In this document: positions 1 through 50,489 of the stretch, in pieces
How the letters are laid out: each line of letters begins with the position of its first letter
Position numbering within the stretch: position 1 is the first letter of the stretch
Source: Deltaproteobacteria bacterium
GTDB lineage: Bacteria; Myxococcota_A; UBA9160; UBA4427
Direction of reading: 5' to 3'
NCBI GenBank assembly: GCA_029261855.1
Contig: JAJDAN010000063.1
Coordinates: 1 to 50,489, forward strand
DNA length: 50,489 nt
Notes under the pieces: generated by a model
Told to the model about the DNA's origin: nothing
Database searches by the model: none
What the model saw: the letters and a program-made list of their open reading frames with translations, nothing else
Program-made: the position numbers and the translations under genes

Positions 1-58
1 CTTCGGAACCAGCTTCGCGAGCGGATGCCGCTGGAACGGGAGAACCTCACTAGTGTGA

Positions 59-384
59 GATCCTGTCGGCAGTCTTCGGATGCCGCGCGGGCCGCCCTGT
101 CGTGGGCTCCCGGCCGCGCATTGGAGTCGCGCCCGGATCCGCATGACGGATCAGGGCTAGGCGGGTCGATCTCCAGCTACCCCGCAGGGCCCGCGGGGTG
201 GACAGGGGTCGCGGAAATGGGAGTCCAACTTCCCTTCGCCCGGGACGAGTCCCTGGCCCCAGCACAGCGTCGCAGCCTGATTTCCAAACCCGCGCCGGGA
301 CTCTCGGGAGCGAGTTGCCGGCAGACGATGGGTGGCATTGATCTTGCTCTTATGACCCGGGTGTACGGCAGTCCTGCCACACCC
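59..384. other. Gene-free structured region at left edge
   Basis: No convincing gene is seen here. Stop codons at 51-53 and 56-58 close two forward frames, so the 3' end of an upstream gene may lie in the first 58 bases. The stretch holds several perfect short hairpins: CGGCA/TGCCG (67-71 with 81-85), GATCCG/CGGATC (136-141 with 147-152) and ACCCCGC/GCGGGGT (179-185 with 193-199). An imperfect one lies near 216-232. It could be a leader or an unrecognised structured RNA. I could not match it to 6S, RNase P, tmRNA or SRP RNA. Confidence 0.4.
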
Positions 385-400
385 AGGAGAGCAAATCGTC

Positions 401-811
401 ATGCGCTGGAAGCCCGAAGCCGCCCGTTCCTCCGCTCCGCCGGAGGCCGTCGCGAACCCGATCCGCGAGTCGGACGCCGCGTTGCGCGACCAGATCCGCG
501 TCGACCTGGAGGCCCGGGGTGTCGACGCGGCCGCTGCCGACGCGCTCGCCGAGCAGGTGCGCCGGGATCTGGACGGGTCGACGTCCGGCTATGACGCCGT
601 CCTGGACGGTGTCGCCATGGGCTTCCGGGCCCAGCACGCCATCGCCCAACAGCTGGCCAAGAGCGCGACGGACCTGCAGGAAATCGAGCGCCTGATGGGT
701 TCGTTCGCGTCCGAGCTGTCGAAGCTCGACGAGGTGCTCGAGGTCCTGGCCGCGCACCTCCGGCGCATGCGCACCACCACGCCGCCGGCGGGAGTCCGCA
801 TCCTCCACTGA
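401..811 (+). CDS. Small hypothetical helical protein
   Basis: This 136-residue protein has no family that I recognise. It has no signal peptide or membrane segment. Residues from about 20 to 125 are alanine-, leucine- and charge-rich and should be mostly alpha-helical, with a likely coiled-coil stretch in the second half around IERLMGSFASELSKLDEVL. The ATG at 401 follows AGGAGA (385-390) at about 10 bases, which supports this start. It lies 71 bases upstream of comEC on the same strand, and nothing ties it functionally to that gene. Confidence 0.6.
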   Translation: MRWKPEAARSSAPPEAVANPIRESDAALRDQIRVDLEARGVDAAAADALAEQVRRDLDGSTSGYDAVLDGVAMGFRAQHAIAQQLAKSATDLQEIERLMGSFASELSKLDEVLEVLAAHLRRMRTTTPPAGVRILH

Positions 812-882
812 TCCGGTCCCGGATCCGCTGGGCCCCTCGCTTGCGGTAGCCTCGGGGTCCGCCCGGTCCCCGGAGCGATCTC

Positions 883-3309
883 TTGCGGAGCGACCGCGGG
901 CGCGAGCCCCTGGCCTGGCTGCTGCCGGCGATGGCCATCGCTGTCGTCCTCGGCATCGTCGTCGCCGACGGCCTCGACCTTGGGCCGGTGGTCCCGCGCG
1001 GGGCCGGGGCCTGCTGCATCGGCGGCGCGTGGTGGTTCCGGCGTTCCCCGCGTCTCGTGGCATCGTGCGCGTGCATGCTCGCGGCGTGTGTCGGCGCCGA
1101 GGCCATCGGCGTTCGGCTGGCTGTGGCCGGCGACGCGCGGCCCGTTGCGCGCTTCGATGCGGCGGTGGAAGCGCGAGTGTGCGCGCACCGCGTGCACAGC
1201 ACCCACGTCTTCGTCGAACTCTGCGAAGTCACGCCTGTCGGGTTGGGCGGTCGCGCGCCCGCGGCTGCCGTTCCGTCACGCGCGCAGCTCGTGGCCAGCA
1301 CGACGGCCCCGGACGGCGACTGGCTGGCGTCGCTCGAGGCCGACGAGCGGCTGCGGGCCTGGATCCGCTTCGACGCGATCCCTTCGGCCCGCAATCCGGG
1401 CGCTGCGGACCGGCGGCGCCGGGCGGCCCGCCGCGGGCTCGCTGCACGGGCGGTCCTGATCGACCCTGCGCTGGCGGTTCGGCTTCCGTCGGATCGCTCG
1501 CCGTGGCTGCGTCGCTTCGTTGCGGGTCGGCGCGCCGTCGCGAAACGGCTGGTGGATCGCGGGGACGGCGGCGGGCTCCTGGCGGCACTCGCGCTCGGGG
1601 ACCGTCGCGGGCTCGGGTCTGCCGACCGGGATGCCTTCCGGAGGCTCGGCCTCTCGCATCTGCTCGCGGTTTCGGGTCTGCATCTGGTGCTGGTGGGCGC
1701 GATGGTGTTCGTCGCTTCGCGCGCGTTGCTGCTTCGCGTGGGCTCACTGGCCGCACGCGCCGACCTGCGCGCCTGGGCGGCCGGTCTCGCGGTCGCTCTG
1801 GCCCTCGGGTACGCGCTGCTCACGGGCTGGGGGGTGCCCGCCCGCCGCGCCTGGTTGTTCTTGTCCATCGCGAGCGCTGCGGTGGCCGCCCGTCGCTCGC
1901 CCGCGCCGCTGCACGCTCTCGCTGCCGCTCTCTGCTGGGTCGCCGTTCTCGAGCCGGCGGCGGTGTTCGAGCTGGGCCCTCAACTTTCGTTCGCGGCGAC
2001 CGCGGCTCTCGTCGTCGCCGCGGGCGACTCGCAGCCGGCAGCTCTCGCTTCCCGACTGCAGGCCTGGTGGGTGGGTGGGCTGCGCGTGTCGGCGACGGCG
2101 ATCGTGGCGACAGCGCCGGTGCTGGCCGCCCATGGGTTGTCTGGCACGCCCGTGGGTCTCGCCGCGAATGCCCTCGCTGTCCCGGCCACGGGCTTCGTAC
2201 TGCTGCCGGTCTCGCTGGCCGCCGCAGGGGTCGCAGCTCTAGGCGAGTCGGGAGGGCTCGTCGATGAGGCCGCCTGGATCGCCGAGGTTGCCTTGACGGC
2301 CGCGCGCGCAGCCGCCACGCGGGTGCCCGCCCCGGTCGACGTCGTCCCGGCAACGGCGGCGGTCGTCGTGGCAGCGGCCGTCGCCGTTCTGGCCCTCCGC
2401 GTTCGCGGCACGGGCTTGCGGGTCGCCCTGTGCCTGGCCGTCTGCGCCGGACTCGCGGCGGCGCCGGCGGCCCGGGTCGGGCCGGACCCGCCCCGGATCG
2501 TCGCCTTCGCGGTGGGGCAGGGGGACGCCATCCTCGTCGAGGGAACCGACGCAGCCATGCTCGTCGACGCCGGCTGGGCGTACGGGGACGTCGACCTGGG
2601 TCGCAGCATCGTGGTCCCCGGCCTGCGCGCGCTCGGGGTCGAGCATCTGGACGTCGTGGTGGCGAGCCACGCCGATGCCGATCACCGGGGCGGACTGCGG
2701 GCCGTCATCGAGGCGTTCGAAATCGGTGAGATCTGGGTGCCCCGGGGCGCCGCCGACGACTTCGCCGAGCTCGCGGGCCTGGCGCACCGGCGCGGCATTG
2801 CGTTCCGGGAACGGGGGGCCGAAGACCGGGCCTGGCAGCGCGGCGATCTGACCCTCGAGCCGCTGTGGCCGCCAACCGCGCGCCGGGAGACGGCGTCCCG
2901 AAACGATGCATCTCTCGTGGTGCGGGCCACCGTCGCCGGTACCCGCGTGCTGCTCACCGGAGACATCAGCGAGGTCGCGGAGCGGGGGCTGTTGGCGTCC
3001 GGGGCAGGGCTGCGGGCGGAGATCCTCAAGGTTCCGCACCACGGCAGCCGCAGCTCGTCGAGCCGGCCGTTGCTCGAGGCCACGGCGTTCGATCTCGCGC
3101 TGCTCTCGGCTCCCTGCGGAGGGGGCCGGGGGTTGCCGTCTGCCGCCGCGCTGGCGCGCCTGGAAGCGGCGGGCAGCGTCTGGTGGACGGGTCGGGACGG
3201 CGCGCTCGTCGTCGAGATCCCCGCATCTGGCGGGGGCAGCCCTGAGCGCGGGGATTTGGCAACATCGGCGTATGGATGGCGCATGGACTCCGACTGCGGG
3301 ACGCCGTAA
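883..3309 (+). CDS. comEC: ComEC/Rec2-type DNA-uptake channel
   Basis: ComEC forms the inner-membrane channel that brings single-stranded DNA into the cytoplasm during natural transformation. This 808-residue protein has the normal full-length architecture. An N-terminal membrane and soluble region is followed by the polytopic competence domain, with the family motif HLLAVSGLHLVL near residue 260. The C-terminal metallo-beta-lactamase-like domain carries SHADADHRGG near residue 596 and KVPHHGSRSS later. The start is TTG at 883, because no ATG or GTG lies in a better place. No other competence gene is in the window, so a role in actual DNA uptake is inferred from the family only. Confidence 0.93.
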   Translation: MRSDRGREPLAWLLPAMAIAVVLGIVVADGLDLGPVVPRGAGACCIGGAWWFRRSPRLVASCACMLAACVGAEAIGVRLAVAGDARPVARFDAAVEARVCAHRVHSTHVFVELCEVTPVGLGGRAPAAAVPSRAQLVASTTAPDGDWLASLEADERLRAWIRFDAIPSARNPGAADRRRRAARRGLAARAVLIDPALAVRLPSDRSPWLRRFVAGRRAVAKRLVDRGDGGGLLAALALGDRRGLGSADRDAFRRLGLSHLLAVSGLHLVLVGAMVFVASRALLLRVGSLAARADLRAWAAGLAVALALGYALLTGWGVPARRAWLFLSIASAAVAARRSPAPLHALAAALCWVAVLEPAAVFELGPQLSFAATAALVVAAGDSQPAALASRLQAWWVGGLRVSATAIVATAPVLAAHGLSGTPVGLAANALAVPATGFVLLPVSLAAAGVAALGESGGLVDEAAWIAEVALTAARAAATRVPAPVDVVPATAAVVVAAAVAVLALRVRGTGLRVALCLAVCAGLAAAPAARVGPDPPRIVAFAVGQGDAILVEGTDAAMLVDAGWAYGDVDLGRSIVVPGLRALGVEHLDVVVASHADADHRGGLRAVIEAFEIGEIWVPRGAADDFAELAGLAHRRGIAFRERGAEDRAWQRGDLTLEPLWPPTARRETASRNDASLVVRATVAGTRVLLTGDISEVAERGLLASGAGLRAEILKVPHHGSRSSSSRPLLEATAFDLALLSAPCGGGRGLPSAAALARLEAAGSVWWTGRDGALVVEIPASGGGSPERGDLATSAYGWRMDSDCGTP

Positions 3310-3367
3310 GGGCGCGGCTTCGGTATGGTGCCCCCGGCTCAAACGTCGCTGGCCGGGGGGTACTTCG

Positions 3368-4993
3368 ATGTCGACGGGTCTCAGAACACCTGCTTGCGCG
3401 CGACTCGCTTTGGCTCGACTGGCCGCCGCCTTCGTGCTCTGCTGGACGGGCATCCCGGGCAGCGCCTTGGCCGCAACCATCACGGTCAACTTCGACGTCG
3501 ATCCCGACGGCGACCCGATCGCGAACGGGGCGGTCGTCGACTCCACCTACCAGCGCTTCGGCATCTCGCTGACCTGCGTGGACGTCAGTGGCGGCTGCAC
3601 CGGGACCGACGTCTACGCGAACGACGGGGACGACTTCGCCTCGTCGCCCAACGTGGTTACGACCCAGCCCAGCGGCTTCCCGTCGTTCAACAACAGCGAC
3701 GCCTGGATCGAGGGCAGTCTCGAGCGTGCCGCCATCGAGGTCTGCATTGCCGTCAACCCCGAGACGAGTGGTGACCGCGGCAAGCTCGCGATCGTCGACA
3801 ACCTGGGCAACGAACTCGATTCGGTGGTCTCCGCGACGGGGGTCACGGGTCCGATCTGCGTCCAGGCGGCCGCGATCCAGTTCTTCCGCTTCGCGGGCGA
3901 CGGCAAGTTCGCTTCGTTCGATGACCTGCGCATCACCTACGGACCCAACCGCGTCGACTTCGACACCACAGCGGACGGGTCCGCGGTGCCCGACGGCGCT
4001 CCCGTCGACGACCTCTTCGTCAGCGAGGGCGTCACCTTCGAGCGGGTGGGCAGCGGTGCCTGCGGCCAGGACTTCGTGTTCGCGAACGACGATCTACCCG
4101 GCAGCTTCGGCAGCCCGCCCAATGCCGTCAGCGTCTGCAACGGCAGCAACTTCTCGGACTTCTCCGAGAACCAGAACGGCCGCGTGCGGGCGTTCTTCGC
4201 ACGCCGGGTCAACCAGGTCTGCATCGATGCATTGCCCAGCAGCGGCAGCGACCAGGCCGTGCTGCGGGGCTTCGACAAGGACGGCCAGCAGATCGTCCAG
4301 ACCAACTCGGCGGCGGGCAACTTCGAGCAGCGGATCTGCGTCAGCGACTCGCAGCTGCGTTCCGTGGAGTTCGGCGGCCTCGGGAACGATTTCGCCCGCT
4401 TCGACAACCTCGACTTCGACTTCGGCGCCGCCTCCATCGACTTCGACGTGGACACCGCCGATCAGCCCATCCCCGGCGACTCGGTGATCAACGACACCTA
4501 CGTCAGCGCGAGCGTGCTGTTCGAAGGCGAGCGCGTCGGGATGAGCTGCGGGGTCGGCGACGAGGTCTACGCCAACGACGACGTGACCGGGGACTTCGCG
4601 TCTTCGCCGAACCAGGTGAGCATCTGCAACACCAACTTCTCGGACTTCAGCGAGAACGCCCAGGGCATGGTTCATGCGAGCTTCGGGTTCGACGCGCTCT
4701 CGGTCTGCATCGACGTGCGCGCCACCAAGGCTGCCGACTATGCGGTGATGCGTTCCTACGACGCCAGCGACGTCGAGATTTCCCAGGTGAGTTCCCAGGC
4801 CGGCGCGACCGAGACCCTGTGCATCACCGGGGACGGCATCCGCGGCGTGCGCTTCGCCGGGGCCGGCGGGCGCTTCGCTCGCTTCGACAACCTGGACGTG
4901 ACGTTCTCTCCAGAGCCGGGCAGCGCGCTCCTCGGCCTGTCGTCGCTTCTCGTGCTCGCCGGACTGGCGCGGCGGGTCAGGCCTCGGGGCTAG
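3368..4993 (+). CDS. PEP-CTERM exported protein with three repeats
   Basis: This exported protein (541 residues) starts at ATG 3368 after a G-rich stretch, giving a signal peptide that ends around GSALA (residues 31-35). The mature part is three tandem copies of a domain of about 158 residues (roughly 3479-3940, 3952-4428 and 4435-4908). Each copy runs from an FD-x-D opening through a conserved YAND/FAND motif and a VCI segment to RFAG/FA-x-FDNL. The C-terminus is a textbook PEP-CTERM signal: PEP, a leucine-rich helix and a final RRVRPRG. Exosortase would cleave it and pass the protein to the surface. The domain function is unknown. Its 3' end overlaps the convergent fdhA gene by 17 bases. 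Confidence 0.85.
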   Translation: MSTGLRTPACARLALARLAAAFVLCWTGIPGSALAATITVNFDVDPDGDPIANGAVVDSTYQRFGISLTCVDVSGGCTGTDVYANDGDDFASSPNVVTTQPSGFPSFNNSDAWIEGSLERAAIEVCIAVNPETSGDRGKLAIVDNLGNELDSVVSATGVTGPICVQAAAIQFFRFAGDGKFASFDDLRITYGPNRVDFDTTADGSAVPDGAPVDDLFVSEGVTFERVGSGACGQDFVFANDDLPGSFGSPPNAVSVCNGSNFSDFSENQNGRVRAFFARRVNQVCIDALPSSGSDQAVLRGFDKDGQQIVQTNSAAGNFEQRICVSDSQLRSVEFGGLGNDFARFDNLDFDFGAASIDFDVDTADQPIPGDSVINDTYVSASVLFEGERVGMSCGVGDEVYANDDVTGDFASSPNQVSICNTNFSDFSENAQGMVHASFGFDALSVCIDVRATKAADYAVMRSYDASDVEISQVSSQAGATETLCITGDGIRGVRFAGAGGRFARFDNLDVTFSPEPGSALLGLSSLLVLAGLARRVRPRG

Positions 4994-7859
4994 ACAGGCT
5001 CTTCGATAGCCGCACCGCGCAGAACTTGAACTCCGGGATCTTGCCGTCCGGGTCCAGCTGGTCGGTGGTGAGCGTGTTCGCGCCGGCCTCGCGGAAGTGG
5101 AACGGCACGAAGACCGAGCCCGGCTGGGTGCCTTCCTGGATTCGGGCCGCGAGGGTGATCTCGCCGCGCCGGGACGTGAGCCGCACCCAATCCCCGTCGG
5201 CGATGGCCGCCGCCGCCGCGTCGGCGGGATGCAGCGACACGAAGGCGTCGGGCTCGATGGCGTCCAGCGCGTACGAACGCCGGGTCATCTGCCCGGTGTG
5301 CCAGTGCTCGAGGACGCGCCCCGTGATGAGCACCAGCGGATAGGCGTCGTCGGGCAGCTCGTCGGCGCCCTTGTGGTCTGCCGCGACGAAACGGGCGCGC
5401 CCGTTCTCCGTCGGGAAGCCGTCTCCGAACATCACCACCGTGCCCTCGGAACGGTCCGGATCCGGGCAGGGGTAGAGCTTGCCGCCTTCGCCCAGGTTTT
5501 CGTGGGTCAGTCCGCGGTAGCTGTTCGAATGGGAGACCAGCTCGGCGAAGATCTCCGCCGCGTCGTCGTAGCGCATGGGGTAGCCCATACGGGTCGCGAT
5601 CTCGCAGATGATCTGCCAGTCGAGTCGCGCGTCGCCCGGCGCGCGGAGCACCGGGTGCCCCAGCTGGACGCGACGGTCGGTGTTCGTGAAGGTGCCGGCC
5701 TTCTCGAGCGCAGACGTCGCCGGGAGGATGACGTCCGCGAACTCCGCCGTCTCGGTGAGGAAGATGTCTTGGACGACCAGGAAGTCGAGTCGGGTCAGGG
5801 CTTCGCGTACGAGGTTCGTGTTGGGATCGCTGAGGAAGGGGTTTTCGCCCAGGATGTACATGCCCTTCACCTGACCCTCGCGCGCGGCCTCGGTGATCTC
5901 GACGGTGGTGAGGCCGGCCTTCGGGTCGAGCGGTCGGCCCCAGGCGGCCTCGTAGTGGGCGCGCGCCTCGTTCGACGTCACGGGCTGGTAGTCGGGGTAG
6001 CTCATGGGGATGAGCCCCGCGTCGGAAGCCCCTTGCACGTTGTTCTGGCCGCGCAGGGGATGGAGCCCCGTGCCGGGGCGGCCCACGTTGCCGGTCATCA
6101 GGCACAAGGAGATGATGCAGCGGCAGTTGTCGGTGCCGTGGACGTGCTGGCTCATCCCCATGCCCCAGAACGTGATCGCCGCGCGCGCCTTGCCGTACTC
6201 GATGGCGACCTCGCGCAGGATGTCCTCGGAGATGCCGCAGATGCCGGCCGCGACCCGTGGCGTGTAGCGCGCCACGGTGCTCGCGACGGCGTCGAAGTCC
6301 GTGGTGAAGCGCGAGACGTAGTCGGTGTCGACCAGCCCCTCGGCGATGATCACGTTCATCATGCCGTTGTAGAAGGCGACGTCGGTTCCCGGGCGGATCT
6401 GACAGAAGCGCCAGGCGTGGTCGGCGATCGGGTTTCGGATCGGATCGACGACCAGCAGCTTCGCGCCGCGCGCCGCCGCCTGCTTGAAGAAGGTGGCCGC
6501 TACCGGGTGGTTGGCGGTGGTGTTCGTCCCGGTGATCAGCGCGAAGTCGCTGTTCTCGATGTCGCCGAAGGTCGTTGTGACGGCCCCGGACCCGATCATC
6601 TGCAGCAGCGCGGCAACCGACGACGCGTGACACAGTCGCGTGCAGTGGTCCACGTTGTTGGTGCCGAAGACGGCGCGCACCAGCTTCTGGAAGAGGTAGG
6701 CCTCCTCGTTGCTGCACTTGGCCGAGCCGAAGCCCGCGAGCGCGCCCGGGCCGTGGTCTTGCCGGATCGCGCCGAGTCGCTCGGCGACCACGTCGAGGGC
6801 CTCGTCCCAGCTGGCTTCCCGAAAGGCGGGCAGGACCTGGTCGTAGTCGACGATGTGCCGGCGTCCTCCACCCTTGCCCTTTCCTTTGCCCTCTCCCTTC
6901 CCTTTGCCCTCTCCCTTCCCTTTGCCCTTGCCTTTGCCGCTGCCCTGGATTCGCCGCGAGCTCTCGACTTCGGGGGACAGGGCGCGCTTGGGGTAGTCGA
7001 CGCGGATGAGCGGGCGCGTCAGGCGCTGGGGGTGCGAGACGTAGTCGAAGCCGTAGCGACCCTTCACGCACAGGCGACCCTGGTTGCCCGAACCCTCGCG
7101 TCCCTCGGCGAAGACGATGCGGTTCTCGGCCGGGTCGGCGTGGTAGCGGATCGCGCAGCCGACTCCGCAGTACGGACAGACGGAATCGACGCTCGCGAGC
7201 TCCGCGACCGGGCGGACCGCAGCCCCGAGCGCGTGGTTCGTCAGTGCGCCGGTGGGACAGGCGGCGACGCACTCGCCGCAGCTCACGCAGCTCGAGTCTC
7301 CCATGGGCTGGTCGAGGTCGAAGGCGATGCGGGTCGTATAGCCCTTGCCCGTGCGGCCGATCACGTCGTTGTGTTGCAGGTCGTCGCAGGCGCGGATGCA
7401 GCGATCGCACAGGATGCAGGCCTGGTGGTCGACAGCGATCACCGGCGATGAGTCGTCGCTGCCGCGGCCGGATCCGGCGGCGGGCAACCGGCCGCGGGCG
7501 ACTCCGCGCTCGGCCGCCAACGCCAGCAGCGCGTCGTCGCCCGTCGTCGCCTGCCGGGCCGAGCGCGCCGGCTGCTCGGATAGCAGCAGCTCTGTCAGGA
7601 CGTCGCGGCAGCGCTCGATCTTGTCCGTGGCGGTGCGCACCACCATGCCTTCCGCGACCTCGCGAACGCAGGCCGCCGTGAGCACCCGCTCGCCCTCGAC
7701 CTGCACCGCGCACATGCGGCAGACACCGACGGGCGTGAGGTTCGGGTCGTGGCACAGGACCGGGATCTCGATGCCGAGAGAAAGCGCCGCGTCCCACAGG
7801 CGCGTCCCTTCCGGCACCTCGGCGCTGCGGCCGTCGATCTCCAGTCGAACGGTCTTCAC
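4977..7859 (-). CDS. fdhA: NAD-dependent formate dehydrogenase, molybdenum catalytic subunit
   Basis: This subunit oxidises formate to CO2 at a bis-MGD molybdenum or tungsten centre and passes electrons through iron-sulfur clusters. The 960-residue protein has an N-terminal 2Fe-2S domain (C36, C47, C50, C64), two 4Fe-4S motifs (C148-C158 and C191-C201) and a catalytic-domain 4Fe-4S motif CPYCGVGC (228-235, with C264). The metal ligand is cysteine (C410 in CTRLCH), not selenocysteine. The C-terminus is a molybdopterin dinucleotide-binding domain. The GTG start at 7859 overlaps the fdhB stop (GTGA); the frame stays open 65 codons further upstream, but that sequence lies inside fdhB. Residues about 306-332 are an unusual lysine-glycine tract absent from relatives I know. 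Confidence 0.93.
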   Translation of the reverse strand: MKTVRLEIDGRSAEVPEGTRLWDAALSLGIEIPVLCHDPNLTPVGVCRMCAVQVEGERVLTAACVREVAEGMVVRTATDKIERCRDVLTELLLSEQPARSARQATTGDDALLALAAERGVARGRLPAAGSGRGSDDSSPVIAVDHQACILCDRCIRACDDLQHNDVIGRTGKGYTTRIAFDLDQPMGDSSCVSCGECVAACPTGALTNHALGAAVRPVAELASVDSVCPYCGVGCAIRYHADPAENRIVFAEGREGSGNQGRLCVKGRYGFDYVSHPQRLTRPLIRVDYPKRALSPEVESSRRIQGSGKGKGKGKGEGKGKGEGKGKGKGGGRRHIVDYDQVLPAFREASWDEALDVVAERLGAIRQDHGPGALAGFGSAKCSNEEAYLFQKLVRAVFGTNNVDHCTRLCHASSVAALLQMIGSGAVTTTFGDIENSDFALITGTNTTANHPVAATFFKQAAARGAKLLVVDPIRNPIADHAWRFCQIRPGTDVAFYNGMMNVIIAEGLVDTDYVSRFTTDFDAVASTVARYTPRVAAGICGISEDILREVAIEYGKARAAITFWGMGMSQHVHGTDNCRCIISLCLMTGNVGRPGTGLHPLRGQNNVQGASDAGLIPMSYPDYQPVTSNEARAHYEAAWGRPLDPKAGLTTVEITEAAREGQVKGMYILGENPFLSDPNTNLVREALTRLDFLVVQDIFLTETAEFADVILPATSALEKAGTFTNTDRRVQLGHPVLRAPGDARLDWQIICEIATRMGYPMRYDDAAEIFAELVSHSNSYRGLTHENLGEGGKLYPCPDPDRSEGTVVMFGDGFPTENGRARFVAADHKGADELPDDAYPLVLITGRVLEHWHTGQMTRRSYALDAIEPDAFVSLHPADAAAAAIADGDWVRLTSRRGEITLAARIQEGTQPGSVFVPFHFREAGANTLTTDQLDPDGKIPEFKFCAVRLSKSLSSPEA
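6864..6944 (-). repeat. In-frame Lys-Gly/Glu-Gly tandem tract in fdhA
   Basis: A low-complexity run of alternating glycine with lysine or glutamate (KGKGEG units) lies at about residues 306-332 of FdhA. At DNA level it is a CCCTTGCC/CCCTTTCC-type purine-pyrimidine-skewed minisatellite on the plus strand. It sits between the substrate-domain entry (TRPLIRVDYP) and the conserved FREASWDEALD segment, where family members usually have a short linker. Copy number probably varies by slippage. Confidence 0.9.
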
Positions 7860-9427
7860 GGCGTACGCCCCCCGGTCTCGGCGTCGATCCGGCGGAGCAG
7901 GCTGGTCACCGGGATCAACGCCGCCTGCCCGAGCCCGCAGATCGAGGTGGCTTCCATCGCCTCGTGCAGGCCCGCCAGCTGGGCGAGCCCGACGGGGTCC
8001 CGAGCGCTGAGGATCTCGACCGCCTTCTCGGTGCCGACCCGACACGGGACGCACTTGCCGCAGGATTCGTTGCGGAAGAACGCCGTCAGGTTCAGGGCGA
8101 CGTCGAGTAGATCGGCACCCTCGGCCACCACCAGCACCGCTGCCGAGCCGAGTGCAGACCCGGCCTGTTTCAAGGAATCCCAGTCGAGAGGCAGGTCGGC
8201 GTGCTCGGGTCCGAGGAAACCCGTGCTGGCGCCGCCGGGCAGGAACGCCGCGAGCGCGCGCCGGTCGCGCAGTCCCCCGCAGCGGTCGATCAGCTGCGAG
8301 ACGGTCGTTCCGAGGGGCGCCTCGACGACTCCCGGCTCGACCACGTCGCCGCTGACGGCGAAGAGCTTGGTCGCGACTCGTCCCGTATGCAGCGCGCGCG
8401 GCACCTGGGCGAAGGTCTCGACGTTGTTGATCAGGGTGGGTTTGCCGTAGAGACCCACGACGCCGGGATAGGGCGGCTTGTTGCGCGGTTCACCGCGCCG
8501 GCCTTCGAGCGCCTCGAGCAGGGCTGTCTCTTCCCCCAGCACGTACCCGCCGGGTGAGACGAAGATCCGCAGGTCGAAGGCGAAGCCGGACCCCAGGACG
8601 TCGTCGCCGAGGATGCCCAGCGCGCGGGCGCGTTCGATCTCGGCCTGGAGGATCCGCTGTTCGGGCCCGTACTCGTGGCGGATGTAGACCCAGCCCGCGT
8701 GGCTGCCGATGGCGAGGGCGGCGAGCAGCATGCCTTCGACGACGAGGTGCGGCGCTTCGGCCAGCAGCACCCGATCCTTGAAGGTCCCGGGCTCGCTCTC
8801 GTCCGCGTTGCAGATGACGGTTCGCGGCGTCGCCGCTTCCGCCGCCACCAGCTTCCACTTGCGACCGGTGGGAAAGCCGGCGCCGCCCATGCCGCGCAGG
8901 CCGGACTGCTCGAGTCGCTCGCACAGGGCCGTGGCGCGCGACGGGTCCATCGCGGCGGAGAGCCAGGCGCGCGCCAGCGCGTAGTGGTCGTCGGCGCTCG
9001 CGTGCGGGTCGAGTTCGAAGCGGCGGCCCCGCGCCGAGGGCGAGGGCGGCAACGCGCGCTGGGGATCGTCGAGACATGCCGCGGCCTCGTCCGCGCCGAG
9101 GGGCACGTCGTTGATCGCGCAGGCTGGCGCGCTGTCGCAACGCCCGAGACAGGACACGGCTTCGAAGTGCGCGTCGGGTCGGCCTTCGCAGCGGGCTTCG
9201 AGATCGCGCAGGGCCGCGCCGCCGTCACGCAGGTGGCAGGCGAGGTCGCGACAGGCGCGCACCTCGAGGCGCGCCGGAGGCTCGCTGCGGAAGTGCGGGT
9301 AGAACGAGCGCAGTCCCTCGAGCTCGTAGAGCGGTGCATGGGTGCGCGCTGCCAGGGCCCGCAGGTCTTCGTCGCGCAGGTAACCGTGCTCGTCCTGCAG
9401 CGCGATCAGCTCTTCGATGCGATTCAT
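7856..9427 (-). CDS. fdhB: NAD-dependent formate dehydrogenase, NuoE/NuoF-like diaphorase subunit
   Basis: This subunit takes electrons from FdhA and reduces NAD. The 523-residue protein is a fusion of a NuoE-like 2Fe-2S domain (cysteines around residues 59-98, CRDLAC and CLGRC) to a NuoF-like domain. The NuoF part has the FMN/NADH-binding motifs GGAGFPTGRKW and CNADESEPGTF. A C-terminal 4Fe-4S site is ESCGKCVPCR. The ATG at 9427 overlaps the mobA stop (ATGA), and its own stop overlaps the fdhA start (GTGA), so the three genes are translationally coupled. No separate FdsG-type or FdsD-type gene is nearby, which fits the two-subunit layout. Confidence 0.93.
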   Translation of the reverse strand: MNRIEELIALQDEHGYLRDEDLRALAARTHAPLYELEGLRSFYPHFRSEPPARLEVRACRDLACHLRDGGAALRDLEARCEGRPDAHFEAVSCLGRCDSAPACAINDVPLGADEAAACLDDPQRALPPSPSARGRRFELDPHASADDHYALARAWLSAAMDPSRATALCERLEQSGLRGMGGAGFPTGRKWKLVAAEAATPRTVICNADESEPGTFKDRVLLAEAPHLVVEGMLLAALAIGSHAGWVYIRHEYGPEQRILQAEIERARALGILGDDVLGSGFAFDLRIFVSPGGYVLGEETALLEALEGRRGEPRNKPPYPGVVGLYGKPTLINNVETFAQVPRALHTGRVATKLFAVSGDVVEPGVVEAPLGTTVSQLIDRCGGLRDRRALAAFLPGGASTGFLGPEHADLPLDWDSLKQAGSALGSAAVLVVAEGADLLDVALNLTAFFRNESCGKCVPCRVGTEKAVEILSARDPVGLAQLAGLHEAMEATSICGLGQAALIPVTSLLRRIDAETGGRTP

Positions 9428-10125
9428 TCGCTCGCAAGCATACGCGACGGGCCAGGATCGAGCCCCGCGCGTTCGAGCAGGTCGCGGTAGTCCTCGGGTG
9501 TGTCGCAGTCGCGCATGCTGCGCAGGTCCGGATCGACGCTCCGGAGTTCGTCCGCTTCGACCACGAGAACGCCTGGCTCGTTTGCGAGCAGGCGAGGGCG
9601 CAGCTCGCCCCGGGCCAGGAGCGCTTCGGCGGCCGGGAGCAGCGATCGGCTGTAGACCGCTGTCGTTGGCACGAGGTGTCCGTCGATGCGTGGGATCGCG
9701 GCGCGGTGGCCCTCGGCCAGCTCGAAGAGCCGGGCGACGAGGGCGGGCTCGAGCAGCGGCGAGTCACAGGAGATCACGAAAGCCCGCTCGGACTGGATGG
9801 CGCGCAGGCCCGCGATCACGCCCGCCAGGGGTCCGAGCCCTTCCGCGGGATCGCGCGCGACGGGAACCGATCGCCCCGGGCTGCCGGCGACGTCCAGGGC
9901 GGGCAGACGCTGCCCCTCGCGCGCCACGAGCCAGAGCTCGTCGACCTCGGTTGCCAGGATCCGAGCGACCCGGGAGAGCAGCGTCTCGTCGCCGAAGGGC
10001 AGGCTCGCCTTGTCGGCCCCCATTCGACGGGACGCCCCGCCGCACAGCACCAGACCTGCTCGTCCCTGACCCGACCCCACGTCCGTTTCGGCCTCCCGGT
10101 GCTCGTGCCTGACAGTGGCTGACAT
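9424..10125 (-). CDS. mobA: Molybdenum cofactor guanylyltransferase
   Basis: MobA attaches GMP to molybdopterin to make the guanine-dinucleotide cofactor needed by formate dehydrogenases. The 233-residue protein has the nucleotidyltransferase signature LVLCGGASRRMGADKASLPF near residue 24, and a later CDSPLL segment corresponding to the metal-binding region. It is the first gene of the fdh operon, and its stop overlaps the fdhB start. The ATG at 10125 was chosen although no clear Shine-Dalgarno sequence precedes it; a GTG about 15 codons downstream is an alternative. The frame upstream of 10125 runs antisense through the TetR gene and is not used. Confidence 0.9.
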   Translation of the reverse strand: MSATVRHEHREAETDVGSGQGRAGLVLCGGASRRMGADKASLPFGDETLLSRVARILATEVDELWLVAREGQRLPALDVAGSPGRSVPVARDPAEGLGPLAGVIAGLRAIQSERAFVISCDSPLLEPALVARLFELAEGHRAAIPRIDGHLVPTTAVYSRSLLPAAEALLARGELRPRLLANEPGVLVVEADELRSVDPDLRSMRDCDTPEDYRDLLERAGLDPGPSRMLASE

Positions 10126-10126
10126 T

Positions 10127-10140
10127 GCAGTAAGTTCTGC
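10127..10140. promoter_or_regulatory. Short palindrome in the fdh/TetR divergent promoter region
   Basis: GCAG-N6-CTGC lies in the 45-base gap between mobA and the divergent TetR gene. Its symmetry and place fit an operator for the TetR protein, but the arms are only four bases long. Confidence 0.3.
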
Positions 10141-10170
10141 GCGCCGCCAAGCCGTCGCCGGAGACCGCCG

Positions 10171-10860
10171 TTGCCCGAAGCCGCCCAACAGCCCCGCCGA
10201 CGCCGCCGCACCGCGGAAGAGGCCCGGCACGCCATCCTCGAGGCCGCCCAGCGCCGTCTGGCGGAGTGCGGCCCCGAGGACATCCGGCTGCAGGACATCG
10301 CCGCGGATCTCGGGATCTCGCACCCGGCGATCCTGCATCACTTCGGCAGCCGCGAGGCGTTGATGCGCGAGCTGTCGCGTCACGCCTTCGAGGCGCTCAA
10401 CGACGACCTCGTCCGCGCGCTCGACCAGGGGGCCCGGCACGACAAGGACGCAGAGGAAAGCGGGAACGCAAGCGGGGAGGTGACGGCCTGGCTGGACCAG
10501 GTGTTCGAGACCCTGCGCGACCGGGGGCACGCACGGCTGCTGGCCTGGGGGACGCTGACGGGTCGGCTCCAGTCGGGCGGCGAGGACGAGCCCCACCTGC
10601 TTCACGACCTGGCTCAGGCGGTTCAGGCACGACGCGCTTCGGACGCCGCGCGGGCCGGTCGGCCGTCGCCCGACTTCGAGCAGACGGTCTTCGCCGTGCG
10701 GTTCGTCGCTGCAGCCTTGCTGGGGGACGCGTTGATCGGCCCGGTACTGCGGCGCAGCGCCGGGGTCGACGCGGACTCGGCCAACCAGGAACGTTTTCGT
10801 CGTTGGCTCGCCGCCCAGGTGAACGGTCTGCTCGTTCCCCGGCAGGGCAGCGGCAGCTGA
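10171..10860 (+). CDS. TetR-family transcriptional regulator
   Basis: This 229-residue protein carries an N-terminal TetR helix-turn-helix (about residues 20-65; LQDIAADLGISHPAILHHFG is the recognition region) and a C-terminal all-helical ligand domain of no recognised subclass. The TTG start at 10171 is preceded by GGAGA at a good distance, and no ATG precedes the DNA-binding domain. It is divergent from mobA-fdhB-fdhA with only 45 bases between, so control of formate dehydrogenase and of itself is the natural inference. The ligand is unknown. Confidence 0.88.
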   Translation: MPEAAQQPRRRRRTAEEARHAILEAAQRRLAECGPEDIRLQDIAADLGISHPAILHHFGSREALMRELSRHAFEALNDDLVRALDQGARHDKDAEESGNASGEVTAWLDQVFETLRDRGHARLLAWGTLTGRLQSGGEDEPHLLHDLAQAVQARRASDAARAGRPSPDFEQTVFAVRFVAAALLGDALIGPVLRRSAGVDADSANQERFRRWLAAQVNGLLVPRQGSGS

Positions 10861-10942
10861 TGCGCAAGCGCGTTCCACACGAAACAGTTCAGCGACAGCG
10901 CAACGCATCCGTCGCCGTTGGAAGTCCCTGCTCGTCGGCGGT

Positions 10943-11701
10943 CTAGAAGAGCCCCAGCATGCGGCCGGCCAACGCGACGACGGCCGCGGCCAGCACCGGG
11001 CGAATCAGCCGCTCTCCACCTTCGACCGCGAGTCGCACCCCCACGAAGCCGCCGGCCGTGAAGCCCGCAGTGAGCGCGAGTGCGGGCACCCAGTCCACCT
11101 GGCCACTGAGGACGAAGATGGGAACCGCGACGGCGGTGAGCGCGGCGATCACCACGACCTTCACGCTGTTGGCGCGCACCAGGTCGTAGCCCGCCCGGGA
11201 CATGGCGAAGATGAGGAAGATGCCGACCCCTGCCTGGATGGCGCCGCCGTAGAGTCCAATGGCGAAGAAGACGACGGCGCGCAGCGCCGGCGGCCAGGGC
11301 TTCGGCGGCGTCGGGTCGTCCTTGCGTCGGCCGGGGCGCAGCATCGGCACCAGCAGCAACAGCATCACGACGCCGAAGAGCCGCTCGAACAGCGCGGGGG
11401 TCACCTGGGCGATGGCGTACGAGCCGATCGCGCTGCCTGCGAGAACCGGAAGCAGGATGGGTACGGCGTCGCGGAAGCCGGACACGCCCTCGGCGCGGAA
11501 GCGCCAGGCCGACGTCAGGTTCTGCATCAGCACGCCAACCCGGTTCGTGCCGTTGGCCAGCGTTCCCGGCATGCCGAGCCAGACCAGCAGGCCGACGGTG
11601 ATCAGCGATCCGCCCCCGGCGAGGGTGTTGATGACACCGGCCGCAAAGGCGCCGGCGACCAGGATCGCGAGCTCGAAGGGTTCCATGCGCGCGCCGAGCA
11701 T
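10943..11701 (-). CDS. TauE/SafE family membrane transporter
   Basis: This is a 252-residue polytopic inner-membrane protein of the TauE/SafE (former DUF81) family, proposed exporters of sulfite, sulfoacetate or other small anions. The first half has the family pattern GVINTLAGGGSLITV with the loop GTLANGTNRV. The second half repeats the fold (GAIQAGVGIFLIF). About eight hydrophobic helices are visible. Start candidates are ATG 11701 and ATG 11686, neither with a clear ribosome binding site. The substrate cannot be told, since no sulfur gene is adjacent. The divergent S9 peptidase gene starts 87 bases away. Confidence 0.88.
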   Translation of the reverse strand: MLGARMEPFELAILVAGAFAAGVINTLAGGGSLITVGLLVWLGMPGTLANGTNRVGVLMQNLTSAWRFRAEGVSGFRDAVPILLPVLAGSAIGSYAIAQVTPALFERLFGVVMLLLLVPMLRPGRRKDDPTPPKPWPPALRAVVFFAIGLYGGAIQAGVGIFLIFAMSRAGYDLVRANSVKVVVIAALTAVAVPIFVLSGQVDWVPALALTAGFTAGGFVGVRLAVEGGERLIRPVLAAAVVALAGRMLGLF

Positions 11702-11788
11702 GACAGGTCGGAGGAGAGACGCCAGCCATGGCGCGATGTCCGCGGGATCGCCAAGCTACGCGGCCATGATGATTTTCGCGAAGCCGCG

Positions 11789-13768
11789 ATGAAGTCCCAG
11801 CCCCGCAGCCCCCAGCCCTACGGCAGCTGGCCGACGCCGCTCACCAGCGAGCGGATCCTGTCCGGCGCCCTTCGACTCGGTCGGCCGCAGCTCGATCGCG
11901 GTTGGCTGTACTGGCTGGAGGGACGTCCGTCCGAGGGGGGGCGTCAGGTCGTCGTTCGCGCGCGGCCCGGCGTCGCGGCCGAGGACGTGACCGGCCCCGA
12001 GGAGAATGTTCGCAGCCTGGTCCACGAGTACGGCGGGGGCGAGTACCGGGCGCACGAAGGCAGCCTGGTCTACACGGACATGGCGACGGGTCGGGTGCTC
12101 GTCCGGGACGTCGCCGGCGAGGCGCCGGTGCAGGTCGTCTGTTCCGGCGTCGGGGACCCGGGAGGCGAAGCGGGATCCGCGCGCTACGCGGACTTCGCGG
12201 TGTCGCCGGACGGCGCCTGGGTCGTTGCCGTGGAGGAGCGCGCACGAGCCGGTGCCGAGCCGGAAAACCGCATCGTGGCGTTCCGGCTGGACGCGCCGAC
12301 GCCCCGGGTCGTGGCCTCCGGACACGACTTCTTCAGCTCTCCCTGCTTCTCGCCCGACGGCCGCAGTCTGGCCTACCTGGCCTGGGATCACCCGAACATG
12401 CCGTGGGATGGCACGCGCCTGTTCGTGCGTGCATTTGCGGAAGACGGTCCCCAGGGCGAAGCGCGGTGGGTCGCCGGCGGCTCGAGCGAATCCGTCTTCC
12501 AGCCCGGCTTCTCGCCGGCGGGCGTCCTCACCTTCGTCTCGGATCGCAGTGGCTGGTGGAACCTGTACCGGCAGGAAGTCGACGCTGAAGCGCGCAACCT
12601 GTGCCCGCGAGACGCCGAGTTCGGACGGCCCCAGTGGGTCTTCGGCATGTCGACCTGGGCGTACCGATCCGAGCGGGAGATCCTGTGCAGTGTCTCGGAC
12701 GAGGGCTTCGATCGCATCTGTCGACTCGACGTCGAGACGGGCGAACTCGAGCCGCTCGGACTTCCCGAATCCAACGCCGTCGGCCTCGAGATCGAGCGCG
12801 AGATCGCGTGCTTCGTGGGTGGCTGCCCGGACCGGGCGGCGGCGATCTCGCGGTTGGATCTCGAGACCGGCGAAGCCGAGATCGTTCGCTCGAGCTTCGA
12901 GGTTTCCCTGCCCCCGGAAGCGTTCTCCCTGCCCGAAGCCATCGTGTTTCCGACCCAGGGTGGTCGCAGCGCACACGCGTTCTTCTACCCGCCGACCAAC
13001 CCCGACTTCGAAGGACCGGCGGGTGAGCTTCCGCCGCTGCTGGTCAAGAGCCACGGGGGCCCTACGTCCGCGACGGTCCCGGTCCTGAATCTCTCGATCC
13101 AGTACTGGACGAGCCGGGGCTTTGCGGTGGTCGACGTCAACTACGGTGGCTCGTCGGGCTATGGACGCGCCTACCGCGAACGTCTCGCCGGGAGCTGGGG
13201 CCGAGTGGACGTCGAGGACTGCGTCGCGGCCGCAACTCATCTCGCCGAGACCGGCCGTGTGGACCCGGCGCGCATGGCGATCAGCGGCGGCAGCGCGGGC
13301 GGCTACACGACACTCTGTGCGCTCACCTTTCATGACACCTTCGCCGCCGGCGCCAGTCACTACGGGATCGGCGATCTCGAGGCTCTCGCGCGGGACACCC
13401 ACAAGTTCGAGTCCCGCTACCTCGACGGGCTGGTAGGTCCGTATCCCGAACGCGCCGATCTCTACCGGGAGCGCTCGCCCATCCACTTCAGCGAGCGGCT
13501 CGGGTGCCCGGTGATCTTTTTTCAGGGTCTCGAGGACAAGGTGGTACCGCCCAATCAGGCCGAAGCCATGGTCGCGGCCCTGGCTGCCCGGGGCATCCCA
13601 CACTCCCACGTGACCTTTCCCGGCGAGCAACACGGCTTCCGGCGGGCCGAAAACATCCAGACTGCGCTCGAAGGCGAGCTGTACTTCTACGGCCGCATCT
13701 TCGGGTTCGAGACGGACGTCGCGCCTGCCGGCGTCGAGATCGTCAACGAAGGAGTCTCTCGCACGTGA
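11789..13768 (+). CDS. S9-family prolyl oligopeptidase-like serine peptidase
   Basis: This 659-residue protein combines an N-terminal beta-propeller (WD40/PD40-like blades such as FSPDGRSLAYLAW) with a C-terminal alpha/beta-hydrolase. The catalytic serine is in GGSAGGYTTL near residue 501, the aspartate in GLEDKVVPP near 584 and the histidine in GEQHGF near 615. It resembles the acylaminoacyl-peptidase/dipeptidyl-peptidase branch. No signal peptide is visible, so it is probably cytoplasmic and degrades small peptides. Its stop overlaps the start of the next gene (GTGA), which implies coupled translation with a predicted metalloprotease. Confidence 0.92.
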   Translation: MKSQPRSPQPYGSWPTPLTSERILSGALRLGRPQLDRGWLYWLEGRPSEGGRQVVVRARPGVAAEDVTGPEENVRSLVHEYGGGEYRAHEGSLVYTDMATGRVLVRDVAGEAPVQVVCSGVGDPGGEAGSARYADFAVSPDGAWVVAVEERARAGAEPENRIVAFRLDAPTPRVVASGHDFFSSPCFSPDGRSLAYLAWDHPNMPWDGTRLFVRAFAEDGPQGEARWVAGGSSESVFQPGFSPAGVLTFVSDRSGWWNLYRQEVDAEARNLCPRDAEFGRPQWVFGMSTWAYRSEREILCSVSDEGFDRICRLDVETGELEPLGLPESNAVGLEIEREIACFVGGCPDRAAAISRLDLETGEAEIVRSSFEVSLPPEAFSLPEAIVFPTQGGRSAHAFFYPPTNPDFEGPAGELPPLLVKSHGGPTSATVPVLNLSIQYWTSRGFAVVDVNYGGSSGYGRAYRERLAGSWGRVDVEDCVAAATHLAETGRVDPARMAISGGSAGGYTTLCALTFHDTFAAGASHYGIGDLEALARDTHKFESRYLDGLVGPYPERADLYRERSPIHFSERLGCPVIFFQGLEDKVVPPNQAEAMVAALAARGIPHSHVTFPGEQHGFRRAENIQTALEGELYFYGRIFGFETDVAPAGVEIVNEGVSRT

Positions 13769-14808
13769 ACGACTGGCTTGCGCACTCTCGTGTCATGCGT
13801 CCCGGGTTCTCTCGCTGGGTCTTCGGTGTCGCAGCAGTCGGCTGGCTGGCTTGCGCGGCGCCGCCCTCGGGTTGGGACGTGGACGACCTCGAAGACCGAC
13901 ATCCGTCGGTGGAGGCCGTCGACGGGCATCGACTCGAGGAGACGTTGCCGTACTTCGCGCTCGGCGAAGATGGCTTCGCGCTGTTCCTGTGTCGCTGGTC
14001 GAACGCCGCGCCGGTTCCCGTGTGGCTGCCTCCGAATGCGAGCCCCGATCAGCGCGCGGTTCTCGAACAAGCGGTAGCGGCCTGGCAAGGCGCCGGGCTG
14101 GGCATTTCCTTCGAGGTGGGCACCTGGCAGGGAGCGCCGCCCCTGGCTGGGATCGTCGTGGAGATCGTGGACCCGAGCGCCCGGGCGATCGCCACGGCGG
14201 CGGACACCATCGCCGACTGCGCGATTCCCCAGGAGGTCGTGAAGCCGAGTGAGGATGCGCCCGCGCTGCCCGTGGATGCGGAGCTGCAGTACGCATCGAT
14301 CCACCTGACGGTGGAACGCCCGGACCTGCTCGGCCGTCCCGTGCCGCTGTCGCGAAGCGAGCTGTTGGGGGCGACACTTCACGAGCTGGGACACGCGCTC
14401 GGCTTCGCCGGTCACGTCAAGCGCGGCGAGTCGGTGATGTCGGCCCACGGGCAGATGGATGCCGTCCGCCGTTGGGGTGAACGCATCGAGGCGGGCGAGC
14501 CGTTGTCCGCGCCCAGTGTCCTCGCGCTGTACGCGGCGCCCTCGGGAGCGCGCGTGGGGTGGCTGTCGCTCCAGCGTCGTCAGCTCGATCCCATTCGCGA
14601 GGTCTCCGGGATCGCGACGGGTCTCGGCCTGCGCGGCCCCTATTCGCGGGTGGGCGAGGCGTCGTCGCGCATGCTGTGGCGGGACGATCGCGGCAGCAGC
14701 GTCGGCGTCGTGATCCTCGACTGGCCGCGGGCACTGCACGAGCCGGCGACCCTGGAACCGCGGCCGAACCGCCGCGCCCGCGTGCTCGTCGAGCAGACCG
14801 GGCGCTGA
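13765..14808 (+). CDS. Metzincin-like exported zinc protease
   Basis: This protein (347 residues) has a hydrophobic N-terminus ending at GWLAC (C30) and a zinc motif HELGHALGFAGH at residues 206-217. HExxH is perfect, but the third histidine sits one residue later than in the metzincin consensus HExxHxxGxxH. A matrixin-like fold is likely. The GTG at 13765 was chosen because it overlaps the upstream stop (GTGA) and follows AAGGAG (13749-13754); ATG 13795 has no ribosome binding site. The lipobox-like WLAC has tryptophan at -3, so lipidation is uncertain. The coupled S9 peptidase suggests a shared role in peptide turnover, but they may act in different compartments. Confidence 0.75.
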   Translation: MNDWLAHSRVMRPGFSRWVFGVAAVGWLACAAPPSGWDVDDLEDRHPSVEAVDGHRLEETLPYFALGEDGFALFLCRWSNAAPVPVWLPPNASPDQRAVLEQAVAAWQGAGLGISFEVGTWQGAPPLAGIVVEIVDPSARAIATAADTIADCAIPQEVVKPSEDAPALPVDAELQYASIHLTVERPDLLGRPVPLSRSELLGATLHELGHALGFAGHVKRGESVMSAHGQMDAVRRWGERIEAGEPLSAPSVLALYAAPSGARVGWLSLQRRQLDPIREVSGIATGLGLRGPYSRVGEASSRMLWRDDRGSSVGVVILDWPRALHEPATLEPRPNRRARVLVEQTGR

Positions 14809-14821
14809 CGCGAGCCGCGGC

Positions 14822-16249
14822 TCAGCCGGCGGCGCGTTCGATCAGGCCGAGGCGGAACTGCGCCTCGGAATCCGAAGGATCGATCTCGAGCGCCAGACGG
14901 ATGTGCGCGAGGGCTGGCTCGGGCTCCGGCGGGCTCTTCTTGTAGTAGGCCCAGGCGAGATCGCTCTGGTAGACGCATTCGTGCGGATACAACTCGACGG
15001 CGTTCTTCAGGTAGGCGAGGGCGCCCCGGAAGTCGCCCATGCCGATGAGGATCTCGCCTTTGCGGTAGAAGGTCTCGGCCTGGGCCAGGACCTGGACGTC
15101 CACGTCGGGCAACCCGCCGGCGAGCTTGTTGTCGTAGCTCTCGCGACGCTTCGGGTCGGCCAGGGTTTCGTTGGCCTCGGCGATCTTCGCGAACACCTCG
15201 CCCGCTTCGCGGCGGACGTCCTGGAGCCCCAGACGCGCGATGGCGTCGGGGTGATAGAGCTTGGCGGCCACCAGGTAGGCGCGTCGAATCGCAGCGCGGT
15301 CCGCTGTGGGGTCGACGCCGAGCAGCTCGTAATAGGTGAGCCCGTCGAGCTGCTCGAGTCGCTCGAGCACTTCGGCGCGCATCTTCTCGGCCTGGGGGTT
15401 CACCTTGGCCGCGCCGGCGTCCTTGGCCTTGACGCTCGCAGCGGGACCGGTCGCGGCCGGGCTGGCACCGCGCTCGCTGATCTCGATCTCGATCTCGGCG
15501 ACGTCGTCACTGTTCCGGGCCGCGCGTGGCGTGTCGCTGTAATCGAGGGCGCCGGCTGCGTCCAGCACCCAGAAGGCCGCGAGCGCAGCGGGCGAGCCCG
15601 CGGCACTGCCGATGATGGTTCCCAGGGTCTGGCCACCGGAGAGGCCCGCGATCATGCGTTCGACGGTCGCGTCCAGGGTCAGTCGCCGCACCACCTTCCC
15701 TAGCCCGTTCCCGGCGCTCGCATAGCGGTCGAGACGCGGGGTCAGCCCTTGGAGCATGCGGTCGAGGGGCCAGTGGGTCCGGAGGCCGTCCTGTACGAGT
15801 CGGAAGGGATCGGTGCGGAAGGCCCGGGCGTCCTCGTTGTTTGCGTCGCTCTCGACGCGCTTGAAGTTGCCCTCGGTCCACCCGAAACACTCGACCGCAC
15901 GCCGGCGGATCTGGTCGCGCATGCCGTCGAAGACTTGCTTGGGGCCGAGCAGCTCGAGGGACAGCAGGGCTGCGGCCTCGGCGCTTCCGGACTTGCGGAC
16001 CTGGGCCTCGACCTGGGCGCGCGCGTCGCGATCGATGCTGCCGGCGTCTTCGAGGACGGCGGCGAGGCTCTCGTCCGGCAACGTCGATTCCGACCCGATG
16101 ACGGCCCCGTCCTGGAGCAGGAAGCTCTTCTGCGTGCGACCGCGCGACAGCTCCAGCCGGCCGGTGAAGCGGGCGGCGTACAGGTCGAGAAAGATGTGCG
16201 GGAGCGGGGTCTCGGCCAGGGAGCCGCTCGCGGGGACGGACGGGGTCAT
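14822..16249 (-). CDS. PATAN (DUF4388)-DnaJ-TPR protein
   Basis: This 475-residue protein has three parts. An N-terminal PATAN/DUF4388-like region (LPHIFLDLYAARFTGRLEL, then LLQDGAVIGSES) is typical of delta-proteobacterial gliding and signalling proteins. A J-domain has YYELLGVDPTADRAAIRRAY and the essential HPD at 333-335. The C-terminal region has TPR-like repeats (FYRKGEILIGMGDFRGALAYL). It should bind and stimulate an Hsp70 while docking to a signalling partner. ATG 16249 was preferred to a TTG at 16276 because the domain begins soon after it. It is the last gene of the operon after the HD-GYP and V4R-STAS genes, 66 bases (or 39) behind the latter. Confidence 0.82.
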   Translation of the reverse strand: MTPSVPASGSLAETPLPHIFLDLYAARFTGRLELSRGRTQKSFLLQDGAVIGSESTLPDESLAAVLEDAGSIDRDARAQVEAQVRKSGSAEAAALLSLELLGPKQVFDGMRDQIRRRAVECFGWTEGNFKRVESDANNEDARAFRTDPFRLVQDGLRTHWPLDRMLQGLTPRLDRYASAGNGLGKVVRRLTLDATVERMIAGLSGGQTLGTIIGSAAGSPAALAAFWVLDAAGALDYSDTPRAARNSDDVAEIEIEISERGASPAATGPAASVKAKDAGAAKVNPQAEKMRAEVLERLEQLDGLTYYELLGVDPTADRAAIRRAYLVAAKLYHPDAIARLGLQDVRREAGEVFAKIAEANETLADPKRRESYDNKLAGGLPDVDVQVLAQAETFYRKGEILIGMGDFRGALAYLKNAVELYPHECVYQSDLAWAYYKKSPPEPEPALAHIRLALEIDPSDSEAQFRLGLIERAAG

Positions 16250-16315
16250 TGCCGGGTAGATCGGGTGTTTCCCCAATGCACTTGACCGAACTCCCGGCCC
16301 CGAATCGCTCGCAGA

Positions 16316-17437
16316 TCAGAGCAGGTGGCGCTGGGCATCCGCGATCTGGAACGCGTAGGCGATGGCCTCGGACAGGTCCTTGCGCGTGATCATCAGCGAA
16401 GCCTGCAGCTCGGCGACGATCTCTTCGGACAAGGGGGAAATGCCGGTCAGGATCACCTCGGCGCCCCACGAGAGCATCTCGTTCACCGCGTACTCGAGGG
16501 CGGCGGCGCCGAAGCTCGCGTCGAGGATCGCTCCGCCGAGATCGAGCACGACGACCCGCACCACTCGTGTCGCCTCGTCCCGGGCGAGCATCTCGACGGT
16601 CTGCATCGCCGCTTCCGGGTGACTGAACGGGACCACCATCACCGGCCCCCAGATGTGTACCGCCGGATCGTCCGGGTCCATGTCCGGGGGCAGGGCGTCG
16701 ACCCGTGTTGCGATCGTCGGGATCGATGGCGACGGCGACGGCGATGCCGGGGCGGACGCGGGCACCAGGCTCGGGCCGGTGGTCGGCGCCAGGGCAACGG
16801 CGCGAAGCGCGGAAACGGGCAGTCGCCCCTTGGCCCCTGCCTCGGTTCGGGCCGCGCCTTCGTCGCGCGCCAGGAAGCAGCAGTCTTCGTGGCCGGCGGC
16901 GCGGCAGCGCAGCTCTTCGACGACGATGTCCCGTTCGAGGGTTCCCGACAGCCAGCCGGCCGTGTAGCCGGCGGACAAGCTGCAGGAGGGGTGGTCGGTC
17001 ACCCCGAGCCGGTTCAGCCGTGCCTCGGCCTCGTAGTGGTCCGGCCAGCAGCCTCCCAGTTCGATGCCGGCGGCTTCGGCGCCCGCTTCGGCGCCTTCTG
17101 CACGCGTCGCTCCGCGGCTGGGCCCGAAGCGCATGGCCAGCGGCGGGGTCTCGATCATGCGCGGGCGTCCCTTGCGGCCGGGCTCCGTGTCCCCGATGCG
17201 CGCCGCGTCCCGCAGGCCGTGGAGCGTGCCGATGTGGAACAAGGTGCGCGCCGCCTCTTCCTCGCCGAACTCCGAGACGAGTTCGTGCTGGAATGCAGCG
17301 AGGAACGTTCCGTCAACGAAGAGCTTGGGCTCGTTCATGAGCGCGCTGTCCGGGCCGAAACCCAGGGCGGCCAGAAGCCTCAGCTCGTCGAGTCCCCAGC
17401 CGGAGGGGCCGGGGTCTTCAGCTTCCGATGAACGCAT
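16316..17437 (-). CDS. V4R-like ligand-sensor protein with C-terminal STAS domain
   Basis: The 373-residue protein has a V4R/4-vinyl-reductase-like small-molecule domain at about 40-190. Its typical end is YTAGWLSGTLERDIVVEEL followed by the cysteine-rich CRAAGHEDCCF. A Pro/Ser/Ala linker follows (about 195-250), and then an RsbR-type STAS domain (about 265-373) with VVVLDLGGAILDASFGAAAL. STAS domains of this kind act in partner-switching stressosome circuits; the D-x-GG-x-x-DAS segment is where a phosphorylatable Ser/Thr usually lies. The start overlaps the end of the HD-GYP gene by 20 bases. A start at ATG 17338 is possible but would trim the sensor. Confidence 0.8.
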   Translation of the reverse strand: MRSSEAEDPGPSGWGLDELRLLAALGFGPDSALMNEPKLFVDGTFLAAFQHELVSEFGEEEAARTLFHIGTLHGLRDAARIGDTEPGRKGRPRMIETPPLAMRFGPSRGATRAEGAEAGAEAAGIELGGCWPDHYEAEARLNRLGVTDHPSCSLSAGYTAGWLSGTLERDIVVEELRCRAAGHEDCCFLARDEGAARTEAGAKGRLPVSALRAVALAPTTGPSLVPASAPASPSPSPSIPTIATRVDALPPDMDPDDPAVHIWGPVMVVPFSHPEAAMQTVEMLARDEATRVVRVVVLDLGGAILDASFGAAALEYAVNEMLSWGAEVILTGISPLSEEIVAELQASLMITRKDLSEAIAYAFQIADAQRHLL

Positions 17438-18545
17438 AGATGTCGAACTTCTGGTCCTTGGAGATGAACTCTTCGCCTTCGCGTTCGAGCAGGCGCAGGA
17501 ACGCGTCGACGCACTGGGGATCGAACTGGCTGCCCGAGTACTTGTGCAGCTCGCGCACGACGGTGTCGAGGGGCAACGCCTTGCGGTAGGGACGGTCGCT
17601 CGTCATGGCCTCGACGGTGTCGCACACGAGGATCAGACGGGACGGGAGCGGGATCTTGTCGGCGCGCAAGCGGTCCGGGTAGCCCTTGTCCGAGCCGTCG
17701 AACCACTCGTGGTGGTGGCGCACGCAGGGCACCACGCTGCTGAGGAACTCGACCGGCTCGAGAATCTTCGCGCCGATCTCCGGGTGCTTCTGGATTTCGA
17801 GGTACTCGGCCTCGGTCAGGCGGTCGGGCTTGGTGATGATGGCGTCGGGGACGCCGATCTTCCCCACGTCGTGCAGCAGCCCCGAGAAGTAGACGCGCTC
17901 GATCATCTCCTTGCGCAGGCCCATCTCCCGGGCCAGGCGGGACGAATACACGGCGACGCGCTCCGAGTGACCGCGGGTGTAGGCGTCCTTGGCGTCGATC
18001 GCCTCGGCCAGCGCCCGAATCGTCTGGATGTAGGCGGTCCGCAGTTCCTGGTGCTTGGAGGCCAGCTGCTTGGTGCGTTCACGGACCTTGGCTTCCAGGT
18101 TGCGGTTCATGTCCTGGAGCTTGAAGTTCTGCTCGCGGGTGACCTGATTCAGACGCTTGATCTCGCCCTTCAGGTCGTAGTGGTCGAAGGCCTGCCGCAG
18201 GGTGGCCTTGAGCTCGTCGTCGTTCCAGGGCTTGGTGATCAGGCGGTAGATCTCGCCCTTGTTGATGGCTTCGACGGCGATGTTCATCTCGGTGTACCCG
18301 GTGAGCATCATGCGGACCATGTCCGGGTGCCGCTCGCGGATGGTCGACAGCAGATCGACGCCGCTCATCTCGGGCATGCGCTGGTCGGACACGACGACCT
18401 GGGCGGGCGTGGTGTCGAGCAGCTCGATGGCTTCCTTGGGACGAGACGCCGTCAGCACCTTCATGGGCTCGTTCCGCAGCAGGCGCTGCAGGGCCTTGAG
18501 GATGTTGACCTCGTCGTCGACGAAGAGGACGGTGTGTTGATGCAC
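17418..18545 (-). CDS. HD-GYP response regulator (c-di-GMP phosphodiesterase)
   Basis: This 375-residue cytoplasmic regulator has a receiver domain (acidic D10/D11, phospho-acceptor D54 in VVSDQRMPEMSG, K105 in LITKPW). A coiled-coil linker (about 125-170) is followed by a complete HD-GYP domain (H225 D226 in LLHDVGKIG and a GYP near 278). HD-GYP enzymes hydrolyse cyclic di-GMP; both signatures are intact, so activity is likely. The GTG start at 18545 is supported by AGGGAG at 18552-18557 and by its place just before the receiver strand; ATG 18620 or 18629 would add an unlikely tail. No cognate kinase is adjacent. A sigma-54-like promoter lies just upstream. Confidence 0.9.
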   Translation of the reverse strand: MHQHTVLFVDDEVNILKALQRLLRNEPMKVLTASRPKEAIELLDTTPAQVVVSDQRMPEMSGVDLLSTIRERHPDMVRMMLTGYTEMNIAVEAINKGEIYRLITKPWNDDELKATLRQAFDHYDLKGEIKRLNQVTREQNFKLQDMNRNLEAKVRERTKQLASKHQELRTAYIQTIRALAEAIDAKDAYTRGHSERVAVYSSRLAREMGLRKEMIERVYFSGLLHDVGKIGVPDAIITKPDRLTEAEYLEIQKHPEIGAKILEPVEFLSSVVPCVRHHHEWFDGSDKGYPDRLRADKIPLPSRLILVCDTVEAMTSDRPYRKALPLDTVVRELHKYSGSQFDPQCVDAFLRLLEREGEEFISKDQKFDIYAFIGS

Positions 18546-18570
18546 GGTGGTCTCCCTGGCTGCTTTCTCT

Positions 18571-18587
18571 TCCAAGGTCCGTGCCAG
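18571..18587 (-). promoter_or_regulatory. Sigma-54-like promoter of the HD-GYP operon
   Basis: On the minus strand CTGGCACGGACCTTGGA matches the -24/-12 consensus TGGCACG-N4-TTGCW with exact spacing; only the -12 C is replaced by G. The predicted transcription start near 18560 leaves a 15-base leader that contains the AGGGAG ribosome binding site and then the GTG at 18545. Confidence 0.45.
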
Positions 18588-18635
18588 GATTCGGGGGCTT
18601 GGGGAGAAACCGGAAAGCATGTTCTTCATCGGCAG

Positions 18636-18655
18636 GTTGCAGGGCTTTCTGCAAC
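18636..18655. promoter_or_regulatory. Perfect palindrome, possible enhancer-binding site
   Basis: GTTGCAG-N6-CTGCAAC forms perfect 7-base arms. It lies about 76-95 bases upstream of the predicted sigma-54 start site, where an activator would bind. On the plus strand it is followed by TTTTA, so a weak terminator is an alternative reading. Confidence 0.35.
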
Positions 18656-18895
18656 TTTTATCGAGGCTGCCGGGGGGTACCGGAATCTCGATCTCGGGAT
18701 CTCCAGGCCGCAGGCCCCGGGCAGGCGGCGCGCAGCTTGCGCGCGGGCCGCCTTCGCGTGGGATCGCAGGCAAGGGCGCCGTTCCGGCGCGCACAAAGGG
18801 GAATCCCCGAACGGTGTCGGGCCGCGCGGCAGCGGTGACGCGGAGCGGCGGCACCCGTCCCAGAATCGGGACGGCAGGCGGAGGGGGATCTAGCC
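18656..18895. other. Intergenic region between rmlB and the HD-GYP gene
   Basis: No gene is supported here. The region holds GGGGAATCCCC (18798-18808) and a hairpin CCGTCCC/GGGACGG (18855-18861 with 18868-18874) about 20 bases behind the rmlB stop. The hairpin could stop rmlB transcription, although no T-tract follows it. Confidence 0.4.
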
Positions 18896-19984
18896 CTACT
18901 CGAGCGCGGTTCCCAGGCGCTGGCGCTTGTAGCTGCCCGAGAGGACCGCCTCCCACCAGGGTCGGTTGGCGAGGTACCAGTCGAGGGTGTGGGCCAGGCC
19001 GCTCTCGAGATCGTGGCGCGGCGTCCAGGACAGCTCTCGCTGGATCTTGCTGGCATCGATCGCGTAGCGACGGTCGTGCCCCGGACGGTCGGACACGAAG
19101 GTCTTGAGGTCCGTGTACGCCGCCTTGCCGGCGGCCTGCAGGGCCGGGTTCTTCGCGGCCGGGAGCCGGGCTTCGATCTCGGCACACAGGATGTCGATGA
19201 TCTGCAGGTTGGTGCGCTCGCTGTCTCCGCCGATGTTGTACTTCTCGCCGATGGTCCCGGCTTCGAGCACGCGCAGGATGCCGCGGCAGTGGTCGTCGAC
19301 GTACAGCCAGTCGCGGATGTTGCCGCCATCGCCGTAGATGGGAAGGTCCCGGCCCTCCAGCGCGTTCAGGATCATGAGCGGGATCAGCTTCTCGGGGAAC
19401 TGGTTCGGGCCGTAGTTGTTCGAGCAGTTGGTGAGCAGCGTCGGCAGGCCGTAGGTGTGGAGATAGGCGCGGACGAGATGGTCTGCGCCGGCCTTCGAGG
19501 CCGAATACGGCGAGTTCGGGGCGTAGAGGGTCTCTTCCGTGAACAGGCCGTCGTCGCCGAGGGATCCGTAGACTTCGTCGGTGGACACGTGCAGGAAGCG
19601 GAACTGCCGCGCGCGGACATCGTCGAGCTCGGCAAAATAGTGGCGTGCGGTGTCGAGCAGCTGGAAGGTGCCGAGGACGTTGGTTTCGATGAACGCTTCG
19701 GGGCCGTCGATGGAACGGTCGACGTGGCTCTCGGCCGCGAGGTTCAGGACCGCCGTGGGGGGGTGGTCCCCGAAGACCTTCTCCATGGCGGCGCGGTCGC
19801 AGATGTCGGCCTTGACGAAGTGGAAGCGGTCGCTTTCCGAACAGTCCACCAGGCTCTGTAGATTGCCGGCGTAGGTCAGCTTGTCGACGACGACGACCTG
19901 CGCGTCGGATTCCGCCAGGATGAGGCGCACCAGGTTCGAGCCGATGAAGCCGGCTCCGCCCGTCACGATCCAGCACTTCTGCAT
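18896..19984 (-). CDS. rmlB: dTDP-glucose 4,6-dehydratase
   Basis: RmlB converts dTDP-glucose to dTDP-4-keto-6-deoxyglucose, the second step towards dTDP-rhamnose and other deoxysugars. The 362-residue protein is full length. It has the NAD-binding motif [10 protein letters not shown] near residue 8, the catalytic STDEVYG (T-D-E triad) near 126, and the YSASK dyad. The start ATG 19984 is preceded by AGGGAGAG at a good distance; an in-frame start 21 codons upstream would add residues before the Rossmann fold. rmlA, rmlC and rmlD are not in the window. Some close relatives use UDP-glucose, so the substrate is family-based. Confidence 0.93.
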
Positions 19985-20065
19985 GTCGCTCTCCCTGCTC
20001 GAATCCGGTCTGCTGCCCGGTCCCGTGAGTGCCACTTCGGGGCCCATCGGTGTCAGCGGCGGGTT

Positions 20066-20995
20066 CTAGAGATAGTTCCCGCCGTCCGGCACGTGGATGT
20101 GCTTCTGGGCCTGCCGGAAGCGATCGACCTCGTCCCGCAGGTCTCGCGTCGTCACGGGGGTCACCTCTTCGCCGCCGGCCTCGCAGCGGGCCTTCCGCCG
20201 CAGCACAGCGTGCAGGATACGAACCCAGTCACCGAGACAGGGTTCGTTCGTCTGTCCGATCACTCGGGACCAGTCCACGTCGTCGAACAGCGGCCGGCCG
20301 GCTCGCTTCTCGGCCTGGGTCGCGTGGATCTGTAGGGTTGCAACGACATCGGCCGGGAATACCGGGATCACCTCGACGACGCGCTCGAAGCGACCGGGCG
20401 CCACGAAGGCCCGGCGCAAGGTGTTCGGGTGACTGGTCGCGCCCACCACGAGGTGCTTCTCGCAGGCGATGGTGCGTCCGACCAGCTCGAGCAGGAAGTC
20501 CATGATCGGCCCGATGGGCAGGTCCGCGCGGCGATGGCCGATTTCCTGGGCCTGGGAAAACTCGAGCTCGTTGAAGTAGACGGTGAGCGGGGGCATCTCT
20601 TCGAGCACGTCGGACCAACTCTGGACGAGGTCGCGCACCTTGCCGCCACCGTGCACGACGTCGAGCACCATGCGCGGCACGTCGACGGTGAGAAACCCCG
20701 TGTCCGTGCGCGTCGCGAGCGCCTTGGCGAGCAGCGTCTTGCCGACCCCCGGCTGCCCGATCAAGAGCACGCCCGAGGGCGGATGCGTGCCCCAGTGGGA
20801 ATAGACCTCTGGGCTCGTGGCGGCGCACGCGTAGGTGAGGATCTCGTCCTTGGCACCCGCCAGGCCGCCGACCTGGTCGAAGCTGAAGTCCGGGTTGGCG
20901 TTCAGCTGCGCGCCCCGCGCCAGCGGGTCCACCTTGCGGACGAAGCTGTTCCACAGGTTCTGGGCTCGCTCGCGCTGGATCGACGGGTCCGTCAC
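20066..20995 (-). CDS. Divergent single-domain AAA ATPase
   Basis: This 309-residue protein has one AAA module: QVGGLAGAKDE as entry, Walker A GQPGVGKT (80-87) and a Walker B region LTVYFNELE (137-145). In the Walker B region the usual aspartate is asparagine (N142), while the following glutamate is kept. Sensor 1 is GATSHPNTL with serine (S188) where asparagine is normal, and PGRFER carries the arginine-finger region. It has no protease, transmembrane or substrate domain that I recognise. GTG 20995 was chosen because the reading before it is low in family likeness. Its function is unknown. Confidence 0.78.
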   Translation of the reverse strand: MTDPSIQRERAQNLWNSFVRKVDPLARGAQLNANPDFSFDQVGGLAGAKDEILTYACAATSPEVYSHWGTHPPSGVLLIGQPGVGKTLLAKALATRTDTGFLTVDVPRMVLDVVHGGGKVRDLVQSWSDVLEEMPPLTVYFNELEFSQAQEIGHRRADLPIGPIMDFLLELVGRTIACEKHLVVGATSHPNTLRRAFVAPGRFERVVEVIPVFPADVVATLQIHATQAEKRAGRPLFDDVDWSRVIGQTNEPCLGDWVRILHAVLRRKARCEAGGEEVTPVTTRDLRDEVDRFRQAQKHIHVPDGGNYL

Positions 20996-21115
20996 GCGAG
21001 AAGCGTATCGCAGGCGGTCCGCTTCGTTTCTCGCCCGGCCGCGGGCCCAGGCCACGTCGTGGGGCGCGGAATGGCCAAGCGTCGGTGTCTTGCGCAATAC
21101 TCCGCGCCCCAACGC

Positions 21116-21190
21116 GTCCCCATCGTCTATCGGTTAGGACATTGGCCTTTCAAGCCAATAAGGCGGGTTCGATTCCCGCTGGGGACGCCA
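21116..21190 (+). tRNA. tRNA-Glu (anticodon TTC)
   Basis: A full cloverleaf is visible. The acceptor arms are GTCCCCA (21116-21122) and TGGGGAC (21180-21186), with discriminator G at 21187 and an encoded CCA at 21188-21190. The anticodon stem is TTGGC/GCCAA with loop CTTTCAA and anticodon TTC at 21149-21151. The T arm is GCGGG-TTCGATT-CCCGC. The anticodon reads GAA/GAG glutamate codons. Confidence 0.97.
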
Positions 21191-21195
21191 TCTTC

Positions 21196-21262
21196 TTCCG
21201 CAACCCGGCGCGGCCGAGCTGCTGGGCCGCTGGCGCTTTTTCCGCAACCCGGCGCGGCCGAG
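21196..21262 (+). repeat. 23-bp direct repeat behind tRNA-Glu
   Basis: TTCCGCAACCCGGCGCGGCC followed by GAG occurs at 21196-21218 and again, identically, at 21240-21262 (period 44). The first copy forms the left arm of the terminator hairpin. It could be a local duplication of the terminator region or an old integration scar. The repeat does not match the tRNA 3' end. Confidence 0.7.
21203..21241 (+). terminator. Probable Rho-independent terminator after tRNA-Glu
   Basis: GCG-CGGCC pairs with GGCCG and CGC across a 9-base loop, with a small bulge on the 3' side. A run of five T (21237-21241) follows. It lies just behind the tRNA on the same strand. Confidence 0.55.
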
Positions 21263-21291
21263 TTGCCGTGCGCCCACCGGTCGTTTGGACT

Positions 21292-22032
21292 TCACGGCGC
21301 TGCGGGGGATCCGAGCGCCAGGTCTGGCAGCTCGAGCGGCGGATGCGGCATGCCCGGTGACGTGCGCTCTTCCATGCGCTTCATGTAGGCGATCAGCTCG
21401 GGGCGCTGCAGGATCTCTTCGCCGATGCCCAGGATGGGACCGCCGTACAGGATCCGCAGCATGCCGTAGACCGACACGTCCGCGAGGCTGGGCTCGTCGG
21501 CGTAGAAGAACGGTCGTTGTCCGAGAAAGGCGCTCAGGTCGGAAAGGCGGGAGGCCAGCTCGTCGACGATGCTGGCTTCGCGCAGGTCCCGGCGACTGAT
21601 TCCTTCGCTGGCCCGGAAGGCCCGGGCGATGCCGACGCGCAGCTTGGCGAGCAGGGTCGGGTCCTGGGCGGGCTGCTCGTCGCCGGGGCGCGGAAAGCGC
21701 GCCTCGCGCCAACGGTTCCAGTAGAACAGGAACGAAGAGTCCGCCCACTCCGCCAGGCGCTCCTGAGACCTCGCGGTCTTGGGGTCGCGTGCCAGCAGCG
21801 GGGGCTCGGGGAACATCTCGTCGAGTGCCGCCAGGATGGCGCCGGAATCGGCGATGCGACGGTCGTCGATTTGGATGACCGGGAGCTGCTGAGTGACGGG
21901 GCTCCAGCGCTTCACGTCGTCCGGGTCGTTCGACACTTCCCGTTCGTACTCGAGCCCCTTGAGGGCGAGCGCGAGCTCGACCTTGGTGGTGAACGGGTTG
22001 ATGCTCTGGGTGTAGAGCCGGATCTTTGCCAT
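21292..22032 (-). CDS. Glutathione S-transferase family protein
   Basis: This cytosolic protein of 246 residues has an N-terminal thioredoxin-like GST domain (MAKIRLYTQSINPFTTKVEL, then LPVIQIDDRRIADSGAIL with the cis-proline and the DSGAI glutathione contact). A helical C-terminal domain has the FFYADEPSLADVSVYG capping motif. The usual catalytic position lies in TQSINPFT, where no cysteine is present. ATG 22032 begins directly with the first beta-strand. It is the last gene of a minus-strand run with a VTT membrane protein 35 bases upstream and an aldo/keto reductase. The substrate is unknown; detoxification is a family guess. Confidence 0.88.
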   Translation of the reverse strand: MAKIRLYTQSINPFTTKVELALALKGLEYEREVSNDPDDVKRWSPVTQQLPVIQIDDRRIADSGAILAALDEMFPEPPLLARDPKTARSQERLAEWADSSFLFYWNRWREARFPRPGDEQPAQDPTLLAKLRVGIARAFRASEGISRRDLREASIVDELASRLSDLSAFLGQRPFFYADEPSLADVSVYGMLRILYGGPILGIGEEILQRPELIAYMKRMEERTSPGMPHPPLELPDLALGSPAAP

Positions 22033-22067
22033 GGCCGGGACCGCGTTCGTTGCGGGATCTCGCCGTA

Positions 22068-22739
22068 TTAGCACAAGTGCTCGGGCGCACGGCGGTCCCG
22101 CCGCCGCGCGAGCACGCGATAGACCAGCGCGATCGCGACGATGCCGCCCGCGATCCACCACAAGCGCTCGGCGGATTGTTCCTGCATCCAGTCCATCATT
22201 TCGCCACCGAGCCAGGTGAGCGCCACGACCAGTGGGGTCAGGCCGAGGACGGTGCCCAACACGAAGGGCCCGTAGCGAACGCCCGAGATCCCGAGGGCCC
22301 AGTGCGAGGGCGGGAAGAACATGAACAGCAGACGAATCGTGGCGACGGTGCGCACCGGCCGCAGCGCGAGTGCGTCGTCCCAGCGACGAAGGCGCGTCGG
22401 AATGCGCGCAGCCACCCAGTCCTGCGCCAGGAAGCGGGCGAACGCGAAGCCGACGCTGCCGGCCCCGGCGGCACCCACGAGGCTCAGGGCCAACGCGAGC
22501 CAGCGGGGCCAGATCATCGCCGCCGGAATCACGAAGGCGGCGCCCGGCACGAAGAAGGGCGCCAGCAGCGCGAACGACACCACGTACAGCACGTACCCCC
22601 AGGCGCCGAGCTCGCGCAGCAGGCGCGCGGTCTCTTCCGGGTCTGCCAGTAGCTCGAACAAGCCCAGGGACCAGGCCGTCACGAGTCCGAAGCCGACGCA
22701 CGCGAGCAGGACGATGCGCCCGAGGGCGTCTGCGGTCAT
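22068..22739 (-). CDS. TVP38/TMEM64 (VTT-domain) membrane protein
   Basis: This 223-residue polytopic inner-membrane protein matches the TVP38/TMEM64, DedA-related family. It has the VTT core FALLAPFFVPGAAFVIPAAM, then LVGAAGAGSVGFAFARFLAQ with the family's glycine-rich helix, and LLFMFFPPSHWALGISGVRYG as the re-entrant loop equivalent. Members of this fold scramble or flip lipids such as undecaprenyl phosphate, but the role of this subgroup is unsettled. It is 12 bases behind the aldo/keto reductase stop and 35 bases before the GST gene. Confidence 0.87.
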   Translation of the reverse strand: MTADALGRIVLLACVGFGLVTAWSLGLFELLADPEETARLLRELGAWGYVLYVVSFALLAPFFVPGAAFVIPAAMIWPRWLALALSLVGAAGAGSVGFAFARFLAQDWVAARIPTRLRRWDDALALRPVRTVATIRLLFMFFPPSHWALGISGVRYGPFVLGTVLGLTPLVVALTWLGGEMMDWMQEQSAERLWWIAGGIVAIALVYRVLARRRDRRAPEHLC

Positions 22740-22751
22740 CGGCTCATCGTG

Positions 22752-23708
22752 TCAGCCGGTCGGCCCGGGGAAGAGCGCGTCGATCTGCTGCAGGGTTTCG
22801 TCCGAGAGACGCATCCCCGAGGCCTTGCAGTTCTCTTCGAGCTGGTCGGCGCGGGTCGCGCCGACGATCACGCTCGCCATTTCGGGCCGGCGCAGGCACC
22901 AGGCCAGCGCGAGCTGGGCCAGCGATGCGCCGGTGTCGGCGGTCAGCGGACGCAGCTGCTCGACCCGGGCCAGGACGTCTTCGGCGAGCAGCGCACCCAT
23001 CCAGCGATTGCGTTGGGGGTCCGCCGCGCGACTGCCAATCGGCCTCGCGCCGTCGGCGTACTTCCCGGTGAGCGCGCCCTGGGCGAGCGGGCTGAAGGCG
23101 AGCTGTCCGAGTCCAAGCTCGTGGGCGACCGGCATCGCGTCGGCCTCGACGTCGCGTCGCAGGATCGAATAGGAGGGCTGGCTCGACAGCGGTCGGTAGC
23201 CGCCTGTCGCGTCGGCGATCTCGCAGGCTCGGCGGATCTGGGCGCCGGTCCAGACCGAGACGCCCCAGTGCAACAGCTTTCCCTGCCGGATCAGGTCCTC
23301 GTACGCGCGCACGGTTTCTTCGAGCGGGGTGTCGGGGTCGAAGCGGTGGCACTGATGCAGGTCGATGTAGTCGCTGCCGAGACGTCGCAGCGAACCGTCG
23401 ACACTCTCGACGATGTGCTTGCGCGACAGGCCCCGATCGTTCGGGCGTTCGGACATGGGAAAGAAGCACTTCGTCGCGATCACCAACTGCTGTCGCGGCA
23501 GGTCGCGTAGCGCGCGACCGAGCGCTTCCTCCGCCGCGCCGTTCTCGTAGACGTCCGCTGTATCGAAGAAGTTGATACCCAGGTCGAACGCGCGCAGGAC
23601 CAGGTCGTCGCTCGCTGACGTCGCGACCGCCGACCCGAGGGTCAGCCACGACCCCAGTCCGATTTCGCTCACCTGCAGTCCGCTCTGGCCGACCCGGCGG
23701 TACTCCAT
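22752..23708 (-). CDS. Aldo/keto reductase
   Basis: This NADPH-dependent carbonyl reductase has 318 residues and a TIM-barrel fold. The start MEYRRVGQSGLQVSEIGLG is typical of the Kv-beta/YghZ branch. Catalytic residues are D49 and Y54 (FFDTADVYENG), K80 (VIATK) and a histidine in DLHQCH. The C-terminal cofactor segment ASVIVGATRADQLEEN is present. It leads the run aldo/keto reductase, VTT protein, GST. The divergent hydrolase gene starts 121 bases away, so the two share a promoter region. Its physiological substrate cannot be read from sequence. Confidence 0.92.
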   Translation of the reverse strand: MEYRRVGQSGLQVSEIGLGSWLTLGSAVATSASDDLVLRAFDLGINFFDTADVYENGAAEEALGRALRDLPRQQLVIATKCFFPMSERPNDRGLSRKHIVESVDGSLRRLGSDYIDLHQCHRFDPDTPLEETVRAYEDLIRQGKLLHWGVSVWTGAQIRRACEIADATGGYRPLSSQPSYSILRRDVEADAMPVAHELGLGQLAFSPLAQGALTGKYADGARPIGSRAADPQRNRWMGALLAEDVLARVEQLRPLTADTGASLAQLALAWCLRRPEMASVIVGATRADQLEENCKASGMRLSDETLQQIDALFPGPTG

Positions 23709-23829
23709 GCGGGCAGCGTAGCGATGATCGCGGCTTGCGGACCCGCAGCAGGCGCGCGAGCTTGTCGGACCCCGAAATCACGCCGGGCACCGCGAAGCCC
23801 CCAATTCGAGCAATCACGAGGAGTCCCCC

Positions 23830-24570
23830 ATGGCGATCACCACCGAGCGCGTCCAGATCCCCCAGGCCGGCGGATCCTTCGGCGGCTATCTGGCGCGGCC
23901 CGAAGGCGACGGCCCGTTCCCGGGCGTCATCGTCTACATGGAGATCTTCGGCGTCAACGCGCACATCCGCGACGTGACCGAGCGCGTGGCCGCCGAGGGC
24001 TACGCCGCGATCGCGCCGGACTACTTCCACCGCAGCGGTCCCGGTGTCGAGCTCGCCTATGACGACGCGGGCATGGCCGCGGGGATGAAGCTGCTCGGAC
24101 AGCTGACGGCGGACGAGATGATCGCCGACGCCCAGGCCACCCTCGCGTATCTGCGTGCCCGCGACGACGTGAAGGGCGACAAGATCGGTGCGATGGGGTT
24201 CTGCATCGGGGGCCACATGACGTACCTGACCGCGGCCACGACCGATGTCGCCGCTTCGGCGTCGTTCTACGGCGGCGGCATCGCCGGGCCCCAGGGCCCT
24301 GGTGGCGGGGCGTCGACGGTGACGCGCACCGACGGCATCGCGGGCCGGATCGTGTGCCTGTTCGGCGGGAAGGACGCGATGATCCCGTCGAGTCAGGTCG
24401 ATGCCATTCGCACGGCGCTCGCCGACGCGGACGTCCGGGGCGAGGTGGTCGTGTACGACGACGCCGACCACGGCTTCTTCTGTGACCAGCGCGCCACCTA
24501 CAACGAAGCAGCCGCCAAGGATGCCTGGGGTCGCGTGAAGCAGCTCTTCGCGGCCGAGCTTCGCGACTGA
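23830..24570 (+). CDS. Dienelactone hydrolase family protein
   Basis: This 246-residue alpha/beta-hydrolase has the dienelactone-hydrolase triad. The cysteine nucleophile is C125 in GFCIGG, the aspartate lies in GGKDAMIP, and the histidine is in DDADHGFF. The early glutamate in VYMEIFG (E38) is the residue that activates the cysteine in this family. It probably cleaves lactones or esters in aromatic or related catabolism. A clear ribosome binding site (GAGGAG) precedes the ATG. No chlorocatechol or protocatechuate gene is nearby, so the true substrate is open. Confidence 0.9.
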   Translation: MAITTERVQIPQAGGSFGGYLARPEGDGPFPGVIVYMEIFGVNAHIRDVTERVAAEGYAAIAPDYFHRSGPGVELAYDDAGMAAGMKLLGQLTADEMIADAQATLAYLRARDDVKGDKIGAMGFCIGGHMTYLTAATTDVAASASFYGGGIAGPQGPGGGASTVTRTDGIAGRIVCLFGGKDAMIPSSQVDAIRTALADADVRGEVVVYDDADHGFFCDQRATYNEAAAKDAWGRVKQLFAAELRD

Positions 24571-24649
24571 CCTGGCGGCTGACCTGGCGACTGGGCGGGC
24601 CGATTGGCGCTTTGTCGGAGGGCGAGGTATCCCTCGGACCATCGAGCGT

Positions 24650-24872
24650 GTGGAAGGTGTCCGTGAGCCTGCTTGCAGGTGCACGGCAGTCGGGGCGGGG
24701 TGAGGTGGTCTCATCGCGAAGCCCGGCTGCGGGAAGCCGGTGGGAATCCGGTGCGAGCCCGTCGCTGTAACTGGGGACGATCGTCGTAAGAGTCCACTGG
24801 CCGGAGCCCCTTCAGGGCGACCCGCTGGGAAGGCATGACGACCGGGCGATCCAGGAGCCAGAAGACCGGCCT
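24650..24872 (+). promoter_or_regulatory. Cobalamin (B12) riboswitch
   Basis: The conserved core is clear. A GGGAA stretch near 24731 is followed by GCCGGTGGGAATCCGGTGCG and CGCTGTAACTG, then TCCACTG (24792-24798, variant of GCCACTG), GGGAAGG (24827-24833) and GAAGACCGGCC (24861-24871). It lies 60 bases before a BtuB-like receptor gene on the same strand, the classic arrangement. Bound adenosyl- or other cobalamin should turn the downstream operon off. No terminator hairpin with a T-run is visible after the core, and the receptor ATG lacks a plain ribosome binding site, which suggests control of translation. Confidence 0.93.
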
Positions 24873-24931
24873 TCCAAGCAGTTTCGCGGTCTCCGGGGAC
24901 GAGAGCGCGGGGCGTCGGGCTTCCCTCACAC

Positions 24932-27067
24932 ATGGCTTCCGAAATCGGCCGAGTCTTCGGCCGAACCCCCGGACTGGCCGGCCAACGTGCCGCGGTCCGG
25001 ATCGTGCTCGCATTGTCCGTGCTGTTCCCGACCCTGGGGCTGGTGCCGGTGGGCTTCCGGCCGTCGGCCGCGTGGGCCGACGACGCACCGGGCGAGCGTC
25101 GCCGCCTGCCCACCGCGAGGGTCACCGCGGTGCGACCCGAAGAGCTTCCCGACGACCCGTCGTCCTTCGCCACCGTCATCGAGACGGCGGACTACGAGGG
25201 CGAAGCCACGAGCGTCGAGCAGGTGCTGCAGGAATCCGTCGGCGTCCAGGTGCGCAGCTTCGGCGGTCCGGGCCAGGCTTCGGAAATCAGCATTCGGGGG
25301 TCGACCGGGCAGCAGGTCGTGATCCTGTTCGACGGCGTGCGGCTCAACACCGCGCAGTCCGGGACCGTCGATCTGTCGACCCTGCCGCTCGCCATCGTCG
25401 ATCGCATCGAGATCGCTCGGGGCGGCGGTAGCGCGGAGGTCGGTAGCGGCGCCATCGGCGGTGTCGTCAACATCGTGTCGAAGCGACCCACCGGGAAGCC
25501 GCGTACGAACGCGAGCTTCACCGGAGGCTCCTTCGGCACCTACGAAGGATCCCTGTCCCACGCGGACCGCAGCGGGCCCGTCGACTGGGGGGCCGCCTAC
25601 TCGGGCTTCACGACCCAGGGCGATTGGAAGTTCCAGTCCGTCGAAGTGAAGGCGGACGGCGTGACGGTCTTTCCCAGCGAAGAGCTCGAGCGCGTGAACA
25701 ACGAATCCGAGTCTCACGCGGCGCTGGTGCAAGGGGCGGGCGACCTCGCGGACGGCCTGCGGCTGCGGGTCTGGGACAGCTTCTTCTTCGTCAGTCGTGG
25801 GCAGCCGGGCCCGGACGACGACCCGCTGGCGCCCAACGGCGGGCAGAGCCGGACGGCCCACGAACGCCGGACGCGCAACGTTGCGGCGATGACCCTCGAA
25901 GTCGACGGCTGGGCCCCGCTGCCGGCGTCGGTCCAGCTCGCATCGACCGTCTCCTACCTCTACGAGCAGAGCCGCTTCCGCGAGCCGGAACCCGATCTCC
26001 TCGACGACCCCATCGAGACGCGGCAGAAGAACCGGTCCGGCGCCTGGCGGACGACGGGCCGCTGGCAGGGCAAGGGCTTCGGCGTCGAGCACGACGCGGG
26101 GCTCGGGTTCGAGCTTCGCTACGAGTCGCTGTCCTCGAGCGATGCGGGCTTCCACCGCCGGACCACCGAAGCCGTCACGGTCAGCGACGAGATCGGTGTC
26201 TGGAAGAATCGCGTGCAGCTGGTGCCGACCCTGCGCTTCGACCATTCGGACGACTACGGCAGCGAGTGGATCCCGCACTTCGGCTTGATCGTGTCGCCAA
26301 CCAAGTGGCTTCGCTTCAAGGCGAACGCCGAGCGGTCGTACCGGGCGCCGGACTTCGACGAGCTGTTCTTTCCCGACAAGGGCTTCGTGCGCGGCAACCC
26401 GGACCTCGACCCGGAAGACGCCTGGAACTACGACGGAGGCTTCGAGCTGGGCTTCGAGCAGCTCGCGTTCCTGGACGACGTGCGACTGCAGTGGGCCTAC
26501 TTCTACCAGGACATCGAGAACTCGATCGTGTTCCAGCGCATCAGCCCGACCACCGTCGCGCCCACGAACACGAGCGATGCGCGGGTTCACGGTTTCGAGC
26601 TGTCGGGCCGCTTCGGTCTCTTCGACTGGTTGGAGTTCTCGGCCAATTGGACGCATCAGGACGGAGAGCTCGACGAGGCCCGAGACCCTGCCGACGGCGG
26701 TGGGCTGTTCCCGCCCATCGCACAGCCGGCGGGCACGGCGATCCCCGGCCAGGCGGACGACGAAGTCCAGCTGCGGCTGCGACTCGGTCCCTCGTCCGGA
26801 CTGTTCAAGCTCGTGGCCGAGCGCCACTACACGTCGAAGATCCACCTGAACTTCAGCAACGCATCGACGTTGAGTGCCCGGACCGTCTACGACCTGTCGG
26901 GTGGCGTCGATCTCGCCCAGCTGTGGCGGCTCGACCGTCGCTGGTTTCCGAAGAAGCTGATCGCTTCGATCACCGTCACCAACGTCGGAGACGTGAGCGT
27001 GCGTGACAGCGTGGGGTTCCCCCAGCCCGGACGCTTCCTGTACTTCGGCATCGAGGGCAGCTGGTGA
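24932..27067 (+). CDS. btuB: TonB-dependent outer-membrane receptor, BtuB-like
   Basis: This protein of 711 residues has a long N-terminal export signal (hydrophobic stretch IVLALSVLFPTLGLVPVG). A plug domain follows (VEQVLQESVGVQVR, ISIRGSTGQQVVILFDGV, GSGAIGGVVNIVSKR), then a 22-strand-type barrel with the receptor motif YRAPDFDELFFPDKGFVRGNP. It ends near GRFLYFGIEGSW, an aromatic-rich terminal strand. A clear TonB box was not found; LPTARVTAV after the signal is the best candidate. The riboswitch makes cobalamin or a cobinamide-type corrinoid the likely ligand. Its TGA overlaps the GTG of the next gene. Confidence 0.92.
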   Translation: MASEIGRVFGRTPGLAGQRAAVRIVLALSVLFPTLGLVPVGFRPSAAWADDAPGERRRLPTARVTAVRPEELPDDPSSFATVIETADYEGEATSVEQVLQESVGVQVRSFGGPGQASEISIRGSTGQQVVILFDGVRLNTAQSGTVDLSTLPLAIVDRIEIARGGGSAEVGSGAIGGVVNIVSKRPTGKPRTNASFTGGSFGTYEGSLSHADRSGPVDWGAAYSGFTTQGDWKFQSVEVKADGVTVFPSEELERVNNESESHAALVQGAGDLADGLRLRVWDSFFFVSRGQPGPDDDPLAPNGGQSRTAHERRTRNVAAMTLEVDGWAPLPASVQLASTVSYLYEQSRFREPEPDLLDDPIETRQKNRSGAWRTTGRWQGKGFGVEHDAGLGFELRYESLSSSDAGFHRRTTEAVTVSDEIGVWKNRVQLVPTLRFDHSDDYGSEWIPHFGLIVSPTKWLRFKANAERSYRAPDFDELFFPDKGFVRGNPDLDPEDAWNYDGGFELGFEQLAFLDDVRLQWAYFYQDIENSIVFQRISPTTVAPTNTSDARVHGFELSGRFGLFDWLEFSANWTHQDGELDEARDPADGGGLFPPIAQPAGTAIPGQADDEVQLRLRLGPSSGLFKLVAERHYTSKIHLNFSNASTLSARTVYDLSGGVDLAQLWRLDRRWFPKKLIASITVTNVGDVSVRDSVGFPQPGRFLYFGIEGSW

Positions 27068-28695
27068 CGGATCGCACGCATCGCTTGCGCTCGGCCGCGC
27101 TGTTGGTCGTGCTCGCCCCCCTGGTCCTGGCGGGGAAGTGCGGGGGAGGCGACGGCAGCAGCGGATCGCCGCCCGTCGTCGATCAGACGAGCTCGGATGT
27201 GCGGTGCGCTCCGCTCGGTGAAATCGGCGGCTTCCCGCCGGGCTACGACTTCATCCCGGGCGCCGGCGCGGCGAGTCCCACGCGCCTGCTTGCGGGCACC
27301 GCCACCGGGTCGGTGCTGATCCCGTTCGGGATCGATGCCGTGCCGTTCCAGATCCCCGCCGGTCTCGCGACCTATCCCCTGCCGGGGGATTCCGACGGCG
27401 ACGGCATCCCGGAATTCTTCAAGAGCATCGCCGCCATCGACGGGGTCGCTTCGGACCTCGCGCTCGTGACGGTCAGCGGCAACATCGATGGCGTGCTGTT
27501 CGTCGACCCGGGCGGGGTGGGGCCGCGGTCTGTGCGGGTCGACGTGCCGGCGGCCTTCGACCCCGCCGACTTCGCCCCGTTTCCCGGCCTGCCGGCACCC
27601 GGTACGTCGCGCTTGCAGACGGGCATCACGGCTTCGGCGTGCATCGACGCCGGCGCGGGTGCCCGCGACTCGCGCGGGGATCTCCTGGTGGACGCGATTC
27701 CCATGGCGGCGTGGTGCAACGGGCCGGGCAGCTTCCCGGCGAGCTTCGCGTCGGCGTCGGCACAGGTGGGCGACCGGCTCTTCGTGGCGACATCGAACCT
27801 CGGCGCCCGGCAGGGCATGCCCGACACCCAGTTCCTTCCCGGTGCAGTGGTCGCCTACGACTTCGACGCGTCGGGGGACCCCCTGGTGGTGGGGCCGACT
27901 CTCTCGACGCCGGACGGGCGCCCCTACATCGTGACGAGCGCCTTCAATCCTTCGGGCCTGACCCCGTTCACGACGGCGTCCGGCCGAGCGCTGCTGCTCG
28001 TGACCCAGACCGGCGCCATCGGGATCGAGCAGGACGACCCGAACACCGACGAGATGGAGAGCGGCACCTTGCCCATCACGGATGGCGCCATCGACGTGAT
28101 CGACGTCGCGGCGCTCGAACTCGTCGCGACGATCCCCCTCGCCGACGCCAACCCGAGTCTCGGCCCGCTCGGCATCGATCCCAGCGGACGCGTCGCGGCG
28201 TTCGGCGACGTTGCCGGTCGTTCCGTGTACGCCGTCGATCTGGCGGCCCTCGACGCGCTGCCGCCGGCGGGGTCCGGGGCGCCCGTCGTGCTCGACGCGG
28301 CCGTGATCTTCGACGGCACCAATCCGCTCGTCGTGCCCGGACGCATGCCACGCGCTGCGTCGGCGTCGTGTGGCGGCCGCATGGAGGGCGCAGCCTTCAA
28401 CGCGATGGGCGACCGGCTGTACGCGCTCGAAACCTGCGACGGCACCGTCGGCGCCTGGGACGTGGATCTTTCGGGCGATCCATCCCTCGCCGAGCTGCGC
28501 ACTCGCTTCACGTTCGCGGTGCTGTCGGTGGCCACGGCGGCGCTGCGGGTCGACACCCTGGGGCAACTGCGACAGCCGGCGAGTCTCGCGGTGCGGCCGG
28601 GCACACCGGGCGTCGACTACGCGGGGCCCGACGTCTTCTTCACGATCGGCGATCCGGAGGGACTGGTATGCGGCGTTCGCATCGACGCGCCCTGA
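27064..28695 (+). CDS. Exported beta-propeller-like protein, B12-controlled
   Basis: This protein has 543 residues. The N-terminus (LVVLAPLVLAGKC with C26, then GGGDGSSG) is a signal peptide with a near-lipobox cysteine. Most of the rest shows repeated strands of surface-propeller type, such as IDVIDVAALELVATIPLA, GRSVYAVDLAALDALP and GDRLYALETCDGTVGAWDVD. No named family is recognised. Its start (GTG 27064) overlaps the btuB stop, so it is co-translated with the receptor. By position and propeller character it could be an analogue of BtuG, the B12-binding surface lipoprotein of Bacteroides, which is an inference from context rather than homology. Confidence 0.72.
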   Translation: MTDRTHRLRSAALLVVLAPLVLAGKCGGGDGSSGSPPVVDQTSSDVRCAPLGEIGGFPPGYDFIPGAGAASPTRLLAGTATGSVLIPFGIDAVPFQIPAGLATYPLPGDSDGDGIPEFFKSIAAIDGVASDLALVTVSGNIDGVLFVDPGGVGPRSVRVDVPAAFDPADFAPFPGLPAPGTSRLQTGITASACIDAGAGARDSRGDLLVDAIPMAAWCNGPGSFPASFASASAQVGDRLFVATSNLGARQGMPDTQFLPGAVVAYDFDASGDPLVVGPTLSTPDGRPYIVTSAFNPSGLTPFTTASGRALLLVTQTGAIGIEQDDPNTDEMESGTLPITDGAIDVIDVAALELVATIPLADANPSLGPLGIDPSGRVAAFGDVAGRSVYAVDLAALDALPPAGSGAPVVLDAAVIFDGTNPLVVPGRMPRAASASCGGRMEGAAFNAMGDRLYALETCDGTVGAWDVDLSGDPSLAELRTRFTFAVLSVATAALRVDTLGQLRQPASLAVRPGTPGVDYAGPDVFFTIGDPEGLVCGVRIDAP

Positions 28696-29357
28696 CCGCG
28701 GGAATCGCGGTGTTCGCGTGGCTCGGGCTCGTGGGCCCGGCGGCCGCGCCGCTGCGCGCGGTGGCGCCGCTGGCATCAGGGGCACCAGTGTCACCAGTGG
28801 CACCAGTCGCAAGCGACGAGCCCGGCCCGCGAGTCGTCGCCGTACTGTCGCCTTCCGGCAGCATCGCCCGGGACGTCATCGGCGTGGATCCTTCCGGGCC
28901 GCGAGACCTGTTCCTGTGGCAGCGCGTCGAAGGCCGCGGGCCCGAGATCGTCGGGCGCGTGCGCAGTGGCGCGGACGGAAGCTTCGCCGCCGAAGACGTG
29001 ATGATCTCGCCCCGGGGCGGCCGCATCCTGGTCTCACCTTCGACGGGGGTTGCGCCAGGCTCTTTCGAAGCCGGAGGCGCGGTCTTCGAAGCGACCGCGC
29101 GCCCGCACCTCGTTGCCTGGCGGGAAGGCGAGCAGATCGTCGTGGGAATGGCGGTGCGCGCGCAGTCCGTCCTGCTCGCGGACGCCCGTCGGCGCGAGGT
29201 CGCCCGTTTGGCCGTCCCCGCGTCCCCCCGCCGCGGTGCCGTGTGGCGGGCCGACCTCGAAGCCCGCGTCGCCTTCGTCGCACCCGAACCCGTTCACGGC
29301 CAGCCCGTTGCATGGCAGCCGCTGCCCATCGCCTCGTCACAGGAGAAACGTCCATGA
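28668..29357 (+). CDS. Exported hypothetical protein, B12-controlled
   Basis: This protein has 229 residues. It starts with a signal peptide (RRALTAGIAVFAWLGLVGPAAA) and a short tandem Ala-Pro/Val linker (APLASGAPVSPVAPVA), followed by a small beta-rich domain of unknown family. ATG 28668 lies 28 bases inside the preceding gene and has a strong GGAGG at 28656-28660. Its stop overlaps the next ATG (ATGA). Translation of all four genes behind the riboswitch is thus chained. A periplasmic or surface accessory role in corrinoid uptake is an inference from position. Confidence 0.7.
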   Translation: MRRSHRRALTAGIAVFAWLGLVGPAAAPLRAVAPLASGAPVSPVAPVASDEPGPRVVAVLSPSGSIARDVIGVDPSGPRDLFLWQRVEGRGPEIVGRVRSGADGSFAAEDVMISPRGGRILVSPSTGVAPGSFEAGGAVFEATARPHLVAWREGEQIVVGMAVRAQSVLLADARRREVARLAVPASPRRGAVWRADLEARVAFVAPEPVHGQPVAWQPLPIASSQEKRP

Positions 29358-30418
29358 GAACGCATTCTGAATCCCGCACGCTGCCCCGCCTCGGGGCCGG
29401 CTTCGTGGCCGCCGTCGCCCTCGTCCTGTGGACGGCCGGCACCTGCACCTCGTCGCTGCCGGTCATCCGCATCCTGACACCGGAAGTCGGTGTCGATGAG
29501 ACCTACCACCCGCTCTTCCTCGAGGTCGACCTGTGGGCCTTCGCGGACCTCAGCACCTTCGAGGTGCTGCTCAACGGCGTCGACATCACCGACGACTTCG
29601 CGCTCGAGTACGTCAAGCCGCGCGTGGTCGGGACGGCGATCGACGTCTGGGGCGACGGTCTGGTGCTGCCCGGTGAGAACACCCTCGTCGTGCGCATCGA
29701 GAAGTGGGAGGAGATCCGGGTCTTCGATACGACGGGCGATCCGCATGCGGACGCGGTGGCCGACTTCGTGCCGGGAACGGGCGCGGGTTTCGGGCAGCTC
29801 GAGCTGCCGGGCGTGGTGCTCGGCGCGCCCCAGGGCCTCGGTCTCTTCCTGGGCGGTCTCGACGTGCTCAGCCTCGGGGCGGGCGGCGTCGTCGACCTGG
29901 AGTTCGTCGACAACGTCATCGTCGATCGTCCCGGCGTCGACTTCACGGTCTTCGAGAATCCGTTCTTCACCGTGGTGTTCGGCTTGCTGGGTGAGCCGTT
30001 TGCCGAACCGGGACGCGTGTCGGTGAGCCAGGACGGCGTGACGTGGTTCGCCTTCGATGCCTGCCAGACGGCACCCCTCGACCCGCCGCTCCACCCGGGC
30101 TGCGCGGGTGTGTTCCCGACCCTGAGCGACGACCTCGACCCGCTGGCGCCGCATGCGTCGATCCCGACGGAGACCCCGATCGGCGACCTCGTGGGCGTCG
30201 CCCAGGGCACGCTCGTGGTGCCCGAAGGCTCGGGGGGAGACTCCTTCGATCTCGCCGACGTCGGTCTCGCGTGGGCGCGCTACGTCCGAATCGAGGACGT
30301 GGGTCCAGCGTTGGGCCAGGCCGGGACCGTCGGCTTCGACCTCGACGCCGTCACCGCGGTGAATTCGGCCGTGCCGACGGATGCGAACGACAACGGGGTG
30401 CCCGACGCCGCGGAATGA
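29354..30418 (+). CDS. Exported surface-protein-like gene, B12-controlled
   Basis: This 354-residue protein has a signal peptide ending near TAGTC (C30) and an all-beta body. The central part reads GTGAGFGQLELPGVVLG, then VLSLGAGGVVDLEF and PGVDFTVFENPFF, followed by AEPGRVSVSQDGVTWF. From memory this matches the layout of surface proteins found beside BtuB-type receptors in Bacteroidota (a GGS-type strand, DFxVFEN, then EPG...S-x-DG-x-xW). It ends in a dockerin-like, calcium-loop-type tail (DANDNGVPDAAE). The start (AGGAG at 29341-29345) overlaps the preceding stop. No enzyme motif is seen; ligand capture is possible. Confidence 0.7.
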   Translation: MRTHSESRTLPRLGAGFVAAVALVLWTAGTCTSSLPVIRILTPEVGVDETYHPLFLEVDLWAFADLSTFEVLLNGVDITDDFALEYVKPRVVGTAIDVWGDGLVLPGENTLVVRIEKWEEIRVFDTTGDPHADAVADFVPGTGAGFGQLELPGVVLGAPQGLGLFLGGLDVLSLGAGGVVDLEFVDNVIVDRPGVDFTVFENPFFTVVFGLLGEPFAEPGRVSVSQDGVTWFAFDACQTAPLDPPLHPGCAGVFPTLSDDLDPLAPHASIPTETPIGDLVGVAQGTLVVPEGSGGDSFDLADVGLAWARYVRIEDVGPALGQAGTVGFDLDAVTAVNSAVPTDANDNGVPDAAE

Positions 30419-30446
30419 GACCCGGGCTCCGCTCGAGCCGCAGGCG

Positions 30447-31592
30447 CTAGCCCTGGCCCAGCTCCTGCTCGAGGGCGCCGACGAGGCGGTCGACGTTTTC
30501 CTTGCGGGCGTTCTCGCCCATCAGGCCGACGCGCCAGACCTTGCCGGCGAGCGGGCCGAGTCCGCCGCCGACCTCGATGTCGTGGCCGTCGAGTAGGCGG
30601 CGTCGCAGGCCGGCTTCGCCCGCGCCGCCGTTCCAGCCGAGCACGCTGTCCGGCAAGCGCATGGTGGAAAGCGGTGGCAGGCGGTGTTCTTCGGCGACGA
30701 GGGGCGTGAAGCCGAGGGGCGCGAGCCCGGCGTAGAGGGACGCGGCAGCGTCCCGGTGGCGGGCCGCCCGGGCGTCGAGTCCCTCGGCGATCACCAGACG
30801 CAGGCCCTGGGTGAGGCCGAGGATCGCCGAGATCGGTGCCGTGTGGTGGTAGACGCGCTCGCCGCCGAAGTAGCCGGCGAGCAGGGTGACGTCGAGGAAC
30901 CAGCTCTGGACCGGGCGGCTGCGGGCGCGGACGGCGTCGAGGGCGCGGTCCGAGAAGCTGACCGGGGACAGGCCGGGAGGGCAGGCCAGGCACTTCTGGG
31001 TGCCGCTGTAGGCGGCGTCGATCCCCCAGTCGTCGAGGCGGACGGGCAGGCCGCCCAGGGACGTCACGCAGTCGAGCACCACGAATGCGCCGGCCTCGCG
31101 TGCGGCGGCGGCGATGGCCTCGACGGGCTGCAGCACGCCGGTGGACGTCTCGGCGTGGACGAACGCGACGACCTTGGGCTTCACGCGCGCGATCGCCTCG
31201 GCCATGGCGGCGGGCTCGAGAATGGTGCCGGGCTCGCTGTCGACCCGGGTGACCTCGGCGCCGGCGCGGGCGGCCACGTCGCACATGCGCCCCCCGAAGA
31301 CGCCGTTCACCCCGACCACGATGCGGTCGCCCGGCTCGAGCAGGTTGACGAGACAGGCCTCCATGCCCGCGCTGCCGGTGGCGGAGATGGGCAGGGTCAT
31401 GGCGTTCTGGGTCCCGAACAGGGTCCGCAGGTTGGCCTGGACCTCGTCGAGCAGCGCCAGGAACGCGGGGTCGAGATGGCCCGCCAGGGGTTGGGCCATC
31501 GCTGCCAGTACCGACGGGTGGACGTTGCTCGGTCCGGGACCGAGCAGCAGGCGAGGCGGAAGGGAGGGCAGGTCGGGGGTCGGGACAGTCAT
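30447..31592 (-). CDS. Class V aminotransferase (alanine/serine-glyoxylate type)
   Basis: This 381-residue PLP enzyme belongs to the serine/alanine-glyoxylate aminotransferase branch of class V. The N-terminal LLLGPGPSNVHP glyoxylate-transferase signature, the ATGSAGMEA PLP loop, the VVLDCVTSLGG aspartate and the Schiff-base lysine K200 in YSGTQKCL are all present. It transfers amino groups to glyoxylate, so it may serve photorespiratory-type or purine-degradation (PucG-like) nitrogen recycling. It faces the B12 operon convergently with 28 bases between. The exact donor cannot be set from sequence. Confidence 0.9.
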   Translation of the reverse strand: MTVPTPDLPSLPPRLLLGPGPSNVHPSVLAAMAQPLAGHLDPAFLALLDEVQANLRTLFGTQNAMTLPISATGSAGMEACLVNLLEPGDRIVVGVNGVFGGRMCDVAARAGAEVTRVDSEPGTILEPAAMAEAIARVKPKVVAFVHAETSTGVLQPVEAIAAAAREAGAFVVLDCVTSLGGLPVRLDDWGIDAAYSGTQKCLACPPGLSPVSFSDRALDAVRARSRPVQSWFLDVTLLAGYFGGERVYHHTAPISAILGLTQGLRLVIAEGLDARAARHRDAAASLYAGLAPLGFTPLVAEEHRLPPLSTMRLPDSVLGWNGGAGEAGLRRRLLDGHDIEVGGGLGPLAGKVWRVGLMGENARKENVDRLVGALEQELGQG

Positions 31593-31898
31593 GGAGGCGC
31601 AGCTTAGCGACTTGACGCGGGGGCGAAAATCCTAGGAAAAACGAGGATATGGGCGGAATCCGTCCCGTTGACACCGGCTGGGGCGGCCCGTAGTCTGTGG
31701 CTCCCCCCGCACGTCCCGAAACCACGAGAATTCCGGGGCTCGGCCCCAGGCTTCGGCGACGCCCCTGGTTCGATCGACCTGCTGCCCACGTCGCCGCCCG
31801 GCCTCCACCGAGCGACTCCGGATTCGGGTCGCGAGCGACCCGCGAGGCCTACGAAGAAGCGTGAGACGAAGCATCCAAATCCCTTGGCGGAACGCCCG
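31593..31898. other. Promoter region and long leader before the microprotein-dgt operon
   Basis: This stretch of about 300 bases has no supported gene. It holds the strong promoter listed separately and then about 195 bases of GC-rich leader. An open frame from 31668 into 31899 exists, but its first codons fall in the promoter itself, so it is not the start. Confidence 0.55.
31668..31696 (+). promoter_or_regulatory. Sigma-70-type promoter
   Basis: TTGACA (31668-31673), 17 bases, then TAGTCT (31691-31696). The -35 is perfect, the spacing ideal and the -10 acceptable. The predicted start near 31703 would transcribe the microprotein and dgt after a leader of roughly 195 bases. Confidence 0.65.
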
Positions 31899-32075
31899 GT
31901 GAAGCCCTGGCTCGTGGTCGCCATCGGGCTCGCGCTGGCCGTGGCCGCCGGCTACGCGTTGCTGACCAGCGACCCGATTCTCGAGGCGGAGTCCGCCGGA
32001 GAGCCCCACGGCGACATCCGCGACGATTCGCGCAAGAAGATGCGGGACCTGCTGCGCGACGAGGGGGGCGGCTGA
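31899..32075 (+). CDS. 58-residue single-pass membrane protein
   Basis: This microprotein (GTG 31899) has one hydrophobic helix, PWLVVAIGLALAVAAGYALL, followed by a soluble charged tail (DPILEAESAGEPHGDIRDDSRKKMRDLLRDEGGG split by the overlap). A TTG at 31884 would add five residues. The stop TGA shares its A with the ATG of dgt (TGATG), so both genes are translated together. The function is unknown. The coupling hints at a membrane tether or regulator of the dGTPase, but this is inference. The Shine-Dalgarno sequence is weak. Confidence 0.55.
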   Translation: MKPWLVVAIGLALAVAAGYALLTSDPILEAESAGEPHGDIRDDSRKKMRDLLRDEGGG

Positions 32076-33253
32076 TGCCGAGTATCCCGACGTCCCCCTG
32101 GCTGCTCGACCGCGAGGCGATGGAAAAGGACGAGGCGGCCCGCCTGGCCCCCTACGCGGTCCGCGCCGGGGATTCCGCCGGTCGCGTCCACCCGGAGGAG
32201 CGTCACCGTTACCGCACCGACTTCCAGCGCGACCGCGACCGCATCCTGCACAGTCGGGCTTTTCGCCGGCTCGAGTACAAGACCCAGGTCTTCGTCCACC
32301 ACGAAGGCGACCACTACCGCAACCGGCTCACCCACACGCTCGAGGGCGCCACCATCGCGCGGACGGTGTGTCGGGCCCTGCGGCTCAACGAAGACCTCGC
32401 CGAAGCCGTGACCCTCGCCCACGACCTCGGTCACACGCCCTTCGGCCACGCCGGCGAGCGCGTGCTCGACGAGCTGATGCGCGACGACGGCGGCTTCGAC
32501 CACAACCGCCAGAGCCTGCGCGTCGTCGATCTGTTCGAGGACCGCTACCCCGACGCGCCGGGGCTCAACCTCACCCAGGAGACCCGGGAGGGCATCCTGA
32601 AGCACGGCTGCTCGTGGGAGCACCCGCTGCCGCTACCGCCTCTCGGCAAGCAGCGCACCCTCGAAGCACAGCTCGCCGACGCCGCCGACGAGATCGCGTA
32701 CATGCACCACGACCTCGACGACGGCCTGCGCGCGGGCATCCTCGACGAAGCCGCCCTCGGCGAGACGGCACTCTGGCAACGCGCCCGGGACGGCGTCGAT
32801 CGCGACGCGACGGCCGACGTCAACGACAACGTTCGCCGCTCGCGCATCCTGACCGCCATCATCAACGAGCTGATCACGGACCTGATCGAAGCCTCCGCGG
32901 CGCGGCTCGAGGGCTCTCGGGTCTGCTGCGTCGAAGAAGTGCGCGCCGCCGACCGTGCCTTGATCGCGCTGTCCGACCCGGTGGCGACGGACAAGCTGGC
33001 TCTCAAACGCTTCCTGCTGGAACGCTTCTATCGTCATCCGCGCGTCCGGCACATGACCCGCAAGGCCGAGGGCGTCATCGCCGAGCTGTTCGCCGTCTAC
33101 CGCGAGAGCCCGGAGCTGATGCCCGGCGCCGGACGCGGTCGCGGCGAGGACGAGGGCCCGGCGCGGGCCGTCGCCGACTATGTGGCGGGCATGACGGACC
33201 GTTTTGCCATGTCCGAACACCGCCGCCTGCTGGATCCCCATGAACCCTGCTGA
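32075..33253 (+). CDS. dgt: Deoxyguanosinetriphosphate triphosphohydrolase-like protein
   Basis: This protein of 392 residues removes triphosphate from deoxynucleotides to balance pools or limit foreign DNA. It belongs to the HD-domain dGTPase family: H87 in NRLTHTLEG, H116 D117 in TLAHDLGHTPFGHAGE, followed by GGFDHNRQS. The N-terminal segment RYRTDFQRDRDRILHSRAFR is typical of family members. Length agrees with the type seen outside Enterobacteria. It is chained to a membrane microprotein by a TGATG overlap. Confidence 0.92.
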   Translation: MPSIPTSPWLLDREAMEKDEAARLAPYAVRAGDSAGRVHPEERHRYRTDFQRDRDRILHSRAFRRLEYKTQVFVHHEGDHYRNRLTHTLEGATIARTVCRALRLNEDLAEAVTLAHDLGHTPFGHAGERVLDELMRDDGGFDHNRQSLRVVDLFEDRYPDAPGLNLTQETREGILKHGCSWEHPLPLPPLGKQRTLEAQLADAADEIAYMHHDLDDGLRAGILDEAALGETALWQRARDGVDRDATADVNDNVRRSRILTAIINELITDLIEASAARLEGSRVCCVEEVRAADRALIALSDPVATDKLALKRFLLERFYRHPRVRHMTRKAEGVIAELFAVYRESPELMPGAGRGRGEDEGPARAVADYVAGMTDRFAMSEHRRLLDPHEPC

Positions 33254-33322
33254 CCGCTATGCTGCCGGGCTTCGTGGAGCCGGGTCCGTCCGGGCCCTTC
33301 GCCCGCGGATGGAGCTTCTCCG

Positions 33323-34462
33323 ATGAGTCTCGCTGACATCCTCGAAGAGGCGGCCTCGGCGCTGCCCGAGGACGCCGACTCGATTCGCCCCGCCAACGGC
33401 GATCCCTTCCAGCTGCTGGCTGCCCTGGACGGCGCTGCCGCTGGGCGCGTGCTCGCCTGGGTGCTCGGCCGCGACGCCGAGGTGGGTGTCGAGCTGGCCC
33501 TCGACTGGGCGGACGCCGAAGGCGGTTCCGAAGTGCTCGGCAACCTGGACGAGAAGGCCCTGCCGAAGGCGGGCCGCAAGGCCCTGCGCCGTGCGTTGCA
33601 CCGCTTGCGTTCCCAGGGTGTCGCCGTGACGGCCCCCGCGACCCCGGGCCCCGTGGTGTCCCGCCTGCCCGAGATCGAAGACGATATCGCTGCGGGCTTC
33701 GTTTCGGCCCTCGACCCTCGCGGCGCGCGGCTCGTCTACCTGGTCGAGCCTAATCCGTCGGGTGGTGCGCGGTTGTTCGAGGTGCTGCTCGACGAGAGCC
33801 GGGGCATCGTCGACTTCGAGATCTACGCCGCGAGCCGCAGCAAGGTTCGCAAGTTCGTGCGGGACGCCGTCGAGCGGACGCGCTTCCCCGCCGTGGAGGC
33901 GACGCCGTCCGCGATCCGCGCGCTCGTCGCGCGCGTAGCGTCCGCGCATCCCAAGAGCCGCGCGTTCCCGCGCCAGTTCGGCGAGTGGCGATCGAAGGTC
34001 GCGGTGGTGGGCGACACGCCGGGGGACCTGGCCGCGGCTGCCCTGCCGACCGACGGGGACGAAGACGGACTGGCCCGCGCCGCCGAGCTCGTGAAGAAGG
34101 GTGCGCTGGGACCGTGGGGGCCCGCTCCCCACGATCTCGCGAACCTGGCCCAGGAACGCCTCGAGGCCCAGGGCAAGCTGGAAGCCGACGAAGTCGCAGA
34201 CGCCGCCTTCTGGACCGAGCTGGCAGAACCCGTGACCGGCGGCCCACAAGCAGACATCAACACACAGCGCCTGCGCGAGAGCGCGTACGTGCTGTGGAAG
34301 CTCTCCCAGGACGACGACGCGCGGGCCTGCCTGTGTGCGGCAGAGGCCTTCGCCAGTCGCGCGCCGGCGGACAACCCCGTGGCCGTCGCCATGGTGGAGG
34401 CGCTGCTCGGCGGCGCCCTCGAGAGCCTGCGCAGCCGCGACGACGCGGCCGGGGAGGGATAG
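33323..34462 (+). CDS. Hypothetical protein, 379 residues
   Basis: This is a conserved-looking but unrecognised protein. It is alanine-, leucine- and glutamate-rich and likely alpha-helical, with one central beta-rich part (ARLVYLVEPNPSGGARLFEVLL, split near residue 145, and GIVDFEIYAASRSKVRKFV). The layout suggests a solenoid or an adaptor with an inserted domain. It has no signal peptide and no catalytic motif. It lies 69 bases after dgt and five bases before the next unknown gene, which should be co-transcribed. Confidence 0.6.
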   Translation: MSLADILEEAASALPEDADSIRPANGDPFQLLAALDGAAAGRVLAWVLGRDAEVGVELALDWADAEGGSEVLGNLDEKALPKAGRKALRRALHRLRSQGVAVTAPATPGPVVSRLPEIEDDIAAGFVSALDPRGARLVYLVEPNPSGGARLFEVLLDESRGIVDFEIYAASRSKVRKFVRDAVERTRFPAVEATPSAIRALVARVASAHPKSRAFPRQFGEWRSKVAVVGDTPGDLAAAALPTDGDEDGLARAAELVKKGALGPWGPAPHDLANLAQERLEAQGKLEADEVADAAFWTELAEPVTGGPQADINTQRLRESAYVLWKLSQDDDARACLCAAEAFASRAPADNPVAVAMVEALLGGALESLRSRDDAAGEG

Positions 34463-34467
34463 TCGCG

Positions 34468-34818
34468 GTGTTGCTGACGCAGGGCCGCTATTGGAAGTCG
34501 AGCTTCGCGAAGTCTTCGAAGGCGATCACGCTCGAACTGCAGCGCGATTCGCTCCCCGAAGACCTCCGCGAGCTTCGCGAACTTCGGATCGAGATTCCGC
34601 TCGGTAAATGGAACCGGGTGCTCAAGTACGCACGATCCGACCGGAAGCTGCTGGGGGGCATGCTTCTGGACTTTGCAAAGCACAAAGACCACGTAGGGGT
34701 GGCCGTGACCAACGACCGCCTCTACTTCGAGCTGCAACGCACGCTCGTAGATTCGACCGTCTCGTTGGTCGAGGCGGGAACCCTTTCTCTCGGCGTCGTG
34801 GACGTCGGGGGAATCTGA
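34468..34818 (+). CDS. Hypothetical protein, 116 residues
   Basis: This small protein has no family that I recognise. The N-terminus (VLLTQGRYWKSSFAKSSKAI) is basic and aromatic. The rest is helical, then beta-rich at the end (VGVAVTNDRLYFELQRTL). The GTG at 34468 is preceded by GGGGAGGGA (34451-34459) at the end of the preceding gene. TTG 34471 is an alternative. It sits between the 379-residue unknown gene and the DHH-type gene, all on one strand. Confidence 0.5.
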   Translation: MLLTQGRYWKSSFAKSSKAITLELQRDSLPEDLRELRELRIEIPLGKWNRVLKYARSDRKLLGGMLLDFAKHKDHVGVAVTNDRLYFELQRTLVDSTVSLVEAGTLSLGVVDVGGI

Positions 34819-34910
34819 CAATCGGGCACGAGGCTCCGCTCCCTTCCCGCAGTCCGATGCGGGGCTCTCGTTGGAAACGACGTGAGCGAGAGCCGGCCCA
34901 GGAGGCATGA

Positions 34911-37856
34911 ATGATGAGAAGGTTCAGCCGGCGGCGCCGCGGAGGCGCACGTTCGGGTGGAGGCGCGACACCCATCGATGCAGGTTCTGTGCTGGCGAAG
35001 ATCGCCGAACTGGGGTTGGTCCCCACTGAAAGTCTCGAGCCGTTCGCGGCGGACGAGGTTCCTGCCGAGGTTGCGGCGGTTGGCAGCGGTGAGTCGAAGA
35101 GCGGGGGGCGGGTGTTCGTCACCTTCTCGCCGCGCGAAGCCAGCCACGCGGTCGTGGCCGCGCTGGCCCTGGGCGGGCGTCTTGCCGAGACCGAGGCCGA
35201 TGCGCCTTCGGTCTACGCGGTTGCACCGTCCTGGTCCGAAGGGGCGCGTCGCCTGCTGGGTCTGGCCGGGCAGCTGCCCTTCGAGTTGAACGCCGTGGCC
35301 GCGCCGTCCCTGGGCGAAGAAGGGCCGCGGGTGCGCCCGCAGGGCGCAGTCACCGCTGCGGGTCTTTCCCCGGCCCAGATCGCCGGGTATCTCGCCGGCC
35401 CCGCCGACCGGGACCTGTTCCTGCGTGCCGCGCGAGGCCTCGAAGGGCTCGCGGCCAAGCACGGCGCCGCGCTCCGCGGCAACGGGCGCGCCGTGGACTT
35501 CGTGCTGCTGGCCCGTCGTGTCGCCGAGCTGCGGGCCGAGAACGGCGGCATCTCGCTGACGACGCTGCTGCCCTCGCGGTCGACTTCGCGGCTGACCGTC
35601 GAGGGGCTTTCGGGGAGTCTCGATGCCCTCGAAGGACAGCTGCGCAAGCGCTTGAACGACCGTCACACCCGGGAAGGCGAAGAGGGCCTGCGTGCCCGGG
35701 CGATCTCAGCCTTCCGCGAGTGGCATTCCCTGCGCGCGCTCGTGCCCTGGCCCCTGGCCGGGAACGACCACGAGGTGATCGACTGGGTGGGAGTCGACGT
35801 CGAAGGCCGCCCCGTCGTGGGCGCGGCCCGGGAAGAGCTGGGTCTCGCCGAGCTGGCCAGCGTGCTGGAAGGCGCCTTGGCCCTGCAGGCGTCACTGCCT
35901 GCGGTGCTCGTGAATGCGCCGCCGCCGGTGGTGTTCGACGCGCCGCGCCTGGTGGTTGGCGGACGTACGATTGCAGCCGGGGTGGGCCGCGTGCTCGACG
36001 CCCTGACGCTCACCCACGAGCTGTTCGAGATCCGCGGCAGTGGCGAGCTCGAGCTGCGCGCCATCGGCGCGGGCGAGGCGCCCTCTGCTCCGGCACGGCC
36101 CGCGCGACGCAGGCCCGAGCGCACGGAGGCGCCCAGACGGGACGACTCGGAAGACAGCGACGAAGCGCCGCGCGAGGCGCGGGCCGAACGCGAAGGCGGC
36201 GACGCCCCGGAAGCAGACGACGACCGCGGTGGTTCTGGCCGCGGTCGCAGCCGGCGCGGTCGTGGACGGGGTCGCGGGCGCCGCGGGCGCGGACGCAGCG
36301 ACGAGGACGGTCCGGACGCTGCGGCCAGCGACGACCGGGGCGATGACGCAGATCGCGACCGAGACGCGGGCCGCGGGCGAGACGCGGATCGCACGCGAGA
36401 CGCGGGTTCGGACGCGGGTGAGGAGAAGCCGACCCCGCGCTTCGACGAGGTTTCGCTCTTCGATCTCGACGACGAGCCCACCGACCGGGACGGGGGCGGA
36501 CGCGGGCGGCGACGCCGACGCGGTCGCCGACGGCCGCGCAGTGGCGGCGAAGAGGGCCGCGGCGGTGACGGGGGCGGCGACAGCAGTAGCGAAAGCGGGT
36601 CGTCCGCTGGCGCGGACGTGCCAGCGGGGCGGAAGCCGCGCACCGACCCGCCCGACAGCGCCACCGACAGCGATAGCGATAGCGACGACCTCGACCTCGA
36701 CGATGATCTCCTGGTCGAGGTGGACGACGACATCGAGCTGGAAGAGGTGCCCGACTTCGAAGTCCCGGCGGCTCCGGCCTACGAGGACGACGACGAAGAA
36801 GGCGGCGATTCCGGCGAGGAAGAGGGGCCGGTCCGGAAGGCCCGGCGCCAACCCGCACCGGAAGTGGTGGAAGAGCTGCCCGCGTTGCCGCGGCGCCGCA
36901 GTGCAATCGTGGCCCACGCGGACCGCGATTCCATCGTTGCTGCCGTCCTGATCGCGCGGGACGTCCGCATGATCGAGGGGATCTGGATCTATCCCCAGGA
37001 CGAGCTGATGAGCTTCTTCCGCGGGGTGGCAACGGACCTGCGGGACGACACGCCCATCTACGTGGTGGGCTTCACGCCGAAGCCCGCCATCGACGTCCTG
37101 CAGACGGCGTCGCTCTACCGCGACCGCCTGCAGTGGTTCGATCATCACGACTGGCCGCCGGAAGACCTGCAGGCGCTACGCGACCTGATCGGCGAGGCCG
37201 CGGTGCACGTGACCCCGGGTGCGGGCAGCTCGTTGCCGGGCGTGCTCGAATGCTGTTCGCGTCGCAGCCGCTTCACCGACAAGCTGGTGGACCTGATGGC
37301 GGCCCGCTTCACCGAGCACGACTTCGAGCGCTGGGGCCGCGTGTGGTCCTGGCGCCTGGCCGAGATGACCCAGAAGACGGGCGATCGGCGCATGGACGTG
37401 GAGGGACTGCTTTCGGGTCGGCCGAGTGATCTGGCCAAGGAAGCGTCCCGGGCGGAGATCCCGCCGATCCCGCCGGAGGTCGAGTTCGTTTCGCGACGCG
37501 ACTTCCGGCTGGTGCACTTCGCCGGCTACGGGCTCGTGGTGGTCGAGGTGCCCGACGAGCTCGACCTGCACCTGACAGCGCGGGTGGCGCGCGAGCGTTA
37601 CGGCGCCTCGTTGGCCCTGGCGACGCGCCCGGACAGCGAGATTGTCGTGTTCTCTGGGGACGAGCTGTCCGGTCGAAGGTCTCTCGATCTCGGCGCGCTC
37701 GTCGAGCACGTGGCCAACAAGCTCGAATGGGTGGAAAAGTTGACCGACACGGACCACGTCGCCCGCATGCGGGTTCGACAGCTGCCCACGCATCCCGAAC
37801 GGCTCGACGAGATCGTGGCGGAGATTGCGATGGGGCGGTCGATCCTGGAACGCTAG
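34911..37856 (+). CDS. DHH-type phosphoesterase-like protein with long disordered centre
   Basis: This protein has 981 residues in three zones. Residues 1-395 are a folded domain I do not recognise. Residues about 396-662 are extremely biased: first arginine-glycine-rich (RGRGRGRGRRGRGRS), then Arg-Asp repeats, then serine-aspartate and acidic runs. Residues about 663-981 carry a DHH-phosphoesterase-like pattern with H669-x-D671-x-D673 (VAHADRDSIV) and D744-H745-H746 (WFDHHDW), the metal ligands of RecJ/NrnA-like enzymes. GGAGG at 34901-34905 supports ATG 34911. The charged centre resembles RNA- and protein-binding tails such as that of RNase E. queE follows after four bases. An RNA or nucleotide substrate is plausible. 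Confidence 0.75.
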   Translation: MMRRFSRRRRGGARSGGGATPIDAGSVLAKIAELGLVPTESLEPFAADEVPAEVAAVGSGESKSGGRVFVTFSPREASHAVVAALALGGRLAETEADAPSVYAVAPSWSEGARRLLGLAGQLPFELNAVAAPSLGEEGPRVRPQGAVTAAGLSPAQIAGYLAGPADRDLFLRAARGLEGLAAKHGAALRGNGRAVDFVLLARRVAELRAENGGISLTTLLPSRSTSRLTVEGLSGSLDALEGQLRKRLNDRHTREGEEGLRARAISAFREWHSLRALVPWPLAGNDHEVIDWVGVDVEGRPVVGAAREELGLAELASVLEGALALQASLPAVLVNAPPPVVFDAPRLVVGGRTIAAGVGRVLDALTLTHELFEIRGSGELELRAIGAGEAPSAPARPARRRPERTEAPRRDDSEDSDEAPREARAEREGGDAPEADDDRGGSGRGRSRRGRGRGRGRRGRGRSDEDGPDAAASDDRGDDADRDRDAGRGRDADRTRDAGSDAGEEKPTPRFDEVSLFDLDDEPTDRDGGGRGRRRRRGRRRPRSGGEEGRGGDGGGDSSSESGSSAGADVPAGRKPRTDPPDSATDSDSDSDDLDLDDDLLVEVDDDIELEEVPDFEVPAAPAYEDDDEEGGDSGEEEGPVRKARRQPAPEVVEELPALPRRRSAIVAHADRDSIVAAVLIARDVRMIEGIWIYPQDELMSFFRGVATDLRDDTPIYVVGFTPKPAIDVLQTASLYRDRLQWFDHHDWPPEDLQALRDLIGEAAVHVTPGAGSSLPGVLECCSRRSRFTDKLVDLMAARFTEHDFERWGRVWSWRLAEMTQKTGDRRMDVEGLLSGRPSDLAKEASRAEIPPIPPEVEFVSRRDFRLVHFAGYGLVVVEVPDELDLHLTARVARERYGASLALATRPDSEIVVFSGDELSGRRSLDLGALVEHVANKLEWVEKLTDTDHVARMRVRQLPTHPERLDEIVAEIAMGRSILER

Positions 37857-37860
37857 TCCG

Positions 37861-38652
37861 GTGAGCGCCGGCCTGAATCTCGTCGAGATCTTCTGGTCCG
37901 TACAGGGCGAGGGCACGGAAGTCGGAAGACCGAGCGTGTTCGTTCGCCTCGGCGAATGCGACCTGCGCTGCGCGTGGTGCGATTCCGTTGAGACCTGGAA
38001 GCCCGCGAAGGCCTGTCGCGTCGAGCAGGAACCGGGGTCCGGCCGCATGCAGTCGCGGCCGAACCCGGTTTCCGTCGAAGACGCCGTCCTCGAGATCGTC
38101 CGGTTGCAGGCCGGGCGCCCGTGTCTGGTCTCGATCACCGGCGGCGAGCCACTGCTGCAACCCGACGGCGTGCTGGCCCTGGCGACGCGCCTGCGCGAAA
38201 GCGGATCGCGCATCCTGCTCGAGACCCACGGGCTCGAGGTCGAAGCGATGGCGCGAGTCGCGCCGGCAATCGACGTCGTTTCCATGGACTGGAAGCTCGC
38301 GAGTGACGTGCGACGCGAAAGCGACCCGCGCAAGGGTGAGGTGGCCGACTTTCACGACGCGCACGAAGCCTTCCTTTCTCGCGCCGTCGAAAGCGTTCGC
38401 GCCGATGCGACGGTCTACGTGAAGGTCGTCGTCACGACGTCCACCCGGGACGACGAGCTGCGCACCGCCTGTGAGCGCATCGCACACATCGCGCCGGACA
38501 GTCCCCTGGTGATCCAGCCCGTGACGCCGTCTGGCCCCGTGCGCGAGACACCGACCGCGGCCCGGGTGCTCGCCTGTCTGACGCTCTGCCGCGAGACCTT
38601 GTCGGACGTGCGGGTCGTCCCGCAGACCCACAAGATGATCGGGGTGCTCTGA
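37861..38652 (+). CDS. queE: 7-carboxy-7-deazaguanine synthase
   Basis: QueE is a radical-SAM enzyme that makes 7-carboxy-7-deazaguanine for queuosine. The 263-residue protein has the radical-SAM cluster motif C33-x3-C37-x2-C40 (GECDLRCAWCDS) and the early SVQGEGTEVGRPSVFVRLG typical of QueE. SITGGEPLLQ follows, and the final part is VVPQTHKMIGVL. GTG at 37861 sits four bases after the DHH-type gene stop. QueC, QueD and QueF are not in the window. The gene faces the transglutaminase gene convergently, stops four bases apart. Confidence 0.92.
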   Translation: MSAGLNLVEIFWSVQGEGTEVGRPSVFVRLGECDLRCAWCDSVETWKPAKACRVEQEPGSGRMQSRPNPVSVEDAVLEIVRLQAGRPCLVSITGGEPLLQPDGVLALATRLRESGSRILLETHGLEVEAMARVAPAIDVVSMDWKLASDVRRESDPRKGEVADFHDAHEAFLSRAVESVRADATVYVKVVVTTSTRDDELRTACERIAHIAPDSPLVIQPVTPSGPVRETPTAARVLACLTLCRETLSDVRVVPQTHKMIGVL

Positions 38653-38656
38653 GCGT

Positions 38657-40759
38657 TCAGGCCCCGCGTGCGGACGGGAACAGCGCCTGCTTCAGCTGCT
38701 GCAGCTCGGGCGGCGCGTCTTCGACTGCTTGCGTCCGGGTGCCGAAGCGCTCGGCCAGGTAGGACTCGGTGATCCGCGAGAACGCCGATCCGGCATCCGT
38801 CGTCGTCTCGACCCCCACGCGCGCCGCGAAGTCGCGGGCCGTGTCGCTCGGCTTTCGCACGAGGCCCCGTCGCTTCAACAGCGCCAGGGCGCGGGCATAG
38901 CTTTCCGGCAGCGCGCGGCCGCCCCGGCGTTGGTGCGACCGCTGCACGAGAAAGCCGACGAGTCCCCCGGCGAGAACCAGGGCCAGCAGCGCCTTGCCGA
39001 GGTCCATGTCTTCCAGACTGAACTTCGACAGGCCGCCCGGTGCGCTGGGGTCCGACTTTTCCGCCGGGTCTCGCAGCTTGCGCCAGGCCGCGAAGGCGCT
39101 CTTGAGCGCGGCGATCTGGTCCGAGCTGTCGAAGTCGACGACGCGCTGGAACCACCACAGCTCGACGGTGCTGCCGAGTGCGGCGAGGTGTTCGGTGAAG
39201 GACATGTCCGACATGCCGGCCAGGCGCAGGTCCGGCGGCGTCGGGTCGTAGCGCACCCAGCCTGCCTTCTCGTAGTGGATCTCGACCCAGGCATGGGCGT
39301 CGGCGCGGGTCAGCTCGACGAAGCCGCCGAGGGGGTTGCGTCGCCCCCCCGCGAAGCCGTTCACCAGGCGGGCCGGCAAGCCGACCTCGCGGGCCAGCAC
39401 CACCATGCCGCTGGCGAAGTACTCGCAGTGACCGGCGAGGTCGCCCAGCAGGAAGGCCTCGATAGGCGATTGGTCGCCGCCGTCGAGGGGCGGCGGCGTG
39501 TCGGTGTAGTGACCCTGGGCTCGCAGGTGAAGCTCGATGGCCTGGGCACGCGCTGCGTCGGTCCGTGCGTCGCTGGTGACCAGCTCGGCCAGGGCGCGCA
39601 CCTCGTCGGACATCTCGGGCAGCGCCAGGTAGCGGGTGCCGTCGCGGCGGGGTGGCAGGGCGCGGTCCTCGGCCAGCTTGCGACCGGCGGCGGCGTTGTC
39701 CTGGGTCTCGATCACGTAGCGGACGCGTTGGTCGGTCTGGAGCGGGTCGTAGAGCCCGCCGTTCACGTCGGATTCGATGCGCAGCAGGGCGCCCGAGACG
39801 AAGCGGGGCAGGCCCGCGCCGAACAGCACGCCGCCTCGCACGGGCTCGCGCACCACGCGTTGCACCCGGTCGCTGGCCTCGGGCCCGCGCCCGAAGGCGA
39901 TGCCGATCTTGACGCTGCCCGGTCTGCCGTGGCGGGTGCCGGGCGTGATCTCCCAACGCTTGCCGTCGAAGGTGTCGAACGCGAGCCCGCGCCAGTAGGC
40001 ATCGACCGGGGCGGGGTCCTTGCCGCGCAGGGTTTCGACCCGCAGCACCACCGTGCGGTCCTTCCGGATGCGCCCGATGTCGCCCAGCTCGACCCGGTCC
40101 GAGAAGCCGGACATGGCCTGCCCCTGGCCGATGCCCGTCTGCAACATGCTCGTCCGCATACGCGGCAAGAACGCGAACAGCACCACGGCGAGCAGGATCG
40201 CGCAGGTGGACGCGATGATGGTCATCTTGCGCAGGCCCGGCGTGAGCGCCTGGTTGGCGGCGCCTTCCTCGCCGGCTTCGATCGCTTCGCTGCGCAGGGT
40301 ATGGACCATCAGGGTCCACACCGCCGAGAAGACGAACACGATGAGCAGCGGTGGGAAGAGCATGCTGTCGGTCAGGTTCGATGCCAGGATCACCTGAAAG
40401 AGCGACAGGGTGACGAGCAGGAACTCGGACTTGCGAGGCCGCGAGTCGATCAGCTGCAGGCCCTGGGCCAGGGAAGCGAAGTGCGCCAGGGAGACCGCCG
40501 ACGGCGAGCCATCGAGAGCCAGGGTGATGGTCGTGCCGGCGATGCCGAACATGAAGACGTTGAGCGTGATCGGGCTCGCCTGCCACGGGAACGGCTTCGT
40601 GCGGCGCGCGAGCGAAAGCAGGATGCAGGCGACCTGCACGCCGATCACCCACGGCTGCAGCTGGTCGGTGATCCACAGCATGGCGCTCGCGACGGTGACC
40701 AGCACCCAGGCGGACGTGGGGCGTTCTTCGACGGTGGCGCGAAACTGACGCCGGCTCAT
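38657..40759 (-). CDS. Membrane transglutaminase-like protein (DUF3488/TgpA type)
   Basis: This 700-residue protein has an N-terminal block of about six transmembrane helices (DUF3488), a periplasmic transglutaminase-like core and a final DUF4129-like region after one more helix. The catalytic cysteine is C445 in GHCEYFASGM, with the histidine in DAHAWVEIHY and the aspartate in VRYDPTPP. TgpA of Pseudomonas is the known relative. The start overlaps the end of the DUF58 gene (ATGA), so the three genes moxR, DUF58 and this one form the classic set. Its substrate is probably a cell-envelope protein. Confidence 0.92.
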   Translation of the reverse strand: MSRRQFRATVEERPTSAWVLVTVASAMLWITDQLQPWVIGVQVACILLSLARRTKPFPWQASPITLNVFMFGIAGTTITLALDGSPSAVSLAHFASLAQGLQLIDSRPRKSEFLLVTLSLFQVILASNLTDSMLFPPLLIVFVFSAVWTLMVHTLRSEAIEAGEEGAANQALTPGLRKMTIIASTCAILLAVVLFAFLPRMRTSMLQTGIGQGQAMSGFSDRVELGDIGRIRKDRTVVLRVETLRGKDPAPVDAYWRGLAFDTFDGKRWEITPGTRHGRPGSVKIGIAFGRGPEASDRVQRVVREPVRGGVLFGAGLPRFVSGALLRIESDVNGGLYDPLQTDQRVRYVIETQDNAAAGRKLAEDRALPPRRDGTRYLALPEMSDEVRALAELVTSDARTDAARAQAIELHLRAQGHYTDTPPPLDGGDQSPIEAFLLGDLAGHCEYFASGMVVLAREVGLPARLVNGFAGGRRNPLGGFVELTRADAHAWVEIHYEKAGWVRYDPTPPDLRLAGMSDMSFTEHLAALGSTVELWWFQRVVDFDSSDQIAALKSAFAAWRKLRDPAEKSDPSAPGGLSKFSLEDMDLGKALLALVLAGGLVGFLVQRSHQRRGGRALPESYARALALLKRRGLVRKPSDTARDFAARVGVETTTDAGSAFSRITESYLAERFGTRTQAVEDAPPELQQLKQALFPSARGA

Positions 40760-41865
40760 CGGGCGGGCTCTTCGGCGGCGCGGCCGTCCGGGGCAACGCG
40801 CGCCAGAAACGACAGCAAGCGCGCGCGCTGGCGGATGCCGCTTTCCGGCGGCAGGTACTCATTGTCGGTGCGCAAGGCGACGGCCAGGCCGGACGACAGA
40901 TGCGCGACGACCTCGGATGCGGCCCGGGACACCGCCTTTTCGAAGCGGTTCTCGTCCGGGCGGTCCGGGCGCGGGGCTGCGGACCGCAGGCGGACTTCGA
41001 CCTCGGCGTCGTGATCGTCCTCGCTCTCGGTGACCATCAGCGAGCCGCGTCGCAGGGAGCTTCGCCAGTGCACGCGACGCAGGGGGTCGCCTTCGGTGAA
41101 CTCGCGCAGTCCGGTCAGGACGGCGCCGTCGTCCCGCGCGACCACCGTCGAATCGCCTTCGGTCGGCGTTTCCCGGACGCGGGCGGGCCCGCCGAAGTCG
41201 TGGACCTCGGGGTAGACGAGGACTTCTTCCACCGCGTCGAACTCGCGGTACTTCAAGAAGAGCCCAAAGGGGAAGCGTGTCGAGACCCGGAAGCTGGCGA
41301 AGTGGAGGGTCCCGCGCTGGGCCGGAGAGAGCGAATAGCGCCGGTGCTCGCACTCACCCGGGCCGACCCGCAACGCGAAGCTGCGTCCGGCGGGCACCGC
41401 GTCCGGTCGCTTGCGCTGGCGGCGCTTCTTGCGCCAGCGGCGGCGCTGGCGTTCTTCGTCGCGGTCCTTCGAAAGCTCGACAGTGAGCGCTTCGCCGTCG
41501 GGCCCCGGACGCAGGCGGTCTTCCACGGCGACGGCGAAGGCCGAGATGCGCTTCTGGCTGTTGTGGATCTCGAGATGCACCGAGTTCTCGCAGCCCGCGA
41601 AGATCTCCCGCGGCACACGACGTCGCACCCGGATGCCGCGCAGGGCCGACTCGGACATCACCCCCGACAGCACCAGGAATGACAGCATCAGCGACAGCAC
41701 CAGGTAGAGAAGGTTGTTGCCCGTGTTGAGGGCCGCGAAGCCCACGCCGAGGATGATGAGCAGGAAGAGCCAGCCGGCCCGGGTCGGACGCAGCACCCGG
41801 GGCGGTCGCAGCCAGCGGCGCACACGCGCGCGGGCCCGGCCCAGCCACTGCGCCAGCATCTTCAC
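40756..41865 (-). CDS. DUF58 domain-containing membrane protein
   Basis: This 369-residue protein has two N-terminal transmembrane helices (GWLFLLIILGVGFAAL and LLYLVLSLMLSFLVLSG) and a DUF58 region with the signature GLREFTEGDPLRRVHWRSS. DUF58 proteins accompany MoxR ATPases and have a von-Willebrand-A-like fold. The start is GTG 41865 or ATG 41859. The upstream base 41867 is already the end of a palindromic element. A hexapeptide frame inside that element ends in a TGA that overlaps the GTG (GTGA), which may supply translation. No normal Shine-Dalgarno sequence is seen. Confidence 0.9.
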   Translation of the reverse strand: MKMLAQWLGRARARVRRWLRPPRVLRPTRAGWLFLLIILGVGFAALNTGNNLLYLVLSLMLSFLVLSGVMSESALRGIRVRRRVPREIFAGCENSVHLEIHNSQKRISAFAVAVEDRLRPGPDGEALTVELSKDRDEERQRRRWRKKRRQRKRPDAVPAGRSFALRVGPGECEHRRYSLSPAQRGTLHFASFRVSTRFPFGLFLKYREFDAVEEVLVYPEVHDFGGPARVRETPTEGDSTVVARDDGAVLTGLREFTEGDPLRRVHWRSSLRRGSLMVTESEDDHDAEVEVRLRSAAPRPDRPDENRFEKAVSRAASEVVAHLSSGLAVALRTDNEYLPPESGIRQRARLLSFLARVAPDGRAAEEPAR

Positions 41866-41866
41866 G

Positions 41867-42046
41867 AGCCCGGATTATTCATGAAGCCCGTAGCGAGAAC
41901 GTCGAAAGTGCTGAAGCTTCGCGGACCTCGGACCGAGGGCCCGCGCAGGCGTACTTTCAGTACGTCGAGCAGGGCCGCAGGGAGAAGGCCGCGTAGATTC
42001 GGTGCTTTCGGCGTTCGCAGTAGGGCGCTCATGAATAATCCGGGCT
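41867..42046. mobile_element. 180-bp palindromic MITE-like element
   Basis: An 18-base perfect terminal inverted repeat, AGCCCGGATTATTCATGA at 41867-41884 and its reverse complement at 42029-42046, bounds a stretch that fills the gap between moxR and the DUF58 gene. The inner arms also match each other (about two thirds of the next 40 positions). The centre is a CGTAC-TTTCA-GTACG hairpin (41950-41964) at the exact midpoint. No protein is encoded. This fits a non-autonomous mobile element or a large palindromic repeat. No clear target duplication is seen. Confidence 0.72.
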
Positions 42047-43124
42047 AGAGCGGGACGGGGACCCGGTCGAGGATCTCCGACAGGATCCAGCGGGTCTCCT
42101 CGGATCCGCGCTGGGCACCCAGGCGGACGTCGACGGTCATGCGGTGGGGCAAGACGTCGGTGGCCAGCTCGCGGACGTCTTCGGGGATGCAGAAGTCGCG
42201 GCCGTCGATGAGGGCCCGGGCCTGGGCGGCGCGGCGCAGGGACAGGGCGCCGCGGGGCGACACGCCGAGCTCGAGGCTCTCGTGTTCGCGGCTCTCTTCG
42301 ACGAGCTTCAGCAGGTAGCCCACCAGCGAATCGTCGAACTTCACCGCGCCGGCGAAACGCTGCATGGCTCGCAGGTCGTGGATGTCGATGACGGGCTTCA
42401 AGGTGGGCAGCGTGTGAGCGGCGGGGTCTTCGCGCAGCACATCGGCTTCGTGCTCGGGCGAGGGATATCCGATCGAGAGCCGCATCATGAAGCGGTCGAG
42501 CTGGGATTCCGGCAGCGGGTGCGTGCCGTGGTGCTCGAGCGGGTTCTGGGTGGCGATCACGAAGAACGGATCCGGCAGCGGGTGGGTCGTGCCGTCGACG
42601 GTGACCGTGTGCTCGCTCATGGCTTCGAGCAGTGCGGACTGGCTCTTCGGGCTCGACCGGTTCACTTCGTCGGCCAGCAACACGTTGGCGAACAGGGGCC
42701 CGGGCTGGAAGACGAAGCGACCGGTGTGGTGGCCGTTTTCCATTTCGGGGACGGACAGGCCCGTGAGATCGCTCGGCAGCAGGTCGCTGGTGAACTGGAC
42801 GCGCCGGAATTCGGACTCGACCGAGCAGGCCATGGCCTTCGCGAGCGTGGTCTTGCCCACGCCCGGGACGTCTTCGAGCAGCAGGTGACCCCGTGCCAGC
42901 AGGCAGATCGTGGCGCGCAGCACCACTTCGGGCTTGCCCCGCAAGGCGCGACCGACGTTGGCGATGACGTCGTTCGCCCGCTGCGCAGCCTGCACGGCGG
43001 TGAGATCGGGGGTCGGCAGCTGGCTTTCGTCTTTCGTCTCGATCGGCAAAGAAGAGGTCCCCATCCTGCGGGCGGAATGCGCCCGTTCCTCGTCGCTCGT
43101 TTCGGCGGCTCTGGGGGCGACCAT
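42045..43124 (-). CDS. moxR: MoxR-family AAA+ ATPase
   Basis: This protein of 359 residues belongs to the MoxR AAA+ chaperone family. Walker A is EDVPGVGKTTLAKA near residue 86, Walker B is LLADEVNRSSPKSQSALLEA, and the sensor segment is VIATQNPLEHHGTHPLPESQ. A C-terminal lid carries VSPRGALSLRRAAQARA. ATG 43124 was kept; ATG 43064 gives a shorter protein with the same core. It leads the moxR-DUF58-transglutaminase set. The stop TAG uses two bases of the palindromic element (42045-42046). The C-terminus ILDRVPVPL looks natural. Confidence 0.93.
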   Translation of the reverse strand: MVAPRAAETSDEERAHSARRMGTSSLPIETKDESQLPTPDLTAVQAAQRANDVIANVGRALRGKPEVVLRATICLLARGHLLLEDVPGVGKTTLAKAMACSVESEFRRVQFTSDLLPSDLTGLSVPEMENGHHTGRFVFQPGPLFANVLLADEVNRSSPKSQSALLEAMSEHTVTVDGTTHPLPDPFFVIATQNPLEHHGTHPLPESQLDRFMMRLSIGYPSPEHEADVLREDPAAHTLPTLKPVIDIHDLRAMQRFAGAVKFDDSLVGYLLKLVEESREHESLELGVSPRGALSLRRAAQARALIDGRDFCIPEDVRELATDVLPHRMTVDVRLGAQRGSEETRWILSEILDRVPVPL

Positions 43125-43249
43125 GAGGGGGCATCGCCCCGAAACCGCCGATCAGCGGCCTCCCATCCCTCGCGCACGCAAGTGCCGCGCAGGCGATGCG
43201 CAAGCAGGCGGCACGCGCGCGGTCGGCGACGCGTGTGCGCCGGCGGCCT

Positions 43250-44227
43250 TCAGGGGCCGTGCGGGACGAGCCGTTCGCGCACGAGGACGGCGTGGAGTGC
43301 GGCCGCCGTTGCGGCATGCCCGGCGGGCGCCAAATGGAAATGGTCGTCGAAGAAGAACGGCGCATCCGCCTCGTCGACGTTGCCCGGGTCGACGAACACG
43401 ACGGGCAACGCGTACTCGGCCGCGACCGCTTCGAGCACGCGCCGGTAGTCGCGCACTGCGGGCTCTTCGCGTTCGAACGCAGGCGAAATCGGCGGCAGCA
43501 CGACGACACCCGGGACGCCGGCTTCCCGCAGGCGACCCGCCATGCGCTGCAGGTTCGCGCGGAACGCGTCCAGGGGGACTCGGGCCTGCTGGGGTGCGGG
43601 GCGAAGCTTTCGCAGCAGGCTCCCCCAGGCGAAGTCGTAGCCCGCCTCGAAGGCGCGCAGCACGTGCAGCTGGTGCCAGGCGGCGGACACCCGGGCCTGG
43701 CGGGCGGGGATGTCCGCGTCGGCGTAGTAGCGCGCGCGGTCGCCGTCGTTGCGCGCACCCACGTAGAAGACCACGAGATCTGGCGCGAGGGGCATCAGGC
43801 GGTCGAGCAGCACCGCCGAGTGGTACGAGCTGTAGCCCGGGAAGGCACCGAGCACGAAGCGGGCGTCTCCGTTCGGCAGGGCCGCGTCCACGCGTGCCGT
43901 CGCGCGGGCCGCGAAGGTCTCGTCGAGCTCGACGCCGAGCCCCCAGCACGTCGAGTCCCCGAGAAACAAGATGCGCGTCTCGTCGGCGGGCTTGGGTTGG
44001 TGGGGCAGGGGACCGCGCAGGCCCAGGGCGTTCGGGGTGACGCCCACCACCGGACGGCTCGAGTCGCCCCGGAAGCCGAGCACCGGGTCGGGCACCGCGT
44101 AGTCGGCGGTGGCCGTGCAGGCGTCGAAGCCGGGCAGCTCGAGCGCCCGCAGCGCGACCTCTGCCAGCAGCAGCCCGACGGCCAGGCCGCCGACGACGAG
44201 AGCGGGCCGGCCCAGGCGACGGATCAT
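43250..44227 (-). CDS. SGNH/GDSL-family hydrolase, membrane-anchored or exported
   Basis: This 325-residue protein has an N-terminal hydrophobic helix (PALVVGGLAVGLLLAEVALRAL) and an SGNH hydrolase fold. Block I is LFLGDSTCWGLG with the nucleophile serine, block III is YVGARND, and block V is DDHFHLAPAGH with the catalytic Asp and His. Such enzymes remove acyl groups from lipids or cell-wall sugars. ATG 44227 overlaps the stop of the aminopeptidase gene (ATGA), so the two are co-translated. The likely compartment is the periplasm. Its substrate is unknown. Confidence 0.85.
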   Translation of the reverse strand: MIRRLGRPALVVGGLAVGLLLAEVALRALELPGFDACTATADYAVPDPVLGFRGDSSRPVVGVTPNALGLRGPLPHQPKPADETRILFLGDSTCWGLGVELDETFAARATARVDAALPNGDARFVLGAFPGYSSYHSAVLLDRLMPLAPDLVVFYVGARNDGDRARYYADADIPARQARVSAAWHQLHVLRAFEAGYDFAWGSLLRKLRPAPQQARVPLDAFRANLQRMAGRLREAGVPGVVVLPPISPAFEREEPAVRDYRRVLEAVAAEYALPVVFVDPGNVDEADAPFFFDDHFHLAPAGHAATAAALHAVLVRERLVPHGP

Positions 44228-45483
44228 CGGGCGGCGCTGCCCTCGCGTCCCATCGGGATGCCTTCCCTGGCTGCGGTCTCGGGAAGGGCCGCCGTCCCGG
44301 GAAGCGCCGCGGTCCCGGGAAGCGCCGCGATCTCGGGCAGTGCGGCGGTCTCGGGCCGGTCGCTCGCCAAGCCGGTGTTCGAGTCCGTGTCCCAGGCCGG
44401 CTTCGGGCCCGCGTCCAGCTTCGCCTCCAGGTCGGTGTCGAAGCCGAAGAAGAAGGCGCGCGGGTCGTCGGCGTCGGCGGCTTCGCGCAGCCGGGCCACG
44501 AAGGCGTCGAGGTTGCCCGACAGGCCTTCGAGCATGCGCTCGTGACGACGGGTGTCTTCGGCGTAGGTGCCGCCGATGGCGAGGCAGGCATCGTTCAGGC
44601 GCACGCGTTCGCTGGTGGCGACGGCGTCCCGGGTTTCGAGGGGCAGGGCGCCGAGGTGACGCCGGAAGGCAGCCTCGAGGGCGTCGCGGTCCTCTGTTCC
44701 CGCGGCGGACTCGCTTCCTTGTGCGGCATACAACGCGGCCACCTGGTTGCGGAAGCCGAGCAGCTCGTCGGCCACCTGGCGGTCGTCCCGCACCCGTGCG
44801 CGTGTGGCCGCGGCCTGCGACGGGTCGTCGTCGAAGAAGCGGACCGCGGCTTCCTGCCCGATGAAGCGGGCGACGCCTTCGTTGAAGGTGGGCTGACTTT
44901 CGACGAAGACCGTCGCGTGGACGAGTTCGTGCAGGACGGTTTCCACCAGGCGGGTGTCGTCGCCTCGCCGCAGCATGGGCCCGGTGATCGGGTCGTCCAT
45001 CCAGCCCAACGTCGAGTAGGCCGACACGGCCACGACGCAGACGTCGAGGCCGTCGGCCGAAAGCTCGTCGGCGGCGGCCTCTGCGTCGTCGCGGTCGAAG
45101 AAGCCCTTGTAGGGGACGGTGCCCACGATGGGGAAGGTGAAGCCCAGGGCTTCGACCTCACCCGGGCGCGCTGCCACGACGGTGGTGACGATGCGGTCGC
45201 CCGGCCAATCGACGTAGCTCGTGTATCGTTCGCCGACTTCGAGGCCCAGGTCGTCGGCGAAGACGCGGGCCCGACTCACCAGGGCCAGCTGCTCGCGGAC
45301 CCGTTCCGGGGTCTCGGGGTTCGCCCGCACGTCTTCGACTGAATCGCGCGACATCAGCAGTCGGGTCTGTCCCGACGCGAGGCTCATGTAATAGCAACTG
45401 GTGCTGGTCGACAGCACCAGACCCAGCGCCACGCAGCGCAATAGATGCTGCGACAAGTACGGCGACAGGACCCGGCCCCTCAT
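44224..45483 (-). CDS. Predicted lipoprotein-like zinc aminopeptidase (PF10023 type)
   Basis: This protein (419 residues) matches the predicted aminopeptidase family with the zinc motif LHELVHATVF (H185, E186, H189) and the third ligand E202 in FNEGVA. The N-terminus is basic, then ALGLVLSTSTSC with C30 as a possible lipid site. The C-terminus carries a tandem six-residue repeat (PGTAAL type, five copies) that relatives lack, to my knowledge. ATG 45483 lies on the complementary strand of the prmA ATG: both starts share the CATG at 45481-45484. A TTG some nine codons inside is an alternative start. Confidence 0.8.
   Translation of the reverse strand: MRGRVLSPYLSQHLLRCVALGLVLSTSTSCYYMSLASGQTRLLMSRDSVEDVRANPETPERVREQLALVSRARVFADDLGLEVGERYTSYVDWPGDRIVTTVVAARPGEVEALGFTFPIVGTVPYKGFFDRDDAEAAADELSADGLDVCVVAVSAYSTLGWMDDPITGPMLRRGDDTRLVETVLHELVHATVFVESQPTFNEGVARFIGQEAAVRFFDDDPSQAAATRARVRDDRQVADELLGFRNQVAALYAAQGSESAAGTEDRDALEAAFRRHLGALPLETRDAVATSERVRLNDACLAIGGTYAEDTRRHERMLEGLSGNLDAFVARLREAADADDPRAFFFGFDTDLEAKLDAGPKPAWDTDSNTGLASDRPETAALPEIAALPGTAALPGTAALPETAAREGIPMGREGSAAR
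44272..44355 (-). repeat. 18-bp tandem repeat in the aminopeptidase gene
   Basis: About 4.7 in-frame copies of an 18-base unit (minus strand GGAACCGCGGCGCTTCCC-type) encode alternating PETAAL, PEIAAL and PGTAAL. The tract is at the C-terminal end, outside the catalytic domain. Confidence 0.85.
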
Positions 45484-46372
45484 GCGACGCAACAGCCCCG
45501 AGACCTTCTGCATCGAGGCGCGCTTCCCGGACGCCACGACGGCCGAGCTGGCCGCCGCCGAAGCCTGGGAGGCCGGTGCTGCCGGGGTCGAAGAACGCGA
45601 CGAAGCGAGCGGGTCCACGTTGCTCCTGGTCTACGCCACGGCCGATACGGCCGCGCCCGTGCGGGCTGCGTTGGAAGACTTCGCCGGGGCAGAAGTGGGC
45701 GAAGCCGCCCTCGTCGACGATACGAACTGGTCCGAAGAATGGCGCCGAGGCCTCGAAGCGATCCTCGTCGGCGAAACCCTGGTGGTACGGCCGAGCTGGG
45801 TCCCAGCGCCGGCTTCCCAGCCGCCGCGCGCCGACCTGGTGATCGACCCCGGCCAGGCCTTCGGCACGGGCGCCCACGTTTCCACCCGGCTGGTGCTCGA
45901 CTGGGTGGAGGCTCTTTCTTCCCGGCCGGGCGGCCTCGGTTCGACGGCGCGCGTGCTCGACGTCGGGACGGGCACGGGCGTGCTGGCGCTGGCGGCACTG
46001 GCCCTCGGCGCGGGCAGCGCCGTCGGCTTCGATCTCGACCCCGAATCCGGCGTGGCCGCGCGCCACTGGGCGGCGCACAACGGCTTCGCCGACCGCTTCG
46101 AGGTCTTCGTCGGGCCCATCGAGGCGCTGCGACCCGAAGGCTTCGACTGGTTGCTCGCCAACCTCTTGAAGCGCGAGATGCTGCCGATTGCCGCGCCCAT
46201 CGCCGCGGCCCTGCGGCCCGGGGGCCAGGCCGTTTTCTCGGGCTTGCTCGCGCGCGAGGGCGACGAGGTCACCGCGGCCTTCGAGGCCGTCGGCCTGCTT
46301 GCGAGCGACGCGCGCACGGCGGTCGACCCCAACGGCGACGAGTGGATCTCGCTACTCATGACGCGAGCATAA
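45482..46372 (+). CDS. prmA: Ribosomal protein L11 methyltransferase
   Basis: PrmA methylates ribosomal protein L11 with SAM. The 296-residue protein has the N-terminal substrate domain (ETFCIEARFPDATTAELAA, then NWSEEWRRG). The SAM-dependent domain follows, with FGTGAHVSTRL, VLDVGTGTGVLALAA and the family's catalytic-loop equivalent LLANLLKREMLP. ATG 45482 puts the first strand just after the start. It is divergent from the aminopeptidase gene, with start codons that overlap by two bases. The M19 dipeptidase gene follows 51 bases later. Confidence 0.9.
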   Translation: MRRNSPETFCIEARFPDATTAELAAAEAWEAGAAGVEERDEASGSTLLLVYATADTAAPVRAALEDFAGAEVGEAALVDDTNWSEEWRRGLEAILVGETLVVRPSWVPAPASQPPRADLVIDPGQAFGTGAHVSTRLVLDWVEALSSRPGGLGSTARVLDVGTGTGVLALAALALGAGSAVGFDLDPESGVAARHWAAHNGFADRFEVFVGPIEALRPEGFDWLLANLLKREMLPIAAPIAAALRPGGQAVFSGLLAREGDEVTAAFEAVGLLASDARTAVDPNGDEWISLLMTRA

Positions 46373-46410
46373 CGCCTCGGGTCCGGGCCCTCCGAGACGA
46401 ACGGTCTGCG

Positions 46411-46416
46411 TATACT
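46411..46416 (+). promoter_or_regulatory. -10 box placed for a leaderless start
   Basis: TATACT lies seven bases before ATG 46424. A start of transcription about 7 bases behind the box would fall on or next to the A of that ATG. No Shine-Dalgarno sequence is seen. The -35 region (about 46388-46393) is poor. Confidence 0.45.
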
Positions 46417-46423
46417 GCGGCTC

Positions 46424-47755
46424 ATGGTTTCACGCCCCGCATCGGTCTTCGCTTCGGCATTCCTTTTCGCTTCGGTCGGCTGGCTGGGATGTCTGAGCGC
46501 TGCTCCTCCTGGCTCCGTCGTCCCCAGCCCTGGCGTCCCGAGCCCCGGCGCCCCGAGCCCTGGCGTCCCCAGCTCTGACGCCCCGAGCCCTGTCTCCCCC
46601 AGCCTCGACGAGCGGGCCCGACGCCTGCACCGGGACGTGATCGTCATCGACACTCATTCGGACACCACGCCGCGCTTCCAGGCCGACGACTGGGACATCA
46701 CCGAACGCCACCCGAAGACCGATTCGCACATGGACTTCCCGCGCATGCGCGAGGGCGGGCTCGACGCGCAGTTCTGGTCCATCTACACGGGCCAGGCCCA
46801 GCACCCGGGCGACGCCATGAAGGTGGCACTGCAGCGGATCGACGCCGTCCACCGCCTGGTCGAACGGCACGCCGAAGAGACGGGCCTGGCCACCACCGCC
46901 GAAGGCATCCGAAGCCTGGTGGCCGCGGGCAAGCTCGCCAGCCTGATGGGTGTCGAAGGCGGGCACATGATCGAGGACGACCTGGCGGTGCTTCGCAACT
47001 ACTACCGCCTGGGGGTTCGCTACATGACCCTCACCCATTCGTTCCACACCAACTGGGCCGATTCGTCGGGCACCACCGACGTGCCCGCCCCCGTACACGA
47101 CGGCCTCACGGGCTTCGGCGAAGACGTGGTGCGCGAAATGAACCGCCTCGGCATGATGGTCGACGTTTCCCACGTGGCCGACGCCACCTTCTTCGACGTC
47201 ATCCGGGTGAGCCGCGCCCCGGTGATCGCGTCGCATTCGTCGTGTCGCGCGGTGGCCGACCACCCCCGCAACATGAGCGACGAGATGCTGGTGGCTCTGG
47301 CGGGCAACGGCGGCGTCATCCTCATCAACTTCTACCCCGGCTACATCGACGACGAAGCCAACCGCGCGACCCGGGCCTACTTCGAAAAGTGGAAGCCCGC
47401 CTTCGAGGCCATGCGCGCCGCCCACGGTGACGACCCCGCCGCCCTCGGCCGGGCCCGGCGCGAGCACATCCGCCAGCACCCGGTGCCGCAGACGAGCCTC
47501 GACGTGCTGCTCGACCACTTCGACCACGCCATCCGCGTGGCGGGCCCGGACCACGTCGGCCTGGGCGCCGACTGGGACGGCGTCCCCAGCATGCCCGAGG
47601 GCATGGACGAGGTATCGGCCTTGCCGGCGCTGACCCGGGGCCTGCTGGCCCGGGGCCACGACGACGAGACCGTGCGCAAGGTGCTCGGCGAGAATCTGCT
47701 GCGCGTGATGGAGGCGGCGGAGCAGGTGGCGCGATCGCAGCAGGCCGCCCGCTAG
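46424..47755 (+). CDS. M19 membrane dipeptidase (renal-dipeptidase family)
   Basis: This zinc peptidase of 443 residues cleaves dipeptides, including D-amino-acid types. It has a signal peptide ending at GWLGC (C23). A Pro-Ser repeat linker (VPSPG units, about residues 34-58) is followed by the metallo-dependent TIM barrel: H78 and D80 in IDTHSD, the bridging glutamate in GVEGGH, later histidines in SHSSCRAVADHPRNM and the aspartate in LGADWDGV. The cysteine suggests a lipid anchor, although tryptophan at -3 breaks the normal lipobox. It lies behind prmA; a leaderless promoter is proposed. Confidence 0.92.
   Translation: MVSRPASVFASAFLFASVGWLGCLSAAPPGSVVPSPGVPSPGAPSPGVPSSDAPSPVSPSLDERARRLHRDVIVIDTHSDTTPRFQADDWDITERHPKTDSHMDFPRMREGGLDAQFWSIYTGQAQHPGDAMKVALQRIDAVHRLVERHAEETGLATTAEGIRSLVAAGKLASLMGVEGGHMIEDDLAVLRNYYRLGVRYMTLTHSFHTNWADSSGTTDVPAPVHDGLTGFGEDVVREMNRLGMMVDVSHVADATFFDVIRVSRAPVIASHSSCRAVADHPRNMSDEMLVALAGNGGVILINFYPGYIDDEANRATRAYFEKWKPAFEAMRAAHGDDPAALGRARREHIRQHPVPQTSLDVLLDHFDHAIRVAGPDHVGLGADWDGVPSMPEGMDEVSALPALTRGLLARGHDDETVRKVLGENLLRVMEAAEQVARSQQAAR
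46523..46597 (+). repeat. 15-bp tandem Pro-Ser repeats in the M19 gene
   Basis: About five imperfect copies of a CCCAGCCCTGGCGTC-type unit encode VPSPG, APSPG and APSPV. They form a flexible linker between the lipid-anchor region and the barrel. Confidence 0.8.
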
Positions 47756-47790
47756 GAGCGAGCGCGGCAGAAGGCCGCGCACGCGCAGCA

Positions 47791-47816
47791 AGCCGGAACC
47801 CCGGTTTCGGCCGGCT
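47791..47816. terminator. Hairpin between convergent genes
   Basis: AGCCGG (47791-47796) pairs with CCGGCT (47811-47816), with a smaller AACC/GGTT possibility inside. It lies between the convergent M19 and GspC-like genes. There is no T-tract, so termination is only suggested by position. Confidence 0.35.
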
Positions 47817-47836
47817 AGCCCGGGCTGCTCGTCTGC

Positions 47837-48634
47837 CTACTCGTCGATCCCCTCGTCGTCGGGCAGCTCTTCGTCATCTTCGTCGTCTTCGCCGAGGAAG
47901 ATGTCCCCGTGCTCGTCCTGCAGGGCTTCCATCTCTTCGCCGAGGGCGTCGAGGGTGAGCTCGCCCGAGAGCATGCGTTCGCGCAGGCCCTCGAGGTGTT
48001 CCACGCGGTCGGGGTCGTTCGGCGGCCGGAAGCGGTCGCTGGCGCGGCGCACCGCTTCGGCGCGCTGTTCCGCGGTGGGCGCGCGGGGGTTGACGCGGGC
48101 CTCTCGTCTCGCCGGACGACGCGTGGGCCGCGTCGGCCGCGCGGCGGGCTGCGGCGCATTGTCCAGCTCGGCCAGCAGCAGCTCTTCACGCTTCCCCTGG
48201 TTCAGCAGCAGCACGCGGCCCCGTTCGACGCGGTCGAGGGTCACCTGGGGATGTCCTTCGAGGGCGTCGCCGGGCCTCAGCACCTGGCTGCTGCGCGACT
48301 TCGTGTTGTAGATGGCGGCCCGCGACGATCGGCCCGTGGCCGCGATGGTGCCGACCAGACTGAGGGGCAGGCGCGTTTCTTCGACGTCTTCGTCGATGAT
48401 CGGGGCGGGCTGGGCGCCGCCGTCGAGCTGGGCGCCGAACAGGTTGCGGTCGACGATGACCTGGCGTTCCTGCCAGGCGACCGGGGCGGCAGGCTCGGGG
48501 GTTTCGAGCCCGGCGCCGGGCAAGTCCGCGGTCCGCAGTGAATCGCCCAGCACGCCATTCGCGATCTGCGCCACCTGAAATGCACAGACGGCGAAGAGGG
48601 CGATGTTGAGGAGACGGATGACGGCTCGAGGCAT
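47837..48634 (-). CDS. GspC-like type II secretion protein with acidic tail
   Basis: This 265-residue protein has one N-terminal transmembrane helix (VIRLLNIALFAVCAFQVAQIA) and a periplasmic HR-type domain as in GspC: DRNLFGAQ, then LPLSLVGTIAATG, AAIYNTKSRSSQVLRPGDAL and VERGRVLLLNQGKREEL. GspC links the outer-membrane secretin to the inner-membrane part of type II secretion. The usual PDZ or coiled-coil end is replaced by an Arg/Pro linker and a very acidic tail (LGEDDEDDEELPDDEGIDE). No other Gsp gene is in the window. ATG 48634 is chosen by the helix position. Confidence 0.72.
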   Translation of the reverse strand: MPRAVIRLLNIALFAVCAFQVAQIANGVLGDSLRTADLPGAGLETPEPAAPVAWQERQVIVDRNLFGAQLDGGAQPAPIIDEDVEETRLPLSLVGTIAATGRSSRAAIYNTKSRSSQVLRPGDALEGHPQVTLDRVERGRVLLLNQGKREELLLAELDNAPQPAARPTRPTRRPARREARVNPRAPTAEQRAEAVRRASDRFRPPNDPDRVEHLEGLRERMLSGELTLDALGEEMEALQDEHGDIFLGEDDEDDEELPDDEGIDE

Positions 48635-48678
48635 GGCGGTCTCTGGGGTCCGGCGATCATAGCCCTGCTCGGGGCTTT

Positions 48679-49614
48679 CTATAGCCCTGCGCGAGGCCGG
48701 GGCACGACGAAGCAGGCCGCTGCCGGTTCGATTTCGACGACGAGATCGCGGGTGGTGCCCGCTGGGTCGCCGTCGATCTGCACCCCGAAGTTGCGCGTGG
48801 CCTGCACCCGGATGCGCCTGCCGGCCCCGTGGTCCGAGACGAAGGCAGGCGTGCGCCGGGCGAAGACCGCCGCCAGCAGCTGGCACACCACGAACGGAAC
48901 GCCGAAGCGCTTGCGGGCCTGGTAGTGCAACGCGCCGCTGTCCGGACGCGCGTCCGGCACCATCGACCAGCCCTTGCCGTAGCAGCGGAAGTTGGCGAGC
49001 ACGGCCGCGCAGTAGTGCCGGGGCAGGGCGACGCCATCGACTTCCAGCTGCAGCCTTTCGCGTCGCCACACGAACAGCGCGAGCAGGCCCGCCACGAACC
49101 ACAGGCTGTCGGCCCACAGCCGGTACCAGGCCGCCCCCACGCGCGTCTGTCGCAGGCGAGCCAACCCGTGCACCGTGCGGGCGTCCCATCCCAGGCCGAC
49201 CATGGCGAGAAACAGGCTGCCGTTCGCCCGGGCCAGGTCGACACGTCGCACTTCGCTGTCTTCGGCGTCGGCTTCGAGCAAGGCGAGCGCGGCCGCCGGG
49301 TCGAGGGGGATGCCCAGCTCGCGCGCCACCACATTGGCGTTGCCACAGGGAACCACTGCGACGGCGACACGCCGGGCCTCTTCGCCGAGGCCCGTGAGTG
49401 CTTCGCGGATCGAGCCGTCCCCGCCCGCCACGACGAGACGGTCGATGGACGCCGCGCAGTCGCGCGCGAGGGTCTCGGCGTGGCCCGGTCTCGTCGTCTC
49501 GAGCCGTTCGACCTGCCAGCCCGCGGCCCGCAGCGCGGCTTCGGCTCGGGTGGCTGCCGCCCCGGCGCGTCCCGTCCCCGAGACCGGGTTGTAGAGGAGG
49601 GCGGCGCGCTTCAC
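48679..49614 (-). CDS. Diacylglycerol-kinase catalytic-domain lipid kinase-like protein
   Basis: This 311-residue protein has the DAGK/YegS-type fold: ALLYNPVSGTGRAG at the start, GGDGSIREALTGL (GGDGS 64-68) as the ATP-binding signature, and VVPCGNANVVARELGIP. A hydrophobic segment (LWFVAGLLALFVW) near residue 170 may touch the membrane. GTG 49614 is preceded by AGGGAGGA. It probably phosphorylates a lipid such as diacylglycerol or undecaprenol; some relatives kinase-like proteins make glycolipids. It is 26 bases behind the epimerase gene and 44 bases before the GspC-like gene, all on one strand. Confidence 0.87.
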   Translation of the reverse strand: MKRAALLYNPVSGTGRAGAAATRAEAALRAAGWQVERLETTRPGHAETLARDCAASIDRLVVAGGDGSIREALTGLGEEARRVAVAVVPCGNANVVARELGIPLDPAAALALLEADAEDSEVRRVDLARANGSLFLAMVGLGWDARTVHGLARLRQTRVGAAWYRLWADSLWFVAGLLALFVWRRERLQLEVDGVALPRHYCAAVLANFRCYGKGWSMVPDARPDSGALHYQARKRFGVPFVVCQLLAAVFARRTPAFVSDHGAGRRIRVQATRNFGVQIDGDPAGTTRDLVVEIEPAAACFVVPRPRAGL

Positions 49615-49640
49615 GTTCGTCCTCCCTGGCCGGGCCCGGT

Positions 49641-50489
49641 TCAGGCCGGTGCGGTGGAAGCCTGCTTGCGCCACCAGTCGAGGACGCCGGTGAGCGTTTC
49701 GCGCAGCGGCACGCGCGGCGCCCAGCCGGTGGCCTCGCGCAAGCGCGAGCCGTCCCCAATGCGGAAGTCGGTGGGGCGGAAGCGTTCGGGGTCGACTTCG
49801 ATCTCGGCCTGCACACCCGCCAGCTCGAGCAGTTCGTCGAGGACGGCGCGGATCGCGACGCCCTTCCCACTGGCCACGTTGTAGGTATCGGCGGGCACCT
49901 TGGGGTCGAGCAGCCGGCAATAGGCGTCGATCACGTCGCGCACGTCGAGAAAGTCGCGCACGGATTCGAGATTGCCGACGGAAAGCCGGGGAGGGCGCTG
50001 GCCCGCGGCAATCTCGGCGACCTGGCGCGCGAAGCTCGACACGACGAAGACGTCGGTCTGGCCGGGCCCCACATGGGTGAAGGCCCGAATGCGCACGACA
50101 TCGAGGCCGCGGTCTGCGGCCAGTGCGCCCAGCTGTTCGGCCGCGGCCTTGGTGCGCGCGTAGGGCGATTCCGGCCGCAGGGGGTCGGCTTCCGAGATGG
50201 GTCTGCCGGTGCGATCCGCGTCGCTGCCATAGCAGTCGGAAGAACCGATCAGCAGGATGCGCGCTTCGGGGGCCTCGGACGCCAGGGCATCGAGCATGTG
50301 CAGCGAGCCGATGTAGTTCAGGCGGAACGCACCGAGGGGGTCTTTCCACGACGCCGCGACGGAACTTTGCGCCGCAAGATGCACGACACCGTCGGGACGG
50401 ACCCTCCGGATGCAATCGCGAACCGCACTGGCGCTGGTGACGTCGACTTCACGATCGGTTGCCGTCACGTCCATGCCTTCTTCCCGAAG
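49641..50489 (-). CDS. NAD-dependent sugar epimerase/dehydratase, 5' end cut by window
   Basis: The visible 282 residues lack the N-terminal GxxGxxG motif; the frame runs open through the window end (LREEG before M at 50474), so the real start is outside. The rest is an extended SDR enzyme: HLAAQSSVAASW, the catalytic SSDCYG and Y-x3-K (YARTK), then RAFTHVGPGQ. This combination resembles GDP-mannose 4,6-dehydratase or GDP-6-deoxy-4-keto-mannose reductase (RMD). It probably makes a nucleotide deoxysugar for surface polysaccharide. rmlB earlier in the window is a related but separate pathway. Confidence 0.85.
   Translation of the reverse strand, partial: LREEGMDVTATDREVDVTSASAVRDCIRRVRPDGVVHLAAQSSVAASWKDPLGAFRLNYIGSLHMLDALASEAPEARILLIGSSDCYGSDADRTGRPISEADPLRPESPYARTKAAAEQLGALAADRGLDVVRIRAFTHVGPGQTDVFVVSSFARQVAEIAAGQRPPRLSVGNLESVRDFLDVRDVIDAYCRLLDPKVPADTYNVASGKGVAIRAVLDELLELAGVQAEIEVDPERFRPTDFRIGDGSRLREATGWAPRVPLRETLTGVLDWWRKQASTAPA

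Follow-up and report, generated by a model that had tools for sequence, protein, structure and literature searches.

Described systems for cobalamin capture at the outer membrane

The closest described systems are those by which Bacteroides captures vitamin B12 at the cell surface. In the BtuBG system, a cobalamin riboswitch and a BtuB-type receptor are found with an adjacent seven-bladed β-propeller, BtuG, which has a lipoprotein-like N-terminal Cys (PMC6143338, PMC10404256). BtuG has been reported only from Bacteroidetes (PMC6143338), and in BtuG2 the corrinoid is bound on a negatively charged face of the propeller (PMC10404256). BtuH is likewise encoded in btuB operons with a riboswitch; the published survey of this family covered gut Bacteroidetes, and BtuH2 (7biz) contains three PKD domains (PMC8941943). 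BtuG1 (8blw) is a natural fusion of BtuG and BtuH (PMC10404256), and both of its halves bind cobalamin (PMC12751083). A further group, BtuJ/DUF4465 (PF14717), comprises B12-binding jelly rolls (PMC12751083, PMC13398666), and genes of this family are found beside those of the Pfam propeller family DUF5074 (PMC13398666). Among these B12 capture proteins, only DUF4465/BtuJ was previously known to be widespread. In the literature surveyed, which covered subscription journals in part, no BtuG/BtuH system is reported in Myxococcota apart from DUF4465, and neither a BtuH relative nor a BtuG-like propeller is reported in Myxococcota or Acidobacteriota.

Here we describe an operon from a Myxococcota genome that very probably encodes a riboswitch-controlled outer-membrane system for the capture and import of corrinoids (vitamin B12 and its relatives).

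Organization of the operon

The window (the whole 50,489-nucleotide stretch of DNA that was analysed) comes from an organism belonging to an order of Myxococcota metagenome-assembled genomes, carrying the older label Deltaproteobacteria. The operon lies on the plus strand and is headed by its cis-regulator, a cobalamin riboswitch aptamer (RF00174, 24686–24887), matched by cmscan over the full length of the model at 77.3 bits (gathering score, 31.5). The BtuB-like ORF begins 45 bases beyond the aptamer, and encodes a TonB-dependent outer-membrane receptor of 711 aa (24932–27067, plus strand). Both the TonB plug (PF07715) and the β-barrel (PF00593) of this receptor score over the Pfam cut-off, and among NCBIfam models the vitamin-B12 TonB receptor TIGR01779 fits best (E = 1.3e-43). 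The score of 149.5 bits is below the equivalog cut-off of 599.7, and the receptor is therefore named BtuB-like.

Three genes follow on the same strand, encoding O2 (27064–28695, 543 aa), O3 (28668–29357, 229 aa) and O4 (29354–30418, 354 aa). The start of O2 sits within a GTGA that also holds the btuB stop, O2 and O3 overlap by 28 bases, and the start of O4 sits within an ATGA that also holds the O3 stop. An N-terminal hydrophobic signal sequence can be read directly from the sequence of each of the three proteins. The original prediction, made from this sequence, had described a clear cobalamin riboswitch ahead of btuB, a three-gene chain and three signal peptides; the riboswitch score, the coordinates of all three junctions and the N-terminal sequences bear this out.

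A Pfam search with O2, O3 and O4 returned no family over the cut-off. For O3, neither a Pfam nor an NCBIfam model matches, but the protein carries a conserved DPxxPRxLxLW...SxxDGxFxF pattern, and many relatives have a homologous ORF after O2. O3 is a small exported protein with a putative accessory role. The operon is flanked (window positions 22752–24570 and 30447–31592) by genes named by resemblance as aldo-keto-reductase-like, dienelactone-hydrolase-like and, in convergent orientation, aminotransferase-like. Since the flanking genes also adjoin the operon in several relatives, its position in the genome is old.

O4, a BtuH-family protein

O4 consists of an Ig-like N-terminal domain and a C-terminal domain of the BtuH type, assigned through structural and profile matches. 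The predicted structure is of moderate quality (pLDDT 70.6, with a long low-confidence stretch at model residues 213–269). In a Foldseek search of 350,542 PDB chains, second place goes to the BtuG1 chain from the BtuB1-BtuG1 complex of B. theta. The top match by VIA-align is BtuH2 7biz (Z = 12.6, 159 residues, 20% identity), followed by residues 392–660 of BtuG1 8blw, which make up its BtuH part (Z = 12.2, 161 residues, 22% identity), while the next row has a Z of 8.9. Model residues 9–103 match Ig-like domains, with Z up to 8.9.

Sequence profiles lead to the same family. A profile built from 33 O4 relatives, searched against 177,635 PDB sequences with E up to 10, gives a sole match, 8blw_B residues 383–497 (E = 1.2e-5); a profile from the 13 close relatives alone gives no PDB match of note. 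Alignment of the O4 family by hhalign with this 8blw_B stretch gives an E-value of 4.8e-7, and with the matching stretch of BtuH2 5.3e-5. The C-terminal domain of O4 is a homologue of the BtuH domain.

In the BtuH2 crystal structure, Asn399 contacts the nucleotide loop, at its phosphate or on the ribose side, and Phe401 lies near the lower ligand (PMC8941943). With BtuH2 numbering fixed by taking Gln333 as the glutamine of APGQF, the segment DFCVQG-Asn399-Ala-Phe401 aligns with DFTVFE-Asn202-Pro-Phe204 of O4. The comparison of ligand contacts covers Asn399 and Phe401; for the others (Gln333, His476, Tyr510, Trp511, Trp577 and Leu578) the O4 model is of low confidence, and the sequence alignment stops short of most of them. 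Among the 33 relatives, the Asn202 position is Asn in all 33 and the Phe204 position is Phe in 29. Because these two residues fall on BtuH2 ligand contacts, the DFTVFENPFF motif (O4 residues 196–205; 29939–29968, plus strand) is part of a likely B12 site, and O4 is very likely a corrinoid-binding protein. In the original prediction, O4 looked like a surface protein with a calcium loop, built around a DFTVFENPFF core; the motif and the tail are indeed present, while the homology to BtuH had been missed.

The domain arrangement and anchoring of O4 depart in part from those of BtuH. An Ig-like domain stands in front of the BtuH-type domain in both, but O4 has one where BtuH2 has three PKD domains. 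The O4 family differs in its lipoprotein-like or PEP-CTERM anchoring and in its occurrence in Myxococcota and Acidobacteriota. The lipobox-like site of the window protein, AGT-C, is atypical. The protein ends in a calcium-loop-like tail, TDANDNGVPDAAE (30377–30415, plus strand); two of the 33 relatives match TSP3 repeats, and the O4-like protein of locus L082 has the same type of tail, followed by a PEP-CTERM-like anchor.

Most of the 33 relatives (30) also match NCBIfam NF033170, the Leptospira LIC_13355 lipoprotein. The window itself scores 27–29 bits against this model, far under the curated cut-off of 120. Fragments of BtuG1 and BtuH2 give no direct match to the LIC_13355 model, and the link between LIC_13355 and BtuH therefore rests on the O4 relatives; by this sequence route, LIC_13355 proteins may be members of the BtuH superfamily. 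The study of LIC_13355 reports no link to B12 (PMC11891782).

The O4 family could instead consist of carbohydrate-binding or adhesive modules, resembling BtuH only in the way that CBM32 does, with the riboswitch association due to the receptor alone. CBM32 domains do occur among the structural matches of O4, with Z up to 8.7, and work on the related LIC_13355 has looked at binding activities (PMC11891782). The Z-scores for BtuH2 and BtuG1 are well above this value, however, the profile matches the BtuH domain of BtuG1 and no CBM, and O4-like genes often stand directly behind a cobalamin riboswitch with no btuB detected nearby, so that such a role for the family is unlikely. For O4 itself, assignment as a CBM32 carbohydrate binder was rejected on the lower Z and the lack of a CBM match by sequence profile. 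Assignment of O4 to DUF4465/BtuJ was also rejected, as PF14717 matches none of the proteins of the window or of the window genome.

Recurrence of the operon and spread of the O4 family

The comparison within the order covered 80 genomes, from which 40 loci were taken for gene and riboswitch maps. Of these genomes, 40 contain O2 relatives and 14 contain close relatives of O4. In 30 relatives, not counting the window, the gene immediately before O2 is BtuB-like, and a cobalamin riboswitch heads the operon in 24 of 28 O2 loci, counting only those with sufficient contig. The other four (L074, L078, L079 and L086) contain an O2-O3 pair without btuB and without riboswitch, where the pair may have another role or act in trans. 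Some of these four pairs adjoin genes for CBS-domain proteins, and that of L079 also adjoins recA.

The gene order varies between groups. Close relatives have the order riboswitch, btuB, O2, (O3), O4. Another group encodes, between the riboswitch and btuB, a PEP-CTERM-anchored O4-like protein, which is often accompanied by a DUF4465 protein (PF14717, E-values of 1e-42 to 1e-50). A family that belongs to the class but not to the order has a divergent pair of cobalamin riboswitches: one is followed by btuB and an O2-like gene, the other by an O4-like gene. The parts are thus reshuffled and yet kept together, which points to a shared task and is stronger evidence than a fixed synteny would be. 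A chance operon is ruled out by the recurrence of the arrangement in many related genomes. Both O2 and O4 are, in relatives, mostly found beside btuB behind riboswitches, and not mostly away from them.

DUF4465 is present in 26 of the 80 genomes. Its members in the equivalent operons of relatives are PEP-CTERM proteins; the family is absent from the window genome, and O4 has no match to its profile. PEP-CTERM proteins of this BtuJ type follow cobalamin riboswitches in, for example, L052, L056, L057, L059–L061, L068, L083 and L085; in L060 and L068 DUF4465 is fused to an O4-like domain, and in L083 and L085 it has its own riboswitch. Some operons include an extra exported protein (oriented coordinates: L049, 4149–4982; L053, 3139–4164; L054, 5146–6099; L055, 10692–11714), which has a PEP-CTERM anchor where complete and a weak similarity to SGL/NHL-type propellers.

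Across the phylum, 125 of 189 genomes contain a match to the O4 profile and only 22 a match to the O2 profile, all of these in the order or in a single further family of the class. A cobalamin riboswitch lies on the same strand within 8 kb upstream in at least 33 of the 106 O4 places that fall outside the order. From the remaining places 20 were sampled, chosen for long contigs and not at random, and 12 of them have a cobalamin riboswitch. The expected chance rate, by our estimate from about two cobalamin riboswitches per genome of about 5 Mb, is well under 1%. The arrangement extends to Acidobacteriota, where six loci (L129, L131–L133, L135 and L137) have the order cobalamin riboswitch, O4-like gene, BtuB-like receptor. 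In three other loci (L149–L151), O4-like genes and a cobalamin riboswitch come right after a tRNA cluster and an SRP RNA gene, with no btuB detected within the 7 kb read.

The original prediction of a surface corrinoid-capture system outside Bacteroidota is upheld in so far as sequence comparison and structure models can speak for it, through the homology of O4 to BtuH and the recurrent linkage to riboswitches and btuB. BtuG/BtuH-style scavenging of B12 looks far more widespread than has been described.

O2, a predicted β-propeller in the position of BtuG

The AF2 model of O2, computed from an alignment of 35 O2 relatives, has a pLDDT of 92.5 and a pTM of 0.94. Residues 5–503 match seven-bladed WD40/YncE propellers with a VIA-align Z of about 29, the Foldseek matches are also propellers, and YncE is among the best bacterial structural matches. 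On this model, O2 is confidently predicted to be a seven-bladed β-propeller, as had been anticipated for the product of this gene before structure prediction and fold search were run.

O2 is exported and probably lipid-anchored. The family has a conserved Cys near the N-terminus, with a Gly/Ser/Asp linker behind it. In many relatives this Cys belongs to a good lipobox (LVGC or LLGC, for example), but AGK-C, the site in the window protein, is atypical. The mature protein is strongly acidic, with a pI of 4.05. O2 shares with BtuG the predicted propeller fold, the place beside the receptor and an N-terminal Cys suggestive of a lipoprotein, but the Gly/Ser-rich linker after the Cys is not the Bacteroidetes export signal.

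By sequence, no kinship to BtuG/DUF5074 is detectable. Two profiles, one from the alignment of 35 relatives and a wider one including relatives from the sister order, were searched against the PDB and gave no BtuG match; a link sought through the fusion protein described below gave none either, and DUF5074 is over the cut-off in none of the 80 genomes of the order. The alignment contains no stretch conserved enough for a degenerate-pattern search. β-Propellers are common folds, and the absence of BtuG among the Foldseek and VIA-align matches listed, which propellers saturate, is not counted as evidence. The suggested link to BtuG by context and predicted fold therefore stands for position, fold and lipoprotein character, and finds no counterpart in sequence homology. 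O2 is best described as BtuG-like in predicted fold, in place and probably in role, and is not classed as BtuG. That it binds corrinoids is plausible, and we lean towards it, less firmly than for O4.

A single protein combining the two parts is encoded in a groundwater deltaproteobacterium (L130), where an AdoCbl riboswitch and btuB are followed by a gene for a 709-aa fusion of an O2-like propeller (hhalign, 2.6e-19) with an O4-type domain (6e-64). The layout is that of BtuG1, which likewise comes after btuB behind a cobalamin-class riboswitch; the propeller half of the L130 protein differs in having no detectable relation to BtuG, and the window keeps the two parts as separate genes.

These data also bear on whether O2 handles the ligand at all. 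O4 and the receptor alone might deal with B12, with O2 a YncE-like propeller of generic function, serving to assemble, shield or tether the receptor. The absence of sequence kinship to BtuG, the place of YncE among the structural matches and the O2-O3 pairs away from btuB in four genomes would suit such a role. Within the order, however, no other gene accompanies btuB as constantly as O2, and the fusion in L130 unites an O2-like propeller with a BtuH-type domain as in BtuG1, both domains of which bind cobalamin (PMC12751083). We consider a purely generic function for O2 rather unlikely, and favour a BtuG-like one. On the origin of this likeness we are more tentative: Myxococcota may have recruited, independently of BtuG, a propeller lipoprotein that caps the BtuB-type receptor and passes corrinoid to it, alongside a BtuH domain of old origin that several phyla have in common, a reading to which we give somewhat less than even weight. 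If it is true, B12 uptake under a lipoprotein lid would have arisen convergently or would go back much further than Bacteroidota.

Probable B12 requirement and proposed mechanism of uptake

CbiC/CobH, an enzyme of corrin-ring synthesis, is found in none of the 80 genomes of the order by a search that does detect it in seven of the control genomes. The window genome encodes six proteins with a B12-binding domain over the cut-off, and contains one cobalamin riboswitch besides that of the operon. The absence of CbiC/CobH together with the presence of B12-binding-domain proteins points to a lineage that makes use of B12 and probably has to obtain it from outside, since B12 synthesis is, from its gene content, apparently absent.

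The operon could also serve a different cargo whose uptake is regulated by cobalamin, such as cobinamide, another cobamide, cobalt or heme. The receptor scores below the TIGR01779 cut-off, and its sequence does not reveal a ligand preference. Yet the parts of the ligand that BtuH2 touches, the corrin ring and the nucleotide loop, are common to cobamides (PMC8941943), and in an order without CbiC/CobH corrinoids are the expected cargo, which leaves room for cobinamide or another cobamide. A cargo other than cobalamin is, on balance, quite unlikely.

For the preferred reading, uptake of corrinoids, the following sequence of steps is proposed. At low intracellular B12, the riboswitch would permit expression of btuB, O2, O3 and O4 from one transcript. 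The BtuH-family protein O4, held at the cell surface, would take the corrinoid from outside, and the acidic propeller lipoprotein O2, beside or on the receptor like BtuG of Bacteroides, would receive or bind it. The BtuB-like receptor would then move the corrinoid over the outer membrane with energy from TonB, with O3 as a putative small accessory protein. In relatives, DUF4465 proteins are encoded in the equivalent operons, and this family has been shown to bind B12 (PMC13398666). We infer the surface exposure of these proteins, the contact between O2 and the receptor, and the route and direction of the hand-over.

Throughout Myxococcota, and also in Acidobacteriota, a BtuH-family protein is linked to cobalamin riboswitches, and in an order that gives no indication of corrin-ring synthesis the place of BtuG next to btuB is taken by a propeller family that looks unrelated to it. 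Surface capture of B12 would then be a general strategy of environmental bacteria. A likely function is provided for families that are unnamed in Pfam, a testable function is suggested for the Leptospira LIC_13355 family, and the system allows a natural test for repeated origins of the lid-on-BtuB mechanism.

The second cobalamin riboswitch of the window genome (locus L002, contig G000:C70, 1501–1753) precedes an ORF (1902–2483) whose product, an exported PEP-CTERM protein of 193 aa, matches nothing else in Pfam above the cut-off. A similar case of riboswitch and protein is present in genome G028 (L050, ORF 12867–13436, oriented coordinates), and the two proteins possibly represent another family of riboswitch-linked surface proteins.
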